A stretch of 64,000 bases of DNA from Salegentibacter sp. Its GTDB lineage: Bacteria; Bacteroidota; Bacteroidia; Flavobacteriales; Flavobacteriaceae. The stretch lies in NCBI GenBank assembly GCA_017795085.1, contig CP051246.1, positions 1,118,514 through 1,182,513 of the forward strand. Direction: 5' to 3'. The notes under the pieces are model-generated. The model was not told the origin of the DNA and did not search any database. It was given only the letters and a program-made list of their open reading frames with translations. Both the position numbers and the translations under genes were made by a program. This document shows positions 1 through 64,000 of this stretch, piece after piece (position 1 is the first letter of the stretch; each line of letters begins with the position of its first letter).

Positions 1-1
1 A

Positions 2-118
2 TTTAATCAGGGTGAATTTATATCCTACAGGCTTGAACCAAATGCAAGATTTGCCTTGTATGCCCTGGAAAAATTCTTTGTTGAAGTGGATATGATCCTA
101 AGAGTAATAAAATTGTAA
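2..118 (+). CDS. C-terminal end of an unidentified gene (partial)
   Basis: An open frame enters from the left edge and stops at TAA 116-118, giving 38 residues that include the stretch RLEPNARFALYALEKFFVEV. The composition is protein-like, but the piece is too short for a family call. It is followed by AT-rich DNA with no clear terminator. It could be the intact end of a gene lying outside the window or another fragment in a decayed border region. Confidence 0.35.
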   Translation, partial: FNQGEFISYRLEPNARFALYALEKFFVEVDMILRVIKL

Positions 119-333
119 ATAAAATAAGTTTTATTAGTGGTAAAAAGTTAGATAGATATTCGGTATACTTTTCAGTTGAAATAAACATTAAAATTTAAAT
201 CAAGGATTTTAGAATAGAATATTCTCAACTATTATTTAAATATAAATAACTAACAAACAGAAAATTACTATGCCTGTTTTTATCTATAATTATCCTGCAC
301 TCCCCGAAAATTATATTGGGAATTTTTTGATCA
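119..333. other. Short AT-rich intergenic stretch
   Basis: No gene, RNA structure or convincing promoter is visible here. It separates the partial gene at the left edge from the reverse-strand remnant that follows. Confidence 0.4.
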
Positions 334-527
334 TTATTCAGCAACTAATACTAATGGACTACTCTTGAATATCCCCTGTTTATAGTAATTATTATAGCTT
401 ATCTGTTCTTTTTTAAGAAGTCCCTTTTCAACTGCATCTAATAAAATAAGGCCTAATTTATTACGGAACTTTTCAATTTTACCTTATGTTCCTTTGCGAT
501 ACGCCTGTGTACCAGCGAGGTTTCATC
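334..527 (-). pseudogene. Frameshifted remnant of an unidentified small gene
   Basis: On the reverse strand, a coherent sequence beginning ADETSLVHRRIAKEHK runs just downstream of the 530-904 gene. It continues, after a one-base shift in the A/T run near 475-481, as IEKFRNKLGLILLDAVEKG and ends ...SSPLVLVAE at TAA 334-336. Neither frame alone gives a protein with a normal start and end, but joined they give about 64 plausible residues. This looks like a gene, or the C-terminal end of one, broken by a single indel. A sequencing error in the homopolymer is the alternative. The family is not recognised. Confidence 0.4.
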
Positions 528-529
528 TG

Positions 530-904
530 CTATTTAGCCGTTTTTCCTTCATTGGGTAGAAGTTTGGAAATATCTCTTTTGGTATGATTATGTATTGCCT
601 CACGTATAGCAACTTTTACTACGGTCTCATAATCGGTGCTTGTAATGTCAGCAGTATTCAGAATATCTTCCAAGGTTAATTTCCTTGGATCGTTATAACG
701 AGTGATCATTGTTTCGTAACTCATACCTAACGCAAATGGCATTCCAGTAGCATATTCACTGGAAACTTCTTTCATCGAGCGCACATCTCCCGTAGCAAAG
801 CGAGACTTAAGATTTCTCAGAGCCTCGCGCATAGTATGCGGGTTTACTCTTTTTTCAAACTTCGCTGAGTTTTTTTCTTCTGATTTATCTGTTTTCTTAG
901 CCAT
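530..904 (-). CDS. Hypothetical protein, 124 residues
   Basis: The frame opens MAKKTDKSEEKNSAKFEK, a lysine/glutamate-rich N-terminus likely to be disordered. About 100 residues of mixed helical character follow, including a segment SYETMITRYNDPRKLTLEDI. There are no cysteines, membrane segments or signal peptide, so it should be cytoplasmic. The family is not recognised. Its stop lies just before the frameshifted remnant at 334-527, and upstream (905-1110) is very AT-rich DNA that may hold its promoter. Coding quality looks real because charged and hydrophobic residues alternate sensibly over the whole length. Confidence 0.55.
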   Translation of the reverse strand: MAKKTDKSEEKNSAKFEKRVNPHTMREALRNLKSRFATGDVRSMKEVSSEYATGMPFALGMSYETMITRYNDPRKLTLEDILNTADITSTDYETVVKVAIREAIHNHTKRDISKLLPNEGKTAK

Positions 905-1114
905 AATAGTATTGACTTCTTAAAAATCAATCTAAGATGGCATTATGAAGTTGATAATCAATCAAATATCACATTATATCTAGTAAATATTAGAATTTAT
1001 GTGATATTTATTTTAATTATTAATATATTATTACTAATATTGTATGTGAAAATCATATTTATTTATAATATATAACAGATTATATCATAAATATATTCGA
1101 TTAAATAGGTGTTA

Positions 1115-1355
1115 ACAAAGAGTCTCGACCGCAAATTCCGACAATTTGTAATCAGAACGAGACGGTAGGTTAATGCCCGAGGTGATATTTTGTGTACATT
1201 CGTACCGCTATAGCACTAAGGGCTCTATCGTATTCCGTTTCTGATAGGCGTCGGAACCTTGCGGTACGGTTGATAGGGCCTGCTATAGTATTTGGTTCTA
1301 TATATACTAGAGAGACTCGTTTTCAATTCATCGATATGAAGACGAGTTTTTTATT
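1115..1355 (+). ncRNA. Candidate structured RNA with pseudoknot and intrinsic terminator
   Basis: After a very AT-rich leader, base composition changes abruptly near 1115 and the strand becomes dense in complementary segments. GTCTCG 1122-1127 pairs with CGAGAC 1158-1163 and encloses CAAATT 1132-1137 / AATTTG 1143-1148. CTATAGCA 1208-1215 pairs with TGCTATAG 1281-1288, stacked on 1221-1229 / 1272-1280 and enclosing TTCCG 1233-1237 / CGGAA 1252-1256. CGTACCGC 1201-1208 is complementary to GCGGTACG 1261-1268, which crosses the previous helix, so it is either a pseudoknot or an alternative pairing. An intrinsic terminator follows at 1315-1359. Together these suggest a roughly 240-nt RNA: a small RNA, a cis-regulator, or RNA left by a mobile element. 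It matches no family I recognise (not tmRNA, RNase P, 6S or SRP). Confidence 0.5.
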
Positions 1356-1359
1356 TTAT
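1315..1359 (+). terminator. Intrinsic terminator of the candidate RNA
   Basis: ACTCGTTTTCA (1315-1325) pairs over 11 bp (one G-T) with TGAAGACGAGT (1337-1347), followed at once by a T-rich tract TTTTTTATTTT. This is a textbook Rho-independent terminator on the + strand. Confidence 0.75.
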
Positions 1360-1372
1360 ATGGTCCTCATTT

Positions 1373-1427
1373 CCGCCATTCATGGCGGCAAGCCCCTCTT
1401 TAATGGCCCGTCGGCAGCCGAACGGCT
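1373..1427. repeat. Two perfect hairpins downstream of the terminator
   Basis: CCGCCAT 1373-1379 and ATGGCGG 1382-1388 form a 7-bp stem with a 2-nt gap. AGCCG 1416-1420 and CGGCT 1423-1427 form a second short stem. Neither has a T-run. They continue the structured character of the preceding RNA and might belong to a longer transcript. Confidence 0.4.
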
Positions 1428-1439
1428 ATTTCCAGTTAA

Positions 1440-1643
1440 ACCCAAGAAGCCTATCTAAGGTATTTCCTTCATAAGCTCCAACAAGGGAGGAGCACCGAAA
1501 TGACAACCTCTGAAGAACTATAGGAAATTTACAAAGTCCTTAAGATAGTTGCAAAAACTGGATGCACTGGCTTTTTCGGTCAGGCGTAGGACTTCAGTCC
1601 AGGTATAAAAAAGAAATTGTTTATGAAAAGAAATTTGAATTAG
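1440..1643 (+). pseudogene. Short frame interrupted by two amber codons
   Basis: From about 1440 a frame reads TQEAYLRYFLHKLQQGRSTE then ATG 1500 MTTSEEL, TAG 1521-1523, EIYKVLKIVAKTGCTGFFGQ A, TAG 1587-1589, DFSPGIKKKLF..., and stops at TAG 1641-1643. A GGAGGAG sequence lies just upstream of the ATG. The segments between the stops look protein-like and share one frame, so a decayed small gene is the simplest reading. Chance openness over about 65 codons cannot be excluded. No family is recognised. Confidence 0.3.
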
Positions 1644-1744
1644 TCTATAAGCAAAATCTCTTTCCCTTACTAAAGATTGGCGTCTAAGTGGGGAAGGCCT
1701 GGGCTTAATAAAACAATTGTTTCATTAAAATCACACGCAAAATT

Positions 1745-4700
1745 ATGAAAAATAATTACCAAAGCCCCACGTATATCGTGGCGGCTATAGTAATTGATCT
1801 GTTCCTGCTTTTCTCCATACAAGGAATAACAGCGGCCACGCCCAAACCCCTTCCTTATTTTCAGGATATCACCATAACAGGAACTATAACCGATAAAGAC
1901 GGTTTACCTGTTCCGGGAGCTACCGTTTCTATTAAAGATAGTAACAAGGGTACCCTTACCAATATGGAGGGGGACTACGAGCTAACCGCACCTGCAAATG
2001 CCGTTTTAATAGTTTCTTACCTCGGCTTTAAGAGTAGGGAAGTGGCTGTAAACAGCAGGGAGGAAATCAATATTGAGTTAGAAAAGGATGTTACCGCCTT
2101 GGGAGCCGTAGAAATTAATGCCGGGTATTACAAGGTCAAAGAGCGAGAACAAACGGGAAATATAAGCAGAGTAACCTCAGAGGGTATTGAGCTCCAGTCA
2201 ATTGTAAATCCTTTACAAGCCTTACAAGGAAGAATGGCTGGAGTAGAAATTGTGCAGCCGGGCGGAGTGCCAGGCATAGCACCTAGGATACAAATAAGAG
2301 GGCAAAATAGTTTACGTACTGGAAGTAACCTTCCTCTTTATATCATAGATGGAGTACCGGTCAATTCGAGTGCAATTACTGGTATAAGTAGTATGAACAG
2401 TTTAGGTATAGACCCGTTAAATACAATAAATCTATCTAATATAGAGAGTATAGAGGTCTTAAAAGATGCGGATGCCACGGCCATTTATGGTTCTCGTGGT
2501 GCCAATGGGGTCATTCTTATTACTACCAAAAAGGGAAAAGGCCTTGAACAGAAAACTGAAATTGAAGTACGTTTATATTCAGGTATAGGAGAAGTCTCTA
2601 ATAAAATGAAACTCCTAAATACTGAGCAATATTTAAATATACGGAAAACCGCCTTTGAAAATGATGGTGTTGAGCCAACAATGGATAATGCTGAAGATTT
2701 AACAATATGGGATCAAAATCGATATACGGATTGGCAAGAAGAATTTTTTGGAGGAACTACTTTGATTACCGATTTAAATGTTGCAGTTTCTGGAGGTAAC
2801 GCTACTACTTCTTTCCGTTTAGGAGGCTCTTATCATAAACAGGGGACAGTGTTTCCTGGAGACTTTAGCTACAATAAGGGAACCGTTGGACTTAACTTAA
2901 ATCATACGTCAGAAAACAACAAATTAGGAGTTAATCTTTCGGTAAATTATGGAGTAGATAATAATAACTTATTTAATGGGGGGAGTAACTTTGTAATGGA
3001 CGCATTATTTTTACCACCTAATGCTCCTTCAATATATAATGAAGATGGTAGTCTCAATTGGGAAAACAATTCCTGGGATAATCCTTTCGCCTTTCTGTAC
3101 AATAGTAGTACCTCAAAAGTAAATAATTTGGTGGTCAACCTTGGCTTGTCTTACCAATTGACAAAAGGTTTAACCCTTAAAACAAATATGGGGTATACTA
3201 ATCTTGACAGTGAACAAAAAACAATAACCTCAAAAGAATCTTACCGTCCTGACGATCGGGAAGATACTCCATTGGATTCAAGACATTCAAATACAAAAAG
3301 ACGATCGTGGATTATAGAACCACAAATTACTTATAGCAAGAATTTTGGCAATAGTAATTTAGACGCTCTTATAGGAGTTACTTTTCAGCAGAATGACGAT
3401 AATAGATTATTTCTACTTGGTAGTGGATATGCATCTGAGTCCTTAATTGGTAATTTAGGTGCTGCCGAAGAAGTTACCGTTCTCTCTAATACTGATACTA
3501 AATATAAATATAATGCCATATTTGGTCGTTTAGGTTATAACTGGAAGAGAAAATATTTTATTAACCTGACAGCGCGAAGAGATGGTTCATCACGGTTTGG
3601 TATCAATAAACGTTTTGCAAATTTTGGAGCTATAGGCGGTGCCTGGATATTTTCTGAAGCTTCTTTTTTTAAGGATAAAGTGTCTTTCCTGAGTTTCGGA
3701 AAGCTAAGGGGAAGTTATGGAACTACAGGAAGTGACCAGATAGGGGATTACCAGTATTTGGACGCCTATGAACCAACTCCGGGTCCGGGAGGGTTATACC
3801 CTACACAACTTACTAATCCCGATTATTCTTGGGAAGAAAATAAAAAGTTGGAAGCGGCTGTTGAACTTGGTTTTTTAAAAGATAGAATTAACCTTAATGT
3901 TAGCTGGTATCGTAACCGATCTTCTAATCAATTGGTAGGCTATCCACTTCCTGCAACGACAGGATTTGCAACTATTCAGGCTAATTTGCCGGCTATGGTA
4001 CAGAATACGGGATGGGAATTGGAATTATCTACATTAAACATTCAGTCTCAAACTTTTCGATGGCAAACTTTTCTCAATTTTACCCTTCCAAAAAACAAAC
4101 TTGTTAGCTTTCCTAATATAGAGCAAACCTCTTATGAAAATATGTATAAGGTAGGACATCCTTTGGACATTGATTTAAGATATGAGTATAATGGTATTGA
4201 TCCGGACACGGGTTTATATAACGTGGTTGATGTTAATGAGGATGGAAGATATGATTATGAAGATCGTGTTGTTATCAAGGATCGTGGAAGAAAATATTAT
4301 GGAGGGGTAAACAATACTATTACCTATAAAAATCTTGCAATTCAGTTCTTATGGGAGTTTGTGAAGGAAGAGGCTGGGAAGCCTTATTTTTCAAATCCCG
4401 GTACTAAGAGCAATCAACCTTATGAAGTGTTTGAAGCATTTCGGAATAATACAGATGATAAACGAATTCAGAATATTTCCCAATCTATTGAAGCATCAAG
4501 AGCATATTCCAGAGCCAGAACTACTGATTATTTCCTAAGTGATGCTTCATTTTTACGTTTAAAAACGCTCTCCGTTAACCATAACCTACCGAAAGAATTA
4601 ATCCAAAAATTAGGATTAAAAACGTGTAGTATCTTTTTGAATGCTCAAAATCTTTTAACAATAACCAATTTTATAGGATTAGATCCTCAATATACAGGCG

Positions 4701-4756
4701 GTACTGTAATTCCTCCTTTACGGACCATAACCTGTGGTTTACAGATTAATCTTTAA
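1745..4756 (+). CDS. SusC/RagA-family TonB-dependent outer-membrane transporter
   Basis: 1003 residues, normal for SusC proteins. A hydrophobic signal segment (about 10-32) is followed by a carboxypeptidase-like regulatory domain (about 42-115, with GTITDKDGLPVPGATVSIKD), a plug domain (about 125-245, with IRGQNSLRTGSNLPLYIIDG and DADATAIYGSRGANGVILI) and a large beta-barrel. The protein should form the barrel through which a substrate bound by the SusD partner enters the periplasm, driven by TonB. The next gene starts 11 bp downstream, so the two are one operon, continued by an M16 peptidase. That peptidase, and the absence of any glycoside hydrolase, suggests peptide rather than glycan uptake (inference). 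No sigma/anti-sigma pair lies beside it. Confidence 0.95.
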   Translation: MKNNYQSPTYIVAAIVIDLFLLFSIQGITAATPKPLPYFQDITITGTITDKDGLPVPGATVSIKDSNKGTLTNMEGDYELTAPANAVLIVSYLGFKSREVAVNSREEINIELEKDVTALGAVEINAGYYKVKEREQTGNISRVTSEGIELQSIVNPLQALQGRMAGVEIVQPGGVPGIAPRIQIRGQNSLRTGSNLPLYIIDGVPVNSSAITGISSMNSLGIDPLNTINLSNIESIEVLKDADATAIYGSRGANGVILITTKKGKGLEQKTEIEVRLYSGIGEVSNKMKLLNTEQYLNIRKTAFENDGVEPTMDNAEDLTIWDQNRYTDWQEEFFGGTTLITDLNVAVSGGNATTSFRLGGSYHKQGTVFPGDFSYNKGTVGLNLNHTSENNKLGVNLSVNYGVDNNNLFNGGSNFVMDALFLPPNAPSIYNEDGSLNWENNSWDNPFAFLYNSSTSKVNNLVVNLGLSYQLTKGLTLKTNMGYTNLDSEQKTITSKESYRPDDREDTPLDSRHSNTKRRSWIIEPQITYSKNFGNSNLDALIGVTFQQNDDNRLFLLGSGYASESLIGNLGAAEEVTVLSNTDTKYKYNAIFGRLGYNWKRKYFINLTARRDGSSRFGINKRFANFGAIGGAWIFSEASFFKDKVSFLSFGKLRGSYGTTGSDQIGDYQYLDAYEPTPGPGGLYPTQLTNPDYSWEENKKLEAAVELGFLKDRINLNVSWYRNRSSNQLVGYPLPATTGFATIQANLPAMVQNTGWELELSTLNIQSQTFRWQTFLNFTLPKNKLVSFPNIEQTSYENMYKVGHPLDIDLRYEYNGIDPDTGLYNVVDVNEDGRYDYEDRVVIKDRGRKYYGGVNNTITYKNLAIQFLWEFVKEEAGKPYFSNPGTKSNQPYEVFEAFRNNTDDKRIQNISQSIEASRAYSRARTTDYFLSDASFLRLKTLSVNHNLPKELIQKLGLKTCSIFLNAQNLLTITNFIGLDPQYTGGTVIPPLRTITCGLQINL

Positions 4757-4767
4757 AATAAAAAAGC

Positions 4768-6165
4768 ATGAAATTAATTGTAAAAATCAAATTTTTAATA
4801 ATGATACTCTACATACTACTAGTGGTATCATGTGAAGATTTTGTCGATGTGGAAGTTCCAAATCATAAAATTGTAAGCGAAGCAGTCTTTGAAAGTGATG
4901 AAACAGCGATAAACGCTATGACAGGGATTTATAATGAGTTGTTTAATGCTTCGTTTTCCGGTGGCTGGCAAAATAGTGTTACGGTTTTGGCAGGCTTGTC
5001 TGCTGATGTATTACAGCCAATAAATCCTGATGACTCGGCATTTGGTGAATTTTATCAAAATGAAATAATGCCTGCCAGTTCTCCAAACCTCAATATATGG
5101 TCCAGTGCATATAATATTATCTATATGACCAATGCTGTATTGGAAGGTATAGAACAATCCGATAATATTACAGAAGAAGTCGGAATTCGTTTGGAAGGGG
5201 AAGCCCGGTTTGTTCGAGCCTTTACTTACTTCCATTTGGTAAATATATACGGGGATGTTCCTTTGGTATTAGCTACAGACTATCGGAAAAATTCATTGGT
5301 TTCACAGGATACGGTAGAAGAAATAAATGTACAAGTTTTTGCTGATTTAGAAAAAGCTATGGACCTTTTAGGTATAGAATACTTGGAAGGAGAGCGTACT
5401 CATGTTAACCGACTTGTTGTAATGGCATTTTTAGCAAGGGTACACTTATATCAGCAAAATTGGGAACAGGCAGAAAGTCTAAGTAATCAAGTCATTTCCC
5501 ATACAGATACTTACGAAATTCTGAAAGATTTGAAGCAAGTTTTTCTAGCCAATAGTAGGGAAGCTATTTGGCAAATATCACCTATTGGAAGAGGGAATAT
5601 ATTGACAACTACTAATGAAGCCCCTGTGTTTATTGGAACTTCATATTCGTATATAAAGATAACAGAAGGATTTATGCAATCTATTCACCCGGAGGATAAG
5701 CGGCTCACAGACTGGATAGGTCATTTTACCAATGAAACACGAAATTTTCACTTTCCATATAAATACAAGGATAGATCTAGCCTAAATAATATTACTGAAT
5801 ATTCTATGGTACTTCGATTAGCAGAGCAATATTTAATACGGGCAGAAGCAAGAACCATGCAAGGAAATCTCACTGGTGCCATAGCAGATGTGGATGAAAT
5901 AAGAGATCGGGCCGGGGTCGACCTGATTACAGATACCAGTCCGGGAATCGATAAAGAAACCTTATTGAACCTAATCATGAAAGAAAGAAAATTAGAACTG
6001 TTTTCGGAGTGGGGGCACCGCTGGCTAGACTTAAAACGTACTGGGAAAGCTACTGAAATTTTAGGAATAAAAACATCGCTTTGGGAAGACACGGATGTTC
6101 TTTATCCAATACCCGAAGAAGAACGTGCAAAGAACCCTAATCTGGGACAAAACCACGGGTATTGA
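4768..6165 (+). CDS. SusD/RagB-family surface lipoprotein
   Basis: 465 residues with a signal peptide ending in the lipobox VVSC (Cys22), so an outer-membrane lipoprotein. The N-terminal half carries the helical TPR-like SusD fold (AINAMTGIYNELFNASF, GEARFVRAFTYFHLVNIYGD) and the C-terminus has the family signature EERKLELFSEWGHRWLDLKR-like stretch near residue 415. It caps the SusC barrel encoded 11 bp upstream and captures the ligand. The peptidase gene follows after 43 bp, in keeping with a three-gene operon. The ligand cannot be read from sequence. Confidence 0.93.
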   Translation: MKLIVKIKFLIMILYILLVVSCEDFVDVEVPNHKIVSEAVFESDETAINAMTGIYNELFNASFSGGWQNSVTVLAGLSADVLQPINPDDSAFGEFYQNEIMPASSPNLNIWSSAYNIIYMTNAVLEGIEQSDNITEEVGIRLEGEARFVRAFTYFHLVNIYGDVPLVLATDYRKNSLVSQDTVEEINVQVFADLEKAMDLLGIEYLEGERTHVNRLVVMAFLARVHLYQQNWEQAESLSNQVISHTDTYEILKDLKQVFLANSREAIWQISPIGRGNILTTTNEAPVFIGTSYSYIKITEGFMQSIHPEDKRLTDWIGHFTNETRNFHFPYKYKDRSSLNNITEYSMVLRLAEQYLIRAEARTMQGNLTGAIADVDEIRDRAGVDLITDTSPGIDKETLLNLIMKERKLELFSEWGHRWLDLKRTGKATEILGIKTSLWEDTDVLYPIPEEERAKNPNLGQNHGY

Positions 6166-6208
6166 AACCTTGTTCTCCAAATATGCACAGATCAAATAAC
6201 ATTTTATA

Positions 6209-9079
6209 ATGATGAGAAATTCGTTTTTGGTAATGTTTCTTTTGCTACAAAGCATAATGCCTGTTAATGGCCAGAGGAATGCCCCATATCTTACTGTTGA
6301 TACTTTACCTTTAGATCCCGAAGTTAGATATGGTAAGTTGGCCAATGGATTCACCTATTATATTCGGCGTAATAATATACCTGAAGGAGAGATTGAACTT
6401 CATATGGTCGTTAAAGCGGGATACTATCAGGAAGATAAAGACCAGAAAGAGTATGCACACTTATTGGAACATGTCGGAGCCAAAGCAACCAAGCACTTTC
6501 CTGATATACATTCCTACTTCCGTAGCTCAGGAAAATATAGTCATGCCAATACAGGTCAAAATTATACGGCCTATTATGTGAAAATACCATCCGGTGATAA
6601 AAAAGTATTACAGGAGGGGGTACTATCTGTCCGAGATCGGGCTAAGGACATTCTGATGGAACAATCTGTAATTGATGTGCAGCGAGGGGCAGTATTGGGA
6701 GAAATGAGAACAAGTGATCCATATAAAGATTGGTTGTCAAGAACAATTAAGAAACGTGTAGAGAAGAATACAGGATTTAGCTCATATACTCATGAAAAAT
6801 ATAAGAAAAGTATAGAGAATTTCAATCGTGAAGCATTTATACGCTTCTACAAGGATTGGTACCGTCCAGACCTACAAGCGGCCATTGTTGTTGGGGATAT
6901 CAACGTGGATAGTATGGAGATGCATATAAAACAGATATTCTCAGACCTAAAAAAACCTGTCCGTCCCAAAAACGCTCAAGCCAGAGTAGATGCCCAAACA
7001 ATAAACCTGAAAGGTGGGAACCAGTACTTTTCTGTTAAAGATACCAAGAGAGAGGATTTTAGAGTCTATATTATTTCCAAAAGACCTAATTATAAATATA
7101 GTCCAAGGAATAAATCAGATTATAGGAAGATGTTATTACAACAACTTTATAGGGAAATCATGACCCCAAGAGGGGAGTACATGATAGGGCAACGAAACTC
7201 CCCTATATCGAACTTTTCTGCTAAATACCGGGCGAATCAGATGGCAGGTGGCCAACTATGGGTCAATGAGGTCATTGTAAACTTTGACATGAATGATCCA
7301 AAACATATAAAAAAACGCTTTATTGATGCTTTAGTGACGAGAAAAAGGATGCACACAGGCTTTACAAAAAAAGAACTGACCGAAGCAAAAACAAAAGTAT
7401 TGAAAAGTTTTTCCGCAGATCGATATGAAAGTACTTCTGCTCTAGCTATTCGATACAAATATCATTTTACAAAAGGTCAAGCCGCTCCCAGTCCTAAGGA
7501 TGAAAAAAAGTTGATAATTCAACTTCTTGATGGGATTGACCTGAAAGTAATTCAGAAATTTGCACTTGATTTTGTTGACCTTGGTAAGAATACCGACTTT
7601 CTGTTCTTTAAAGGAAAGAACGTTACAATCCCTAGTTATGATTTAATCGAAAAATGGGTCTCCGACGTGAATGAGATGGAAGTGAGGCCTTATACGGCGG
7701 ATATGCAATCCATTACTTCTGCATCTCTAAAAAATATTACTGATATTCCCTTGAAAGAAAAAAATGTTATCAAGCATACATCAGAGAGTCTAATTGATGT
7801 TACTACTATCGAACTCAGGAATAATGTCAAAGTAATCCTAAAACCGACAGCACCAGGAGGTGAATTATTTACTAATAAAGTCTCACTATACGCCTACCGC
7901 CCTTTCTCCATGCCTTTTGAAAACCGGAACGATTTTCTAGCTGCAACTGTATCTGGCAAAGTGGTTAAACACGTAGGAGCAGGACCATTTAACACCTTTG
8001 AATTGGATCAATTTATGCGAGATAGGGGCATACAATTGAACTTTAATCAGACAAAAAGTGAACAAATAATTAATGCGCATTGCCAAGCCGATCATATCGA
8101 AGATTTTTTGAATCTTCTTTACTTATACATAGATAAGCCAAAAATTACTCCTGAAACTTTTAGAGATTGGAAAAACCATTACAAAAAGCAACTTAAATAT
8201 GGAAGAAGAACTTCTTCAGCTTTCTTTCGGGATAGTATTGAAGCATTGAGATTCCCTGATATTCCACGTATGGATCTTGAGGATGTAAACCAACTGAAGA
8301 AGGAAAAGGTGCATGATGTATTTAACCAGTTATTTTCTAATTTTAATGGATATACCTTTATCCTAACCGGTGATTTTGATAAAGACCAACTTACACCGAT
8401 ATTGGTAAAGTATTTGTCCGCATTTCCTAAGGGAGAACTTCAGTCATCAGATACTACAAATATTCCAATATTTCCACTTAAAAAGATGAATGAAACTATT
8501 TATTTAGATAACCTTAATCAAGCTTTAGTGCGTTTATCTTTCCCTTTGAAAGCTCCAACAGACATAAAAACCAAAATTATTCTTCGTTTATTAGCCAAGG
8601 CTTTACATACTAGAATTAGAGATCGTTTACGTGAAGGTTGTTATGCCCCAGGTGCGAATGGCCATTTTGTGGATACCCAAAAAGGTTTGTATGAGTTTAT
8701 TATTTCATTTGATAGTGAATTGAGTAATTTGGAGAATATGATTCGGTACGCAAAAGAAGAATTTCAGTCGTTGCGAGAAAATGGAATGGATAAGCAATGG
8801 TTTGAAAAGACAGTAGTTACGGAAGAAGAAACCTTTGGAAAACGTATTGAATACTTTAATTATGCGTCTAATAATTTTTGGCCAGGTTACCTGAAAGAAA
8901 AGTTGAATAATAATGAAGAACTCATTTTGGAAGTCTTACAGTACAAAACACTCCTGGAACATTTTGTTAGCCTAGAAGATGTAAATGCTGTGGCCAAGAA
9001 ATATTTAAGTGAGGAGTTTTATCAAAGGTTTATTTGCCTTCCCAAAGGACAGGAAGAGTTAACTCGGGGATTGCCATAA
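6209..9079 (+). CDS. M16-family zinc metallopeptidase, exported
   Basis: 956 residues with an N-terminal signal peptide (cleavage likely after about residue 21, NGQ). The inverted zinc motif HLLEH (His84, Glu87, His88) is intact and the third ligand lies in VLGEMR (Glu165). The length fits a full double-unit M16 clamshell with an active N-terminal half and an inactive C-terminal half. The family cuts small unstructured peptides inside a closed chamber. Encoded directly after susC/susD, it probably trims imported peptides in the periplasm or prepares them at the surface. A palindromic terminator follows at 9108-9141. The substrate is unknown; the convergent DUF6520 peptide is one candidate (inference). 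Confidence 0.92.
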   Translation: MMRNSFLVMFLLLQSIMPVNGQRNAPYLTVDTLPLDPEVRYGKLANGFTYYIRRNNIPEGEIELHMVVKAGYYQEDKDQKEYAHLLEHVGAKATKHFPDIHSYFRSSGKYSHANTGQNYTAYYVKIPSGDKKVLQEGVLSVRDRAKDILMEQSVIDVQRGAVLGEMRTSDPYKDWLSRTIKKRVEKNTGFSSYTHEKYKKSIENFNREAFIRFYKDWYRPDLQAAIVVGDINVDSMEMHIKQIFSDLKKPVRPKNAQARVDAQTINLKGGNQYFSVKDTKREDFRVYIISKRPNYKYSPRNKSDYRKMLLQQLYREIMTPRGEYMIGQRNSPISNFSAKYRANQMAGGQLWVNEVIVNFDMNDPKHIKKRFIDALVTRKRMHTGFTKKELTEAKTKVLKSFSADRYESTSALAIRYKYHFTKGQAAPSPKDEKKLIIQLLDGIDLKVIQKFALDFVDLGKNTDFLFFKGKNVTIPSYDLIEKWVSDVNEMEVRPYTADMQSITSASLKNITDIPLKEKNVIKHTSESLIDVTTIELRNNVKVILKPTAPGGELFTNKVSLYAYRPFSMPFENRNDFLAATVSGKVVKHVGAGPFNTFELDQFMRDRGIQLNFNQTKSEQIINAHCQADHIEDFLNLLYLYIDKPKITPETFRDWKNHYKKQLKYGRRTSSAFFRDSIEALRFPDIPRMDLEDVNQLKKEKVHDVFNQLFSNFNGYTFILTGDFDKDQLTPILVKYLSAFPKGELQSSDTTNIPIFPLKKMNETIYLDNLNQALVRLSFPLKAPTDIKTKIILRLLAKALHTRIRDRLREGCYAPGANGHFVDTQKGLYEFIISFDSELSNLENMIRYAKEEFQSLRENGMDKQWFEKTVVTEEETFGKRIEYFNYASNNFWPGYLKEKLNNNEELILEVLQYKTLLEHFVSLEDVNAVAKKYLSEEFYQRFICLPKGQEELTRGLP

Positions 9080-9107
9080 ATACGGAGTTACAGAGAACTT
9101 AAAGAGA

Positions 9108-9141
9108 TAAACACCAAGGCTAATAAATACCTTGGTGTTTA
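9108..9141. terminator. Bidirectional terminator-like hairpin between convergent genes
   Basis: A perfect 12-bp inverted repeat, TAAACACCAAGG (9108-9119) and CCTTGGTGTTTA (9130-9141), lies between the + strand peptidase gene and the - strand DUF6520 gene. The A/T-rich flanks make it usable in both directions. Confidence 0.7.
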
Positions 9142-9164
9142 CTTTAAAATTAAAAAAATCATTA

Positions 9165-9434
9165 CTAAAGCTCCACCGGATCTTCATTAGTGGTTTTTAT
9201 AATATTTCCATTCAGTGCATCGTGAACGGGATACACTTCACTTGGATTCGATGAAAAATACACTCTACAATCATTAGCTCCAGTAGGACCAGGACAATCA
9301 ACTGTTATTTGCTCCCAGCCATTAGGACCATCAATCCAACCGGTAGCTGCGTACCTTTCCGATTCTAATGTCGTAAAAGACATTCCAATGGCAAAAATAA
9401 ATGCCAATACGGGTAATAAAAATTTAATTTTCAT
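9165..9434 (-). CDS. DUF6520-type small secreted protein
   Basis: 89 residues: a signal-like N-terminus (MKIKFLLPVLAFIFAIGMSF), a short exported region rich in Gly, Asp and Pro, and exactly two cysteines (Cys47 and Cys56, in CPGPTGANDC). This arrangement is typical of DUF6520 proteins in Bacteroidota, whose function is not established. The two cysteines could form one disulfide in the periplasm. It lies downstream of a MauE-like gene on the same strand (100-bp gap with a perfect palindrome) and converges on the SusCD-M16 operon. A precursor peptide or a redox substrate of the MauE protein are both possible. The family call rests on overall pattern. Confidence 0.8.
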   Translation of the reverse strand: MKIKFLLPVLAFIFAIGMSFTTLESERYAATGWIDGPNGWEQITVDCPGPTGANDCRVYFSSNPSEVYPVHDALNGNIIKTTNEDPVEL

Positions 9435-9502
9435 AATTTTAGAATTTAATTGTTTAATAAATATGCCTACTCTATGGGTTCAGGTTTTCGGCAGCTCCCT
9501 GC

Positions 9503-9520
9503 TTTTGTTGCGCAACAAAA
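9503..9520. repeat. 18-bp perfect palindrome between mauE-like and DUF6520 genes
   Basis: TTTTGTTGCGCAACAAAA is self-complementary over all 18 bases. It sits in the 100-bp gap between the two reverse-strand genes and could be a dimeric operator or an attenuating hairpin. Confidence 0.5.
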
Positions 9521-9534
9521 TTTCTTTATATGGT

Positions 9535-10008
9535 TCACTTCAATTGGTAATTCGTTAGATTGTTTTTTTCTTTTTTATCTTCTCTTCGTAAGAATATGAT
9601 CCCCAAAATGGCCAATAGTATCCAGACGATATTAACTATAAAATGCTGCTTCCAGGATAGCAGGGTAATAATTCCTCCGCACGAACAAGGGGTATACGGG
9701 CTAATAAATAGTATGCCTGCAACGTAGGCCGTAAATAGGATCATTAGTACAAATGCACCATATAATCCTATTAGCCTTGTTTTGGCCCAGGCCAGCAATG
9801 CTGCCACCAGAATTTCCAGAACGGGAATGCCCCAGGCCGCAACACCGGCAATGGATTGAACTCCAAACAGAGGAGAATTGTTGAGGTTGGTATAAAACTG
9901 GTCTCCTTCTAAAAGCTTGGTAAACCCGGCATAAACAAAAAGCAGGATAAAGAGGTAGCTTATAGCTTCCACTGCATATTTCCTGATATTTTGTTTGCTG
10001 TAAACCAT
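9535..10008 (-). CDS. MauE/DoxX-like redox-associated membrane protein
   Basis: 157 residues with four predicted membrane segments (about 14-32, 52-74, 80-101, 118-140) and a Lys/Glu-rich cytoplasmic tail. A CSCGG motif (Cys108, Cys110) sits at the loop before the last segment, as in the MauE-like family, which is linked to disulfide formation in the periplasm (MauE is needed for methylamine dehydrogenase maturation). No methylamine genes are present, so the partner here is likely the downstream two-cysteine DUF6520 protein (inference). Two copies of a 37-bp motif lie upstream. Confidence 0.82.
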   Translation of the reverse strand: MVYSKQNIRKYAVEAISYLFILLFVYAGFTKLLEGDQFYTNLNNSPLFGVQSIAGVAAWGIPVLEILVAALLAWAKTRLIGLYGAFVLMILFTAYVAGILFISPYTPCSCGGIITLLSWKQHFIVNIVWILLAILGIIFLRREDKKEKNNLTNYQLK

Positions 10009-10043
10009 GCTGATGGATTTATAGCATTAAAATTATAGCAAAA

Positions 10044-10081
10044 AACTTTTTTTTAAGGGATAAAGTTTTGGTTATTAGGGA
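10044..10081. promoter_or_regulatory. 37-bp motif, copy 1 (upstream of the mauE-like gene)
   Basis: Contains AAGGGATAAAG, then a T-rich stretch, then TTATTAGGGA. It lies about 36-73 bp upstream of the mauE-like start. Copies 2 and 3 are at 10256-10293 and 11821-11858. A binding site for the adjacent AraC-type regulator is plausible but unproven. Confidence 0.4.
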
Positions 10082-10255
10082 TTTATTTTGAATGGTGAGT
10101 TTAATAACCCAAGGTTGTTGATTATCTCGAAGTCATTGATTTTTTTTTTAAAAGAGCTATGACTGAGTAGGGCAGCCATAGCTTATTGCCTGAAAACCGT
10201 AGTTAACAGGCACCCGGTTTGTAATGTTTTCTTGGATTATAAAGTTAAGAGATAT

Positions 10256-10293
10256 AACTTTTTTCTAAAGGATAAAAAGTTGTTGATTAGGGA
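10256..10293. promoter_or_regulatory. 37-bp motif, copy 2 (at the 3' end of the regulator gene)
   Basis: Shares a T-run, AAAGGATAAAA, GTTG and GATTAGGGA with copy 1, 212 bp away. It overlaps the last codons of the regulator gene. Together the two copies bracket the intergenic region upstream of the mauE-like gene. Confidence 0.4.
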
Positions 10294-11183
10294 GAATCTT
10301 TTCTATTCTGGTTTCTAAATTTTTTTGGGCTGGTGCCAAAATGCTTTTTAAAAATGGTGGAAAAATGAGAAGAATCTCTATAGCCAAGATGTTGTGAAAT
10401 CTGCTTAATAGGCATAAGGGTATTTTTTACTAAAAGTTCTGCATGTGACATACGCTCCCTGGTTTGAAACCGAAAAATGGAAATTTTATATAGTTCTTTA
10501 AAACCCATTTTAAGTTTATATTCGTTTAGGTCGGCTATCTTTGCGAGTTCACTCATGGAAGGAAGATTTTCGTAAAGATGGTTTAATATATAATTATGAA
10601 ATGCCCTAATTTTATCCCAATCTTCCTTTAGAAGCAAGCTATTGCCAGTCTCCTTTATTTTTTTGATAGCTTTTTTGAAATTACAATGCACGGAAATAAG
10701 TCTGGCACCACCTTCATTAAAAGCAGTGTACCAAAAGGAATAGCTTGAAATTTTAGCATCGGCTTTATCCTTAAAGTGTAATTCGTGGTATTTTTCGTGA
10801 AAGAGTTCATTATCAATTTTCATCATTTCATCTAGAAAAAACTGTTGTGAAGAACTGGTAAGTACTGTTGTAAAATCTTTACCGAATAATTGTTCTTTTG
10901 AACTCTTAATAGCTGATATGGCATCGGGACTTACAAATATTATTTTTCTGTCTTCATTAATTAAAAAGCTGAGATCAGGAAGCTTCTTACGAAGGGAAGG
11001 AGCGTGGAGATTATAGAGAGTCTGAAGCCTTTGCGCCAGCATATTGAGCAGAAGGCCGAAGGTTTCAATTTCATCATCCTTTTTGCCAGTAATATGTAAA
11101 CGGGTTGAGAAATTCTCTGAAGCAAGCTCTATAAGATGACGGTAAAATTCCAGAAACCTGGTCTGTTTCTTATGTAATTCCAT
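10287..11183 (-). CDS. AraC-family transcriptional regulator with HAMP/PAS-like N-terminus
   Basis: 298 residues from the ATG at 11183. A longer frame runs to 11315, but its first 44 codons are poor and family members begin near MELHKKQTRFLEFY. An N-terminal helical HAMP-like part (ENFSTRLHITGKKDDEIETF) is followed by a PAS-like part (SFLINEDRKIIFVSPDAISA) and a C-terminal AraC-type double helix-turn-helix (about 205-295, with IKQISQHLGYRDSSHFSTIF). It has no membrane segment, so it is a cytoplasmic one-component sensor. It is the likely controller of the nearby mauE-like/DUF6520 and DUF7793-like genes. Confidence 0.9.
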   Translation of the reverse strand: MELHKKQTRFLEFYRHLIELASENFSTRLHITGKKDDEIETFGLLLNMLAQRLQTLYNLHAPSLRKKLPDLSFLINEDRKIIFVSPDAISAIKSSKEQLFGKDFTTVLTSSSQQFFLDEMMKIDNELFHEKYHELHFKDKADAKISSYSFWYTAFNEGGARLISVHCNFKKAIKKIKETGNSLLLKEDWDKIRAFHNYILNHLYENLPSMSELAKIADLNEYKLKMGFKELYKISIFRFQTRERMSHAELLVKNTLMPIKQISQHLGYRDSSHFSTIFKKHFGTSPKKFRNQNRKDSP

Positions 11184-11384
11184 ATAAGTTTTGTGTTTGT
11201 ATAAGCCTATTAATTTAATTTTACTGTTTGTTGTAGTACTGTCAAGGGCTTGTCTGTAAAAAACGAGGGTTTCGGAGGCTGAACCTGACAAATGCACTAT
11301 AAACTTTATAGTCAAATATGAGAACAGCTACTGATCTCTAAGAGACAATTCTATACAGTTGTGTTTTTACAAAAACCTATTTGA

Positions 11385-11759
11385 TTATTTAAAATCCTTT
11401 AAGTAATCGAGGGCCTTTTGCTTTTGATTAAAAATATGTACCGGGATACAGGGTTTACTGGTCTTTACATAAAAATTGACCATCTGTAGGCTGTAAACAG
11501 ACTCTATCAGGAAAGCATTGGCGTTACATAAGATAGAACCTTTAGTAGCCAAATAATCTCTTGCGTCCTGTTCGGAATTTATAATTTCACGAGTATCACA
11601 GAACACGGGATAAATAATATCTCCCTGTAGTTTAAGTCGGTCGGCAACGATCTGTTTTGCCATATCCAGGTTTATAATGGGGTAGGGCTTATACACATAG
11701 TAGAGTATTCCATTATTAATCCAAAACTTAGCAAAATCATTTTCATAATGATTGTACAT
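11385..11759 (-). CDS. DUF7793-like (STAS-like fold) protein
   Basis: 124 residues, cytoplasmic, with alternating beta/alpha pattern (FWINNGILYYVYKPYPIINL, IIYPVFCDTREIINSEQDAR) resembling the Bacteroidota DUF7793 group, which is STAS/SpoIIAA-like and found beside AraC-type regulators. No enzymatic motif is visible. It lies 200 bp upstream of the AraC-type regulator on the same strand and may be cotranscribed with it. A copy of the shared 37-bp motif lies about 62 bp upstream of its start. A role in signalling to the regulator is inference. Confidence 0.7.
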   Translation of the reverse strand: MYNHYENDFAKFWINNGILYYVYKPYPIINLDMAKQIVADRLKLQGDIIYPVFCDTREIINSEQDARDYLATKGSILCNANAFLIESVYSLQMVNFYVKTSKPCIPVHIFNQKQKALDYLKDFK

Positions 11760-11820
11760 CTTCTTTATTTGGAATTGGTGTTAAAATTAACAAAAAAATA
11801 ATGATATTTCAATTATTTTA

Positions 11821-11858
11821 CTTTTCAGTTAGGGATAAAAATTTGTATTAATGGGAGA
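11821..11858. promoter_or_regulatory. 37-bp motif, copy 3 (upstream of the DUF7793-like gene)
   Basis: Contains CTTTTCAGTTAGGGATAAAA, then TTTGTATTAATGGGA. It is more divergent than copies 1 and 2 but keeps the AGGGATAAA core and the trailing GGGA. Confidence 0.35.
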
Positions 11859-11938
11859 AAGGCTGTAGTTTAATGTATAATGTATGTATAGTGTAAGGCC
11901 TTAGACAAGTGGATGTAGTTTAGGAGATTGTAGCTTGT

Positions 11939-12040
11939 TGACAGAGGTATTAGGTTTCCAGTTCAAAGTTTCAGGTATAGGTTTCAAGGAAATCAATGGG
12001 TTTATAGAAGCTTAGATCCTGAATCAAGTTCAGGATGACG
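11939..12040. repeat. Dispersed repeat E, copy 1
   Basis: About 100 bp matching 59290-59395: GAGGTATTAGGTTTC, AGTTCAAAGTTTCAG, TTTCAAGGAAATC and GAAGCTTAGATCCTGA occur in the same order in both. It ends in the hairpin TCCTGAATCAAGTTCAGGA followed by TGACG, a motif that recurs alone elsewhere in the window. Confidence 0.7.
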
Positions 12041-12351
12041 GTAATAAAAAATAGAAGTAAACTGGCCTATCCAAAATTGCTCGTGAAATTGGCCGTGAGT
12101 GAAGCTTACTAATTTTAGGCCGTTTGAGCGTAGCGAGTTCCTAAAATTTAGCTTCCGAACAAACAATTTAGAACCAGTTTGGTAAGCCTTGATTTTTGCT
12201 TCTTTTCATTAAGGAAAAGAAGAATAACCATTCAAAAGGAAATGTTTATAGAAAACAATAGTAAGGTTTGAATCAACAGATTACTTTAATCCTTCTATGA
12301 TTGACGGAATTCTAAATTACAGTGATTCTTCTTAGAGGTTTACACAGCTTC

Positions 12352-12550
12352 TTTTTCATTTTCTTTGCTCGCCCAAAGATCCTTCGGCAGGCTTAGGAGA
12401 AGCAAAAAAATCTAGGCTTATTTTTATTTTCTTGAAAACGCAGCGCTAATTGTCTATCGTGCGCATTGCAACCGCTGCGCTAGGCAATGCTCCACTGCCC
12501 GCCGCGGCCCATTAGCTTGGTTTTACTACGGAATTAAAAAATAGGCCGGT
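12352..12550. repeat. Dispersed repeat A, copy 1
   Basis: A GC-richer element. Its core, from CGCTAATTGTCTATCGTGCG through GCAACCGCTGCG, GGCAATGCTCC, CTGCCCGCCGCGGCC and GGTTTTACTACGGAATTAAA, recurs at 59140-59260 and 63489-63620. Its leading part (ATCCTTCGGCAGGCTTAGGA then GAAGCAAAAAA) also recurs just before the 63489 copy. It holds no open frame and several internal complementary stretches, suggesting a structured or palindromic element. Confidence 0.75.
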
Positions 12551-12840
12551 TCTGAACTTGTGAATTTTAAATATCAATAAATTATGTAAGATTTAGGGGA
12601 TGAATGTTTGAGAATTGTTATGGGAATAAGCTCTATTTTATATTTTGATAAAACTATGCAAAAACCGAGGGCTTTACTTGCCTTAAAAAAATAAAAATAT
12701 ATATTTGCTCAGAATTTTATAAGGGTTTTATGTCGATTAATATTGCATTTCATCGAATAAAGCTAGATGAGGATAAGGGAAAAGAATTTGTTTTAAAATA
12801 ATTCTTTTTGCTGATTTTTAGAAAGATAAAGGGGTTTTAT

Positions 12841-12863
12841 GGGACTCTCGATGGCGAAGCCAT
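12841..12863. repeat. Short hairpin repeat, copy 1
   Basis: GGGACTC followed closely by the hairpin ATGGCGAAGCCAT (5-bp stem, GAA loop). A second copy lies at 13164-13185. Confidence 0.55.
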
Positions 12864-13163
12864 GAAAATTAATAAAAACTTACAGGTTAAATATCTTGTG
12901 ATGTTTTCACCGTTGAATTTTTTAGTTAGAGTGCAGTGTTGATAAACCCAACAGTTTTTCGAACTTAAAATAAGGAAGTAAGGCTGAAAGCCTTGTTGTT
13001 TTAACATTTTAACAATTTTTATTTTACGGGGTGGAAACCTGCGTATATATTTGAATTGTTTTAGCGGAAATCGCATGTATATTAGGTTTTTCCGTAATTT
13101 TTTCTTTAAGAGACGAGAGAAGAGGAAGATTATTTAAAAATACATTTGGTGAGTTTTGAAAAT

Positions 13164-13185
13164 GGGACTCACAATGGCGAAGCCA
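13164..13185. repeat. Short hairpin repeat, copy 2
   Basis: GGGACTC followed by the same ATGGCGAAGCCAT hairpin, 320 bp from copy 1 in the same orientation. The flanks are unrelated. Confidence 0.55.
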
Positions 13186-13560
13186 TGTTGTAACATAACA
13201 GGATTTAGTATGGAAAGCGAAATTAAAAGCTTGAGTTTGATTTCTGATAGTCTGTTTGGGGGTAGTTAAGAACTTTTTGATGAAAATTGGGGTTTCGACA
13301 AGCTCAACCTGACATTGTTTTGGCAAGTTTGACCTGACATTGCTTAGTTTACAACTTTAAAAACACTGCGGGACTTGTTTTTTACTCTCGAATTGAAAAT
13401 CTCTTGTCAGTCTGAAATCTCTTGTCAGTCTGAATCTCATAAACTAAATATAAACTGTATAGTCAAATATGGAAATAGTTAACTGAGTTGTATAGATTCT
13501 TACGTCATGCTGAATTCGTTTTAGTGGCTAATAAAAATGACTAGTATTATATAGAACTTA

Positions 13561-13585
13561 GACCCTGAATCAAGTTCAGAGTGAC
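13561..13585. repeat. CTGAATCAAGTTCAG hairpin repeat
   Basis: GACCCTGAATCAAGTTCAGA with following GTGACG. Related copies lie at 12017-12040, 35087-35112, 43690-43716 and, degraded, at 59371-59394. The core forms a CTGAA/TTCAG stem. Confidence 0.6.
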
Positions 13586-14040
13586 GATACTATTAGGATA
13601 TAATAAAGTACAATTAATTAATTTTTTATAAATAAAATATAAAAATAAAACATTAGTCTGCGAATTAATAACTAACCCAACTTTTGCAACGCCCTACCTA
13701 TGCAAAAGATTTAAAAATGTTTATGGTAAAGCCCATCAGCATTCCTGAAAAAAAATCTAAATTTATTTTAAAATATTTTAAAGCATTTTTAAAAAGGTGC
13801 TTTAGCTATGCTTTTTGGTATTTTAAAAATTAAGACTTTGTTAAATAATGGATGTGACCAAGTCCAATGGAAATTCTCACCTTTTAAACTAGGGTTTTTT
13901 TGGACGTATAGGGGTAAACTTTATTATCTGGTTTAAAAAAGAATCGGGTGCTATCATAGAATTATACTGGCAGGAAGTGAATGAAGAACTCTATGGGGGA
14001 ATATGTAGCTGTTGAGGTATTTAAGCTTATGTTGTATTGA

Positions 14041-14181
14041 TTAAAAATTAAAAAAGGTGCCGACATTTTGGTTTTGGGCTTCACCATTAAAGAGAATAGC
14101 CCTTATGTGCGGAATACTAAAGTGGTAGATGTGGTTAAAGAACTGCAATTTTACGGCACCATTCTTATTATTTATGCTTAA
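14041..14181 (+). pseudogene. C-terminal remnant of a nucleotide-sugar dehydrogenase
   Basis: The frame from 14056 reads GADILVLGFTIKENSPYVRN then TKVVDVVKELQFYGTILIIY and stops at TAA 14179-14181. This matches the C-terminal UDP-binding domain of WbpA/TviB-type UDP-N-acetylhexosamine dehydrogenases (usual form VLVLGxTFKENxPDxRN). The rest of the gene is missing: upstream is AT-rich repeat DNA without the NAD-binding domain. It is a truncated relic beside an intact wecB-wecC pair, so an earlier form of the capsule locus probably carried a different dehydrogenase. Confidence 0.75.
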
Positions 14182-14213
14182 CTATATACTTTACACTTTT
14201 AAAATAAAGACTT

Positions 14214-15338
14214 TTGAGAACAAAAAACCTTATTATCTTCGGAACACGGCCGGAAGCCATTAAAATGGCTCCTTTAGTACAGGAATTCAAAGCAAATGCA
14301 GAAAACTTTGAAACCAAAGTATGTGTAACCGCACAGCACCGAGAGATGCTTGACCAGGTTTTGGAATTTTTTGAAATAATTCCTGATTTTGACCTAAACC
14401 TTATGAAACCCGGACAAAATTTATATGATTTAACCGCTGATATTATTGTACAGTTAAAAGAGGTTTTAGAGGAATTTCAACCCGATTATGTATATGTTCA
14501 TGGTGATACCACAACAACCATGGCCGGAAGTATCGCGAGTTTTTATAGCGGAGCGAAAGTCTGTCATGTAGAAGCTGGCTTACGTACATTTAATAAGCGT
14601 TCGCCTTTTCCGGAAGAGGTAAATAGGCAAGTTACAGGACGTATAGCCGATGTACATTTTGCGCCTACCAGTACTTCCAAAGAAAATTTGTTGCAAGAAA
14701 ATATAGCTAAAGAAAGCATTGTAATTACAGGTAATACTGTAATTGATGCATTGTTAGGAAGTGTAGAAAAGGTAAATGAAAATCCCAGTCAACTTATTAA
14801 AGAACTCCAAAAAGAATTAGGAGAACAAGAAGTTGTTCTGGTAACAGGACATCGGAGAGAAAACCACGGAGCAGGTTTTGAGCGTATTTGTAAAGCTTTA
14901 AAGCAAATTGCAGAACAAAAACCGCAGGTAATGATTGTTTATCCGGTTCATTTAAACCCCAAAGTACAGGAGCCGGTCAATAGAATTTTAGGAGATATAC
15001 AAAACATAAAACTCATAGATCCATTAGCTTATCAGGATTTTATATGGCTGATGAATCGTTCTAAACTGATTATTACCGATAGCGGCGGTGTGCAAGAAGA
15101 AGCACCAAGTCTTGGAAAACCTGTTTTGGTAATGCGTGATACCACCGAACGCCCTGAAGCCGTAGAAGTAGGTACGGTTATTTTAGTAGGTACCGACACC
15201 GATAAAATTATCAATGAAACCTTAGACTTATTAAATAATGAAAGTCGTTTTGAAGAAATGAGCAAACTACATAATCCTTATGGTGATGGAGAAGCTTGTA
15301 AACGAATTGTAACGCATATTCGTAATTTAGAGCAATAA
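14214..15338 (+). CDS. wecB: UDP-N-acetylglucosamine 2-epimerase (non-hydrolysing)
   Basis: 374 residues. It converts UDP-GlcNAc to UDP-ManNAc in the cytoplasm. The start is TTG at 14214: an in-frame TAA at 14205-14207 rules out anything earlier, and the first beta-strand (NLIIFGTRPEAIKMAPLV) needs this start. Family motifs are present: HGDTTTTMAGS, VEAGLRTFNKRSPFPEEVNR, TGHRREN, and SGGVQEEAPSLGKPVLVMRD with TERPE. The product feeds the dehydrogenase encoded 213 bp downstream. The two together give UDP-ManNAcA for the surface polysaccharide. The gap between them holds a short repeat (15479-15521). Confidence 0.95.
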   Translation: MRTKNLIIFGTRPEAIKMAPLVQEFKANAENFETKVCVTAQHREMLDQVLEFFEIIPDFDLNLMKPGQNLYDLTADIIVQLKEVLEEFQPDYVYVHGDTTTTMAGSIASFYSGAKVCHVEAGLRTFNKRSPFPEEVNRQVTGRIADVHFAPTSTSKENLLQENIAKESIVITGNTVIDALLGSVEKVNENPSQLIKELQKELGEQEVVLVTGHRRENHGAGFERICKALKQIAEQKPQVMIVYPVHLNPKVQEPVNRILGDIQNIKLIDPLAYQDFIWLMNRSKLIITDSGGVQEEAPSLGKPVLVMRDTTERPEAVEVGTVILVGTDTDKIINETLDLLNNESRFEEMSKLHNPYGDGEACKRIVTHIRNLEQ

Positions 15339-15478
15339 AGATAAATAGATAAGAGCTGGCTTTTTATTCTTTTACCCCAGCCTTAAAGGGAGAGAATTGA
15401 AAAATACATAGCATAATTTTTCGACACCCTTTAAAATAGGATTAAAGCTAAAACGAATTTAAAATTAATTAATAATAA

Positions 15479-15521
15479 CCTTAGCTCCCTCCTTAGGGGG
15501 CGGAGGAATAATAAAAAACGG
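15479..15521. repeat. Short C/G-rich hairpin repeat between wecB and wecC
   Basis: CCTTAGCTCCCTCCTTAGGG with GGGCGGAGG following is a distant member of the CCCCCTAGCC...GGGGG repeat group (see 43732, 56463, 59671). Confidence 0.35.
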
Positions 15522-15551
15522 AGTATCTTGCTTCGTTAAAATAGTAAGTAT

Positions 15552-16757
15552 ATGAATCCACAAGTAACCACCATCGGTTTAGGTTATATAGGCCTGCCTA
15601 CATCTGCATTAATTGCTTCTAATAAAATTGAAGTTTGGGGTGTAGATATTAATTCCAAAGTAGTAGAAACCCTAAACCAGGGGAAGATACATATTGTAGA
15701 ACCCGATTTAGAAGAAGTATTGGCTACTGCTGTTCAAGAAAACTATTTTAAAGCCGGTACCGAGCCAAAAGAAGCGAATACCTACCTGATTGTAGTACCT
15801 ACCCCTTTTAAGGATAAAAACGAACCTGATATTTCTTATGTAGAAGCAGCCACTAAGGGAATTATTCCTTTGTTAAAAAAAGATGATTTATATATTATTG
15901 AGTCTACTTCACCGGTAGGAACCACGGAAAAAATGATGAAGCTCATTTATAGTGAACGTCCCGAACTGCAAGGCGAAATCCATATTGCTTATTGCCCAGA
16001 ACGTGTGTTGCCTGGCAATGTTATGCACGAACTGGTACAAAACGATCGGGTGATTGGTGGGGTAGATGAGGCCAGTACACAAAAAGCAATAGCTTTTTAT
16101 AGAGCCTTTGTTAAAGGTGAATTACATGCTACCAACGCACGTACCGCAGAAATGTGTAAACTCACTGAAAACTCAAGCAGGGATGTTCAAATCGCTTTTG
16201 CCAATGAACTATCATTGATTTGCGCTAAAGCAGGTATTAATGTATGGGAGTTGATTAAGCTGGCAAATAAGCACCCACGTGTAAATATCTTGCAACCGGG
16301 TTGTGGGGTAGGTGGTCACTGTATCGCAGTAGACCCCTATTTTATTACCTCAGAGTTTCCGATGGAATCACAAATTATCGGGAAAGCTCGAGAGATTAAT
16401 AATTATAAAAGTTTTTGGTGTGCCGAGCAAATCAAACAAGCCAAACACGACTTTCAGCTCAAACATGGTAGAAAACCGGCTATAGCTTTAATGGGGTTGG
16501 CGTTTAAACCCAATATAGATGACTTAAGGGAATCTCCGGCAAAATATATTGTACAAAAAGTGCTACAAGACGCACAAGACGAAGCCTATTTTATTGTTGA
16601 ACCCAATATAGAGACTCATCAGGTATTCAAAATAACTCCTTATCAGGAGGCTGTAGAAAAGGCAGATATTATAGCTTTTTTAGTAGGGCATAAAGAGTTT
16701 AAAGGTTTGTCATTGAAAAAAAACCAGGAGATTATAGATTTTTGTGGAATTAAATAA
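15552..16757 (+). CDS. wecC: UDP-N-acetyl-D-mannosamine dehydrogenase
   Basis: 401 residues. It oxidises UDP-ManNAc to UDP-ManNAcA with two NAD+. The N-terminal Rossmann motif GLGYIGLPTSALIA, the central-domain lysine/asparagine region (CKLTENSSRDVQIAFANELS) and the catalytic cysteine in GCGVGGHCIAVDPYF are intact, and a UDP-binding C-terminal domain carries the FKPNIDDLRESPA motif. It pairs with wecB upstream. The next gene (pseB) starts 7 bp after its stop. This gene is the functional counterpart of the dehydrogenase relic at 14041-14181. Confidence 0.94.
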   Translation: MNPQVTTIGLGYIGLPTSALIASNKIEVWGVDINSKVVETLNQGKIHIVEPDLEEVLATAVQENYFKAGTEPKEANTYLIVVPTPFKDKNEPDISYVEAATKGIIPLLKKDDLYIIESTSPVGTTEKMMKLIYSERPELQGEIHIAYCPERVLPGNVMHELVQNDRVIGGVDEASTQKAIAFYRAFVKGELHATNARTAEMCKLTENSSRDVQIAFANELSLICAKAGINVWELIKLANKHPRVNILQPGCGVGGHCIAVDPYFITSEFPMESQIIGKAREINNYKSFWCAEQIKQAKHDFQLKHGRKPAIALMGLAFKPNIDDLRESPAKYIVQKVLQDAQDEAYFIVEPNIETHQVFKITPYQEAVEKADIIAFLVGHKEFKGLSLKKNQEIIDFCGIK

Positions 16758-16764
16758 ATTAACC

Positions 16765-17775
16765 ATGTTAGAAAATAAATCAATACTCATTACAGGAGGA
16801 ACAGGCTCTCTAGGTAAAGCCTTAACTGCTCACATTTTAAATAAATATCCCAATATTAAAAGATTGGTGATTTTTTCAAGAGACGAGCAAAAACAATTTC
16901 AAATGGCTCAAGAGTATCCTGCGCACCAATATCCTCAGGTACGTTTCTTTATAGGCGATGTTAGAGATAAAGAACGTCTTATCAGGGCATTTAATGGAGT
17001 AGATTATGTGATACATGCGGCAGCAATGAAACATGTACCCATTGCTGAATATAATCCTGATGAATGTGTAAAGACCAATATACATGGAGCACAAAACGTA
17101 ATTGATGCTTGTTTTGAAACCCAAGTAGAACGCGTAGTAGCACTTTCAACAGATAAAGCTTGTGCCCCTATTAACCTTTATGGAGCTACCAAGCTAGCTT
17201 CTGATAAATTATTTGTAGCTGCCAATAATATTCGAGGTAAAAACCCAATTCGCTTTTCGGTAGTTCGTTATGGGAATGTAATGGGGTCAAATGGATCGGT
17301 CATTCCATTTTTTATTAATAAAAAACAAGAAGGGATATTGCCTATTACAGATATGAATATGACTAGGTTTAATATTAGCCTTCAAGGAGGGGTAGATATG
17401 GTAATGCACTCTCTGGAGAAAGCTTGGGGTGGTGAAATTTTTATCCCAAAAATTCCTTCTTATAAAATTATGGATGTGGCAGAAGCTATAGCACCTACTT
17501 GTGAACATAAAGTAGTGGGTATAAGACCGGGTGAAAAAGTTCATGAGGAAATGATTACGCCTTCTGATTCATTTTATACTTATGATTTAGGAAAGTATTA
17601 TACAATTTTACCTTCAAGGCCTAACTGGAATTTAGAAAATTTTTTAACTGAATTTAATGGAAAAAAAGTAGGAGAAGGTTTTGCTTATAATTCTGGTGAT
17701 AATACCGAATGGGAAACCGTTGAAAGTTTGAGAAGTTTGATAAAAGAACATGTAGACCCTACTTTTGAAGTTTAA
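16765..17775 (+). CDS. pseB: UDP-GlcNAc 4,6-dehydratase (inverting), pseudaminic acid step 1
   Basis: 336 residues from ATG 16765; an upstream in-frame ATG at 16744 would overlap wecC, and MLENKSILITGGTGSLG is the expected family start. It is an extended SDR with GGTGSLG for NAD(P), a STDKA segment and YGATK with catalytic Tyr/Lys. It removes water from UDP-GlcNAc and inverts C5 to give the 4-keto-L-altro intermediate. It is followed at once by pseC. The Tyr is retained here, unlike the Met found in the WbpM-type dehydratase at 35258-37228, so the two dehydratases are not redundant. Confidence 0.93.
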   Translation: MLENKSILITGGTGSLGKALTAHILNKYPNIKRLVIFSRDEQKQFQMAQEYPAHQYPQVRFFIGDVRDKERLIRAFNGVDYVIHAAAMKHVPIAEYNPDECVKTNIHGAQNVIDACFETQVERVVALSTDKACAPINLYGATKLASDKLFVAANNIRGKNPIRFSVVRYGNVMGSNGSVIPFFINKKQEGILPITDMNMTRFNISLQGGVDMVMHSLEKAWGGEIFIPKIPSYKIMDVAEAIAPTCEHKVVGIRPGEKVHEEMITPSDSFYTYDLGKYYTILPSRPNWNLENFLTEFNGKKVGEGFAYNSGDNTEWETVESLRSLIKEHVDPTFEV

Positions 17776-17781
17776 AATGGT

Positions 17782-18969
17782 ATGAAGAACAAAGTAATTC
17801 CTTACGGAAGACAACACATTACTGAAGAAGATATTCAGGTTGTTATTGAAACACTTCAATCAGACTATCTTACCCAAGGACCAAAAATAGCAGAATTTGA
17901 AGAAAAATTTGCACACTATGTAGGAGCCAAATATGCTGTAGCTTTAGCTAATGGTACAGCAGCGTTACATTTATGTGCTATGGCACTTAATGTAAAAAAA
18001 GACAATAAAGTAATTACTACACCTATTACTTTTGCAGCATCTGCTAATTGTGTAAGGTATTGTGGGGGGGAAGTAGTTTTTGCAGACATCGATTCGGACA
18101 CTTATTTATTAGATATCAATGCAGTAAGACAACTGTTAGAAGCATCGCCTAAAGGAACTTATAAAGGGATTATTCCAGTCGATTTTGCAGGTAAAGCTGT
18201 GAATTTAGAAGAATTTAGGGAACTAGCTGATGAATTTGGGTTATGGATTATTGAAGACGCTTGCCATGCACCCGGAGGATTTTTTGTTGATAGCGAAGGA
18301 AAAGAACAATTTTGCGGTAATGGTAAATTTGCTGATTTGGCGATATTCTCTTTTCATCCAGTAAAACATATTGCATCTGGCGAGGGAGGTATGATTACGA
18401 CAAACGACGAAGTTTTATACAATAAACTTTTACAATTACGTACACACGGGATTGTAAAAAATAATGATTTGTACACTAATTCTGTTGAATTTGCCGGGGG
18501 TAAAGAAGCATATCCCTTATGGTATATGGAAATGCAAGAACTAGGTTATAATTACCGTATTACCGATTTTCAAGCCGCTTTGGGTAACAGCCAGCTTCAA
18601 AGAGCAGACGAGGGTGTACAGAGAAGAAGAGAAATAGCGAAGACCTACGCTGATGCCTTTCAAGGGAAGAATTATATTAAAGGACAATCTGGGAAAGTGG
18701 AAGGTCACGCTCATCATTTGTATGTTATTGAAGTGGAAGATCGTTTAGGTTTATATAATTACTTACGCGAAAAGAAAGTTTTTGCACAAATACATTATAT
18801 TCCGTGTCATTTAATGCCTTATTACAGACAGTTTGGCTGGAAAGAAGGCGATATGCCTAATGCAGAAAATTATTACAAACATTGCATTAGTTTACCCATG
18901 TACCCCACTTTAACTGAAGAGGAGCAACAATTTGTAATTGACACAATAGATGGGTATTATGGGAAATAA
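17782..18969 (+). CDS. pseC: UDP-4-amino-4,6-dideoxy-N-acetyl-altrosamine transaminase
   Basis: 395 residues, DegT/DnrJ/EryC1 aminotransferase fold. The PLP lysine lies in FSFHPVKHIASGEGGM, preceded by the cofactor-binding WIIEDACHAPGG. It adds the C4 amino group to the PseB product using glutamate. The start is 6 bp after the pseB stop, and the 3' end overlaps pseF by up to 20 bp. The gene order pseB-pseC-pseF-pseG matches known pseudaminic acid loci. Confidence 0.93.
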   Translation: MKNKVIPYGRQHITEEDIQVVIETLQSDYLTQGPKIAEFEEKFAHYVGAKYAVALANGTAALHLCAMALNVKKDNKVITTPITFAASANCVRYCGGEVVFADIDSDTYLLDINAVRQLLEASPKGTYKGIIPVDFAGKAVNLEEFRELADEFGLWIIEDACHAPGGFFVDSEGKEQFCGNGKFADLAIFSFHPVKHIASGEGGMITTNDEVLYNKLLQLRTHGIVKNNDLYTNSVEFAGGKEAYPLWYMEMQELGYNYRITDFQAALGNSQLQRADEGVQRRREIAKTYADAFQGKNYIKGQSGKVEGHAHHLYVIEVEDRLGLYNYLREKKVFAQIHYIPCHLMPYYRQFGWKEGDMPNAENYYKHCISLPMYPTLTEEEQQFVIDTIDGYYGK

Positions 18970-19645
18970 CTTATGTATTATCCCTGCAAGAGGAGGCAGT
19001 AAACGGATTCCTAAAAAAAACATTAAAGAGTTTTTGGGTAAGCCAATTATTGCTTACTCTATTGAAACTGCTTTAGAATCTGATTTATTTTCAGAAGTTA
19101 TGGTTTCTACAGATGATAAAGAAATTGCAGAAATAGCAAAAAAATTCGGGGCAAAAGTACCTTTTTTTAGATCTAATGAAACATCAAATGATTTTGCTCC
19201 CTTAAAGGATGTGGTAGCCGAAGTATTAGAGTACTATAAGAGTACTGAACAAAATTTTGATGATGTTTGCTGTATATTGCCAACAGCTCCTTTTGTAACT
19301 AAGACAATGTTTAAAAAAGCTCAACAGTTAAAACAATCCACAAATTATGACTCTATAAGGCCTATAGTTCGTTTTAGCTATCCCATTCAACGTGCTTTGA
19401 GGTTTTTTATAGAAGGTAAAGTAGAAATGTTTAATCCTAAACATGCTTTAACAAGGTCTCAAGATTTAGAAGAAGCTTATCATGATGCAGGAATGTTTTA
19501 TTGGTGTTCATTTAAGCTTGGTTTAGGGGGGGAGAATAGAGGAGCAATTGTAATTTCTGAAAATGAAGCTCAAGATATTGATACCATAGAAGATTGGAAA
19601 ATGGCTGAATTTAAATACAATTATTTATTCCCTAATGGAAAATGA
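18959..19645 (+). CDS. pseF: CMP-pseudaminic acid synthetase (cytidylyltransferase)
   Basis: 228 residues from the ATG at 18959 (an alternative ATG lies 9 bp upstream at 18950). Family nucleotidyltransferase signature IIPARGGSKRIPKKNIKEFL at the N-terminus and the TRSQDLEEAYHDAGMFYW region near residue 165. It activates pseudaminic acid with CTP before transfer. It overlaps pseC (stop at 18969) and pseG (start at 19635), indicating tight translational coupling. In a pathway sense this is the last soluble step. Confidence 0.93.
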   Translation: MGNNLCIIPARGGSKRIPKKNIKEFLGKPIIAYSIETALESDLFSEVMVSTDDKEIAEIAKKFGAKVPFFRSNETSNDFAPLKDVVAEVLEYYKSTEQNFDDVCCILPTAPFVTKTMFKKAQQLKQSTNYDSIRPIVRFSYPIQRALRFFIEGKVEMFNPKHALTRSQDLEEAYHDAGMFYWCSFKLGLGGENRGAIVISENEAQDIDTIEDWKMAEFKYNYLFPNGK

Positions 19646-20666
19646 AAATAAAATAATCACAAGGCTGGATGCAGGGAATTATTTTGGATTGGGGCATTTA
19701 TCACGCTGTATTTCAATTGTTAATGAAACTTATATATCTTTTCATTTGTTTATGATTAAAAGTGACAACAAGAAGCTTGTAATAGATTTTATCAATGAAA
19801 ATTTAAAAAGCAAAAAATATCAGTGTATTTTTTTAGATGTGAACACATCTAAAAAAAAAGAAATTGATGCCATTTTAGAATTTTATATTAACAAAGATAT
19901 TTTAATCGTTGATCATTATCAAGCAGATGAAGCATACCAAAAACAACTGTTTGAAAAAAATGTAACATGGTTGCAATTAGATTCTCATGCGAAAGTAAAT
20001 TTCTATGCCAATTGGGTAATGCATGGAAGTCCAGGTGCCACCATCGAATTATATGAAAGTTTGAGGCTTAATTCGAAAACTAAATTTCTTATAGGACCTG
20101 AATATTGTATTATTAAAAAAAGTGTTCTAAATCTATCGGAAAAAAGACAGCCAAGAAACAGTTTACAAACTATACTAATATGTTTTGGTGGAGGAGATGA
20201 TAGAGGAGCTACGCTTGCTTGCATCAAAAGTATTGATTTACTAAAATTTAGAAATATTCAGATTTTTGTAGCTGTAAGTTCTTTTAATAAAGATTATAAT
20301 GATATTTTAGAATATCAACGACAAGGTTTTCTCGAAATTATAGAACAAAATTCTCTTCATGTGAAAATGAGTGAATCAGATTTGGCAATTGTAGCACCAG
20401 GAATGATTAGTTATGAATGTGCATTTTTAGGTTTACCAATGCTTTTGATAACTATTGCAGATAATCAAACTATAAATTCTAAAGCTTGGGAAAAGTATGG
20501 ATGTGCCATTAATTTAGGTTTAGTAAACGAAAAATTTGGTATTAATACCACTTTAAATATTTTAAAATCTAATCCGCAAAAGCTCCGGAAGATGTCTATA
20601 GATTGTCTTAATTTAGTAGATGGTAATGGAGTTAAGAGAATAGTAGAACAATTAAATGTAAATTGA
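19635..20666 (+). CDS. pseG: UDP-2,4-diacetamido-trideoxy-altropyranose hydrolase
   Basis: 343 residues, GT-B-like fold without transferase function. The N-terminus carries the family signature RLDAGNYFGLGHLSRC with the catalytic-type His, and VDHYQADEAYQ follows near residue 95. The C-terminal half holds a nucleotide-binding stretch (APGMISYECAFLGLPMLLI). It removes UDP from the sugar before condensation with phosphoenolpyruvate. It overlaps pseF by 11 bp and ends 2 bp before the ATP-grasp gene. Some pseG genes are fused to or followed by pseH; here no GNAT-type acetyltransferase is found. Confidence 0.88.
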   Translation: MENENKIITRLDAGNYFGLGHLSRCISIVNETYISFHLFMIKSDNKKLVIDFINENLKSKKYQCIFLDVNTSKKKEIDAILEFYINKDILIVDHYQADEAYQKQLFEKNVTWLQLDSHAKVNFYANWVMHGSPGATIELYESLRLNSKTKFLIGPEYCIIKKSVLNLSEKRQPRNSLQTILICFGGGDDRGATLACIKSIDLLKFRNIQIFVAVSSFNKDYNDILEYQRQGFLEIIEQNSLHVKMSESDLAIVAPGMISYECAFLGLPMLLITIADNQTINSKAWEKYGCAINLGLVNEKFGINTTLNILKSNPQKLRKMSIDCLNLVDGNGVKRIVEQLNVN

Positions 20667-20668
20667 AA

Positions 20669-21790
20669 ATGAAGAAAGCACTTATTTTAGGCACTAATGC
20701 CGGTCAAGCAGACATCATCCGCTATCTTAATGAAAATGGTTGGGAAACACATGCTTGCGGATACAAAAAGGAAGGCCCAGGATGCGATCTTGTATATCAT
20801 TTTCATTTGGTAAATACTACAGATATTGACGCAGTAAAGGATTTGGCTGTGGATATAAAAGCGGATATTGTATATTCTGTTTCTTCAGATTCAGCTATAA
20901 CTACAGCTACAAAAGTATCAGAAATTTTGGGACTCCCATATTTGTTGAATGGTAAACTTATAGATTTATTTAATAATAAAAATGATTTTAGACATTTTCT
21001 AAATCAAAACAATATTGGTGTTACCCAATACATTGCAGTAACGGAGAAAAACATTGAAACTGTTGAATGGACAGATTTCCCTTGTGTTGTAAAGCCTACA
21101 GATTCTCAAGGGCAAAGAGGTGTGCAGTTCATTAATTCTAAAAATGAATTAGCAGAAGCTTTACGGTTGGCGATCGCTTCTTCTAATAGCAAAACTGCAA
21201 TAATTGAGGAATATTTAGACGGGGCTGAATTTTCTACAAATACAGTGGTACAAAATGGAGAAATAATCCTGAATGAATTTAGTGATAGAATTGTTTTTAG
21301 TGAAAAATATTTCGGTCTCCCAAAGGGACATCGTCTTCCAATAACCTACATTAACGAAGAACAATTTGCTATCGCCAATTCTTATGTGCATAAGATTATA
21401 AAAAAGTTAAATATTAAAAATGCAGTTTTGTATATACAAATGAAGTTGAAAGGAGATGAACCAAGAGTTATTGAAATTGCTCCAAGACTTGATGGTTGCC
21501 ATATTTGGAGACTTATAAAACACTACAGAGGAGTAGATTTAAGAGAACTTGCAATCAAATGTTTAGTGGGTGAAAAAATTGATAAAGGCGTTTATTCCAA
21601 ACTAAAAGATCGTAAAAGCAGTGTTTTAGAGTTTTACCATTTGCCAACTGAGGAAATTTTCAGTTTAGAAAAATTAAAGGTGAAAAAAGATGTATCTTTT
21701 ATAGAATATCGATATTCCGATGGTGATGCCATTGTACCTATAAATGGGAAATTAGAAGTAGTAGGATATAGCATTTTTGATGAACATTAA
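20669..21790 (+). CDS. ATP-grasp family ligase in the pseudaminic acid operon
   Basis: 373 residues from ATG 20669 (a TTG at 20663 would overlap pseG). A preATP-grasp part (ALILGTNAGQADIIRYL) precedes the ATP-grasp fold with FPCVVKPTDSQGQRGVQF, IIEEYLDGAEFSTNT and the metal-binding VIEIAPRLDGCHIWRLI. Family enzymes join a carboxylate to an amine or thiol with ATP. Its place between pseG and pseI, in the slot usually held by pseH, suggests it acylates an amino group of the sugar (for instance with an amino acid), but the substrate cannot be read from sequence. Confidence 0.82.
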   Translation: MKKALILGTNAGQADIIRYLNENGWETHACGYKKEGPGCDLVYHFHLVNTTDIDAVKDLAVDIKADIVYSVSSDSAITTATKVSEILGLPYLLNGKLIDLFNNKNDFRHFLNQNNIGVTQYIAVTEKNIETVEWTDFPCVVKPTDSQGQRGVQFINSKNELAEALRLAIASSNSKTAIIEEYLDGAEFSTNTVVQNGEIILNEFSDRIVFSEKYFGLPKGHRLPITYINEEQFAIANSYVHKIIKKLNIKNAVLYIQMKLKGDEPRVIEIAPRLDGCHIWRLIKHYRGVDLRELAIKCLVGEKIDKGVYSKLKDRKSSVLEFYHLPTEEIFSLEKLKVKKDVSFIEYRYSDGDAIVPINGKLEVVGYSIFDEH

Positions 21791-21797
21791 GTAAGAA

Positions 21798-22688
21798 ATG
21801 AATATATTAATCACAGGAGCTTCGGGGTTTTTGGGTAAAACATTAGTGAAAGAACTACAAAAGTCTGATTTAGGGATTGTCGTAGTAGGAAGATCTTTAG
21901 AGAAGTTAGAAACGGCATTTGGCAGTGAGATAGTAAAGAAAGAAACAGATTATTCTTTAGGGAGTTTATCTGTTCTTATACGAGGGGTAGATGTGGTAGT
22001 ACATTTGGCATCTCAACTGATGACCCGCCATACAGATCCTTTAAAAATCTCAGATTTTTATGAAAATCTCCAAGTGGTCGAAAATTTAATGATTGCTTGC
22101 CAAAAAAACAGCGTTAAGCAATTTATCAATACTTCGTCCATCAGTGTATATCATTTAGGAAAAAATCTTTCAGAGACTGATTTTTTGGCTCCCTCTAATA
22201 TTTATGGTGTTAGTAAAGCTAGTATTGATTCATACTTGGCATATTTTCAAAATAAAACTAAGACCAATATTGTTTCACTAAGATTAGCACGATTATATGG
22301 TGCTGGTGAAAGAGAAGGTTTAATGTTTACAGATTTTATAAATAAAGCTACCAGAAAACAACCTCTTACAGTTTTTGGAAAAGGAAAATCAACTATTGAT
22401 TATATATATGTAAAAGATATAGTTGATGTCTTTCAGATTATACTTTCCAACTCATTAATCCGGGGTTTTTATAATGTAGGAACTGGTAAAAGTTATTCAA
22501 TTCAACAAATCGCTGAGGAGATAGCAGAAATATTTGAAACTAAGATTCAATATATAGAAGATAAGCCAGATGGGGTTTTAGGAAGTGAAATGAATGTGTC
22601 GAAAATCTATGAACAATTAGGCTGGAAAGCCAAATGGGGTTTAAAAGACTCTGTACTTGATATTAAAAAAATATTTGAAAATGAATAA
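21798..22688 (+). CDS. NAD-dependent epimerase/dehydratase (extended SDR)
   Basis: 296 residues with TGASGFLG for NAD(P), a Ser-rich strand (NTSSISVYHLGK) and catalytic YGVSK, then IDYIYVKDIVDV in the substrate-binding half. It is a nucleotide-sugar epimerase or reductase of unknown specificity. It sits between the ATP-grasp gene and pseI, overlapping pseI by 8 bp, so it is part of the same operon. It may make a variant of pseudaminic acid or a separate UDP-sugar for the repeat unit. Confidence 0.83.
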   Translation: MNILITGASGFLGKTLVKELQKSDLGIVVVGRSLEKLETAFGSEIVKKETDYSLGSLSVLIRGVDVVVHLASQLMTRHTDPLKISDFYENLQVVENLMIACQKNSVKQFINTSSISVYHLGKNLSETDFLAPSNIYGVSKASIDSYLAYFQNKTKTNIVSLRLARLYGAGEREGLMFTDFINKATRKQPLTVFGKGKSTIDYIYVKDIVDVFQIILSNSLIRGFYNVGTGKSYSIQQIAEEIAEIFETKIQYIEDKPDGVLGSEMNVSKIYEQLGWKAKWGLKDSVLDIKKIFENE

Positions 22689-23667
22689 TAAGACATTTAT
22701 AATAGCAGAATTATCAGCCAATCATAATAATGATTTGGAATTAGCCTTAAAAACTATTGACTCTGTTGCCAAAACGGGTGCCGATGCTATAAAGGTACAA
22801 ACTTATACAGCAAATTCTTTGGCTTTAGATGTAGATAATGAGTTTTTTGGGCCTAAAAAAGAGGGCTTATGGAAAGGTATTCGCCCTTACGATCTTTATA
22901 AAGAGGCTGCTTTGCCTTATGAATGGCATCGGCCATTACAAGATCGGGCTAAGGAGTTAGGTTTGGTGTTCTTTAGTTCTCCTTTTGACTTGGAAGCGGT
23001 AGATTTTTTAGAAAGTTTAGAAGTGCCATTGTATAAAATTGCTTCTTTTGAAATTACTGATATTCCACTTATTAAATATACCGCATCTAAAGGAAAACCT
23101 ATGATTATTTCCACAGGTGTAGCAGACGAGGATGATATTCAACTTGCTGTAGCTACCTGTCGTGAAGTAGGGAATACAGATGTTACCTTATTAAAATGTA
23201 CTTCACAATATCCTGCAACTTTAGGTGATGCCAACCTTGTAACCATTCCTGATTTAAAAGAAAAATATGATGTAAAAGTTGGTGTTTCTGATCATACCAT
23301 AGGTGACGTTGTAGCTACTACGGCTGTTGCTTTGGGGGCTAAAGTAATAGAAAAACATTATATTTTAGATAGAAGTTTAGGTGGCCCCGATTCATCTTTT
23401 TCTATGGAACCAGAGGAATTTAAAGCTTTGGTAGATCGTGTCCGTGATGTTGAAAAAACTCTTGGTAGAGTTAATTATGAAATTACTGATAATGACCGAT
23501 ATAAAAGACGTTCACTATTTGCCACTCAAAATATAGCCGAAGGAGAAATGTTGACTGTAGAAAATGTCAGATCTTTACGCCCGGGTATAGGACTACACCC
23601 AAAACACTTTGACCAAATTATAGGCACAATTGCTAAAAAAAATTATAAAATAGGAGATCCATTATAG
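22681..23667 (+). CDS. pseI: Pseudaminic acid synthase
   Basis: 328 residues from ATG 22681, which overlaps the stop of the preceding gene. (An upstream in-frame ATG at 22657 lies inside that gene and gives a poor N-terminus.) The NeuB-type barrel begins FIIAELSANHNNDLELA and includes KVGVSDHTIGD and EKHYILDRSLGGPDSSFSM; the C-terminal SAF/antifreeze-like domain starts near residue 280 (RSLFATQNIAEGEML). It condenses the 6-deoxy-altrose intermediate with phosphoenolpyruvate. The family is shared with NeuB and LgiC; pseB/C/F/G neighbours fix it as PseI. Confidence 0.93.
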   Translation: MNNKTFIIAELSANHNNDLELALKTIDSVAKTGADAIKVQTYTANSLALDVDNEFFGPKKEGLWKGIRPYDLYKEAALPYEWHRPLQDRAKELGLVFFSSPFDLEAVDFLESLEVPLYKIASFEITDIPLIKYTASKGKPMIISTGVADEDDIQLAVATCREVGNTDVTLLKCTSQYPATLGDANLVTIPDLKEKYDVKVGVSDHTIGDVVATTAVALGAKVIEKHYILDRSLGGPDSSFSMEPEEFKALVDRVRDVEKTLGRVNYEITDNDRYKRRSLFATQNIAEGEMLTVENVRSLRPGIGLHPKHFDQIIGTIAKKNYKIGDPL

Positions 23668-23672
23668 ATAAT

Positions 23673-24887
23673 ATGAATATTTACAAATTATCTTCTATTA
23701 CTAGTGTATGCTTTCTAATTTTGCAAATGAGTCCATTTATAACATGGATAACAGGACCTCCATTGTTAACTATACCCTCTTATTGCTTAGTTATTATATG
23801 TTTTTTGATGTTATTAGCTAAAGGAAGATTGATAATTACCGCCAAAAGAATTATTTTGAGTTTACTTACATTATTACTTGCGGCGCATATTACCCTGCCT
23901 ATTTTTACTAGTATTTTAGATTTAGGAAGGTTTATTCCCTTTTGTATATTAGCTTTAATTCTTTTGTTTCCTTCAAATATTCTAGTAACTTCCTTTTATT
24001 ATTTTAGAAAATTTCATTTATTTATAGCTTTATTTTCTATTATTATTTTTTTCTTAGGTGTTGTTGTAGATATTCCACATTATACTATCTCTGGAGTAAC
24101 AAATATTATGACAGGAACTGAATATTACTATAAAGTATATGGGTTCATTGTATCTTCCACTAACACCATTTACAATATTGGAGGTTTGAATATAGCCAGA
24201 ATCTGTGGAATATACCAAGAGCCTGGTCATTTCGCTACATATTTAGGCATACTTATTTTTATTGAAAAATTAGTTTTTAATAGAGTATCCAAACTATTCA
24301 TTATTGCAGGGGTATTAACATTTTCGCCGATTTTTTATATTGCTTTGACTTTAATTTTTTTATATAATATGATTATTAAAAAATCATTGAAGGAAATGAG
24401 GTTATATTTAATTGGTATTGTTGGATTAATTATAATATTTACTACTGTTTCAAAAAGTTTTACAGACCAAATTTGGCAACTAGCAATTGGTAGAAACATA
24501 TCAGGAGGCGACATGTTGGAAAGGTTGAATGAAAGGACTAATATTCATACTTTAATGAGGTATAATAGATTTATAGAAACTCCAGAAGTATGGTATGGTA
24601 GAGGGGCAGATTATGTAGATAAATATGGAATATTTTCAGATTTTAGAGGTTATGTTTTTAAATATGGTATTATTGGTCTTGTTTTATCAGTTTTACTTTT
24701 TTTAAAAATTATAATGCATTCAAAAGCATTCTCTTACTTGTTTTTAATGTTACCTTTCGGATTATTAATCTATCTTCAGCGATCTTGGATGTTAAGCTCA
24801 GTCTATATATATATGCTGCTTTTTATTTCCTATTTATTCTATGAAAAATATAAATGTTCAGATATTAAAAAAGAAGAAATTGTTTAG
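23673..24887 (+). CDS. wzy: Wzy-type polysaccharide polymerase
   Basis: 404 residues, hydrophobic throughout, with about 10-11 membrane segments and a large extracytoplasmic loop near residues 260-310 (RNISGGDMLERLNERTNIHT), followed by a short segment FETPEVWYGRGADYVD-like region. Wzy proteins share little sequence, so the call comes from topology and position after pseI and before the flippase. It would join lipid-linked repeat units in the periplasm. The downstream gene overlaps it by 47 bp. The symbol is functional, not a sequence match. Confidence 0.75.
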   Translation: MNIYKLSSITSVCFLILQMSPFITWITGPPLLTIPSYCLVIICFLMLLAKGRLIITAKRIILSLLTLLLAAHITLPIFTSILDLGRFIPFCILALILLFPSNILVTSFYYFRKFHLFIALFSIIIFFLGVVVDIPHYTISGVTNIMTGTEYYYKVYGFIVSSTNTIYNIGGLNIARICGIYQEPGHFATYLGILIFIEKLVFNRVSKLFIIAGVLTFSPIFYIALTLIFLYNMIIKKSLKEMRLYLIGIVGLIIIFTTVSKSFTDQIWQLAIGRNISGGDMLERLNERTNIHTLMRYNRFIETPEVWYGRGADYVDKYGIFSDFRGYVFKYGIIGLVLSVLLFLKIIMHSKAFSYLFLMLPFGLLIYLQRSWMLSSVYIYMLLFISYLFYEKYKCSDIKKEEIV

Positions 24888-25881
24888 GGTTTTATTCATA
24901 CTAATTACTGCAGGATTTTTATTTTTTATTCTTAACAGGAAACAAAAAGACAATACTCTTGAACTTATTTCAGTAGATAAAATCTGGAGTAATGATAGGC
25001 ATAATGCTTTTACTTCATTGGCATACTATAAAAATGAATTTTATGTTGTTTTTAGAGAAGCCAAAAAACATAATAGCCGGGAAGGAAAAATAAAACTCAT
25101 TAAATCTACTGATACTAAAAAATGGACACATGTAGCCTCTGTTTCTCTAGATGAAAGTGATTTGAGAGATCCGAAAGTCATTGTAAATAAAAAAAATCAA
25201 TTAATTGTTTACGGGATGTCAAGAGCTAGCCAAACAAATAAAGGTATTCCTCATTATACCCATTCTTGGATCTTACAAGAAAATAAGTTAATAAAATCAG
25301 CTAATCTCAAAACGAATAAAAATACTTGGAAGTGGGGTATTAATAGAATTGGAGAAGATATAATGAGTATTGCTTATTCTGGAAAGGATAAAAGAGGAAC
25401 TCTTTATAGAAGTACCCTAGGATATAATGATTGGTCAATTACAATAAAGAATATTTTTCCTAATGTAGAAGATTTTCCTAGTGAATCTTCTTTCATCCAA
25501 TTACAGGATAAATCGATACTCACATTATTACGTAAAAATAGAGGGAATAAAAAAGCAATGATAGGTCACTCAAAATATCCTTATCAACAGTGGAACTGGC
25601 AAGAATTGGATAAACAAATAGGTGGCCCTTCTCTAATCCAACTTTCTAATGATTCAATATATGCGTGTGTGAGATTATATGATAATGTAAGAACTTCACT
25701 ATGTAAAGTAGATACAGCTACAAGTACATTGCAGGAAATTTTCACTTTTCCATCAGGCAATGATACTAGCTATGCAGGCATGGTTCAGGTTAAAGATACA
25801 TTATACATAAGCTATTATTCAAATCACCAAGCAGAAAAAAATCTTTCAGATATATTTTTATCTAAAGTTAAGATAAACTGA
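24841..25881 (+). CDS. Membrane-anchored sialidase-like beta-propeller protein
   Basis: 346 residues. One membrane segment (about 15-31) follows a Lys-rich N-terminus, so the rest faces the periplasm or surface. The body resembles exo-alpha-sialidase/BNR propellers: FTSLAYYKNEFYVVFREAKK, an Asp-box-like SxDxxxW (IKSTDTKKWT), DLRDPKVIV, and SESSFIQLQDKSILTLLRKN. The usual FRIP arginine triad was not confirmed by eye. It overlaps wzy by 47 bp and lies in a pseudaminic acid locus, so it could trim, bind or remodel a nonulosonate-containing glycan. An inactive binding protein is also possible. A TTG at 24880 is an alternative start. Confidence 0.7.
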   Translation: MKNINVQILKKKKLFRVLFILITAGFLFFILNRKQKDNTLELISVDKIWSNDRHNAFTSLAYYKNEFYVVFREAKKHNSREGKIKLIKSTDTKKWTHVASVSLDESDLRDPKVIVNKKNQLIVYGMSRASQTNKGIPHYTHSWILQENKLIKSANLKTNKNTWKWGINRIGEDIMSIAYSGKDKRGTLYRSTLGYNDWSITIKNIFPNVEDFPSESSFIQLQDKSILTLLRKNRGNKKAMIGHSKYPYQQWNWQELDKQIGGPSLIQLSNDSIYACVRLYDNVRTSLCKVDTATSTLQEIFTFPSGNDTSYAGMVQVKDTLYISYYSNHQAEKNLSDIFLSKVKIN

Positions 25882-25989
25882 ATAATTTTTATAATCTATA
25901 CATTTACCTTTAGTGATGAACATATAACTTGAAACTATGAATAAGAAGTTATTTATCTTACAGGTTTACTGTAATAGTTAATATTTTTT

Positions 25990-27351
25990 ATGGACATAAA
26001 AAACTATAATGATTTAGATCTAAGAATAAAAAAAATGATATTAAAATATGATAATATAGATATTTCATATTTAGTTCGAAATCATTTAATTTCTTTAATA
26101 AGAACTAAGAATAAACGAGGCAATAAAGAACTTCATTTAGACAAAACTATTTTAAAACGTCTCATAGTTTCGATTATAACTCACAGTTATACTATTTTTA
26201 AAAGAAAACCAATATGGGTGTTTTCTAATGCAGAAAGAAGAAAAAAAATAGGTGATAAATATTATGACAGAGTAGCCTCTTTAGTGTCAGAAGCATACCC
26301 GGAAGTGCTTTTTATAGAAAACCCTGTAATAAGCGCTCATAAAAAACCTACTAAAGATATTGTTTTATCTGATGCTATTTTTTTTATAGGTTCTTTTTTA
26401 TTCAGTAAATTATACTACAAAAAAAAGCACTTACACATTGATGATAAATTAATAAGACTTGCAAAAGAATATAATATACAACTTCAGATAGAACCTTTAA
26501 TAAAACGTTTTGTGGGGCAATACCTTTTCATGAGGTGGTATTTAAAATACGTTTCTAATCCAAAGAAGGTATTTTCGGTTTATCCAAATGGGTATTATGG
26601 TTATAATTATGCCTTTAAAGAAAGGAATATTCCTATCATTGAGTTACAACATGGGATAATATATCCATTACATCCATCGTACAATACTATATTGATCGAG
26701 GCTGCTCAAAAATTTAAGCCAGACTATATCTTTACATATGGTACAAAGGATAAAGAATGCTTAATCGACTTGAATTATGTAACTAAAGATAATATTTTTG
26801 TTGTGGGGTCTTATGGGCTTTGGAAAATTAAAAAGGAAAAAGCTCAAGTATCTAGCTATTTAGAAGTACAAATAGACAAAAATTTTAGAACGGCCTTAGT
26901 AGTGGCCACTACTAATGATATACAAGAACTTTACCAATGGTGCTTAGCTCTAGAAGCTGAATGTCCTGAACTTAACATATTGCTATTGCCAAGATTTCAG
27001 GTAACAGAGTTTACCAATACTAAAAATGTAAAAGTACTTGATATCCACGACACAAATATTTTTGAGACTTATCAAGTAGCAGACTTTGTACTCACAAAAA
27101 ATTCTACGGCGGCATTAGAAGCACTTTATATGCAAGTTCCTACTTTTATCTATGACCCAAATGAAAATTCTGTCTACAAGAAAAGCTATAATTATATAAC
27201 GTCCCTTAATTTTATTAATAGTATAAAGGGGTTTAAATATGCAATTGAAAATAAAAGTTATAAAGAATCGTCAGCAAAAGACGTAGATCAGGTCTATGCA
27301 GAAGAAGTTCTACGCAACTTTACTAATGCTACGGAATTGGTAAATCGATGA
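25990..27351 (+). CDS. Putative GT-B capsule glycosyltransferase, perhaps nonulosonate transferase
   Basis: 453 residues without membrane segments. Weak N-terminal similarity, then a GT-B-like C-terminal half with IELQHGIIYPLHPSY near residue 218 and a TKNSTAALEALYMQVPTFIY motif near residue 375. The QHG motif and the second signature resemble capsule and sialyl-/Kdo-type transferases that use CMP-sugars. It is cytoplasmic and overlaps the flippase gene by 4 bp (ATGA). It is my best candidate for the enzyme that moves pseudaminic acid from CMP-Pse to the repeat unit, but that is inference. Confidence 0.6.
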   Translation: MDIKNYNDLDLRIKKMILKYDNIDISYLVRNHLISLIRTKNKRGNKELHLDKTILKRLIVSIITHSYTIFKRKPIWVFSNAERRKKIGDKYYDRVASLVSEAYPEVLFIENPVISAHKKPTKDIVLSDAIFFIGSFLFSKLYYKKKHLHIDDKLIRLAKEYNIQLQIEPLIKRFVGQYLFMRWYLKYVSNPKKVFSVYPNGYYGYNYAFKERNIPIIELQHGIIYPLHPSYNTILIEAAQKFKPDYIFTYGTKDKECLIDLNYVTKDNIFVVGSYGLWKIKKEKAQVSSYLEVQIDKNFRTALVVATTNDIQELYQWCLALEAECPELNILLLPRFQVTEFTNTKNVKVLDIHDTNIFETYQVADFVLTKNSTAALEALYMQVPTFIYDPNENSVYKKSYNYITSLNFINSIKGFKYAIENKSYKESSAKDVDQVYAEEVLRNFTNATELVNR

Positions 27352-28589
27352 AGAAGTTAAAAGAATTACTTTCTAATAAGCTAGTTCAAGATACCTTAAC
27401 CTATGGGCTTACCAATGCTCTATATACAGGACTCCCATTATTATTGCTGCCTTTTTTGGTGGTGGTATTAGATCCAGAGGAGTATGGTTTGGTAGATTTG
27501 TTTAGAAGTATTAGTATGGTATTGGTGCCTATTTTGGGTTTTAGTGCTGTACAGTCTATAGGCCGATTTTATTTTGATTTAGACCAAAGCAACTTTAAGC
27601 AGTTAGTGTCTTCTATCCAGTTATTTCAGTTAGGAATGGCAATTATTGCTTTAATGTTCGTATTACTAGCCTCATCCTGGCTTTCTGAAACCTATCTAAG
27701 CTTATTTTTACTGTCTATTGCTAATTTTTTATTTGGGCAATTCAGGGAAAGCTTGTTGGTAGTCTACAGAGTGACCAATAAAGCTAAATCGTATTTGGTG
27801 ATTAGGGTATTTAACATTCTACTAGAGTTAGCTATACTTTTTGTACTCTACAAAAGCTTGACCCAATTAGATTGGACTTTTAGAATATATCCTACCGTAA
27901 TAGCCTGTTTAGTAACAGCATTGCTGGTGTTATATCAGTTCCACAAATTAGGTTATACACTTTCTTTTTCAAAATCACTTTTGTTAAAGGCTTTAGCTTA
28001 TAGTTCTCCTCTTATATTACATATGCTTTCGGGGTATATTTTAAATATTGGTGACCGCTTTTTGATAAAATACTTTTTAGATGAAAAGGCTTTGGGTAAT
28101 TATGCTGTTGCTTATCAAATAGGAATGGCCGTCAATTTTTTTTACTCCAGCTTTAACTTAGCTTGGACACCTACTTACTTTAAATGGATGAAAGAAAGAA
28201 AATATATCCAAGTCAAAAAAGTAAAGAAGGTGGTGTATCTGGCATTACCAGGGTTAGGTTGTATCACATTTGGAGCTTGGTGGTTGTTTAGCAGTTTTTG
28301 GTTAACAGACTCTTCTTATTTAATTTCTACACCTATTGTTATAGTAGTGTTAGTTGCTAACCTTATTTTGTCTATTTATAAGTTTGAATCAAATTACTTT
28401 CTTTTTATAAAAAAAACCAAGCAATTGAGTTTGTTTACATTTATATCGGCTATGGCTTCAGTAGGGGCAAATATTTTATTAATACCAATAATGGGGATAT
28501 TTGGAGCTGCTATAGCAACTTTATTCTCGTTCATTGTAATTTTGGTTTTAGTAATTATTAATAAACGAAATCATGAAAAAATATATTAA
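27348..28589 (+). CDS. wzx: Wzx-type lipid-linked oligosaccharide flippase
   Basis: 413 residues with about 12 membrane segments and the MATE/polysaccharide-exporter pattern (PLLLLPFLVVVLDPEEYGLV near residue 25; ILNIGDRFLIKYFLDEKALG near residue 235). It would move undecaprenyl-linked repeat units across the inner membrane. It overlaps the preceding transferase gene by 4 bp and the acyltransferase gene by 17 bp. It is one of the two membrane proteins that define the Wzx/Wzy assembly route here. Confidence 0.88.
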   Translation: MKKLKELLSNKLVQDTLTYGLTNALYTGLPLLLLPFLVVVLDPEEYGLVDLFRSISMVLVPILGFSAVQSIGRFYFDLDQSNFKQLVSSIQLFQLGMAIIALMFVLLASSWLSETYLSLFLLSIANFLFGQFRESLLVVYRVTNKAKSYLVIRVFNILLELAILFVLYKSLTQLDWTFRIYPTVIACLVTALLVLYQFHKLGYTLSFSKSLLLKALAYSSPLILHMLSGYILNIGDRFLIKYFLDEKALGNYAVAYQIGMAVNFFYSSFNLAWTPTYFKWMKERKYIQVKKVKKVVYLALPGLGCITFGAWWLFSSFWLTDSSYLISTPIVIVVLVANLILSIYKFESNYFLFIKKTKQLSLFTFISAMASVGANILLIPIMGIFGAAIATLFSFIVILVLVIINKRNHEKIY

Positions 28590-29070
28590 AAAGACAATAT
28601 CCAATATTTTACTTTATTACCATGCCTATCGATACAATAAAGACTTATTAAGTGGTTGTAAGGTAAATGGAGCATGTAAATTTAATGGAAACGAAGTCTT
28701 TGGGAATAATGTGCATTTTAATGGGATAAAAATTTTTGGAGAAGGAAAAGTTATTTTTGGGGATAATTTTCATTCAGCAGAAGGCTTAAAAATGTTAACG
28801 TCTTTTCATAATTATAAAGGTGATAAAATACCTTATGACCATACTTTAATTACCAAAGGCATAACCATAGAAGATAATGTTTGGATAGGTCTAAATGTTA
28901 TTATATTAGGAGGTGTAACGATTGGAGAAGGCGCTATTATTCAAGCCGGAGCTGTGGTAGTCAAAAATATTCCACCTTTAGGTATTGCTGGCGGGAATCC
29001 AGCCCAATTGTTTTCAAGAAGAGATGAAAAACATTATTGTAATTTGAAAAAGTTTAATAAATTTCAATAA
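28573..29070 (+). CDS. Left-handed beta-helix acyltransferase
   Basis: 165 residues with hexapeptide repeats (KIFGEGKVIFGDNFHSAEG, ITIEDNVWIGLNVIILGGV) and C-terminal GGNPAQLFSRR, the pattern of O-acetyltransferases of the WcaF/maa group. It probably acetylates a sugar of the repeat unit. It overlaps wzx by 17 bp and is the last gene before a 434-bp gap. It could in principle supply the missing N-acetylation step of pseudaminic acid, but the sequence looks like the O-acetyl group of enzymes. Confidence 0.8.
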   Translation: MKKYIKKTISNILLYYHAYRYNKDLLSGCKVNGACKFNGNEVFGNNVHFNGIKIFGEGKVIFGDNFHSAEGLKMLTSFHNYKGDKIPYDHTLITKGITIEDNVWIGLNVIILGGVTIGEGAIIQAGAVVVKNIPPLGIAGGNPAQLFSRRDEKHYCNLKKFNKFQ

Positions 29071-29504
29071 ATAAAGCTGCATGCAAAATTAGAACTTTTA
29101 TTTTATAAAAGGCAGTCAAATTCAATAAGACATGTTTAAGCGTGAAAATACTACTAATTCGTTAATTATTTAAGAAAAAAATAACGGATGAGGTTCCCGA
29201 TTTATTTGTAGAGTTTCGTGTGAATATTCCAAAATACAAAAAAGACTTATTTCTATTGAAGATCAAGTAAAAATAATATCGTAGTCAACTTAAAAAAAAT
29301 GGCTGGTATAACTCAAGATAAGATAATTTTAAAAAACTATTTTGGAAAAAAGTATGCATTATAATATTGAAAATTTTAAAACATTGGGAGGGATTGTTTC
29401 TTTAACAATAATTAACCCTAAAACTGATGATACTATGCGAATGAAGAGAAATGTAGCTAATAAGTATATAAAAATTATATTAGAGTAATTAAATCTTTAA
29501 TATT
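29071..29504. other. AT-rich gap with decayed coding fragments
   Basis: A frame near 29187-29264 reads DEVPDLFVEFRVNIPKYKKD and stops; the 44-codon frame at 29354-29488 is listed separately. Neither has an identifiable family. The interval looks like a decayed insert between two capsule operons. The following GT4 gene has its own leader. Confidence 0.45.
29354..29488 (+). pseudogene. Short frame, probably a gene remnant
   Basis: ATG 29354 opens 44 residues ending at TAA 29486-29488, including ENFKTLGGIVSLTIINPKTD. The composition is protein-like, but it is too short for a capsule enzyme. It may be the C-terminal end of a lost gene. A small intact gene is less likely because the region upstream is full of stops in all frames. 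Confidence 0.3.
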
Positions 29505-30707
29505 ATGAAAATAGTTTATTTTTATCAGTATTTCTCAACCTCTAGAGGTTCATGGGGGACTAGAGTTTATGAGTTTGCTAAACAGTGGATTGAGGAAGGA
29601 CATGAAGTAACAATTATAACAGCCATTTATAGTAAGTCAGATTTAACAGCTACAAAATTTATAGAAACTCAGTACTTTGAAGGTATAAAAGTAAAGGTGA
29701 TTAATGTTAAAATTGATAATAAACAATCATTCTTAAAAAGGATTATTTCTTTTATCTTATTTAGCCTAATTTCGTCAGGGTATGCTCTAAAACTAAAAGC
29801 TGATGTGGTAATTGCGTCTTCAGGACCCATAACGATAGGAATACCAGGTTTAATTGCAAAATATATAAAAAAAAATAAATTAGTTTTTGAGGTTAGGGAT
29901 TTATGGCCGGAAGGAGCTATTGAATTAGGTGTTATTAAAAATCCTTTAGTGAAACGTATATCTTATTGGTTTGAAAAGATTTGCTATAAAGCATCCTCAT
30001 TTATTATAACACTTTCTCCGGGAATGACACAAAATATTCAAGATCGGTTCGGATTTCAAAATATTATAGATGTAACCAATGGAGCCAATATAGAATTATT
30101 CTCTACTAAAAAAAAATTACCATCTAATAAATTAATACCAAAGAGTTACGCTATTTATACAGGCAATATTGGAGTGGTAAATAATTCTTGTTGGTTATAC
30201 GAAGCGGCTAAGGAACTACAGAAAATGGGAAGGGAGGATATTCAAATAGTATTAATAGGTGAAGGTCAACAACGAGAAGAATTGGAGGCTTTGGCTAAAC
30301 GCGAATCTGTATCTAATTTTATTAGGTTAAATTTGATGCCTAAAAGTAATTTGGTAGCTTTTGTTCAAAACTCATTTGTTTCTTTGGTTCCTTTAAAAGG
30401 CTCACCTGTTTTAGACACTTCATCCCCTAATAAATTTTTTGAATCTTTGGCAGCGGGAGTTCCAATCATACAAAATACGCAAGGTTGGATGAAGGATTTT
30501 TTGTCTACACATGAAATAGGAGTTACATTAGACCCTAATAACCCAAAGCAGCTGGCAGAAGCCCTTGTTTATATGAAGGATAATAAAAATTTAACTAATG
30601 AAATGGGGGTTAAAGCTTCAATAGTGGCAAAAGAATATTTTGACAAAAATTATCTATCAAATAAAATGTTAAATGTGCTAGAAAAAGTAGTTAATGATAG
30701 TAATTAG
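29505..30707 (+). CDS. Glycosyltransferase family 4 (WbuB-like)
   Basis: 400 residues, GT-B fold. N-terminal VYFYQYFSTSRGSWGTRVYE with the glycine-rich loop, then the EVRDLWPEGAIELG signature at about residue 128 and the C-terminal donor-binding SPNKFFESLAAGVPII near residue 310. The family includes WbuB-type N-acetylfucosaminyl transferases. It overlaps the next gene by 14 bp and is followed by an SDR and a WbpL-type initiating transferase, a common trio that adds the second sugar to undecaprenyl-PP-sugar. Confidence 0.85.
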   Translation: MKIVYFYQYFSTSRGSWGTRVYEFAKQWIEEGHEVTIITAIYSKSDLTATKFIETQYFEGIKVKVINVKIDNKQSFLKRIISFILFSLISSGYALKLKADVVIASSGPITIGIPGLIAKYIKKNKLVFEVRDLWPEGAIELGVIKNPLVKRISYWFEKICYKASSFIITLSPGMTQNIQDRFGFQNIIDVTNGANIELFSTKKKLPSNKLIPKSYAIYTGNIGVVNNSCWLYEAAKELQKMGREDIQIVLIGEGQQREELEALAKRESVSNFIRLNLMPKSNLVAFVQNSFVSLVPLKGSPVLDTSSPNKFFESLAAGVPIIQNTQGWMKDFLSTHEIGVTLDPNNPKQLAEALVYMKDNKNLTNEMGVKASIVAKEYFDKNYLSNKMLNVLEKVVNDSN

Positions 30708-31590
30708 TGGTTCATCAGGGTTTATTGGGGGGAATTTAAAAAAAGATATAGATAGCTCAGTAGGGGTATCGCTACGGGTAAATAATTGGGAAAAACAATT
30801 TGAAGAAGCGAGTATCATAATCAATTTAGTAGGTAAAGCTCATGATCATAATAAAACAGCAACAGTAGATGATTATACCTTTGCCAATGTTCAATTAGCA
30901 AAAAAGGTTTTTAGAGCTTTTATTGACTCTTCTGCAACATTGTTAATACATATAAGTTCGCTAGCAGCAATTGAAGAGTATGAATCTAAAGTGCCCTTAA
31001 AAGAAGCAGATCCTTGTGCTCCAATTTCCTTATACGGTCAATCTAAAAGAGAGGCTGAAGTATGGCTTTTAGAGCAAAAGTTACCTGAAAATAAAAAACT
31101 TATTATCCTTCGTCCGCCTATGGTTCATGGTCCGGGCGATAAAGGAAATCTAAATTTTCTATATAAATTAGTAGCAAGAGGAATACCTTATCCATTAGCA
31201 GCTTATAATAATCAACGCTCTTTTATTTCTATAGATAACTTTTCTTTTTTTTTAAAGAAAATTATTGAAAATCAAGAAAAAATAAGTTCAGGAATTTATC
31301 ATATTGCTGATGATGAACCGATATCAACAAATATGATTATCGGAGTGATGAAAGAAGTTACGGGTAAAAAAGGCTTTAATTTAGCCATACCAAAAATTTT
31401 AGTAAATGGAATAGCAAAAGTTGGAGATACTTTGCCAATTCCTTTAAATTCTATTCGATTGAAGAAAATGACTTCAACACTTTTAGTTTCCAATACAAAA
31501 ATTAAAAGGGTTTTGGAAATAGATGCTTTGCCTAAGACCACTGAAGAAGGGATGTATACTACCATAAAAAGTTTTCAAGAAGATAAATAG
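30694..31590 (+). CDS. NAD-dependent epimerase/reductase (WbpV-like SDR)
   Basis: 298 residues with GSSGFIGGNL for NAD(P), a SSLAAIEEY strand, catalytic YGQSK near residue 110 and LRPPMVHGPGDKGNL after it. In comparable loci this SDR sits just before the WbpL-type transferase and reduces a 4-keto-UDP-sugar made by a WbpM-type dehydratase (35258-37228) to UDP-QuiNAc or UDP-FucNAc. That assignment is inference from the neighbours. It overlaps the GT4 gene by 14 bp. Confidence 0.85.
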   Translation: MIVISGSSGFIGGNLKKDIDSSVGVSLRVNNWEKQFEEASIIINLVGKAHDHNKTATVDDYTFANVQLAKKVFRAFIDSSATLLIHISSLAAIEEYESKVPLKEADPCAPISLYGQSKREAEVWLLEQKLPENKKLIILRPPMVHGPGDKGNLNFLYKLVARGIPYPLAAYNNQRSFISIDNFSFFLKKIIENQEKISSGIYHIADDEPISTNMIIGVMKEVTGKKGFNLAIPKILVNGIAKVGDTLPIPLNSIRLKKMTSTLLVSNTKIKRVLEIDALPKTTEEGMYTTIKSFQEDK

Positions 31591-31593
31591 TAC

Positions 31594-32556
31594 ATGGAAT
31601 ACACATTACTTGCCGTAGGCTTTTTACTTTTAGAGTTAATCTATTTTAAAATCGCCGATCGTTTTAATATTATCGATAAACCCACTGAACGGAGTTCGCA
31701 TACCGAAATTACCATTCGTGGCGGAGGAGTGGTTTTTGTTTTTGCCACTTTAGTATGGTTTTTAACTCATGGTCTTGAATATCCCTATGCTATTGTAGGC
31801 TTACTTTTGATAAGTGGAATTAGTTTTTTAGATGACCTCTATACATTGTCTAGTAAACTTCGGTTAGGCATTCAATTTACTGCTGTAGTTTTATTGCTAT
31901 ACCAAACAGGTATAGTTGAAACCTATAATTTAATTTGGACCGCAATAGCCTTAATAATTACTGTAGGCTTTACCAATGCTGTAAATTTTATGGATGGGAT
32001 TAACGGAATAACCGGCTTATATGCACTTGCCACCATGTTAAGTTTATGGTATATCAATCAAATAGAAGCCTTTACCCAAACCTCCTTTTTGATATATAAT
32101 GTAATAGGAGTATTGGTTTTTCTTTTTTTTAATTTACGAAAAAAAGCAAAATGCTTTGCAGGTGATGTGGGAAGTGTAAGTATAGCCTTCTTATTATCCT
32201 TTTGGATACTGAGCTTAGTATTAGAAACCGGGAGTATAGTTTACTTATTATTATTAGCGGTTTATGGAATAGATGCCGTATTAACTATTGTACATCGTTT
32301 GTTTAAAAAAGAGAATATATTTAAGCCACACCGTTCTCATCTATATCAATATTTAGCAAATGAAATGGGATATAGCCATGTGTGGGTTTCCTTTGGTTAT
32401 TTTCTTGCGCAAATGCTAATTAATATTGTTTTTATTGCTGTACTAGAAAATTCTAGTCTGAATGAATGGGTTCTACTCTTGACAACTATAAGTTTATTGT
32501 GCTTATTATATATTGGCCTAAAAAGAATTATTTTAAAAAATATAACAACTTATTAA
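31594..32556 (+). CDS. Undecaprenyl-phosphate sugar-1-phosphate transferase (WbpL/WecA-like)
   Basis: 320 residues with about 10-11 membrane segments. Family motifs: DKPTERSSHTEITIRGGG at the N-terminus, LDDLYTLSSKLRL, NFMDGINGITGL and the C-terminal CFAGDVGSVSIAF and HRSHLYQYLA. It transfers a HexNAc-1-phosphate to undecaprenyl phosphate and starts each repeat unit. It follows the SDR by 3 bp and is the only initiating transferase seen in the window. Confidence 0.9.
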   Translation: MEYTLLAVGFLLLELIYFKIADRFNIIDKPTERSSHTEITIRGGGVVFVFATLVWFLTHGLEYPYAIVGLLLISGISFLDDLYTLSSKLRLGIQFTAVVLLLYQTGIVETYNLIWTAIALIITVGFTNAVNFMDGINGITGLYALATMLSLWYINQIEAFTQTSFLIYNVIGVLVFLFFNLRKKAKCFAGDVGSVSIAFLLSFWILSLVLETGSIVYLLLLAVYGIDAVLTIVHRLFKKENIFKPHRSHLYQYLANEMGYSHVWVSFGYFLAQMLINIVFIAVLENSSLNEWVLLLTTISLLCLLYIGLKRIILKNITTY

Positions 32557-32679
32557 TTTATTATTACCAGAGTGGATATAATACCCCGGGACTTGTCTCG
32601 ATCGAGAAAAATTTTTCCGATATATACCTTGTGGGCTTGCCCCATATTCTTAAATATTTAAATATAGAAAATTAAAGAG
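32557..32679. repeat. Short repeat-like spacer
   Basis: Contains CCGGGACTTGTCTCGATCGA, resembling the GAGCTTGTCCCGATTTTAT text found at 33180-33200. No gene. Probably a degraded member of the intergenic repeats. Confidence 0.35.
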
Positions 32680-33111
32680 ATGGAAAAATCACCTTTATTA
32701 ATAAAAGGCGGTCACCACGAAGACGAACGTGGTAGGCTTATTTATAATAATAACTTTAATTTGTTTTCTTTTAATATTAAGCGCTGTTATAGCATTATGC
32801 CTAAAGGACTAAGGGCCTGGCAAGGGCATCAAAAAGAACAGAAATGGTTTATGGCTCTTGAGGGGATAATTTTACTTTTAGTGATAAAACCCGATAATTG
32901 GGAAAATCCTTCCTTCGATTTAAAAGTGAATAAATATATTTTAAAAGCTAATGATGGCGATGTATTACATGTGCCTGAGGGATTTATAACAGGTATGAAA
33001 CCCATTACAACCGGGGCAACTTTAATGGTATATTCTGATTTTACATTAGAAGAATCTTTGAAAGATGATTATCGTTTTGACAAGGAGCGTTGGCACTATA
33101 ATGGAAATTAA
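32680..33111 (+). CDS. WxcM/FdtA-like cupin, sugar isomerase family
   Basis: 143 residues, single cupin domain (GHHEDERGRLIYNNNFNLF, HQKEQKWFMALEGIILLLV, VLHVPEGFITGMKP). It resembles the C-terminal WxcM/FdtA sugar 3,4-ketoisomerase and RmlC-type epimerases of nucleotide-sugar pathways. It is soluble and lies between the WbpL-type transferase and the aminotransferase, so it may act on the 4-keto sugar from the dehydratase at 35258-37228. The substrate is not readable from sequence. Confidence 0.75.
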   Translation: MEKSPLLIKGGHHEDERGRLIYNNNFNLFSFNIKRCYSIMPKGLRAWQGHQKEQKWFMALEGIILLLVIKPDNWENPSFDLKVNKYILKANDGDVLHVPEGFITGMKPITTGATLMVYSDFTLEESLKDDYRFDKERWHYNGN

Positions 33112-33255
33112 TATATATTATCAGTATAAAAAATCAAAAATATGCAGGCTAAACGTCCAATGGTATTTTTACCTATCCCCCTGGAGCTTGTCCCGATTTT
33201 ATTTAGGAAGCTTTTATATTAGAGTAATCCAAATGTTTACTAAAAATTTATTTAC
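33112..33255. other. Short spacer with repeat-like text
   Basis: Includes CTGGAGCTTGTCCCGATTTT, found in degraded form in the spacer before the cupin gene. No gene. The following aminotransferase starts with GTG at 33256. Confidence 0.4.
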
Positions 33256-34422
33256 GTGAAAAAGCCCAGAATTTTGCTTTCTTCCCCACATATGGGCGGA
33301 ACCGAGCAGGACTTTATAAATAGAGCTTTTAAAGAAAATTGGATTGCCCCCTTAGGACCCAATGTAAACGGATTTGAAGAAGATATTAAAAATTATATTC
33401 TTAACTCCTTCCCCTCAGGGGGAGGCCGGGAGGGGGGTGCTATTGCCACCCTTAGTTCAGGAACCGCGGCTTTACATTTAGCACTTATCCAGCTTGGCGT
33501 ACAAGCCGGAGATGAGGTGCTTTGCCAGAGTTTTACTTTTGTCGCTTCTGTAAACCCCATTACCTATCTTGGAGCTACTCCTGTACTTATAGATAGTGAA
33601 AAAGATACGTTAAACCTTTGTTCCGTTCAATTAAAAAAAGCGATTAAAGACCGTATTGCTAAAGGTAAAAAGCCTAAAGTCATTATTGCGGTTCATCTTT
33701 ACGGGATACCTTATAAAGTAGACGAAATTAATGCAATAGCCTCTGAATTTGATATTCTGGTAATTGAAGATAGTGCTGAAGCCCTTGGCAGTACCTATAA
33801 AGGCAAAGCTTGCGGAACCTTTGGAACATTCGGGATTTTATCTTTTAACAGCAATAAAATTATTACTAGCGGAGGAGCCTTAGTTTGTTTATCGGAGGAA
33901 ATAAACCAACAAACCATTTTTTATGCAACTCAGGCACGAGATAATGGACCTCATTATCAACATAGTAAAATAGGATACAATTATTGTTTAAGTAATGTTT
34001 CGGCCGGAATTGGACGTGGACAGATGCAGGTTATAACAAAAAGAGTGGCTGCAAGAAGGGCCATGCACGAATTTTATATAGATTTATTCGCCGGAATTGA
34101 TGGCGTAACGGTTTTTAAAGTTACTAATGATGATTACTATAGTAATTACTGGTTAAGCGTGATTTTTATCGATGAAAATAAAACCGGGGGAATAAACAGG
34201 GAAAAGCTTCGTTTATACCTGGAGACCTATAATATTGAAAGCAGGCCGTTGTGGAAACCGATGCATTTACAACCCGTTTATAAAGATGCCCCTTTTTACG
34301 GAACCGGTGTGGCTGAAGGATTTTTTAAAACCGGGCTGTGTTTGCCTTCCGGTTCCAATTTAACAGAAGTGGAAAAAGGCAGGATTGAAAAAGCGGTAAA
34401 AGATTGTTTTTTGGGTCTGTAG
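33256..34422 (+). CDS. PLP-dependent sugar aminotransferase (PglE/DegT family)
   Basis: 388 residues starting at GTG 33256 (KKPRILLSSPHMGGTEQDFI). The PLP lysine lies in SFNSNKIITSGGALVC, after VIEDSAEALGSTYKG. It adds an amino group to a 4-keto-6-deoxy UDP-sugar, as PglE does after PglF. Its partner dehydratase is at 35258-37228, 835 bp on. Residues near 53-62 (SFPSGGGREG) look like an insertion relative to the usual YxxxxxxALSSGTAAL segment, caused by an in-frame repeat (33404-33437). The insert lies near the surface and the active-site motifs are intact. Confidence 0.87.
   Translation: MKKPRILLSSPHMGGTEQDFINRAFKENWIAPLGPNVNGFEEDIKNYILNSFPSGGGREGGAIATLSSGTAALHLALIQLGVQAGDEVLCQSFTFVASVNPITYLGATPVLIDSEKDTLNLCSVQLKKAIKDRIAKGKKPKVIIAVHLYGIPYKVDEINAIASEFDILVIEDSAEALGSTYKGKACGTFGTFGILSFNSNKIITSGGALVCLSEEINQQTIFYATQARDNGPHYQHSKIGYNYCLSNVSAGIGRGQMQVITKRVAARRAMHEFYIDLFAGIDGVTVFKVTNDDYYSNYWLSVIFIDENKTGGINREKLRLYLETYNIESRPLWKPMHLQPVYKDAPFYGTGVAEGFFKTGLCLPSGSNLTEVEKGRIEKAVKDCFLGL
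33404..33437. repeat. In-frame repeat insertion inside the aminotransferase gene
   Basis: CTCCTTCCCCTCAGGGGGAG with GCCGGGAGGGGGG following matches the C/G-rich hairpin type seen in intergenic DNA (for example CTCTCCCTCAGGGAGAG at 43840). The neighbouring gene text is AT-rich, so the segment stands out sharply. It keeps the frame open and adds about 10 residues. Confidence 0.5.
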
Positions 34423-35257
34423 CCTTCTGAAGATAATGTATAGTGTAGAATGTTGTACGTTATAAGGCCTTCGACAAGCTAGGCTGACAGTAGGAGATGA
34501 CTCTTCGGTAGGCTCAGAGTGACAGTTTGGGATTGGTCTTCGATGGGGTCCAGCTCCCTACCCGAAGTAAATTCGGGACAAGCTGAACTATATGGTTGAT
34601 GAAAATATTATGATATTTAGCTTTAAAGTTTTTCTAATTAGTTTATCTGTTTTAGCTGATGGGGTGCGAAATTGTTTTCGTTTTTATATATTTATTGCTA
34701 GCATTGGGTTTACTATCCCAGGAGCCTGTCCTGATTTTATGGAGAGCCAGCCTGGATTGAGGAGTTTCTTAAATATATACCTGGTGTACTTGCCCCGAGC
34801 TTGTTGCTTATAGTAATACAGGTTGTGATGAATGAAGTTAGATAATAAGAAAAGTGATCAAAATTGATAAGTCGGATAGAAGATATAGCTTATTATACGG
34901 CTCAAATGATTTTTATGCTAGGGTGTAAAAGTATCGGGTGAATAGGAAGCATTGTTGTGTGAAAGATTCGATTTTTCACGGGGGTATATTTATAATTAAT
35001 CGTTATGAGTAATAATATACATTTTTAGGTCATGCTGAACTCGTTTCAGTATCTAATATTTAGTGAGAATCATGAACATATACTTAGACCCTGAATCAAG
35101 TTCAGGGTGACGATATAACTTATTACGAATATTCAATATAATTATAATCTATAGGGAGTATTCCTTTATATTTTACTGATTTTTAAGTAAATTCAGTGAA
35201 AGACAGAAGTAAGAAGTATAATATAATTACGAACAGACCATTAGATTAATTAAAATT
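34423..35257. other. Repeat-filled intergenic region (about 835 bp)
   Basis: No real gene. It carries, from left, an AATGTATAGTGTAGAATG unit, GGCCTTCGACAAGCTAGGCT and CGGTAGGCTCAGAGTGACAG repeats, AATTCGGGACAAGCTGAAC, and at 35087-35112 a GACCCTGAATCAAGTTCAGG copy. The frame at 34592-34813 is an accidental reading of AT-rich DNA with no family match. Confidence 0.65.
35087..35112. repeat. CTGAATCAAGTTCAG hairpin repeat
   Basis: GACCCTGAATCAAGTTCAGG then GTGACG. It is nearly identical to the 13561 copy. It lies about 145 bp upstream of the dehydratase gene. Confidence 0.6.
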
Positions 35258-37228
35258 ATGGCAAGATTAAAGAGGGCCTTATATAAAATATTTTCGGGAG
35301 CTGACAGTTCCCTTGACTTGCGTAATATCAAATATTTACCACGTTGGGCTGTATTGCTTATTGATATTGCCCTGGTTGCACTATCTACCTTATTCACAAT
35401 ACTTATTGTTGTAGATTTAACCCCCCAGTACTATAAGTTGTTAAGCTTTTATGATAAGGCGCTTCTTATTACTGCGGTTTATATTTTTTACTTCTATATT
35501 TTTAAAACCTTTGCGGGTATTATTAGGTACTCTTCTAATATTGACGCCCTTAAATTGTTACTGGCTACTATTAGCTCCTTTTTTAGCTTACTACTTATTA
35601 ATTACATCACTTTTTTTATTATAGGTGAAAAGATTTTTCTGCTAGGCGAATTACTTATAAACGTATGCCTTTCTTTTACCATGTTATTCCTCTTTAGGCT
35701 GGGGGTAAAACAAGTTTACGAATATTTTAAGCTGGTTCAAAAAAATGAGGATCTAATGCCCACTGTTATTGTTGGCGCTGATGAAAATGCGATTTCTGTG
35801 GCCGGGGCTTTGGATATTGAACATCCCAAACGATTTAAAATTGTCGGGTTTTTAACCCAGGAAGATCAAAATAAAAAAATACGATTACTGGACAAGCCGG
35901 TAATTACCCATTCGGGCAAGGTACATCACGCTGTTAAATCTTTAGGAGCGGAAGCTATTATTCTTTCAGAGCATAATTTGAGTGCAGAACAGAAATTTGA
36001 AATAGTTGAAAATTGCCTAGAAAATAATATTAAGGTGTTTAATGCTCCTGTTGTTTCCACCTGGGAAGAAGCAGGGCAGCCTATTGCCCAAAAGGTGAAA
36101 TCGCTCCAGATTGAAGATTTACTGGATCGGGAACCTATTAAACTAGATCCTAAGAATAAAATTGAGCAGCTTACCGGAAAAACTATTTTAGTGACCGGGG
36201 GTGCAGGGTCTATAGGAAGTGAGATTGTTAGGCAGGTTGCCGATTATCAGCCTAAAAAGTTGATTATCCTTGACCAGGCCGAAAGTCCGTTACATAGTTT
36301 AAGACTGGAGATAGAGTCTAAGTTTCCTGAGTTAAATTGCATATTTATAATTTGTGATGTAGGTAATATTAAGCGACTTGAACTTATGTTTCAAAGGCAA
36401 AATATAGATGTGGTATACCATGCCGCAGCTTATAAACATGTACCCTTAATGGAGGAAAATCCCCATGAAGCGGTATTTGTAAATATTGCCGGTACAAGAA
36501 ATTTAGCCGATTTATCAGTTAAATATAAAGTTGGCCATTTTGTAATGGTTTCCACCGATAAGGCGGTAAACCCGAGTAATGTGATGGGAGCTTCAAAACG
36601 CGCTGCCGAGATGTATGTACAATCCCTTTACCATCATCAAATAACGGAAAACCAACAAGTCCATACCAAATTTATAACCACACGATTTGGCAATGTATTA
36701 GGCTCAAACGGTTCGGTAGTTCCTTTGTTTAAAAAACAGATTGAGAAAGGCGGACCGGTAACCATTACCCATCCTGATATAATCCGGTATTTTATGACGA
36801 TTCCCGAAGCTTGCCAATTAGTTTTGGAAGCCGGTGCCATGGGAAAAGGTGGGGAAATTTTTGTTTTTGATATGGGCGAGCCGGTTAAAATTATGGATCT
36901 GGCCGTTAAAATGATCAAACTGGCCGGTTATGAACCTGATAAAAGTATTAAAGTGAAAATTACCGGGTTACGTCCCGGAGAAAAGCTTTATGAGGAGTTG
37001 TTGAATGATGAATGTAAAACGCTACCCACCCATCATAAAAAGATTATGATTGGCCAGGATGTGGTTAGGGATTATTTGCAAATAGCCTCCCATATTAAAT
37101 TGATTATCGAATCGGCTAATAATTTTAATCCTGAGATCGTGGTTGGGGAGTTAAAAGCTTTAATTCCCGAGTTTAAGAGTAATAATTCTTTATTTGAAAG
37201 TTTAGATCAAAAAGATAAAAGCCTTTAA
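35258..37228 (+). CDS. WbpM/PglF/CapD-type UDP-GlcNAc 4,6-dehydratase
   Basis: 656 residues. Four N-terminal membrane segments (about 25-150) and a CoA-binding-like Rossmann part are followed by the catalytic SDR domain with TILVTGGAGSIGSEIVRQV near residue 308, STDKAVNPSNVMGASKRAAE (Met in place of the usual Tyr, as in PglF/WbpM) and KITGLRPGEKLYEELL. It makes the membrane-associated 4-keto-6-deoxy intermediate for the aminotransferase at 33256 and the SDR at 30694. It closes the biosynthetic part of the locus; the IS21 copy follows 475 bp downstream. Confidence 0.93.
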   Translation: MARLKRALYKIFSGADSSLDLRNIKYLPRWAVLLIDIALVALSTLFTILIVVDLTPQYYKLLSFYDKALLITAVYIFYFYIFKTFAGIIRYSSNIDALKLLLATISSFFSLLLINYITFFIIGEKIFLLGELLINVCLSFTMLFLFRLGVKQVYEYFKLVQKNEDLMPTVIVGADENAISVAGALDIEHPKRFKIVGFLTQEDQNKKIRLLDKPVITHSGKVHHAVKSLGAEAIILSEHNLSAEQKFEIVENCLENNIKVFNAPVVSTWEEAGQPIAQKVKSLQIEDLLDREPIKLDPKNKIEQLTGKTILVTGGAGSIGSEIVRQVADYQPKKLIILDQAESPLHSLRLEIESKFPELNCIFIICDVGNIKRLELMFQRQNIDVVYHAAAYKHVPLMEENPHEAVFVNIAGTRNLADLSVKYKVGHFVMVSTDKAVNPSNVMGASKRAAEMYVQSLYHHQITENQQVHTKFITTRFGNVLGSNGSVVPLFKKQIEKGGPVTITHPDIIRYFMTIPEACQLVLEAGAMGKGGEIFVFDMGEPVKIMDLAVKMIKLAGYEPDKSIKVKITGLRPGEKLYEELLNDECKTLPTHHKKIMIGQDVVRDYLQIASHIKLIIESANNFNPEIVVGELKALIPEFKSNNSLFESLDQKDKSL

Positions 37229-37279
37229 GCTTCTTAGCTCTATATTGTATTATGAATCGTGTATAATGTAAGAAAGTGT

Positions 37280-37530
37280 GTGTTGCCTTCGACAAGGCTG
37301 ACAGTCTGGAATTTCTCGTTTGCAGGCTTAGAAGAGGTAAGAAGGGAGTTCTATGTGGAAGGGTTTCCGAATTGCTACGCAAATGGAACTGCAAGCCAAC
37401 AACTAAATTTTCTCCAGGATTTCAAAAATTATTAACGCTGCTGATTTACCATTATCTCACGCAGAATTTAAATCTCAAACGCGTTATTTTCCTACACTAG
37501 ATAATTTTTTTATCACGGGTCTCAGGCTGA
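37280..37530. repeat. Dispersed repeat B, copy 1
   Basis: Shares GTTCTATGTGGAAGGGTTTC, ACTAAATTTT, ATTCAAAAATTATTAACGCT-type text (here TTTCAAAAATTATTAACGCT), GCTGATTTAC, CACTAGATAATTTTTTTAT and CACGGGTCTCAGG with 45440-45690 and, in shorter form, 59490-59660. Confidence 0.7.
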
Positions 37531-37695
37531 CAGTTGAGATTACTTCAGTTCGTACTTTTTTTCATGATGTGTGTGTTTTTTGACTAAAGAGGTGCAGTAA
37601 TTTTTTGATTATATAATAAATAGTGTAAATTGTATAATAAAAAAGAAACCTTAATCCCTACCTTAAATTTTAAACCTTAAACCCCTTTATGAGTT

Positions 37696-37702
37696 TTTTG
37701 TC
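37696..37702. repeat. IS21 copy 1 target-site duplication, left
   Basis: TTTTGTC directly before the element, repeated at 40301-40307. Confidence 0.75.
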
Positions 37703-37788
37703 TGGATATTCTGGTGATGCTGACCCCTCGTACTGGCCATACTGACCCCCCTAAGGATTTTGGTCAAAAAGATAAGATAATGACAATA

Positions 37789-38508
37789 TTACAGTTTTTT
37801 TCTAAGACTTTCCCCCTTTAATTCTATTCGGTGTGAGGTGTGTACCAAACGGTCCAAAATTGCGTCAGCAATGCTTGCCTCGCCAATGATATCATACCAA
37901 CTTCCTACGGGAAGTTGACTAGCGATTATTGTTGATGATCTTCCGTGGCGATCCTCAATGATTTCCATCAGATCCATTTGTTGTTTTCCATCTAAATGGG
38001 CCAGTCCAAAGTCGTCCAGGATCAGCAGTTTAGCTTTTGCCAGCTTATCAAAGAATTTCAGGAAGCTCCCATCAAGACGGGTCATTTTGGTTTTCATCAT
38101 TAATTTTTGAGTATTATAATAGAGGACTTTATGGCCCTGGCTACAGGCCTGGTGTCCAAGGGCTGAAGCAAGAAAACTTTTTCCACAACCCGTGGCCCCG
38201 GTCAGTAAGATGGATTCCCCTTTTTCTAGATAGGCACCACTGGTAAGTTCTGTGATTTGCGTTTTATTGATCCCTCTGGTGGCATCCAGGTTGAGTTCTT
38301 CCACGCTGGCCTGGTATCTGAACTGTGCACTTTTTTTCAGGCGTTCAAAACGGCGATGTGTTCGGTCTTCTGCTTCCGCCTGTAACAAGACTTCCAGGCC
38401 TTCCCCAAAGGAGAGTTCGTGATGTTGCCGGGTCTCCACCATGGCTTTCCAGCTGCTTTGCATACCATGTAGCCGAAGTTTCGTTAATTGATTTTCAATG
38501 GTGTTCAT
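37789..38508 (-). CDS. istB: IS21 helper ATPase IstB, copy 1
   Basis: 239 residues, AAA+ ATPase with Walker A (LLTGATGCGKSFLASALGHQ), Walker B LLILDDFGLAHLD and IASQLPVGSWYD near residue 195. IstB regulates the transposase and selects the target. It lies 25 bp downstream of istA in one operon. Its predicted protein is identical to copy 2 (49094-49813), suggesting recent duplication. Confidence 0.95.
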   Translation of the reverse strand: MNTIENQLTKLRLHGMQSSWKAMVETRQHHELSFGEGLEVLLQAEAEDRTHRRFERLKKSAQFRYQASVEELNLDATRGINKTQITELTSGAYLEKGESILLTGATGCGKSFLASALGHQACSQGHKVLYYNTQKLMMKTKMTRLDGSFLKFFDKLAKAKLLILDDFGLAHLDGKQQMDLMEIIEDRHGRSSTIIASQLPVGSWYDIIGEASIADAILDRLVHTSHRIELKGESLRKKL

Positions 38509-38533
38509 ATATTGATTTTTAATAGATTACATA

Positions 38534-40078
38534 TTATTTATAGGATGATGCTCCACGGATATTCCCGTGAGGGGATCTGGATTTTATTACAGGCTCTTCA
38601 GGGTATTCGGTCATCCTGTTTTCCAGGATTTGTTTTAAGAACTTGTACGAGTAATTCTGATGTTCCATTGCCACCTCACAGGCTTTGGTAAAGGGTTCGA
38701 GGTTTGTTTTTCGAGCCAGGTTTAAGATACCATCACAGCTTTTGTAAAGCTGCTCAGGATATTTATCTTGTTTGAACAAGGCCTCCATATACTGGTATAA
38801 CGTCTCGGAATGATTATAGCCGCGCTGCATGTAATAGGTGGGGCTTCGCTCTTTGTAGTACTGATGATGGGAACACAGGTGTTCCTTGCGGGTGGTATAC
38901 TTACCTTTCCGGTAACTCCGGGGATGTGTGGCAATCAGGTTGGCTTTGTGGTATATTTTCACCAGGGATCGGGTGTAGATCACTTTGACCTTCATCCCGA
39001 TATAAGTGAAGGGTACGCTATAATAGTGCTTGTCCATACCCAGTTGAATATGATTGTTTTTAGCCACCTTATGTTCTTTATAGTACTTGATCTCAAAGGG
39101 CTCGCCAGGTAAAGGCTGCAGGGTATGTTTCTCATCGGCCAGGAACTTCTCTTCCCTGCAATAGTCTTTCTGTTGCATACGGGTCTGGTTATGTTCCCTG
39201 ACTTTCTGAGCAATAGCCTGGTTTAGAGAAGGAAGATCAAAGAAAGTAAGCTCGCGAAGTTTCGCGTATACCCGGCTATAGATCAGCTTTACCTGATTCT
39301 CAACCAGGGATTTGTCTTGGGGCTTTCTGGGACGGGCCGGGGTCACCGAAGTACCATAATGGTTGGCAAAATCTTCCAGTGCCTGGTTGATATCGGGTTC
39401 ATAAGGATTGGCTTTAGTTACCGCGGATTTAAGATTATCCGGTACCAGTGTTAACGGAACTCCTCCCAAATTTTTTAAACAACAGCCCAGGGCATAGATA
39501 AAATCTTCAAGCTTTTGGCTGGGTACCGCCATGGCAAAGCAATAGTCAGAGTACGGCAGGCAGGCCACAAAGACCTGGACTTTAATTTCTTCCCCGGTCT
39601 CCCGGTCGATGTAAGATAAAAGTTTACCCGCGTAATCCACATACAGTTTATCTCCGGCTTTATGGTCCAGTACCATAGAGGGCTTACCGCTACGACGGTG
39701 TTGCAGCATATGGTAACAGAACTGCGCATAACTATAGGGATAAGGGTTATCGGCTTTATATTCCTCCCAGAGCAGCAAACGGGTAACACCTACTTTGCCC
39801 AGCTCTTTACAATAATAGGCTAAATGAGGTTTGAGCTGCTCATAGCGCTCATCTTTATAGGCTGGATTTCCTGGCCATAGTTTACCCTCCAGGACAGGGT
39901 CCTCTAAAGCCAGCAAAGTTTCTATGGGAAGATTGCCCGCATCAGCTTTACGAACATAGCCTTTGACAGTATTCTTACTCAAAGACAGCGCCTTTGCAAT
40001 GGTTTTTATTCCCTTTCCCTGTTGGTGCAGACGAAGTATTTGTTTTACTTGACTCATTAGTTTTGGTTTTCCGGACAT
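38534..40078 (-). CDS. istA: IS21 transposase IstA, copy 1
   Basis: 514 residues from MSGKPKLMSQVKQIL; a later ATG (MSQVKQILRLHQQGKG) is also possible. A longer frame starts at 40180, but its first 34 codons are read through the transposase-binding repeats and are not protein-like. An N-terminal HTH (IKTIAKALSLSKNTVKGYVR) precedes the DDE/rve catalytic domain (KLYVDYAGKLLSYID, LTLVPDNLKSAVTKAN, KSLVENQVKLIYSRVYAKL). It catalyses cut/copy steps of transposition with IstB. Confidence 0.94.
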   Translation of the reverse strand: MSGKPKLMSQVKQILRLHQQGKGIKTIAKALSLSKNTVKGYVRKADAGNLPIETLLALEDPVLEGKLWPGNPAYKDERYEQLKPHLAYYCKELGKVGVTRLLLWEEYKADNPYPYSYAQFCYHMLQHRRSGKPSMVLDHKAGDKLYVDYAGKLLSYIDRETGEEIKVQVFVACLPYSDYCFAMAVPSQKLEDFIYALGCCLKNLGGVPLTLVPDNLKSAVTKANPYEPDINQALEDFANHYGTSVTPARPRKPQDKSLVENQVKLIYSRVYAKLRELTFFDLPSLNQAIAQKVREHNQTRMQQKDYCREEKFLADEKHTLQPLPGEPFEIKYYKEHKVAKNNHIQLGMDKHYYSVPFTYIGMKVKVIYTRSLVKIYHKANLIATHPRSYRKGKYTTRKEHLCSHHQYYKERSPTYYMQRGYNHSETLYQYMEALFKQDKYPEQLYKSCDGILNLARKTNLEPFTKACEVAMEHQNYSYKFLKQILENRMTEYPEEPVIKSRSPHGNIRGASSYK

Positions 40079-40300
40079 CTCTGATCTTTTGGTGGATACC
40101 ACCAAATAAACCAAAACCAGAAAGAAAATAGCCAAGGGGGGCAGCATGCTCCCGAATAAATTATCCAGAGGGGTCAACATGCTCCAGAATAATTTTAAAA
40201 ATTTAGCTATCTTCTTTTTCTAAGGGGGGTCAGCATCCGCCAGAACGACAGCACGCTAAATCTAGACTGTTAGGGGGGTCAGCTTAGTCCAGTGTATCCA

Positions 40301-40307
40301 TTTTGTC
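40301..40307. repeat. IS21 copy 1 target-site duplication, right
   Basis: TTTTGTC directly after the element. With the left copy it restores the 14-bp palindrome TTTTGTCGACAAAA as the pre-insertion target. Confidence 0.75.
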
Positions 40308-40351
40308 GACAAAATCTTTGTTCTAGTTAAGAATTAATAAATCTAAAATTT

Positions 40352-40359
40352 TATATTCG
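40352..40359 (+). promoter_or_regulatory. Possible -7 element before wza
   Basis: TATATTCG differs from the Bacteroidota -7 consensus TAnnTTTG at one base and sits 17 bp before the wza start. No good -33 TTG is visible at the right distance, so this is tentative. The IS21 insertion 75 bp upstream of wza may have changed the promoter. Confidence 0.25.
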
Positions 40360-40375
40360 CACAAATTTTAAAATT

Positions 40376-41170
40376 ATGAAATTGGTTCACTATATAAAAC
40401 CTGCGTTACTTGCTTTGGTAGTCGGGGTTTTAATTACTTCCTGTGTGTCTCGGGAAGATATTGTTTACCTTCATAACCTGGAGAAAACAGAAGCCTTACA
40501 AGGAACTAATAAAGTGCCTGAGGCTATTAAACCTAAAGATTTATTAACCATAAGTGTAGCCGCGCCGGAACAGGTGGCGGCACTTCCCTATAATCTTCCC
40601 GTAGTGGGTGCCCCGATGAACGGCATCGATATGAGCATGAGCGTAAATGGCCGGCAGCAAATGCAAACCTACCTGGTGAATTCAGAAGGGAATATTCAAT
40701 TTCCGCAATTAGGTGCGGTGGAAGTAGCCGGTTTGAGTAGGGAGGAAGTTTCCAAAAAACTGGAAGGTATTCTTACCGATTATATTAAAGACCCTCTTGT
40801 AACGGTACGTATTGAGAATTTTGAAATCAGTGTTCTCGGGGAGGTTAACAGGCCGGGGACTTTTGATATTGAAGACGGATATGTAAGCCTGCCCCAGGCT
40901 TTGGGTATGGCTGGGGATATGAGTATTTACGGCCGGCGCGATAATGTTTTAGTGGTACGGGAAGAGAACGGTGAAAAAACCCATGCGTATTTAGACCTTA
41001 CCGATTCTGCAATCACCGAATCCCCATATTACTACCTGAAACAAAACGATGTGGTGTATATTGAACCTAACAGGCCGCAACGCCAGAGTGCCAGCTATAA
41101 CCGGAATGCCTCGGTCTATATTTCCATCGCCTCCGTAATTGTTTCATTAGCCGTTCTAATAACCCGATAA
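40376..41170 (+). CDS. wza: Polysaccharide export outer-membrane lipoprotein Wza
   Basis: 264 residues. Signal peptide with lipobox ITSC (Cys23), then a poly-export (PES) domain (KPKDLLTISVAAPEQVAALP) and an SLBB domain (VTVRIENFEISVLGEVNRPG). A C-terminal membrane segment (YISIASVIVSLAVLI, about 248-262) is typical of the Bacteroidota form. It forms the outer-membrane channel for the polysaccharide built by 14214-37228. It is followed after 6 bp by wzc. IS21 copy 1 now separates it from the biosynthetic genes. Confidence 0.92.
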   Translation: MKLVHYIKPALLALVVGVLITSCVSREDIVYLHNLEKTEALQGTNKVPEAIKPKDLLTISVAAPEQVAALPYNLPVVGAPMNGIDMSMSVNGRQQMQTYLVNSEGNIQFPQLGAVEVAGLSREEVSKKLEGILTDYIKDPLVTVRIENFEISVLGEVNRPGTFDIEDGYVSLPQALGMAGDMSIYGRRDNVLVVREENGEKTHAYLDLTDSAITESPYYYLKQNDVVYIEPNRPQRQSASYNRNASVYISIASVIVSLAVLITR

Positions 41171-41176
41171 CAAACT

Positions 41177-43576
41177 ATGTCACAACAGCAGCCTACTCCC
41201 CCTGTTCATCAGCAGGAAGAAGAAATTGATTTAAGGGAAGAATTAGAAAAGTATTTACGGTATTGGCCCTGGTTTGTTATCGGGGTGATACTTTGTGTAA
41301 TGCTTGCGGTAGTTTACCTGAAATTTAGCACCCCCAGTTATGATACCGTAGCCAGTATTATTATTAAAGATGAAGAAAGTAAAGGCCCTGCTTCTGAAAT
41401 GGAAGCTTTTGCCGATATGGGATTTCTTAGCGGGATGGGGACCAATAGCATTGAAAATGAAATAGGAATTCTTCAGTCTAAATATCTGATGACCAATGTG
41501 GTTAAGGAATTAAAACTAAATGTTGGCTATTTTGAGGATTCCGGAATAAAGGAAGTTGAAATCTATGATAAGAGTCCATTTCTTGTACAGATCCTAAAAA
41601 TGGATGAGCGCCGGTTAATACAGGATATTGAGGAAGAAAAAGGCAATGCCTTTAGGATAATCCCCAATGGGGAGGGCTTTAGCTTTGTTAACCTGGAAAC
41701 AAATAAAAAAACCGAAGCTAAATTCGGGGTTCCTTTTAATACAGGTTTTGCCGAAATTATTGTTACTAAAAATGATTTGGTGCCTTCTCTTGATCTTGCT
41801 GAAGCTGAAACCGTAATCTTAAAGTTTTATACGGTGGAAAATGTGGAGCAAAAATACAGGGAAAACGTACAGGTAAACCTGCCCGCTGAAAAATCCAGCC
41901 TGATAAACCTTAATTTGCAAGACCCGGTAAAACGTAAAGCCCAGGATATTTTAGACCAGTTGGTATTGGAGTATAATAAAGAAGCCATTGAAGATAAAAA
42001 CCTGGTAGCCCGTAATACGGCTTCGTTTATCGATGAGCGGTTGGCGATAATTAACGAGGAGCTTGATTCTGTAGAAGTAGGGAAGGAATCTTTTAAAGAA
42101 GCTAACCGCCTTGCAGATATTGAAACTGAAGCGGAACTGTTTATAGAAAATGCCAGCGATTACCGTAAGAAATCTGAAGAAATCGGCACCCAACTGGAAT
42201 TGACCAGAGCCATGATTTCTTATTTGGAATCGGGGAATGATTATGAATTATTACCCGCCAATTTAGGACTGGAAGGAGAAAGTGTAAACCAGCAAATAAC
42301 TGAATATAATAGTCTGGTTTTAGAACGAAACCGCGTACTATCGGGATCTACAGAACGAAACCCCGTTGTGGTACGGCTAGATAGCCAGATTGAGCAATTA
42401 CAGGCTAATGTTCTAAAAAGCATGAAGCGTTTACAGGCCAATCTTGAGATTACTCAGGAAGACTTAAGACAGCAAGGGGCCGCCATAGGTTCGGAAATTG
42501 CGGCTATTCCCTCAAAAGAACGACAATATCGTGGTATTGAACGCCAGCAAAACATAAAGGAAGCTTTATATTTATTCCTTTTACAAAAGCGGGAAGAGAA
42601 TTCCCTTTCCCTGGCCATTACCGCACCTAAGGCAAAAATAGTTGACAGGGCATACAGTTCTCAAGATCCGGTTTCACCAAAGTCAAAAATAGTACTGCTG
42701 GCTGCCTTAATCCTCGGTTTGTTGATTCCGTTCCTGGTAATTTACCTTCGGAATTTACTGAATAATAAGATCAACAGCCGGGAAGATATTGAACGGGCAG
42801 TGAAAGATATTCCTATAGTAGGGGAGTTACCCCGTATAGCCAAAAAAGATACCGATATTATATCTTCAAACGACCGCTCGGTATTATCGGAAGCTTTTAG
42901 GATTATGGTAACCAATTTGCAATATTTATTGGTTAATACTGGTGATAAAGAAAAAGGGATTAAGCTTTTTGTTACATCTACGGTAAAAGGAGAAGGAAAA
43001 ACATTTACTGCTTTTAACCTGGCTATGACCTTTGCCAATATGGGTAAAAAAGTATTGATTCTAGGGGCCGATTTAAGGAATCCGCAATTGCAGCGTTATG
43101 AGGAAGGAGCTCGTAGTTTTAGAGGAGTTAGCGATTATCTTGTCGGCAATGAAAGCACTTTATCAGAACTTACCGAATCATCGAAATTGAGTGAGAATTT
43201 AGATTTAATCTCTTCCGGAAGTATACCGCCGAACCCTTCTGAACTCTTACGAAGCAAGAGAATGGGGGAACTATTTGCGGAACTGGAAGAAAAATATGAT
43301 TATATCATTGTAGATACCGCTCCGGCCATGCTGGTAGCCGATACTTTTCTTATTAATAAATACGCCGATTTAACCTTGTATGTAAGTCGGGCAGGATATA
43401 CAGAAAAGAAGTTGCTTAACTTTTTGACAGATACCCGTGCCGATGGGAAATTACACGATATAAGCATTGTGTTGAACGATGTGGAAAGTGCTAATTTTGG
43501 CTATGGAAATAAATATGGCTATGCATATGGAGAAGAAGAATCCGGATTTTGGCAGAAAGTTAAAAACCGTTTTTAA
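41177..43576 (+). CDS. wzc: Capsule chain-length regulator and tyrosine kinase Wzc
   Basis: 799 residues. A membrane segment (about 34-52), a Wzz-type periplasmic coiled-coil domain, a second membrane segment (about 505-525) and a C-terminal BY-kinase domain with Walker A (TSTVKGEGKTFTAFN, about 597) and Walker B (YDYIIVDTAPAML, about 707). The Walker A' region reads ILGADLRNP, with Gly where many family members have Asp. The tail is tyrosine-rich (FGYGNKYGYAYGEEE), the usual autophosphorylation cluster. It controls polymer length and drives export with Wza. Confidence 0.93.
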   Translation: MSQQQPTPPVHQQEEEIDLREELEKYLRYWPWFVIGVILCVMLAVVYLKFSTPSYDTVASIIIKDEESKGPASEMEAFADMGFLSGMGTNSIENEIGILQSKYLMTNVVKELKLNVGYFEDSGIKEVEIYDKSPFLVQILKMDERRLIQDIEEEKGNAFRIIPNGEGFSFVNLETNKKTEAKFGVPFNTGFAEIIVTKNDLVPSLDLAEAETVILKFYTVENVEQKYRENVQVNLPAEKSSLINLNLQDPVKRKAQDILDQLVLEYNKEAIEDKNLVARNTASFIDERLAIINEELDSVEVGKESFKEANRLADIETEAELFIENASDYRKKSEEIGTQLELTRAMISYLESGNDYELLPANLGLEGESVNQQITEYNSLVLERNRVLSGSTERNPVVVRLDSQIEQLQANVLKSMKRLQANLEITQEDLRQQGAAIGSEIAAIPSKERQYRGIERQQNIKEALYLFLLQKREENSLSLAITAPKAKIVDRAYSSQDPVSPKSKIVLLAALILGLLIPFLVIYLRNLLNNKINSREDIERAVKDIPIVGELPRIAKKDTDIISSNDRSVLSEAFRIMVTNLQYLLVNTGDKEKGIKLFVTSTVKGEGKTFTAFNLAMTFANMGKKVLILGADLRNPQLQRYEEGARSFRGVSDYLVGNESTLSELTESSKLSENLDLISSGSIPPNPSELLRSKRMGELFAELEEKYDYIIVDTAPAMLVADTFLINKYADLTLYVSRAGYTEKKLLNFLTDTRADGKLHDISIVLNDVESANFGYGNKYGYAYGEEESGFWQKVKNRF

Positions 43577-43887
43577 AGCGATTCTGAATGTATAGTGTAA
43601 GGCCTTCGACGGTCTCAGTCTGACAGGTTGGGACTGCTCTTCGAGGCTCAGAGTGAGACGTGGATGAGATTCCTGAAAACAAATCGGGCAGACTCTGAAT
43701 CAAGTTCAGGATGACGGGATCAAAAAAAGTAAAAGCCCCCTAGCCCTCAAAGGGGAATAAATGAGGGGTTTATAGAGAGTATAGTGTAGAAAGTATAATG
43801 TTGTAGAGCTTAAATTGTGTTTGTTATTAAAGCACCTCTCCCTCAGGGAGAGGTGAGGGTTAATATTAATTACAAGGTTGAATAAAA
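43577..43887. other. Repeat mosaic between wzc and the exonuclease gene
   Basis: No gene. It holds GTATAGTGTAAGGCCTTCGA, a GACTCTGAATCAAGTTCAGG copy at 43690-43716, a CCCCCTAGCCCTCAAAGGGG repeat at 43734-43753, TATAGTGTAGAAAGTATAATG and the hairpin CTCTCCCTCAGGGAGAG at 43840-43856. The hairpin could act as a terminator of the wza-wzc operon, though it lacks a clear T-run. Confidence 0.65.
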
Positions 43888-45321
43888 TTATCCAAACCAT
43901 TCCTGTAAATGATTTTCTGAGATACTATCTTTAGTAAGTGGTTCAAGTTCTAATTTTTTTATTGGCTTATCGGCGTTTAAATACCGACTGATAATTTTTT
44001 CAGCATAGGCTGAAGTTTTTTGTGGTACCAGGAAATCCTGAAACTGTTCAATGCTATTAAAATCATCAGAATTCTCGATAAATCCGTAACCGGCATAACG
44101 ACCTTTGTTTAGATAAATAAAGCTTTTTTCCTCTTTACTTCTGCCTTTTTCCACCAATAAGCAGGAGTTTTCAAATCGGTTGATGTAATCAAGGGCGCGG
44201 GCAACACGATTATTATATTCTTCTTTTTTAATTTCATTTTTGCACATCCCACTACAGGTAGTGATTTTATAATGATTACATTGGCTAACGCCACTCTGTA
44301 AGTTACAGTATTTTGGGCAAAGTTCAAATTCCCGGCAAATAGTCTCCATAAATTTAACAGCTTCTTCACGGGTATAGAATTTCATCCAGCTAATAGGAGC
44401 ATTCTTGTTTTTATGAATGGCAAATTGTTCAATACCTTTTTGATTATGATAGGAGGTAAGGGTATAGGGGCGACTTACTTTTTTAAGAGCTTTATTAAAT
44501 TTTGGAAAATACTTTAAAATCAGTTCCGATTCTCTTAAAAGTGCGAGGAGTTCACTACCGGTAAGTTCATAATCAATTGAATAGGTGGCCTGCATCAGTT
44601 TGTATTTTCGGTTTGATTTTTCCTGAAAATGCGACTTTATCCTGCTTTTTATATTTTTAGCTTTTCCGATATATAAGGGAATACCATCTTTATCTTTAAA
44701 GAAATAAACCCCGGTAGTAGCAGGCAGTTTTTCAAAATCTGAATTTTTAAAATTCGGAGGCAGATAGGAAGCTGCAGTTTTTTGATTTAATAATTTATTT
44801 AAAACGCTATATTCGGGATCTAAATCTAAGCATCGCTGAAATAAAATTACCGTTGCTTCAGCATCTCCGCGTGCTCTGTGGCGATCGTAATGAGGAATAT
44901 TGATAGAGGTACAGATATTGCCAAGACTGTAAGAGAATAGCCCTGGAATTAACTTTCTGGCCAGACGTACCGTACACAATCGTTTTCTGTCAAAAGAAAT
45001 ATTTAAATTCTGGAATTCTGACCGGATGATATTATAATCGAAATTTACATTATGAGCTACAAAAACACAATCCTTTGTGATTTTATCAACTTCTGTGGCA
45101 ATTTCAGCAAAAGTAGGAGCTTCCTTTACCAGCTCATCATTTATTCCGGTAAGCGTTTCTATGTATAAAGGAATATCGGTTCCTGGATTAACCAGGGAGT
45201 TGTATTGTTCTATGACTTCCCCGTTTTGAACAACAATCACGCAAATTTCAGTGATTTTATTGCCTCTAATACCTCCACCGGTGGTTTCAATATCTGTTAT
45301 TGCAAATTTGATATCTTCCAT
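43888..45321 (-). CDS. DnaQ-like exonuclease fused to a UvrC-type GIY-YIG nuclease
   Basis: 477 residues. The N-terminal DEDDh 3'-5' exonuclease (DIETTGG near residue 9, FVAHNVNFDYNII, HRARGDAEAT) is followed by a GIY-YIG domain (ATTGVYFFKDKDGIPLYIGK near residue 205) and a UvrC-like cysteine-bearing part. This fusion is common in Bacteroidota (epsilon-like exonuclease with Cho/UvrC-like endonuclease) and points to DNA repair, perhaps processing incision products. It has no link to the polysaccharide genes. It is transcribed against wzc, separated by a repeat region. Confidence 0.9.
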   Translation of the reverse strand: MEDIKFAITDIETTGGGIRGNKITEICVIVVQNGEVIEQYNSLVNPGTDIPLYIETLTGINDELVKEAPTFAEIATEVDKITKDCVFVAHNVNFDYNIIRSEFQNLNISFDRKRLCTVRLARKLIPGLFSYSLGNICTSINIPHYDRHRARGDAEATVILFQRCLDLDPEYSVLNKLLNQKTAASYLPPNFKNSDFEKLPATTGVYFFKDKDGIPLYIGKAKNIKSRIKSHFQEKSNRKYKLMQATYSIDYELTGSELLALLRESELILKYFPKFNKALKKVSRPYTLTSYHNQKGIEQFAIHKNKNAPISWMKFYTREEAVKFMETICREFELCPKYCNLQSGVSQCNHYKITTCSGMCKNEIKKEEYNNRVARALDYINRFENSCLLVEKGRSKEEKSFIYLNKGRYAGYGFIENSDDFNSIEQFQDFLVPQKTSAYAEKIISRYLNADKPIKKLELEPLTKDSISENHLQEWFG

Positions 45322-45439
45322 AAGATCAAATTAAAAACAAAATCCATTAATATAAAAGGAAATTTTACAAAATAAAGGATATATTCCATTTTGTAGATTT
45401 ATTATGAGGTTTGTATTGATATAAACAATGTATAGTGTA

Positions 45440-45690
45440 TATGATAAAAAAGGCTTTTGACGGGTTCAGGAGAAACAAAAAAGGGCGCCCTATGTGGAGG
45501 TGTTTTTTTGACAACAAGGCCAAAAAATCGCAAATCGGCAACCACTAAATTTTTACAAGGATTCAAAAATTATTAACGCTGCTGATTTACTACACTCACA
45601 CACGGAATTTAAAGCTCGTAAAACTCGCCAAAAGTCAATTTCCTTCGTTAGATAATTTTTATCTCGGATCTCAGGATGACGGGAATCAAA
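45440..45690. repeat. Dispersed repeat B, copy 2
   Basis: Begins GACGGGTTCAGGAGAAACAA and continues with CTATGTGGAGGTGTTT, ACTAAATTTTTACAAGG, TTCAAAAATTATTAACGCTG and TTAGATAATTTTTATCTCGG. It is followed by a TCAGGATGACGGGAATC unit and a CTCCTTAGCCCCAAAGGGGG unit (45705-45725). Confidence 0.7.
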
Positions 45691-45740
45691 AATGTAAGTA
45701 AAAGCTCCTTAGCCCCAAAGGGGGAATTAATATATATTGT

Positions 45741-45951
45741 CATTAGTGTCCACTTAAGTTAATCGTTGATTTCCGATAGGGCTTGAAATTAATTAGTTTC
45801 CAAGGTTTTTTCAATGGTGACGATTTGAAACAGAAAACCATTAAAATTTTATAAAAAGCATTTTTTTGAAACGAAAGAAATTAATATACAACCTTTTACA
45901 AATACAACTAGTACCATCAAGTCTTCATATTATTTTTAATGGACACTAATG
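45741..45951. mobile_element. 211-bp MITE-like element with 9-bp target duplication
   Basis: The ends CATTAGTGTCCA (45741-45752) and TGGACACTAATG (45940-45951) are perfect 12-bp inverted repeats with further imperfect pairing inside. Immediately outside on both sides stands the same 9-bp ATATATTGT (45732-45740 and 45952-45960). The element encodes no protein and is AT-rich. It must have been moved by a transposase encoded elsewhere. A 9-bp duplication fits IS1/IS4/IS256-type families, but no family is assigned. Confidence 0.88.
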
Positions 45952-47295
45952 ATATATTGTATAATGTAAGAAGGTTCATTTTGAGGCGAAGGGCTGGATG
46001 TTGTATACCTATATTGCTTATTGAAGTATAATTAATTACTCCAAAGGGTTACTGCCCAGTGCCTGAAGATATTCAGCCTGGGTTTTTAAATAATCGGTTT
46101 GCAGGTTTAACTCTTGCAACCGGGCATCGATCAAATTGGTTTCCCGGGTGTTTATTAGAAAGATAGAACTTTCCCCAAAATCAAATTTTCTGAGTTCTGC
46201 ATCAAGCAGGATAGTGGCATCTTCAACCATTTGATCTATCATTTCGCTTTGTTCACTATAAGCATCAAGTTGCTGTTTAAGTGAGCTTGCTTTGGCTTCT
46301 AATTGTTGGTCTTTTAGGTTTAGTTCCAGTTCAGCGTCCCGTAATTTAAAATCGGCAATTTTATAATCGCCCCTTTCTTTCCGTAGAAATAAGGGCATAG
46401 AGAATTTGATTCCGGCTTTGTATGCCCCTGCGTTAAAGGTCTCAAAATTCTCCGGTTCTTCAGATAGGAAATTATATTCAAGATCTATTTTAGGTAATAA
46501 TTTATTAAAACGGTAGCGTTTTTCAATTTCAAGGGCTTCTATTTTTCGTCTGTAAAATTCAAGTTGGGGATGATTTTCAAGATTTTGATTTACAGCGGGA
46601 ATACTACTCAAAAATGTCTCGGAAATACTTTGCGTATTAGCAGGGGAAACTTCTTCTTTTAATACCAACGGACTATCTTCATACCATAAATAAGTTGAAA
46701 GTTCCAGGCGCTTTTTATTTAAGCTTACCTGGGCCTGGTTTAGTTGAATTTTGCGTTTTTGTAATGTAATACGTGCTTCTACAGTATCTATTCCGGCAAG
46801 GTCGCCGGTTTGCGCGCCACGACGAATACCACTATAACGTTCCAAAGCATTTTCAAGGAAATTCTCAAACATGTTTTGTTTTTGATGTGCCTGTATCCAT
46901 TCAAAATAAACAAAAGAAGCCTGTAACAAAATATCGTTTATCATTAGCTGTTGTTCGGCTTTGCTTTGCTGACGATAAGCTTGTGCTTTCCTAAGTCCGG
47001 CCATCCTGGAATTAATCCACAAGCCTTCTCCCAGGGAAAGCATAAGCCCAGCCTGAAATAAACCCGCTTCCGGTACCTGGTTTTGAGGATTTACATAATT
47101 GCCCTGACTTTGTTGAAAGCCACCTTTTAATTTGAGTCCGTACCATGTAGGGATTTGTAATTGTGCGTCTAATAAGTTATAATATTCTTTGCCTTTGTAT
47201 TCTTTACCTTTATAATCAACAACAAATCTCGGGTCAAAACCACCCCGGGCAGCTTTTACTTCAGCATCTCCTACGTTTCTAACAAGACCTGCTTG

Positions 47296-47301
47296 TTTTA
47301 C
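47296..47301. repeat. IS21 copy 2 target-site duplication, left
   Basis: TTTTAC directly before the element, repeated at 49900-49905. Confidence 0.75.
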
Positions 47302-47523
47302 TGGATACACTGGACTAAGCTGACCCCCCTAACAGTCTAGATTTAGCGTGCTGTCGTTCTGGCGGATGCTGACCCCCCTTAGAAAAAGAAGATAGCTAAA
47401 TTTTTAAAATTATTCTGGAGCATGTTGACCCCTCTGGATAATTTATTCGGGAGCATGCTGCCCCCCTTGGCTATTTTCTTTCTGGTTTTGGTTTATTTGG
47501 TGGTATCCACCAAAAGATCAGAG

Positions 47524-49068
47524 ATGTCCGGAAAACCAAAACTAATGAGTCAAGTAAAACAAATACTTCGTCTGCACCAACAGGGAAAGGGAATAAAAAC
47601 CATTGCAAAGGCGCTGTCTTTGAGTAAGAATACTGTCAAAGGCTATGTTCGTAAAGCTGATGCGGGCAATCTTCCCATAGAAACTTTGCTGGCTTTAGAG
47701 GACCCTGTCCTGGAGGGTAAACTATGGCCAGGAAATCCAGCCTATAAAGATGAGCGCTATGAGCAGCTCAAACCTCATTTAGCCTATTATTGTAAAGAGC
47801 TGGGCAAAGTAGGTGTTACCCGTTTGCTGCTCTGGGAGGAATATAAAGCCGATAACCCTTATCCCTATAGTTATGCGCAGTTCTGTTACCATATGCTGCA
47901 ACACCGTCGTAGCGGTAAGCCCTCTATGGTACTGGACCATAAAGCCGGAGATAAACTGTATGTGGATTACGCGGGTAAACTTTTATCTTACATCGACCGG
48001 GAGACCGGGGAAGAAATTAAAGTCCAGGTCTTTGTGGCCTGCCTGCCGTACTCTGACTATTGCTTTGCCATGGCGGTACCCAGCCAAAAGCTTGAAGATT
48101 TTATCTATGCCCTGGGCTGTTGTTTAAAAAATTTGGGAGGAGTTCCGTTAACACTGGTACCGGATAATCTTAAATCCGCGGTAACTAAAGCCAATCCTTA
48201 TGAACCCGATATCAACCAGGCACTGGAAGATTTTGCCAACCATTATGGTACTTCGGTGACCCCGGCCCGTCCCAGAAAGCCCCAAGACAAATCCCTGGTT
48301 GAGAATCAGGTAAAGCTGATCTATAGCCGGGTATACGCGAAACTTCGCGAGCTTACTTTCTTTGATCTTCCTTCTCTAAACCAGGCTATTGCTCAGAAAG
48401 TCAGGGAACATAACCAGACCCGTATGCAACAGAAAGACTATTGCAGGGAAGAGAAGTTCCTGGCCGATGAGAAACATACCCTGCAGCCTTTACCTGGCGA
48501 GCCCTTTGAGATCAAGTACTATAAAGAACATAAGGTGGCTAAAAACAATCATATTCAACTGGGTATGGACAAGCACTATTATAGCGTACCCTTCACTTAT
48601 ATCGGGATGAAGGTCAAAGTGATCTACACCCGATCCCTGGTGAAAATATACCACAAAGCCAACCTGATTGCCACACATCCCCGGAGTTACCGGAAAGGTA
48701 AGTATACCACCCGCAAGGAACACCTGTGTTCCCATCATCAGTACTACAAAGAGCGAAGCCCCACCTATTACATGCAGCGCGGCTATAATCATTCCGAGAC
48801 GTTATACCAGTATATGGAGGCCTTGTTCAAACAAGATAAATATCCTGAGCAGCTTTACAAAAGCTGTGATGGTATCTTAAACCTGGCTCGAAAAACAAAC
48901 CTCGAACCCTTTACCAAAGCCTGTGAGGTGGCAATGGAACATCAGAATTACTCGTACAAGTTCTTAAAACAAATCCTGGAAAACAGGATGACCGAATACC
49001 CTGAAGAGCCTGTAATAAAATCCAGATCCCCTCACGGGAATATCCGTGGAGCATCATCCTATAAATAA
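47524..49068 (+). CDS. istA: IS21 transposase IstA, copy 2
   Basis: 514 residues, identical in predicted protein to copy 1. HTH region IKTIAKALSLSKNTVKGYVR and DDE-type catalytic domain as in copy 1. The open frame continues upstream to 47422, but that part is read through the GCTGACCCCC-type repeats, so ATG 47524 (or 47545) is the better start. The gene is intact, so the element is probably still able to move. Confidence 0.94.
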   Translation: MSGKPKLMSQVKQILRLHQQGKGIKTIAKALSLSKNTVKGYVRKADAGNLPIETLLALEDPVLEGKLWPGNPAYKDERYEQLKPHLAYYCKELGKVGVTRLLLWEEYKADNPYPYSYAQFCYHMLQHRRSGKPSMVLDHKAGDKLYVDYAGKLLSYIDRETGEEIKVQVFVACLPYSDYCFAMAVPSQKLEDFIYALGCCLKNLGGVPLTLVPDNLKSAVTKANPYEPDINQALEDFANHYGTSVTPARPRKPQDKSLVENQVKLIYSRVYAKLRELTFFDLPSLNQAIAQKVREHNQTRMQQKDYCREEKFLADEKHTLQPLPGEPFEIKYYKEHKVAKNNHIQLGMDKHYYSVPFTYIGMKVKVIYTRSLVKIYHKANLIATHPRSYRKGKYTTRKEHLCSHHQYYKERSPTYYMQRGYNHSETLYQYMEALFKQDKYPEQLYKSCDGILNLARKTNLEPFTKACEVAMEHQNYSYKFLKQILENRMTEYPEEPVIKSRSPHGNIRGASSYK

Positions 49069-49093
49069 TATGTAATCTATTAAAAATCAATAT

Positions 49094-49813
49094 ATGAACA
49101 CCATTGAAAATCAATTAACGAAACTTCGGCTACATGGTATGCAAAGCAGCTGGAAAGCCATGGTGGAGACCCGGCAACATCACGAACTCTCCTTTGGGGA
49201 AGGCCTGGAAGTCTTGTTACAGGCGGAAGCAGAAGACCGAACACATCGCCGTTTTGAACGCCTGAAAAAAAGTGCACAGTTCAGATACCAGGCCAGCGTG
49301 GAAGAACTCAACCTGGATGCCACCAGAGGGATCAATAAAACGCAAATCACAGAACTTACCAGTGGTGCCTATCTAGAAAAAGGGGAATCCATCTTACTGA
49401 CCGGGGCCACGGGTTGTGGAAAAAGTTTTCTTGCTTCAGCCCTTGGACACCAGGCCTGTAGCCAGGGCCATAAAGTCCTCTATTATAATACTCAAAAATT
49501 AATGATGAAAACCAAAATGACCCGTCTTGATGGGAGCTTCCTGAAATTCTTTGATAAGCTGGCAAAAGCTAAACTGCTGATCCTGGACGACTTTGGACTG
49601 GCCCATTTAGATGGAAAACAACAAATGGATCTGATGGAAATCATTGAGGATCGCCACGGAAGATCATCAACAATAATCGCTAGTCAACTTCCCGTAGGAA
49701 GTTGGTATGATATCATTGGCGAGGCAAGCATTGCTGACGCAATTTTGGACCGTTTGGTACACACCTCACACCGAATAGAATTAAAGGGGGAAAGTCTTAG
49801 AAAAAAACTGTAA
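49094..49813 (+). CDS. istB: IS21 helper ATPase IstB, copy 2
   Basis: 239 residues, identical to copy 1, with intact Walker A (GATGCGKS) and Walker B (LLILDDFG). It starts 25 bp after istA. Intact ATPase and transposase in both copies mean either can drive transposition of the other. Confidence 0.95.
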   Translation: MNTIENQLTKLRLHGMQSSWKAMVETRQHHELSFGEGLEVLLQAEAEDRTHRRFERLKKSAQFRYQASVEELNLDATRGINKTQITELTSGAYLEKGESILLTGATGCGKSFLASALGHQACSQGHKVLYYNTQKLMMKTKMTRLDGSFLKFFDKLAKAKLLILDDFGLAHLDGKQQMDLMEIIEDRHGRSSTIIASQLPVGSWYDIIGEASIADAILDRLVHTSHRIELKGESLRKKL

Positions 49814-49899
49814 TATTGTCATTATCTTATCTTTTTGACCAAAATCCTTAGGGGGGTCAGTATGGCCAGTACGAGGGGTCAGCATCACCAGAATATCCA

Positions 49900-49905
49900 T
49901 TTTAC
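49900..49905. repeat. IS21 copy 2 target-site duplication, right
   Basis: TTTTAC directly after the element, matching 47296-47301. On the reverse strand this is the GTAAAA in the tolC-like coding text (...V-K). Confidence 0.75.
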
Positions 49906-50029
49906 CACAGGATGCTGGTTTATGATTTTATCGAGAAATTCCGGGTAGCTTAAACTGTCTTGTTGAGCCAAACCCGCCTTTGAAAAAATAAGGAATAGTA
50001 TAATTATAAAGCGCAGCTGCATAGGCTGT

Positions 50030-51397
50030 TTATTTATTTTTTTTAGGAGCAGAATTATTTTGTGTTTTTTGATTAGTAGGGGTATAGTAATTGGGAGGGA
50101 ACCCATTAAGGTTTCTCCATAGTTCATACCAAATAGGGACATCTTCAAGCAAAGCAATGGTATAGGCGCCACTTCCTATCCCGATTTGTTTCGGCCAGGG
50201 GTGATCATTAGAATCCGGAGCTAATAAAACCCGGTAACGTCCATTTTGGGAAATATAGTTTTCTACGGCTACCACCTTTGCACCATAGGTACCAAAAGAT
50301 AAATTAGGCCATCCGCTAAAAACTACTGCAGGCCAGCCATCAAATTGAATACGCACTTTTTCTCCAATATGCATAAGCGGCAGGTCTAAAGGCCTTACAT
50401 AGGTCTCTACGGCCATTTGGAAATCCGCAGGCATAATCCCTACCAATTCTTCTCCCTGGGAGAAGGTGCCGCCAAGTCCTGCTCTTAAAGCCTTATTAAT
50501 ATAACCGTTTTGAGGGGCCAGAATATAATATAAATCACTTCGGCGTTGATAATTAGATAATTGTATTTCAAGTTTATCTACTTCAGCCTGAGTTCCCAAT
50601 CTTGTACTTCGTGTGGTAAAAATTTCCTGGCGTGTTTTTGCTATCTTATCGGCATATTCAGCATTGATCCTGCCAATTTCTATTTCAGCATTGATAACGT
50701 TATTTTTACTGGAAAGCAATTGATTTTCTTGTGCAATTACCCCGGCATTGGCTTCCTGTAACTTTAAACGGCGTTCTTCCAGGTCTGTAAGGCTTTTAAG
50801 ACCTTCTTCCTGTAGGGTTTGCATTCGATCAAAACGAGTGTGGGCAATTTCGATTTGTGTTTTGGCAGCTTCCAGCTTAATACTGTCACTACGCACGCTT
50901 AATTTAGCCTGCTCTAATTTATTAGTAGCCTGGTCTTGCTTTAATTCTCTTTCATTAACCTGGGCTTCTAATTGTTGTTCCAGAGCTTCTATTTTTTCCT
51001 GATATGATTGAGCCGATTGGTTTTTAGCATCGATTTGACCGGAAGTTCGGGCTATTAATTTGGGGTCAAAATAATCGCTGCTTATCTCTGAGATACGTAA
51101 AATAGTATCTCCTTTTTTTACAAAATCCCCTTCGTTAACAAACCATTTTTCTATACGTCCGGGAATAGGTGACTGGATGGTTTGCGGGCGGTGTTCGGGA
51201 CTAAGTGTGGTAACATTTCCGCTTCCCTGAATAGTTTGGGTCCAGGGAAGAAATAGGATAAGGATAAAAAGAATAAGGGTACCTATGAGCACCTTATTGA
51301 AAACTTTATAATGTTTTCTAAACAAAACCCGTTTCCCCGATTGGTAATCGGCAAGATCTATGTGTTCTTTTAATTTTCCGTTTGAAATATTAAGCAT
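50030..51397 (-). CDS. HlyD-family membrane fusion protein
   Basis: 455 residues with one membrane segment (about 35-54), a biotinyl-lipoyl-like domain (IPGRIEKWFVNEGDFVKKGD near 93), a long coiled coil (about 130-280; QQLEAQVNERELKQDQATNK), and a C-terminal beta-barrel domain (RVLLAPDSNDHPWPKQIGIG). It would bridge the ABC protein (51408-53063) to the TolC partner in the periplasm. The tolC gene starts 7 bp after its stop and is broken by IS21, so export through this route is likely lost unless another TolC substitutes. Confidence 0.92.
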   Translation of the reverse strand: MLNISNGKLKEHIDLADYQSGKRVLFRKHYKVFNKVLIGTLILFILILFLPWTQTIQGSGNVTTLSPEHRPQTIQSPIPGRIEKWFVNEGDFVKKGDTILRISEISSDYFDPKLIARTSGQIDAKNQSAQSYQEKIEALEQQLEAQVNERELKQDQATNKLEQAKLSVRSDSIKLEAAKTQIEIAHTRFDRMQTLQEEGLKSLTDLEERRLKLQEANAGVIAQENQLLSSKNNVINAEIEIGRINAEYADKIAKTRQEIFTTRSTRLGTQAEVDKLEIQLSNYQRRSDLYYILAPQNGYINKALRAGLGGTFSQGEELVGIMPADFQMAVETYVRPLDLPLMHIGEKVRIQFDGWPAVVFSGWPNLSFGTYGAKVVAVENYISQNGRYRVLLAPDSNDHPWPKQIGIGSGAYTIALLEDVPIWYELWRNLNGFPPNYYTPTNQKTQNNSAPKKNK

Positions 51398-51407
51398 ATT
51401 ACACCGA

Positions 51408-53063
51408 TTATTTAATTTGTCCTTCCCATAATTCTACACACTCATCACAAGCATCTCTCCATAAAGGGTCGTTACTGGCTACGATCAAACTCCATTTGTG
51501 GTTGGGATCTGTCAGGAATTTTAGCAAGCGTTTTTTCTCACGATTTTCAAATTTTTCCAGCGGTTCTTTTAGAATCAGGATTGCAGGTTTTTTCAGGATT
51601 GCCCTTGCCAGGATAATTCGTTTTGCAATCAGGGCAGAAAGGTATCTCCCTTCAGGATGTATATGAGTATTTAAGCCTTCAGATTGTTCCCGAACAAATT
51701 CTAAAAGCCCGGTATGCTTTAAGGCCCATTCAATATCACTATCTGAAATATTTTTATCCCTAAAGGTCAGGTTTTCCCATAAGGTGCCATCAAAAGGTAT
51801 TTCTTCAGGCAACATTGTGCCAAGATACTGGCGGTATTCATTAAGTACAAGCGTATGTCTTGCCGTACCATTAATATAAAATTTACCGGAAGTGGGCGTA
51901 AATATTCCCGCCATCATTTTTAACAAACTGGTTCTTCCGGTTCCTGCACCTCCGGCAATTACCAGGTTTTTACCAGGTTCTACAGTGAGATTAATGTTTT
52001 TTAATACCCGGTATCCTTCAGGTTCAAAATTAGCATTTTTCAATTCCAGTTTTATCCCGGCAGTAGGATTAATTGTTTTATCACTTTTCATTAACTCCAA
52101 CGGCTTATCTACTACCTGACCTAATTTTTCTACGGAAGTTAAGGTGTCGTATATGTTATCTAAGCTGCGTATTATTTTTTCTACGGAAGCAATAACCAGT
52201 AAAATGATGATTTCAGCAGCTACAAACTGCCCGATATTCATTTGTTGATTAAGCACCAGCATTCCCCCTATAGCCAAAAGCCCACCGGCTACCAATACTT
52301 TAAAGATGATGAGCTTGATATATTGAATTTTTAAAACCCCAAAATGATCTTCCCTTTCTTTTAAATATTTTTCGGTGAGTTTATCATTTTTATCAAGAGC
52401 AAGCTGGCTTCTTCCCGAAATTTTGAAACTTATTAAATTACGGGCTATTTCCTGAATCCAATATGCTACTTCATATTTATGTTTTGATTCGTCTAAGCTT
52501 GTTTTAATTCCTTTAGCCACGGTAAACTTAAATACCAAATAAATCAGTAGAATCAATAATACACCATAGAGGATAAAAAAGGGATGGTAGAGCGAAAGTA
52601 AGATAATCCCAAAAGTTATTTGTACCAGGGCTGCAGGAAACTCCAATAGTAATTTGCTAATTCCTTTTTGAACAATTAGAATATCAAAAAAGCGATTGGC
52701 GAGTTCAGGTGGGTAGATATTTTTTAATGCTTCACTTTTAATTTTTGGAAAACGGTAAGAAAATTCAAAACTCGCTCGTGTAAATAACTTTTGCTGAATA
52801 TTCTCAGCCAGTCTAAGTTGCAATAACTCGAAGACCCCTACAAGCCCTACAGCGGCAGTCACTAAAATAACCAGAATAATCCAACTGGTACTCACCCGGC
52901 CTCCCTGAATTAAATTTACAATAGCCTGGATGCCCAATGGTACGGTTAAATTGATTAAACCGGCAAAAAGGGCATAGAATAAAATATGACTTACATCCTT
53001 TTTATCAGCTTTTAATAATTTATATAATCTTTTGACTGGAGTCTTAGGATCGGTGTTACTCAT
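51408..53063 (-). CDS. Type I exporter-like ABC protein with degenerate ATPase domain
   Basis: 551 residues. A six-helix transmembrane domain (about 20-300) precedes a nucleotide-binding domain in one chain, as in HlyB-type exporters without a peptidase domain. The catalytic motifs are unusual: Walker A reads GGAGTGRTS with Arg in place of the invariant Lys; the signature LSGGQ is replaced by text around YLSALIAKR; Walker B reads ILILKEP with Lys for Asp; and the switch region reads VASNDP without His. ATP hydrolysis is therefore doubtful. The genes for HlyD- and TolC-type partners follow. The motif reading should be checked against relatives, some of which share these changes. Confidence 0.85.
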   Translation of the reverse strand: MSNTDPKTPVKRLYKLLKADKKDVSHILFYALFAGLINLTVPLGIQAIVNLIQGGRVSTSWIILVILVTAAVGLVGVFELLQLRLAENIQQKLFTRASFEFSYRFPKIKSEALKNIYPPELANRFFDILIVQKGISKLLLEFPAALVQITFGIILLSLYHPFFILYGVLLILLIYLVFKFTVAKGIKTSLDESKHKYEVAYWIQEIARNLISFKISGRSQLALDKNDKLTEKYLKEREDHFGVLKIQYIKLIIFKVLVAGGLLAIGGMLVLNQQMNIGQFVAAEIIILLVIASVEKIIRSLDNIYDTLTSVEKLGQVVDKPLELMKSDKTINPTAGIKLELKNANFEPEGYRVLKNINLTVEPGKNLVIAGGAGTGRTSLLKMMAGIFTPTSGKFYINGTARHTLVLNEYRQYLGTMLPEEIPFDGTLWENLTFRDKNISDSDIEWALKHTGLLEFVREQSEGLNTHIHPEGRYLSALIAKRIILARAILKKPAILILKEPLEKFENREKKRLLKFLTDPNHKWSLIVASNDPLWRDACDECVELWEGQIK

Positions 53064-53537
53064 GAGTGGTCTTGAAGCTTACAGTATTGGCCAACTTTTA
53101 AAATGACAGTTGCAAAAATAATTTTCAAATCAATACGAAACCTAATAATATCAAGGCTTTAACGAATGATTAAGATTTGTAGTAGTCTTATGTAAAACCG
53201 TGATTTCTCAATAAAGAGAGAATGTGTTAATCAAAGGAATTTATTTTGAAAAATTGAAATTCCGGAGGGTATAATTCAGATAAATCTTTAAAATTATTGT
53301 TTTTAAAAGCATACATTAAATTTGTGTAAAATCCTTTACTTTCCCAACGTAATTCGGAACAAGCTCCGAAGAGGAACTCAACTCATCAGTAAAAACGCTG
53401 CAGAGGTTTTATCCTGAAAGTGTTAGTTTTTACTGTACCAAGATCACCGGATGGTAAACCTATAAAATCTCTTTAAGCGTGTTTTATTCCCGGCTTAGTT
53501 TGATTGAAAAAAGTTTTTTCAATACCCGTCCTGTTGA
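53064..53537. other. Intergenic region, no gene seen
   Basis: The only structure seen is a hairpin of ATTGAAAAAA and TTTTTTCAAT (53503-53523) just past the stop of the MacB-like permease (53538), which may serve as its terminator. The rest may hold the promoter of the ABC-HlyD-TolC operon. No clear promoter was identified. Confidence 0.5.
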
Positions 53538-54785
53538 TTACTCATATCTTAAAGATTCAATAGGATCTTGTTTTGCAGCTTTGGCAGCCGGATAACTTCC
53601 TGCCAGAACCGCTACAAAAATCGTTATCCCGGTAGCCCAAAGCATCGCAACCCAGGGCGTGGTAAAATCGAAACCCACCCCTTTGGAAACAGCAAAACCA
53701 ATTAGTATTCCGAGGAAAATCCCCAGGATTCCGCCAATTTGACCAATAATAAGGGTTTCCATAAAAAACTGGGTAGCAATAGTTCCTTTTTTTGCTCCCA
53801 GCGCCTTTCTTATGCCAATCTCCCGGGTACGTTCAGTAACACTTACCAGCATAATATTCATAAGGGCAATAGAAGAGCCAAAAATGGTAATTATTGAGAT
53901 TACCCATGCCGCAATATTAAGATAAGTGGTAATCGATAAAATTCGGTTAATTAAATCGTCACTGCGTTCCAGACCAAAATTATTTTCCTCTACGGGATTC
54001 AGTTTTCTGATATTCCTAAAAGTGAGTATTGCTTCGTCCTGAGCAGCATCGAGGTATTCTTTATTACCAACCTTAACACTTAAATTGTAATTAATATTGG
54101 GCTGGGTATAGAGTGAGCGGGCATTTTGTATAGGAATTAATACCCGTAAATCCTGACTATTACCAAAGGTAGAACCTTTGGATTCCAGGATCCCGATTAC
54201 CGTAAATTTGGCCCCGCGTACGCTTATTCTTTTTCCAATAGGGTCTCGCCCTTTAAACAGACCTTCATCTTTAGCAAAATCAGAACCTAAAATTGCCATA
54301 TTACTGTTATTGGAAATATCAAAAACATTAAATTTTCTACCGGCTTCCACTTCCAGGCCACTGTTATCTAAAAAGTGCTCGTTTATTCCTACCACAGTAA
54401 CTTCAGGATCGGTTTTTGCATTTTCATATTTTATTTCCGCAGAAGAAGTTCCTGTAAAGGAAACCGCGGTTTTGGTAAAAGGATAGGTGAAATTCTCTTC
54501 AAATTCTCTAACTTCCCTATAGTTTATGATAGGATTGATTTTTTCGGTTTCACCACCTCCGCGACGTTGTGATGTAAAATCATAACGCTGAATGTTAAAG
54601 GTATTGGCCCCCATAGAAGCAAAATCCCTGCTAATAGTGTTTTCAAGAGCAGTTACAGCACTTAATATTCCCACCAAAGCGGTTATTCCGATAGCGATAA
54701 TTAGTACCGTTAAAATGGTACGTAATAAATTACTTTTAATTGCCGTAAAAGCAATCCTGATGTTTTCTTTAAACAGCCCGAACAT
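53538..54785 (-). CDS. MacB/FtsX-type ABC transporter permease
   Basis: 415 residues. One N-terminal membrane segment (about 22-45), a periplasmic MacB core domain and three C-terminal FtsX segments (about 285-310, 335-360, 375-400) containing TERTREIGIRKALGAKKGTI. It is an efflux or lipoprotein-type transporter permease. No ATPase or fusion partner of this class is beside it here, so it may work with a distant gene. It is divergent from hisS, with a short intergenic region holding the hisS promoter. Confidence 0.9.
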   Translation of the reverse strand: MFGLFKENIRIAFTAIKSNLLRTILTVLIIAIGITALVGILSAVTALENTISRDFASMGANTFNIQRYDFTSQRRGGGETEKINPIINYREVREFEENFTYPFTKTAVSFTGTSSAEIKYENAKTDPEVTVVGINEHFLDNSGLEVEAGRKFNVFDISNNSNMAILGSDFAKDEGLFKGRDPIGKRISVRGAKFTVIGILESKGSTFGNSQDLRVLIPIQNARSLYTQPNINYNLSVKVGNKEYLDAAQDEAILTFRNIRKLNPVEENNFGLERSDDLINRILSITTYLNIAAWVISIITIFGSSIALMNIMLVSVTERTREIGIRKALGAKKGTIATQFFMETLIIGQIGGILGIFLGILIGFAVSKGVGFDFTTPWVAMLWATGITIFVAVLAGSYPAAKAAKQDPIESLRYE

Positions 54786-54853
54786 AGGTTTTTGTTAATC
54801 TATGGTATTAGACTGTTTTTACACTAAAATGTTACTTAAAAAGGTAAATTTGT

Positions 54854-54882
54854 TTGGGTTTGCCTTAAAATTAAGATATTTG
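54854..54882 (+). promoter_or_regulatory. Predicted hisS promoter (Bacteroidota type)
   Basis: TTG at 54854-54856, an 18-bp gap, then GATATTTG at 54875-54882, one base from the TAnnTTTG -7 consensus. The likely start of transcription is a few bases on, about 20 bp before the hisS ATG. Confidence 0.5.
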
Positions 54883-54906
54883 CAGCCCATAAGAATTAGA
54901 ACAATA

Positions 54907-56274
54907 ATGGCACAAAAACCAGGCATCCCGAAAGGTACGCGCGATTTTTCCCCTGCGGAAGTCGCTAAACGAAATTATATTTTTGATACGATTAAAGCTG
55001 AATTTCAAAAGTTCGGATTTCAACCTATTGAAACCCCGAGTTTTGAAAATTCAGATACCCTGATGGGGAAATACGGAGAAGAAGGAGATAGGTTAATCTT
55101 TAGGATTCTTAATTCCGGTGATTTTCTTCAGAAAAGTGATAAGAAGGCGTTACAAGCCGAAGATAGTTTGAAACTGGCCCCGAGTATTAGTGAAAAAGCC
55201 CTGCGTTACGATCTTACCGTGCCTTTTGCGCGTTATGTGGTGCAACACCAGAATGAAATTGATTTTCCGTTCAAACGTTACCAGATTCAGCCGGTTTGGC
55301 GAGCCGATCGACCCCAGAAAGGACGATTCCGCGAATTTTATCAATGCGACGCCGATGTGGTGGGAAGCCAAAGCTTATGGCAGGAAGTTGAATTTGTTCA
55401 ACTTTATGATGCGGTTTTTTCAGCTTTAAAATTAGAAGGCGTAAGTATAAAGGTCAATAATAGAAAGATCCTTTCAGGTTTTGCTGAGGTAATTGGCGAA
55501 TCAGATAAACTTATCGATTTTACCGTGGCTTTAGATAAGCTCGATAAAATAGGGGAGGAAGGCGTAAAAAAAGAAATGGAGGAAAAGGGTATTGCAGGAA
55601 AGGCTATTCAAAAAATTGAACCGGTTTTTAACCTCAAAGGTGATTTTAAAACTAAAATTGAAAGTTTAAAAGAAATTTTAGCCGATTCTGAAATTGGAAA
55701 AGCAGGAATTAAAGAACTGGAATTTATGGCACATGCCATAGATGAACTGCCCCTTAAAACTGCAAAACTTGAACTTGATGTTACCCTGGCCCGAGGACTT
55801 AACTACTATACAGGGGCTATTTTTGAAGTGGCTGCACCCGAGACCGTAAAAGTTGGTTCAATAGGCGGGGGAGGCCGCTATGATGACCTTACGGGGATTT
55901 TCGGTTTAAAAAATGTAAGTGGTGTGGGCATATCTTTTGGCCTGGATCGTATTTACCTGGTACTGGAAGAACTCGGTCTTTTTCCTGAGGCCGTTACAGA
56001 GAGAACTAAAATTTTATTTATCAATTTTGGTGAAAACGAAGCCCTATATGCTTTAAAAGCGATTAAAAAACTTCGTGAAAATAATATTACAGCCGAATTA
56101 TTTCCTGATGCTGCAAAAATGAAAAAGCAAATGAATTATGCTAATAAGCGTAATATTCCATTTGTTGTGCTTGCAGGCGAAAGTGAGGTTCAACAAGAAA
56201 GTTATACTTTAAAAAACATGCAATCCGGGGAACAGGAAGAAGTTGATTTCGAGCTTATCTTGCAAAGGCTTTAG
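54907..56274 (+). CDS. hisS: Histidyl-tRNA synthetase
   Basis: 455 residues from ATG 54907 (a longer frame begins at 54802 but adds a poor, hydrophobic extension that overlaps the promoter). It charges tRNA-His. Class II motifs: GTRDFSPAEVAKRNYIF at the N-terminus, motif 2 (WRADRPQKGRFREFYQCDAD), GGGGRYDDLTGIFG and motif 3 (GVGISFGLDRIY), with a C-terminal anticodon-binding domain. This housekeeping gene marks the end of the accessory region on this side. Confidence 0.97.
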   Translation: MAQKPGIPKGTRDFSPAEVAKRNYIFDTIKAEFQKFGFQPIETPSFENSDTLMGKYGEEGDRLIFRILNSGDFLQKSDKKALQAEDSLKLAPSISEKALRYDLTVPFARYVVQHQNEIDFPFKRYQIQPVWRADRPQKGRFREFYQCDADVVGSQSLWQEVEFVQLYDAVFSALKLEGVSIKVNNRKILSGFAEVIGESDKLIDFTVALDKLDKIGEEGVKKEMEEKGIAGKAIQKIEPVFNLKGDFKTKIESLKEILADSEIGKAGIKELEFMAHAIDELPLKTAKLELDVTLARGLNYYTGAIFEVAAPETVKVGSIGGGGRYDDLTGIFGLKNVSGVGISFGLDRIYLVLEELGLFPEAVTERTKILFINFGENEALYALKAIKKLRENNITAELFPDAAKMKKQMNYANKRNIPFVVLAGESEVQQESYTLKNMQSGEQEEVDFELILQRL

Positions 56275-56740
56275 GCTGTATATAAGATAATTTATAAAGA
56301 AAGCAATCTTGAATTCTTTGACCTTGATTGAATCTAATACTTAAGCCTTTTTTCCTCAGGGAGTGGCAGGGGATGAGGACTAGGAAAATACCGAGAATCC
56401 TTGCTAGTATTGTAAAGTTTAAAATCAACAGATTGCTTTAGGTGTTCTTTCTTGTAATGGCGGAAGCCCCTAGCCGCCAAAGGGGGAATAAATGAGGGGG
56501 GTACAGTGTAGATTGTATATGTCTCACAATAAACTGTGTAAGTTCCTTTAATCTCTCTATGGAGGAATTAAACTGGAATAAAATTAAATTTATGGCCATC
56601 CCGGACTTGATTTAGGAGCTAAATTATTGACGGACTTGAAAATATATAACCAATCAATTTTATCCCGGACTATTGAAGGTTGTATTACGTAAAAGATTCT
56701 TAAATTTGAATTCTATTTATAGAATTTAGGAAAGAAAATT
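56275..56740. other. Repeat-containing intergenic region
   Basis: Contains a TTTCCTCAGGGAGTGGCAGG hairpin-like unit near 56350, an AAGCCCCTAGCCGCCAAAGG unit at 56463-56482 and a CAGTGTAGATTGTATATG unit. No gene. The upstream region of the antiterminator is AT-rich. Confidence 0.55.
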
Positions 56741-57217
56741 ATGTCGTGGTATGTCCTTTATACAAAACCTCAAACAGAGAAAAAAGTAGCTTCCCGTCTT
56801 GAAAAAATTGGAATTGAAGTCTATTGCCCGTTAATTACGGAAAAAAGACAATGGAGTGATCGAATTAAAAAGGTAAGCCTCCCCTTATTTAAATCTTATG
56901 TTTTTGTACGAATTTCAGATAAAGAAAGAAATAAGGTTTTTGACGTTCCCGGGGTGGTAAGGTATATGTTTTGGTTGGGGAAACCCGCAATTGTTAAAGA
57001 TTATGAAATTCATGTTATTGAAAGCTGGCTTAATAATGAAACAGTAGAAAAAATAAACCTTGAAGATTTTAATCCCGGAGACCGTCTTGTTTTAAAAGAA
57101 GGGGCCTTTAAAAATGAAAAAGCTATAATTAGGGAAATTGGCCAGAAAAAAATGCGACTTATTTTACCTAAAATGGGATGCACTATAGTGATTAATACCC
57201 GTGAACTCACCGGTTAA
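56741..57217 (+). CDS. UpxY/NusG-like transcription antiterminator
   Basis: 158 residues: an NGN domain (SWYVLYTKPQTEKKVASRLE, YCPLITEKRQWSDRIKKVSL) and a C-terminal KOW-like part (about 108-150, with GDRLVLKEGAFKNEKAI). UpxY proteins of Bacteroidota let RNA polymerase read through long capsule operons. It is not at the head of a polysaccharide operon: the nearest lies more than 13 kb upstream and no export genes follow. It may act in trans on the wec/pse locus or be left behind after rearrangement. Confidence 0.9.
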   Translation: MSWYVLYTKPQTEKKVASRLEKIGIEVYCPLITEKRQWSDRIKKVSLPLFKSYVFVRISDKERNKVFDVPGVVRYMFWLGKPAIVKDYEIHVIESWLNNETVEKINLEDFNPGDRLVLKEGAFKNEKAIIREIGQKKMRLILPKMGCTIVINTRELTG

Positions 57218-57543
57218 GCTTAGCAGATTTAGACGTCCTGTTTTTAAGTAAGACTTATCTACCCACGTAAAATGCATATAATAAGCCCTGAAATGGAAAA
57301 GGCTGTTACTTTTCTGAGTTTTTTGTAGTTTAAAGTAAACCAGTTCTTTACGTTGCATTAAAAAACTTGCATTGTTTTCGTCCGTGAGTTTCTTCTTTTG
57401 AGTGGCGCGTGTAAAAAGGAATAAGTGCCATTGCTATCCAGGTTACCCTACTAAACCTTTCCTTCAACAGCACTTTTTTATTCCTCAAGGGGTGAAAACT
57501 TCTTTAGAAGCCTTTTTTCTATAATAATTTACTTTAATTCAAA
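57218..57543. other. Intergenic region between convergent genes, nothing seen
   Basis: No gene, repeat-family member or strong hairpin was found between the antiterminator gene and the reverse-strand lipoprotein gene. Confidence 0.45.
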
Positions 57544-58692
57544 TTATTCTATGAGGGAAAGGTCTGCAGCTCCCTTTATTTCAGTTGAGATTTCTCCCAG
57601 CCATCCTGCATTTGCCTGAGCCCCGGTGTAAACCTTTACAAAATCAACTCCTTTTAGATCAACAGGATTTAGTGAACTATCTACAGCCCAATCTATTTCC
57701 ATAGCATTTCCACCATACGTACTGTAATCTTCATCGTAATTGTCCGTATAACCCCATTGCAAGGCATCAACAGAAGCAAATCCTTCTAAATTTATGCTAG
57801 GATACACCCTGGTTCCCGTAAAAGTTACTTCTTCCTGTTCAGCTATAAATAAGGGGTAATAGTTTTGAGTATGATAGGCATTCACCATAACGCTATCCTG
57901 GTTTTCCCTGTTATCTATCCACGGTACATTGGTATGTTCTTCACCCGGATTGCTATAGGTCAACTCGTAATCTAATAAGGTTTCTTCTGCCTGGTGTGCA
58001 CTTCCGGCCAATTCATACCAGGTATCGTCTGCAATACCATTTCCGTTTTCATCAAAGGAAACCTGTACTATCCCGGGCTCAGAATGTCCGTTCATAGCAT
58101 TACCATAAACTACAAAGTCTTTCGTATCTTCCCGGTTTTCAATAGTGTGATCAAAAGTGAAAATCACATAACCGCCCCAGGCCCCAAGGGAAAGTATAGC
58201 CGATTTACCACCAATCAATTCTTCGGCATCCTCAAGCGTTCCCAGGGATTTATTCATATATTGTCCCGGTGCTGGTTTGTATTCAATTATTTCCGAAATA
58301 AAGGCATTGCTGTCTTCTGTTTTGGGACGAGAATATTCTTCATAAGGATCTTTTACAATAAGCTGGTAGGTTCTATTTATTGAGTCATTTCCTGCCACCG
58401 CTTTGAATTCAAGAGAAAATGTTCCGGGTTCTTCAGGAATATAATTTAAGTTTTGTTCGCTTGATATTTGTTCTTCGTTTAACTTCCAATAAAAATCCGG
58501 GCTTGGGGGGATGTTTAAGATTTCAGGCTCTATTATTAAAGTATCTTTTAGGATTAACTCATAATCTTTTTGGAAATCAGGATTGGTAAATTCCATTGGA
58601 ATTATTGCCGGCTCATCGTCTGTACTACAGGATGAAAGGAGGAAAAACCCTCCAATACATAGAAAAAAGTAAAAAGGTAATTTTTGTTGCAT
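57544..58692 (-). CDS. Surface lipoprotein under cobalamin riboswitch control
   Basis: 382 residues with a signal peptide ending LLSSC (Cys22) and an acidic STDDE right after the cysteine, typical of surface-exported lipoproteins of the phylum. Residues about 30-115 are Ig/PKD-like (GTFSLEFKAVAGNDSINRTY); the rest includes LGAWGGYVIFTFDHTIENRE and NGIADDTWYELAG, found in Bacteroidota cell-surface proteins of B12 loci. The cobalamin riboswitch at 58816-58985 is in the leader, so it is probably a cobalamin- or cofactor-uptake surface protein (BtuG/BtuH-like role is inference). No btuB lies in the window. Confidence 0.83.
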   Translation of the reverse strand: MQQKLPFYFFLCIGGFFLLSSCSTDDEPAIIPMEFTNPDFQKDYELILKDTLIIEPEILNIPPSPDFYWKLNEEQISSEQNLNYIPEEPGTFSLEFKAVAGNDSINRTYQLIVKDPYEEYSRPKTEDSNAFISEIIEYKPAPGQYMNKSLGTLEDAEELIGGKSAILSLGAWGGYVIFTFDHTIENREDTKDFVVYGNAMNGHSEPGIVQVSFDENGNGIADDTWYELAGSAHQAEETLLDYELTYSNPGEEHTNVPWIDNRENQDSVMVNAYHTQNYYPLFIAEQEEVTFTGTRVYPSINLEGFASVDALQWGYTDNYDEDYSTYGGNAMEIDWAVDSSLNPVDLKGVDFVKVYTGAQANAGWLGEISTEIKGAADLSLIE

Positions 58693-58815
58693 TTGATTTG
58701 TATTAAGGTTAATAACTGATATTAACTATTTACAAAACAAAACTGCAGGGGATATGATTAGAATAGAAGAACTATCCAAAGCAATAACTCCCGAAAGCTT
58801 TGTTTTTATGATATT

Positions 58816-58985
58816 ACGGCAGGTCTTCTGACTTATCCCTCTTTTTAATCCTTCCCATCTTACGGACAGTGGATTATTAAAAAGATTTTTCTCGAAAATA
58901 CGAGAGAGACTTACAGCAGCGGGAACTGTTCAGGATTTACACCTGATTCCCTTTTAATACAATTCTATATGAAATCGTAACCGAA
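58816..58985 (-). promoter_or_regulatory. Cobalamin (B12) riboswitch
   Basis: Reading the reverse strand, the conserved elements appear in order: GGGAATCAGGTGTAAATCCT, GAACAGTTCCCGCTGCTGTA, CCACTG (58867-58872 region, B12 box), and AGTCAGAAGACCTGCC at the 3' end (58817-58832). This is the classical cobalamin aptamer. It lies about 124 nt upstream of the lipoprotein start and would lower expression when cobalamin is plentiful. The expression platform (58693-58815) was not folded. Confidence 0.95.
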
Positions 58986-59139
58986 AATCATGGCAATATT
59001 AGGGTATTTTATTGAGGTATGGAAATTTTATATAAAGGCATAATCCTGAAGGAATACTTTTAGGCTTATTTTTACTCGATAATCGAGATTTATCCCGATA
59101 ACTATCCGGGAGCTCTGAGGCTTGACCCGAAGTTGTTTA

Positions 59140-59260
59140 CTTCCTTGAGTAGCGCTAATTGTCTGTCGTGCACATTGCAACCGCTGCGTCAGGCAATGCT
59201 ACTCTGCCCGCCGGGGCCAATCAGTTTGGTTTTGTTACGGAATTAAAAGTGGACCGGGGA
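59140..59260. repeat. Dispersed repeat A, copy 2
   Basis: From GCGCTAATTGTCTGTCGTGC through GCAACCGCTGCGTCAGGCAA and CTCTGCCCGCCGGGGCC to GTTACGGAATTAAAAG. It is about 85-90 percent alike to copies at 12352-12550 and 63489-63620 by eye, with small substitutions. Confidence 0.72.
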
Positions 59261-59289
59261 ATGTGGTTTAGCGAGGTGTATAATGTATA

Positions 59290-59395
59290 GTGTTGGCGGA
59301 GGTATTAGGTTTCTAGTTCAAAGTTTCAGATGTAGGTTTCAAGGAAATCGGTGGATTTGTAGAAGCTTAGATCCTGATCAAGTTACCATTGACGT
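59290..59395. repeat. Dispersed repeat E, copy 2
   Basis: GAGGTATTAGGTTTCTAGTT, AAAGTTTCAG, TTTCAAGGAAATCGG and AGAAGCTTAGATCCTGATCA match 11939-12040. The trailing hairpin is degraded here. Thus the pair A and E stands in the same combination at both places, though in reverse order. Confidence 0.65.
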
Positions 59396-59489
59396 ATTTT
59401 CTAAGTGCTGTATTTAGGCTTGTTTTCTATTATTTTAAATTTTAGTTGAAATATACCTGGTCTGGATGTTTATGCTTTCATTTTCTGCT

Positions 59490-59660
59490 AGCCCAATCCG
59501 TCGACAGGTTCAGGAGAAACAAAAAAGGCGGTCTATGTGGAGGTGTTTCCGAATTGCTACATTCACATACGGAATTTTTAACTCACTAAGTTCGCCGCAC
59601 GTCAACTTCCTAAACTAGATGGTTTTTTATCACGGCTCGCAGGATGACGGGAATCAAAAA
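59490..59660. repeat. Dispersed repeat B, copy 3
   Basis: GACAGGTTCAGGAGAAACAA, TCTATGTGGAGGTGTTTCCG and CTAGATGGTTTTTTATCACG match copies at 37280 and 45440, with the central TTATTAACGCTG part missing. A CAGGATGACGGGAATCAAAA unit follows. Confidence 0.65.
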
Positions 59661-59670
59661 TGGAAGTAAA

Positions 59671-59745
59671 AGCCAAAAGCCCCCAACCTTCAAAGAGGGG
59701 AAATAAATGATGGGAGTATAGCGTAGATTGTATAATATCTCGAGT
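59671..59745. repeat. Short C/G hairpin repeat C
   Basis: AAGCCCCCAACCTTCAAAGA, then GGGGAAATAAATGATGGGAG, TATAGCGTAGATTGTATAAT. Related text is at 43734, 45705 and 56463. Confidence 0.6.
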
Positions 59746-59793
59746 GAGAAGTATTTAAGATTTTAAGACAATTTTTTTAAACCTTTTTACTAA

Positions 59794-59826
59794 AAAAAAC
59801 CTCGGAGCAAGCTCACGAGGTTTTTT
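59794..59826 (-). terminator. Intrinsic terminator of the DUF2752-CCC operon
   Basis: AAAAAACCTCG (59794-59804) pairs with CGAGGTTTTTT (59816-59826); inside, GAGC and GCTC pair further. On the reverse strand the stem is followed by a run of eight T, directly downstream of the CCC-motif gene (stop at 59876). It could also stop + strand transcripts. Confidence 0.85.
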
Positions 59827-59875
59827 GATTTTCCGGAAAATCTTAACGTGTTTAAATCTCAATTATGGAGTAAAA

Positions 59876-60202
59876 TTACTGTTGGATTTCCCTTAAGATT
59901 TCTTCCTGCATTTCTTGTAGGCCTTCAAATCCGCCGTACATGATAATAGCCACAATAGAAGCTATTAAGTTTAAAGCACTTAAAACCAAACCGATAATTG
60001 CCAAAATACGTCCGGTTTTTACATTGTCATATCCGGAATACAATTCTGGATTGGCGTTATAGATTTCGGTGGCACGTTTACTCAACACCAGGGCGATAAT
60101 CCCAAAAATAATTCCTAAAATCCCGTAGCAACAGCATCCTATTATCGATAAAATACCAAAAACGAGAATTAAGGTTGAATTGGGTAATTGTTGTCTTTCC
60201 AT
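59876..60202 (-). CDS. CCC-motif membrane protein (DUF4190-like)
   Basis: 108 residues with two membrane segments (about 12-38 and 68-90), the first containing the IIGCCCYGILGIIFGIIALV stretch with three adjacent cysteines. Between them lies a conserved region of polar residues (YNANPELYSGYDNVKTGRIL). It matches the small CCC-motif membrane proteins of Bacteroidota, whose function is unknown. It follows a DUF2752 gene by 18 bp, and such pairs are usual. A strong terminator follows. Confidence 0.85.
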   Translation of the reverse strand: MERQQLPNSTLILVFGILSIIGCCCYGILGIIFGIIALVLSKRATEIYNANPELYSGYDNVKTGRILAIIGLVLSALNLIASIVAIIMYGGFEGLQEMQEEILREIQQ

Positions 60203-60220
60203 AAAATGGTTTTTAATTGA

Positions 60221-60505
60221 TTAGTTGAAAATATAAAACATTTTAAAACTGTAGTTTACGGCCATAACCAGGCCACAAAAAATTATTAATCCGATTTTTA
60301 TCTGAAAATCTTTTTTAAAACGATAAAAAAGGTTGAAAATTAAAAATAAAAATAAGACTGCAATCGGATAGATTGCAGGATACATATAAAAGGCTTCAGT
60401 AAATTCTCCCTGTAAGAGCAAAACCAAAGCACGTTGGCCACCACAACCAAAACAATCAACCCCAAAAAGGCTTTTATTTAGGCAGGGCAACATATATTCT
60501 TCCAT
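60221..60505 (-). CDS. DUF2752 membrane protein
   Basis: 94 residues. The family signature CFGCGGQRALVLLLQGEF near residue 18 (cysteines in a CxGCGG pattern) is followed by two membrane segments (about 42-60 and 70-88). DUF2752 proteins are small inner-membrane proteins of unknown function. It is the first gene of a two-gene operon with the CCC-motif gene, ending at the terminator at 59794-59826. Confidence 0.85.
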   Translation of the reverse strand: MEEYMLPCLNKSLFGVDCFGCGGQRALVLLLQGEFTEAFYMYPAIYPIAVLFLFLIFNLFYRFKKDFQIKIGLIIFCGLVMAVNYSFKMFYIFN

Positions 60506-60598
60506 ACGTTTTTAATATTATTATAATTTTGTCCTGAGCCATTGAGATAGTTCGAAATCAAAGTCTCTTTTATAATTCCTCGCGGGTGCTGCCCAAGT

Positions 60599-62325
60599 TT
60601 ATTTAGTGAGTAAAAGTTTTTTACTGACTTCAGCCTCAGCTGTTTTTACTTTGACAATATAAATTGCATCACGCAGGTTTCCGGTATAAAAATAATAATA
60701 TTGTTTGTTTTCGTATGTTTTTTTCTGAAAAATGAGGGAGCCACTCAAACTAAATATCTTTATTTCTTTTAACCTACTGCTGGTTAAAACTTTAATATAT
60801 CGGGGTCTTTTATCGTAAATAAGTTTTATATCAGGGGGTATTTCTTCTTCTTTTTCAGGTATAGGAATTTCTTTATTGTTGTCGGGTTTTGAAAAAACAA
60901 GAAAAAAAAGCTTATCAAAATTTCCTTTCGGAAGCTTTATTTCTACCGGGTTTTTAAATAAATTATAGTAGGTTTCATCTTCCCGATCGAAAAGGTAGAT
61001 TTCCTTGACCTCCATAATCTTTTTGGCTAAAGTAATAGCCACTTCAGTATCTTTTGCCGAAGAAAAAAGCAAAGGTATTTTTCTATCTTTTTTAAAGGGG
61101 AGGATATTGATTAAAAAAGCGTTTTCACCAATTAACCAGGCGGCATCAGTAGTAAGTACATCAAAACTACGAGCGTCCATCGCGTGGTCTTCATATTTTG
61201 TGGCATTTTCATTAAAGCCCAATACCAATTGCCGTGTATAGGTTTTATTAAAACTAAAGTTGATTCTGATAATTTCCGGATTTTCAGCCTGCCTGAATTC
61301 TGAAGTTTGTGGATTTTCTTTTACAAATTTCCGGTAAGAATTCTTAAAAGTAATTTTTCCATCTGATGCACCAATCACCATAAATCCCTGAGCAATCGGA
61401 CTAAATTTACGGGCGTAATTTATTCCGTTTTCACCAGAATTTCCCGTTTCGTTACTTGCACCATTATAGCTTTTAAAAACGGCAGGGGCATAGGCATTAG
61501 CACCGGGGGAATAAGCACCATACCCACCTTCGTAATCTTTGAGATAGTGTGAACTAACAGTATCCTGAAAATCCCAAAAGTAAGCGATTCCCGTAATAGC
61601 GGTATTATTGGTTAAAAACTTTTGTAAGTTTAATGCAGAGGGGTAGGGATTCCCGATTAAACGTAGCTTGTCTTTTTCTACATTGAGTTTTAATTCACCG
61701 TCATTTGGTTTTCCCCTAAAATCATAACGCTGTGCGTTTCCCAGGTTATTTTGTACTCTTTCAATTTCATTATTATTGGTGCCATTTACACCTTTCATAC
61801 TAAATCCTTCGCCAGGCTTCAGGGTAAAATTATTGCCAACAAATTGCCAGTCTGCATATGGGCCCCCGGAAAATTTATAAATCCATCGCTGGGAAATTTG
61901 TAGCGGATTGGCAGACCCCTCTAAAGATGGAGTAAGTGTGGCCCGTTGGCTGTTGGTCTTGTCTAAAGCTTCAAAAAGACCGTTGGTAAATTGATTTCCA
62001 TTTTAGAAATTATCACTTATCGGCATACTCCAGTAATTATAATTGTAAGCATTGGCGCTACCTTCCTGAAAAATGGAAATTTGACCGTTTCCTGAATTCA
62101 AATCCTGATTTTTTTACCCTGCAATAGCTGGGAACCTTTTCGGAAATAGATTGAGGCGCTTGTTAGGATTTGTGTTTTTTTCCAAATAAATTTCATTTTC
62201 TACAAAAAGAAACCTATCCTTTACGTTTATATAAAAGCATCGGCATGGGCAGAAGGAGATACACTAAGTTGTGCCGAGGCTCCAAAACACCAGAAAATAA
62301 TAAGGAAAACCGGGAAATGCTTCAT
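60599..62325 (-). pseudogene. T9SS type A sorting-domain protein, broken in several places
   Basis: On the reverse strand, ATG 62325 opens a signal peptide (MKHFPVFLIIFWCFGASAQ) and reads into two stop codons (about 62219-62228). Fragments then continue in shifted frames as DRFLFVENEIYLEKNTNPNK, FRKGSQLLQG, DLNSGNGQISIFQEGSANAY, an in-frame TAA near 62005, NGNQFTNGLFEALDKTNSQR, and an open stretch from about 62002 through ATG 61798 to 60599. The C-terminus (KILSLSGSLIFQKKTY-like, ending KLLLTK) is a T9SS type A sorting domain. So a secreted surface protein of about 570 residues has been inactivated by at least three lesions. Only the last 399 codons are open. Confidence 0.82.
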
Positions 62326-62538
62326 TTTACCTTAACTTTGCAATCAAACAAGTTCCATAAAATGCCACATTTTGGCTATAGGGGCTTTCAAGTAAAATTA
62401 AACCTGTGAGACAGGACTGATTTTCCCGGGCCTTATTCTTGGTAAGAATTAAGTTGAGTCTGCTAAAATTATCAATGGAGCCTGATTCCTGTCAATGGGT
62501 TTTATACCCATAGGTTGTTGATTTAAATTTTAATTTAT
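62326..62538. other. Intergenic region upstream of two divergent genes
   Basis: AT-rich, with no recognised repeat. It would hold promoters for the broken T9SS gene (reverse) and the small membrane protein gene (forward). Confidence 0.4.
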
Positions 62539-62736
62539 ATGAAGAATTCGCAGGTAATAAATACGATTTTAATAATTGCGGGTGCGGCTTTGTTGCTGTA
62601 TTCCATCGCTACTGAAAATGCCCCGGTTTACCTTAAAATTATAGGCTTGGTAATAATAATGTTTGGCCTGTTTCGAGCGACTAATTTTTGGGTGGAAACC
62701 AAAGATGATCATAAAAACGAAAAGGAAGAAGAATGA
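62539..62736 (+). CDS. Small two-helix membrane protein
   Basis: 65 residues with two membrane segments (about 7-25 and 30-50) and a charged C-terminal tail (ETKDDHKNEKEEE). It is of unknown function but overlaps the Smr gene by 4 bp (ATGA), a sign of one operon and translational coupling. It is too small for a confident family call, but similar short genes precede Smr-domain genes in related genomes (from memory, unchecked). Confidence 0.75.
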   Translation: MKNSQVINTILIIAGAALLLYSIATENAPVYLKIIGLVIIMFGLFRATNFWVETKDDHKNEKEEE

Positions 62737-63275
62737 AATTTTCGGTAGGTGACAGAGTAGCGGCAATTGATGACGATTTGGAAGGAAATGTGATTAGGGT
62801 TGATGGGGAAACTATTAGCGTGGAAACCTCTGAAGGTTTTCTTATGGAATTTCAGCCTTCTGAATTGGTTAAAATTGAAAAACCTATAGAAGAATTATCC
62901 CTGGAAGTAGATGAAGAGGTTTTGGAGCAAAAGAAATCTTCCAAAAAGCCCAAACCCAAACGATTAAAACCTAAAGAACGTTCTGTACCCCCTATGGAAG
63001 TTGATTTACACATTGAGAAATTGGTGAATTCTTACCGCGGAATGAGTAATCACGATATATTAACGCTACAAATAGACACTGCCCGGCGACAATTGGAATT
63101 CGCTATGAGAAAACGCATTCAAAAAGTGGTATTTATACACGGGGTAGGAGAGGGGGTCTTAAAAGCAGAACTCGATTTTTTACTCGGCCGTTATGATAAT
63201 TTAAAATTCTATGATGCTAATTATCAAAAATATGGGCTGGGTGCTACCGAGGTTTATTTCTTCCAAAATGTTTAG
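62733..63275 (+). CDS. Smr-domain protein (MutS2-like C-terminal nuclease domain)
   Basis: 180 residues. An N-terminal beta-rich part (SVGDRVAAIDDDLEGNVIRV) and a lysine/proline-rich linker lead to a C-terminal Smr domain (VDLHIEKLVNSYRGMSN, VVFIHGVGEGVLKAELDFLL, YGLGATEVYF). Smr domains nick DNA or RNA or act in ribosome rescue. It is cytoplasmic. It is coupled to the upstream membrane protein by a 4-bp overlap. Confidence 0.9.
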   Translation: MKFSVGDRVAAIDDDLEGNVIRVDGETISVETSEGFLMEFQPSELVKIEKPIEELSLEVDEEVLEQKKSSKKPKPKRLKPKERSVPPMEVDLHIEKLVNSYRGMSNHDILTLQIDTARRQLEFAMRKRIQKVVFIHGVGEGVLKAELDFLLGRYDNLKFYDANYQKYGLGATEVYFFQNV

Positions 63276-63708
63276 TGCTTCTAAGTGATTGTTTCTTCTT
63301 TTTTTATTGCTGAAATCCTTCGGAAGGCTGAAGAGAAGCAAAAAAAGAAGGTTTCATTCAAATTTTGCGATACTATTCAACAGGTTGATTTGAACGAATC
63401 ATTCTGTTTACTTCGAGAGTCTTCACCCCCGCCTCTCCCTATGAGAGAGGAGCCTTACAAATGCCATGTGAATCTTACGGGAGACGCTTTTTATTTCCTT
63501 GAAAACGCAGCACTAATTGTCTATTGTGCGCATTGCAACCGCTTCGCCAGGCAATGCTCCTCTGCCCGCCGCGGCCAATCAGCTTGGTTTTACTACGGAA
63601 TTAAAAAGTAGGCCGGGGATGTAGCTTAGGGGATTGCATAATGTATATTGTAAGAAAGTGTACGTTTTTTATCGATTAGTACCCTCTTGGGAGGTTAGGT
63701 TAGGAGCT
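63276..63708. other. Repeat A region, no gene
   Basis: From 63290 the CTTCGGAAGGCTGAAGAGAA and AAGCAAAAAAAG units recall the leader of repeat A, copy 1. A CTCTCCCTATGAGAGAGGAG hairpin follows near 63429, then the full repeat A core (63489-63620), then TATATTGTAAGAAAGTG. The frame 63285-63611 merely reads this repeat. Confidence 0.6.
63489..63620. repeat. Dispersed repeat A, copy 3
   Basis: TTTATTTCCTTGAAAACGCA, CACTAATTGTCTATTGTGCG, GCAACCGCTTCGCCAGGCAA, CTCTGCCCGCCGCGGCCAAT and GGTTTTACTACGGAATTAAA match 12421-12550 over about 130 bp. Confidence 0.75.
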
Positions 63709-64000
63709 TTAATTACTTACCTCGAGGAGCAGGTCCATTTCCTCGGCGGTGAGCTTAAGTTCAATGGCCTCCTTAAAGGCATCAAGGTGAGCATCTTTTG
63801 TGGCACTGGCAATAGGAGCTGTTACAGTTGGGCGGTTAATAAGCCAGGCCAGGGCAACTGCTGCTTGCGAAACCTGATGGTTTTTGGCAATTTTATCAAG
63901 GGCTTCCAAAATTTTTTTACCACGCTGATTAAGGTATTTATCAGCAAAAATTTTACGCTCACTGGAATTAAAATCTGCTTCTTTTCGATATTTCCCGGTT
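63709..64000 (-). CDS. Aldo/keto reductase, C-terminal end (partial)
   Basis: About 97 residues enter from the right edge and stop at 63709. They include FADKYLNQRGKKILEALDKI, VSQAAVALAWLINRPTVTAP and ELKLTAEEMDLLLEVSN, the C-terminal NADPH-binding helices of the AKR11/12-type aldo/keto reductases (TVTAPI and the following SAT). The catalytic Tyr/Lys lie beyond the window. The first base pairs at the right edge are in frame with the preceding portion of the gene. Confidence 0.88.
   Translation of the reverse strand, partial: TGKYRKEADFNSSERKIFADKYLNQRGKKILEALDKIAKNHQVSQAAVALAWLINRPTVTAPIASATKDAHLDAFKEAIELKLTAEEMDLLLEVSN

Follow-up and report, generated by a model that had tools for sequence, protein, structure and literature searches.

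A structured, probably cis-acting leader RNA upstream of a SusC-SusD-M16 peptidase operon in Salegentibacter and its probable place in a Bacteroidota leader family

Ahead of a susC-like gene of Salegentibacter sp. (contig CP051246.1 of assembly GCA_017795085.1), positions 1115 to 1359 of the window, that is, of the whole 64,000-nt stretch analysed here, look like a structured RNA ending in an intrinsic terminator. The question is whether this is a small RNA in its own right or a control element of the genes behind it. In our analysis the RNA is real and conserved, and probably a cis-acting leader. The main reading, to which we give a probability of about 0.68, is that it forms the 5' leader of a SusC-SusD-M16 operon and is a divergent member of a Bacteroidota leader family that attenuates transcription in cis. 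The locus comprises the following elements.

530 to 904, minus strand: divergent ORF of 124 aa, 85% identical in G002
964 to 1009, no strand: candidate operator, an 11-bp perfect inverted repeat (964-974/999-1009) read from the sequence
1092 to 1099, plus strand: promoter-like TATATTCG, found by eye
1651 to 1743, plus strand: C-block, a conserved block ahead of the susC start codon, found by sequence comparison
1745 to 4756, plus strand: susC-like TonB-dependent transporter (Plug, E 2e-19; TonB_dep_Rec_b-barrel, E 4e-14)
4768 to 6165, plus strand: susD-like lipoprotein (SusD_RagB, E 4e-30)
6209 to 9079, plus strand: M16 peptidase (PF00675, E 1e-12; PF05193, E 2e-24)

The RNA lies in the position typical of the family, with susC at 1745 on the plus strand downstream and the divergent ORF 530-904 on the minus strand upstream; as the initial annotation had stated, susC starts about 390 nt past the hairpin. 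In all three copies of the window type, the next same-strand operon is SusC-SusD-M16 peptidase. In most other copies a small HTH gene takes the place of the divergent ORF, whose product has no Pfam match and whose structure model (pLDDT 55) is too poor for use. The promoter-like TATATTCG resembles the Bacteroidota -7 element TAnnTTTG, and many other copies carry TATATTTG at the same place, as judged by eye. A scan for sigma-70-type promoters, which are not expected for Bacteroidota, gave no excess. Elsewhere in the window, a cobalamin riboswitch (RF00174, 102.8 bits) is found at 58801-58999 on the minus strand.

The structure claimed for this RNA is real: the predicted fold of region 1110-1355 has -83.9 kcal/mol (z -5.09), and 0 of 200 shuffles are as stable. 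A DNA search found a paralogue in the same genome with 71% identity, and in 99 genomes searched (98 relatives and the own genome) the sister species G002 is the sole relative with a window-type copy, at 94% identity. Of the 76 pairs in the consensus structure of the three copies, 11 are changed on both sides with pairing kept; this is matched by 0 of 500 shuffles and slid versions give only 0 to 2, and with two of the three sequences 94% alike it is in effect one comparison. The elements of the RNA are listed below.

1122-1127 with 1158-1163, plus strand: P1, GUCUCG with CGAGAC, counterpart of UCUCG/CGAGA of the family
1128 to 1265, plus strand: main split helix V1 and H3, with five double compensatory changes and an in-register match to the family model R2 at 1128-1266
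1164 to 1229, plus strand: inner arms 1164-1168/1225-1229 and 1175-1178/1220-1223, proposed counterpart of H5/H6, assigned by eye
1220 to 1281, plus strand: helix 1220-1229/1272-1281, proposed by eye as counterpart of the family stem H7, with no U-tract after it
1312 to 1358, plus strand: terminator hairpin 1312-1325/1337-1350 and T-rich tail, conserved in three copies
1336 to 1458, plus strand: small ORF of 40 aa that begins within the 3' arm of the terminator and is open in 3 of 3 copies

V1/H3 (1128-1142/1250-1265) is the best-supported helix of the RNA. Its five double changes separate the window from the 71%-identical paralogue, two of them in V1 (1128-1134/1259-1265) and three in H3 (1136-1142/1250-1256). 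The initial annotation was right about part of the helices but overlooked this main one, which uses bases also claimed by the hairpin domain 1122-1163 and by the crossing helix 1201-1208/1261-1268, two elements that it had proposed. The stem of that hairpin domain, 1122-1127/1158-1163, is unchanged in all three copies. The crossing pairing does exist, with 7 of its 8 pairs kept in all three copies; one pair is changed on both sides and two on one side. As for the long helix described before, the inner part (1220-1229/1272-1281) keeps 9 of 10 pairs, with one single-side change and no double change, but the outer part (1208-1215/1281-1288) is not among the 60 helices of a list that required pairing in all three copies. 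Moreover, the sharp boundary ascribed to the RNA does not hold at the 3' side, where the sequence is conserved up to the susC start codon in the three copies. The terminator was correctly seen: hairpin 1312-1325/1337-1350 has 14 of 14 pairs in each of the three copies, with a T-rich run behind it, and is conserved without covariation. An automatic terminator scan of 900-1800 reported none, with a loop limit of 8 that is below the loop of hairpin 1312-1350. In addition, GAGACUC of the terminator (1312-1318) can alternatively pair with GAGUCUC (1120-1126), which belongs to a strand of P1.

No known RNA family had been recognised in this sequence at first sight, and Rfam agrees: the window has no match for it at the gathering score, and none in 1000-1760 is plausible at E up to 10. 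The relatives of the RNA have no relevant match at E up to 1, and at E up to 10 only tRNAs and chance matches are returned. A known riboswitch or sRNA is ruled out on this basis. A genus search with the block ahead of susC yielded 27 loci in 10 of 15 genomes, six of them in the own genome, and all 27 encode SusC (990-1013 aa), SusD (461-472 aa) and, as the third ORF, a protein matching Pfam M16. Of the 27 loci, 22 carry a family leader RNA recognisable by motif or model: 17 belong to type I, 3 to the window type and 2 (L060 and L103) were found with R1, the window-type model. In the other five (G014a, G007b, G002c, G009c and own4) no leader RNA was recognised. Beyond the three window-type copies, R1 weakly finds leaders ahead of two SusC-SusD-M16 operons, in the own genome and in G009, and also one leader in G013.

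The family extends far beyond the genus. When 395 Bacteroidia genomes were searched with model R2, built from the 17 type-I copies, 65 of them had the family (E up to 0.001). Named genomes were also scanned for the pattern, with at least 80 loci as the outcome; among the matches listed, 34 are family copies by motif, all of them Bacteroidota by record title, and for the other 46 R2 gives nothing better than E 0.17. The listed copies come from Flavobacterium, Maribacter, Mesonia, Salegentibacter, Gelidibacter, Zunongwangia, Chryseobacterium and Echinicola, from a Chitinophagaceae genome and from others. Together the class search and the pattern-scan copies rule out a family confined to the genus. 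The leader RNAs appear to be a large, apparently uncatalogued Bacteroidota family without an Rfam match.

The family anatomy consists of a long interrupted hairpin (V1, H3, H4, H5 and H6) with a crossing stem P1, and then a 3' arm followed by a U-tract. We aligned 83 copies (78 distinct) to R2, in an alignment that is fitted to the structure and drawn from sources chosen for carrying a copy: pairing holds in 97.9% of cells, and double changes occur in 18 of 25 pairs (0 of 500 shuffles). The covariation score of 0.451 compares with 0.163 for shuffled alignments and at most 0.080 for slid ones. Two helices were also examined independently of the alignment, by pairing each arm with its own or with swapped partners in the 42 of 61 sequences that could be parsed (19 left out). 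Of 29 distinct V1 pairs, 28 form at least 5 contiguous bp with the own partner, as do 70 of 802 when partners are swapped; for H4 the figures are 32 of 32 and 361 of 962. Compensatory change in the homologues, which the initial annotation had proposed as a check, is present in the window type as well as in the wider family.

A U-tract, counted as at least 5 T in a 7-base window, stands just past the 3' arm in 83 of 83 copies, compared with 241 of 1590 control positions. In 68 of 83 copies this 3' arm pairs with the region of the H6 3' arm over at least 8 contiguous bases, which should make hairpin H6 and stem H7 mutually exclusive. Own and swapped partners of H7 differ modestly because both arms are conserved (mean 8.27 against 7.54; at least 6 in 74 of 77 against 5174 of 5656). 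In copy L279 all three partners are changed together, as seen by eye. H7 has the form of an intrinsic terminator, and we infer that transcription ends there. A second conserved block, B, lies in the stretch from the RNA to susC in L056, L054, L057, L060 and L113; by eye it could form two consecutive pseudoknots, and in L113 it looks tandemly duplicated.

Is the RNA of the window a member of this family? With default filters R2 does not report it at E up to 10, and with filters off, over 1101 bases, the best match is 1128-1266, in register, at E 0.018. In the reverse direction R1 matches both type-II sources (E 0.0003-0.0004) and 4 of the 7 type-I sources given (E 0.0014-0.0019), the two type-I alignments inspected being in register, while 3 of the 7 type-I sources and all three of type III go undetected. 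In view of these misses, membership is argued from weak reciprocal matches together with the architecture. P1, V1 and H3 are common to the window RNA and the family, as are the intervening CC and the arm order, and the split covarying V1/H3 helix is accompanied by P1 UCUCG...CGAGA in the window as well. The window RNA differs in the defining point of the family, an H7 stem with a U-tract whose 5' arm is common to H6: its H7 counterpart 1220-1229/1272-1281 is without a U-tract, which is found instead on the separate hairpin 1312-1350. As judged from sequence, it appears to be a divergent member of the leader-RNA family.

Gene context was counted for 70 copies, 13 of the 83 having flanks too short for use. 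Looking up to 900 nt downstream, 64 of them have a first ORF of the same orientation, 2 one of the opposite orientation and 4 none. On the upstream side, the closest ORF is divergent in 55 copies and shares the leader's strand in 14. The median distance from leader to next ORF is 322 nt, and in several distant members it is 44-60 nt. A Pfam scan of 28 of the 55 divergent ORFs found 21 Cro/C1-type HTH proteins (E up to 0.01), one of Crp type and six that are neither. The downstream genes encode SusC-SusD with a peptidase, an ECF sigma factor with dCas12f, or varied small proteins (names beyond Pfam were assigned by eye), and they are heterogeneous in the distant members. In L158, L203 and L208 an uncharacterised protein of 110-125 aa follows the leader RNA in place of susC, and the two tested have no Pfam match. 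The palindrome beside the promoter varies from locus to locus (L056, L097, L098, L104, L106 and L110, by eye), as expected for private operators. Upstream of several operons (L007, 8326-15501; L103; L109) we noticed, by eye only, defence-like genes for a TIR-like nucleotide-binding protein, an SMC/OLD-like ATPase and a PLD-like helicase.

One leader copy of the own genome stands ahead of genes for an ECF sigma factor and a protein of 366 aa, which match RpoE of PDB 9n9q (E 7e-86) and nuclease-deactivated Cas12f of PDB 9n9c (E 9e-174), respectively. Repeated units follow downstream of dcas12f, each with a conserved scaffold and then a variable stretch, which from its sequence we take to be the guide. 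The scaffold pattern matches 13 of 15 genus genomes, the single match in G012 being chance-like, and units carry stretches that match the leader RNA arm. The leader RNA itself was rejected as the dCas12f guide, since the guide scaffolds lie downstream of dcas12f and differ in sequence. When the sigma-dCas12f-guide region was searched as DNA against the whole genome, the matches comprised a second locus, a remnant and leader copies, and no C-block at E up to 10. The second locus (G000:C1:823227-825196) has no R2 match upstream; the remnant, a dcas12f C-terminal part with one guide unit (4140146-4140464), lies about 5 kb from the own5 leader.

We then compared guides with leaders. Among 60 scaffold matches, 4 without a recognised end were left out (L334, L348, L357 and L376, of which L348 has an arm-like stretch), and the 56 readable guides comprise 53 from the genus and 3 from outside. 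Regular expressions assigned 36 of the 56 to the H6/H7 arm, 12 to the block before susC, 4 to the stretch just upstream of that block, 2 to block B and 2 to neither. For matching, 8 guides with no leader from the same genome were set aside. Of the remaining 48 guides, 22 match a leader of the same genome at 12 or more of their first 14 bases. On the other strand 1 of 48 does so, in the coding DNA of susC 0 of 48, and among 240 shuffled guides 4. All the matched leader sites lie within the H6/H7 arm or one of the blocks B and C. Leaders with a matching guide are own6 and leaders of eight other genus genomes, six of these at the RNA arm. One guide of G014 matches block B at 13/14, the C-block is matched by guides in G004 and G007, and G007 has both a variant arm GGCGTGTCATCC (in G007d) and a guide with the same variant (13/14). 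Leader own5 carries the same variant arm GGCGTGTCATCC, with no matching guide in the own genome. The window's own leader likewise has no own-genome guide at 12/14 or better (best 10), its C-block has no guide matching at 12/14, and the two C-block-like guides of the own genome reach only 10/14 in any C-block. Outside the genus, guides of G076 and G177 reach 10 or 11 of 12 in each of the seven leader copies examined, and the best guide match of G742 is 11/14.

In the class sample, where the RNA and dCas12f searches of 395 genomes each are taken as the same draw, 6 genomes have a dCas12f match and 4 of them also the RNA, against 61 of 389 without dCas12f, an association small in numbers (Fisher p 0.008). 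As many as 61 of the 65 RNA-positive genomes have no dCas12f match, and 2 of the 6 dCas12f genomes have no RNA match. Since most RNA-bearing genomes are without a dCas12f match, guide targeting cannot be the general function of the family; with the RNA much more frequent than dCas12f, it looks like an addition rather than the basic role.

The main reading would work as follows. An upstream promoter, usually facing a divergent HTH gene, would drive transcription of the leader, and transcripts would end at the leader's end unless the hairpin state wins, which amounts to attenuation in cis. Hairpin H6 and terminator stem H7 would be alternative states through their common arm, presumably switched by some signal. 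In the window subtype a separate hairpin would serve as terminator, its 5' part being able to pair with the P1 strand instead, and the GAGACUC/GAGUCUC exchange would be the same kind of switch using other bases. In genomes with dCas12f-sigmaE, guide RNAs may address the DNA of the H7 5' arm. In the original report of that system, transcription is said to start at a fixed distance downstream of the guide site, and by this rule the start would fall within the leader, beyond the 5' arm of H7; such a transcript, lacking that arm, could run on into the operon.

A more far-reaching proposal, which we regard as possible though doubtful, is that the leader is a gate for RNA-guided transcription, with one guide set addressing the same conserved arm in many paralogous operons. 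A start inside the leader would delete the 5' arm of the terminator and let RNA polymerase through, while the regulator-controlled upstream promoter would remake the terminator and the complementary hairpin arm may sequester guides. The divergent regulator of each operon would then decide which paralogue answers the common guide.

The choice between small RNA and cis-element, left open by the initial annotation, falls in favour of the cis-element, and the mutually exclusive foldings it suggested would fit the family anatomy. A trans-acting small RNA of about 200-250 nt, made under the upstream regulator, stopped at the U-tract and, for example, sequestering guides with the 5' arms of H5/H6, seems unlikely. 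The U-tract after all 83 copies would suit it, as would the median of 322 nt to the next ORF and the complementarity in sequence of the H5/H6 5' arms to the target arm and hence to guides. However, 64 of 70 copies have their next gene on the same strand, at a distance of only 44-60 nt in several distant members, and the majority of RNA-bearing genomes have no dCas12f match. The persistence of the family where no dCas12f is found also speaks against a DNA-level element, in which a long imperfect palindrome would be read as double-stranded DNA by a regulator or by dCas12f and the RNA fold would have no role. Such an element would explain why the H6/H7 arm is the guide target in genomes with the system and why the long hairpin is roughly palindromic; yet stems that covary and carry conserved loops, together with a crossing stem and an arm common to the U-tract stem, are typical of RNA, and we consider it very unlikely.

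Leader-peptide attenuation, in which translation of the 40-aa ORF 1336-1458 or of the MKT-start ORFs of relatives controls the leader, is hardly plausible. Small ORFs starting with MKT do occur 3' of the leader RNA. The 40-aa kind is open in all three window-type copies, with many second-half substitutions synonymous (compared by eye in the three copies), and a second kind, ending in CAPE, is present in five others (L060, L055, L101, L103 and L109). Nevertheless, ORF 1336-1458 begins within the terminator and so would not be translated before termination; among 12 leaders searched, own5 and own6 (type I), own4 and G009c have no MKT-start ORF; and no convincing relative of the peptide was found beyond the own genome in 299 genomes of the bacterial family (best E 0.03, taken as chance). 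Attenuation in cis by the leader RNA itself stays our preferred reading.

What is new here is an RNA family that seems to be uncatalogued; it occurs across the class Bacteroidia, covaries strongly and has a consistent gene context. The overlap of its terminator arm with natural dCas12f-sigmaE guides was unexpected, and the leaders offer natural, testable targets for RNA-guided transcription by dCas12f-sigmaE, inside a predicted terminator. The family could also explain part of the choice that Bacteroidota make among many similar SusCD operons. In the accessible part of the literature, with preprints outside its scope, we found no paper on the leader RNA or on natural dCas12f-sigmaE targets, and a description elsewhere is possible.

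Several known systems resemble this family in part. The processive antitermination RNAs put and EAR are promoter-proximal structured leaders that act in cis on a long operon, and the leader family shares this layout; in contrast, it matches no Rfam model, and its role would be control at the leader's own end. The Flavo-1 RNA motif is likewise a widespread structured RNA of flavobacteria according to the accessible part of its description (PMC9723704), and it gave no match in the Rfam searches of the window RNA and its relatives. As far as that part of the description goes, Flavo-1 matches lie in sense or antisense of transcribed regions indistinctly (PMC9723704), whereas the leader family has a consistent orientation. 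Leaders of the transcription-attenuation or riboswitch kind share with it the 5' position on an operon and two exclusive stems, one with a U-tract. Unlike them, the present family has no ligand known and no Rfam match, it usually faces a divergent HTH gene, its downstream genes are heterogeneous, and its terminator arm is a guide target in some genomes. With the dCas12f-sigmaE system (PDB 9n9c and 9n9q) the link is direct: close homologues are encoded in the own genome, with guide units behind dcas12f, one of these operons has a leader copy in front of it, and leaders are guide targets. The leader differs from the guide RNA of that system in being target and operon leader, and its family occurs in many genomes without a dCas12f match.
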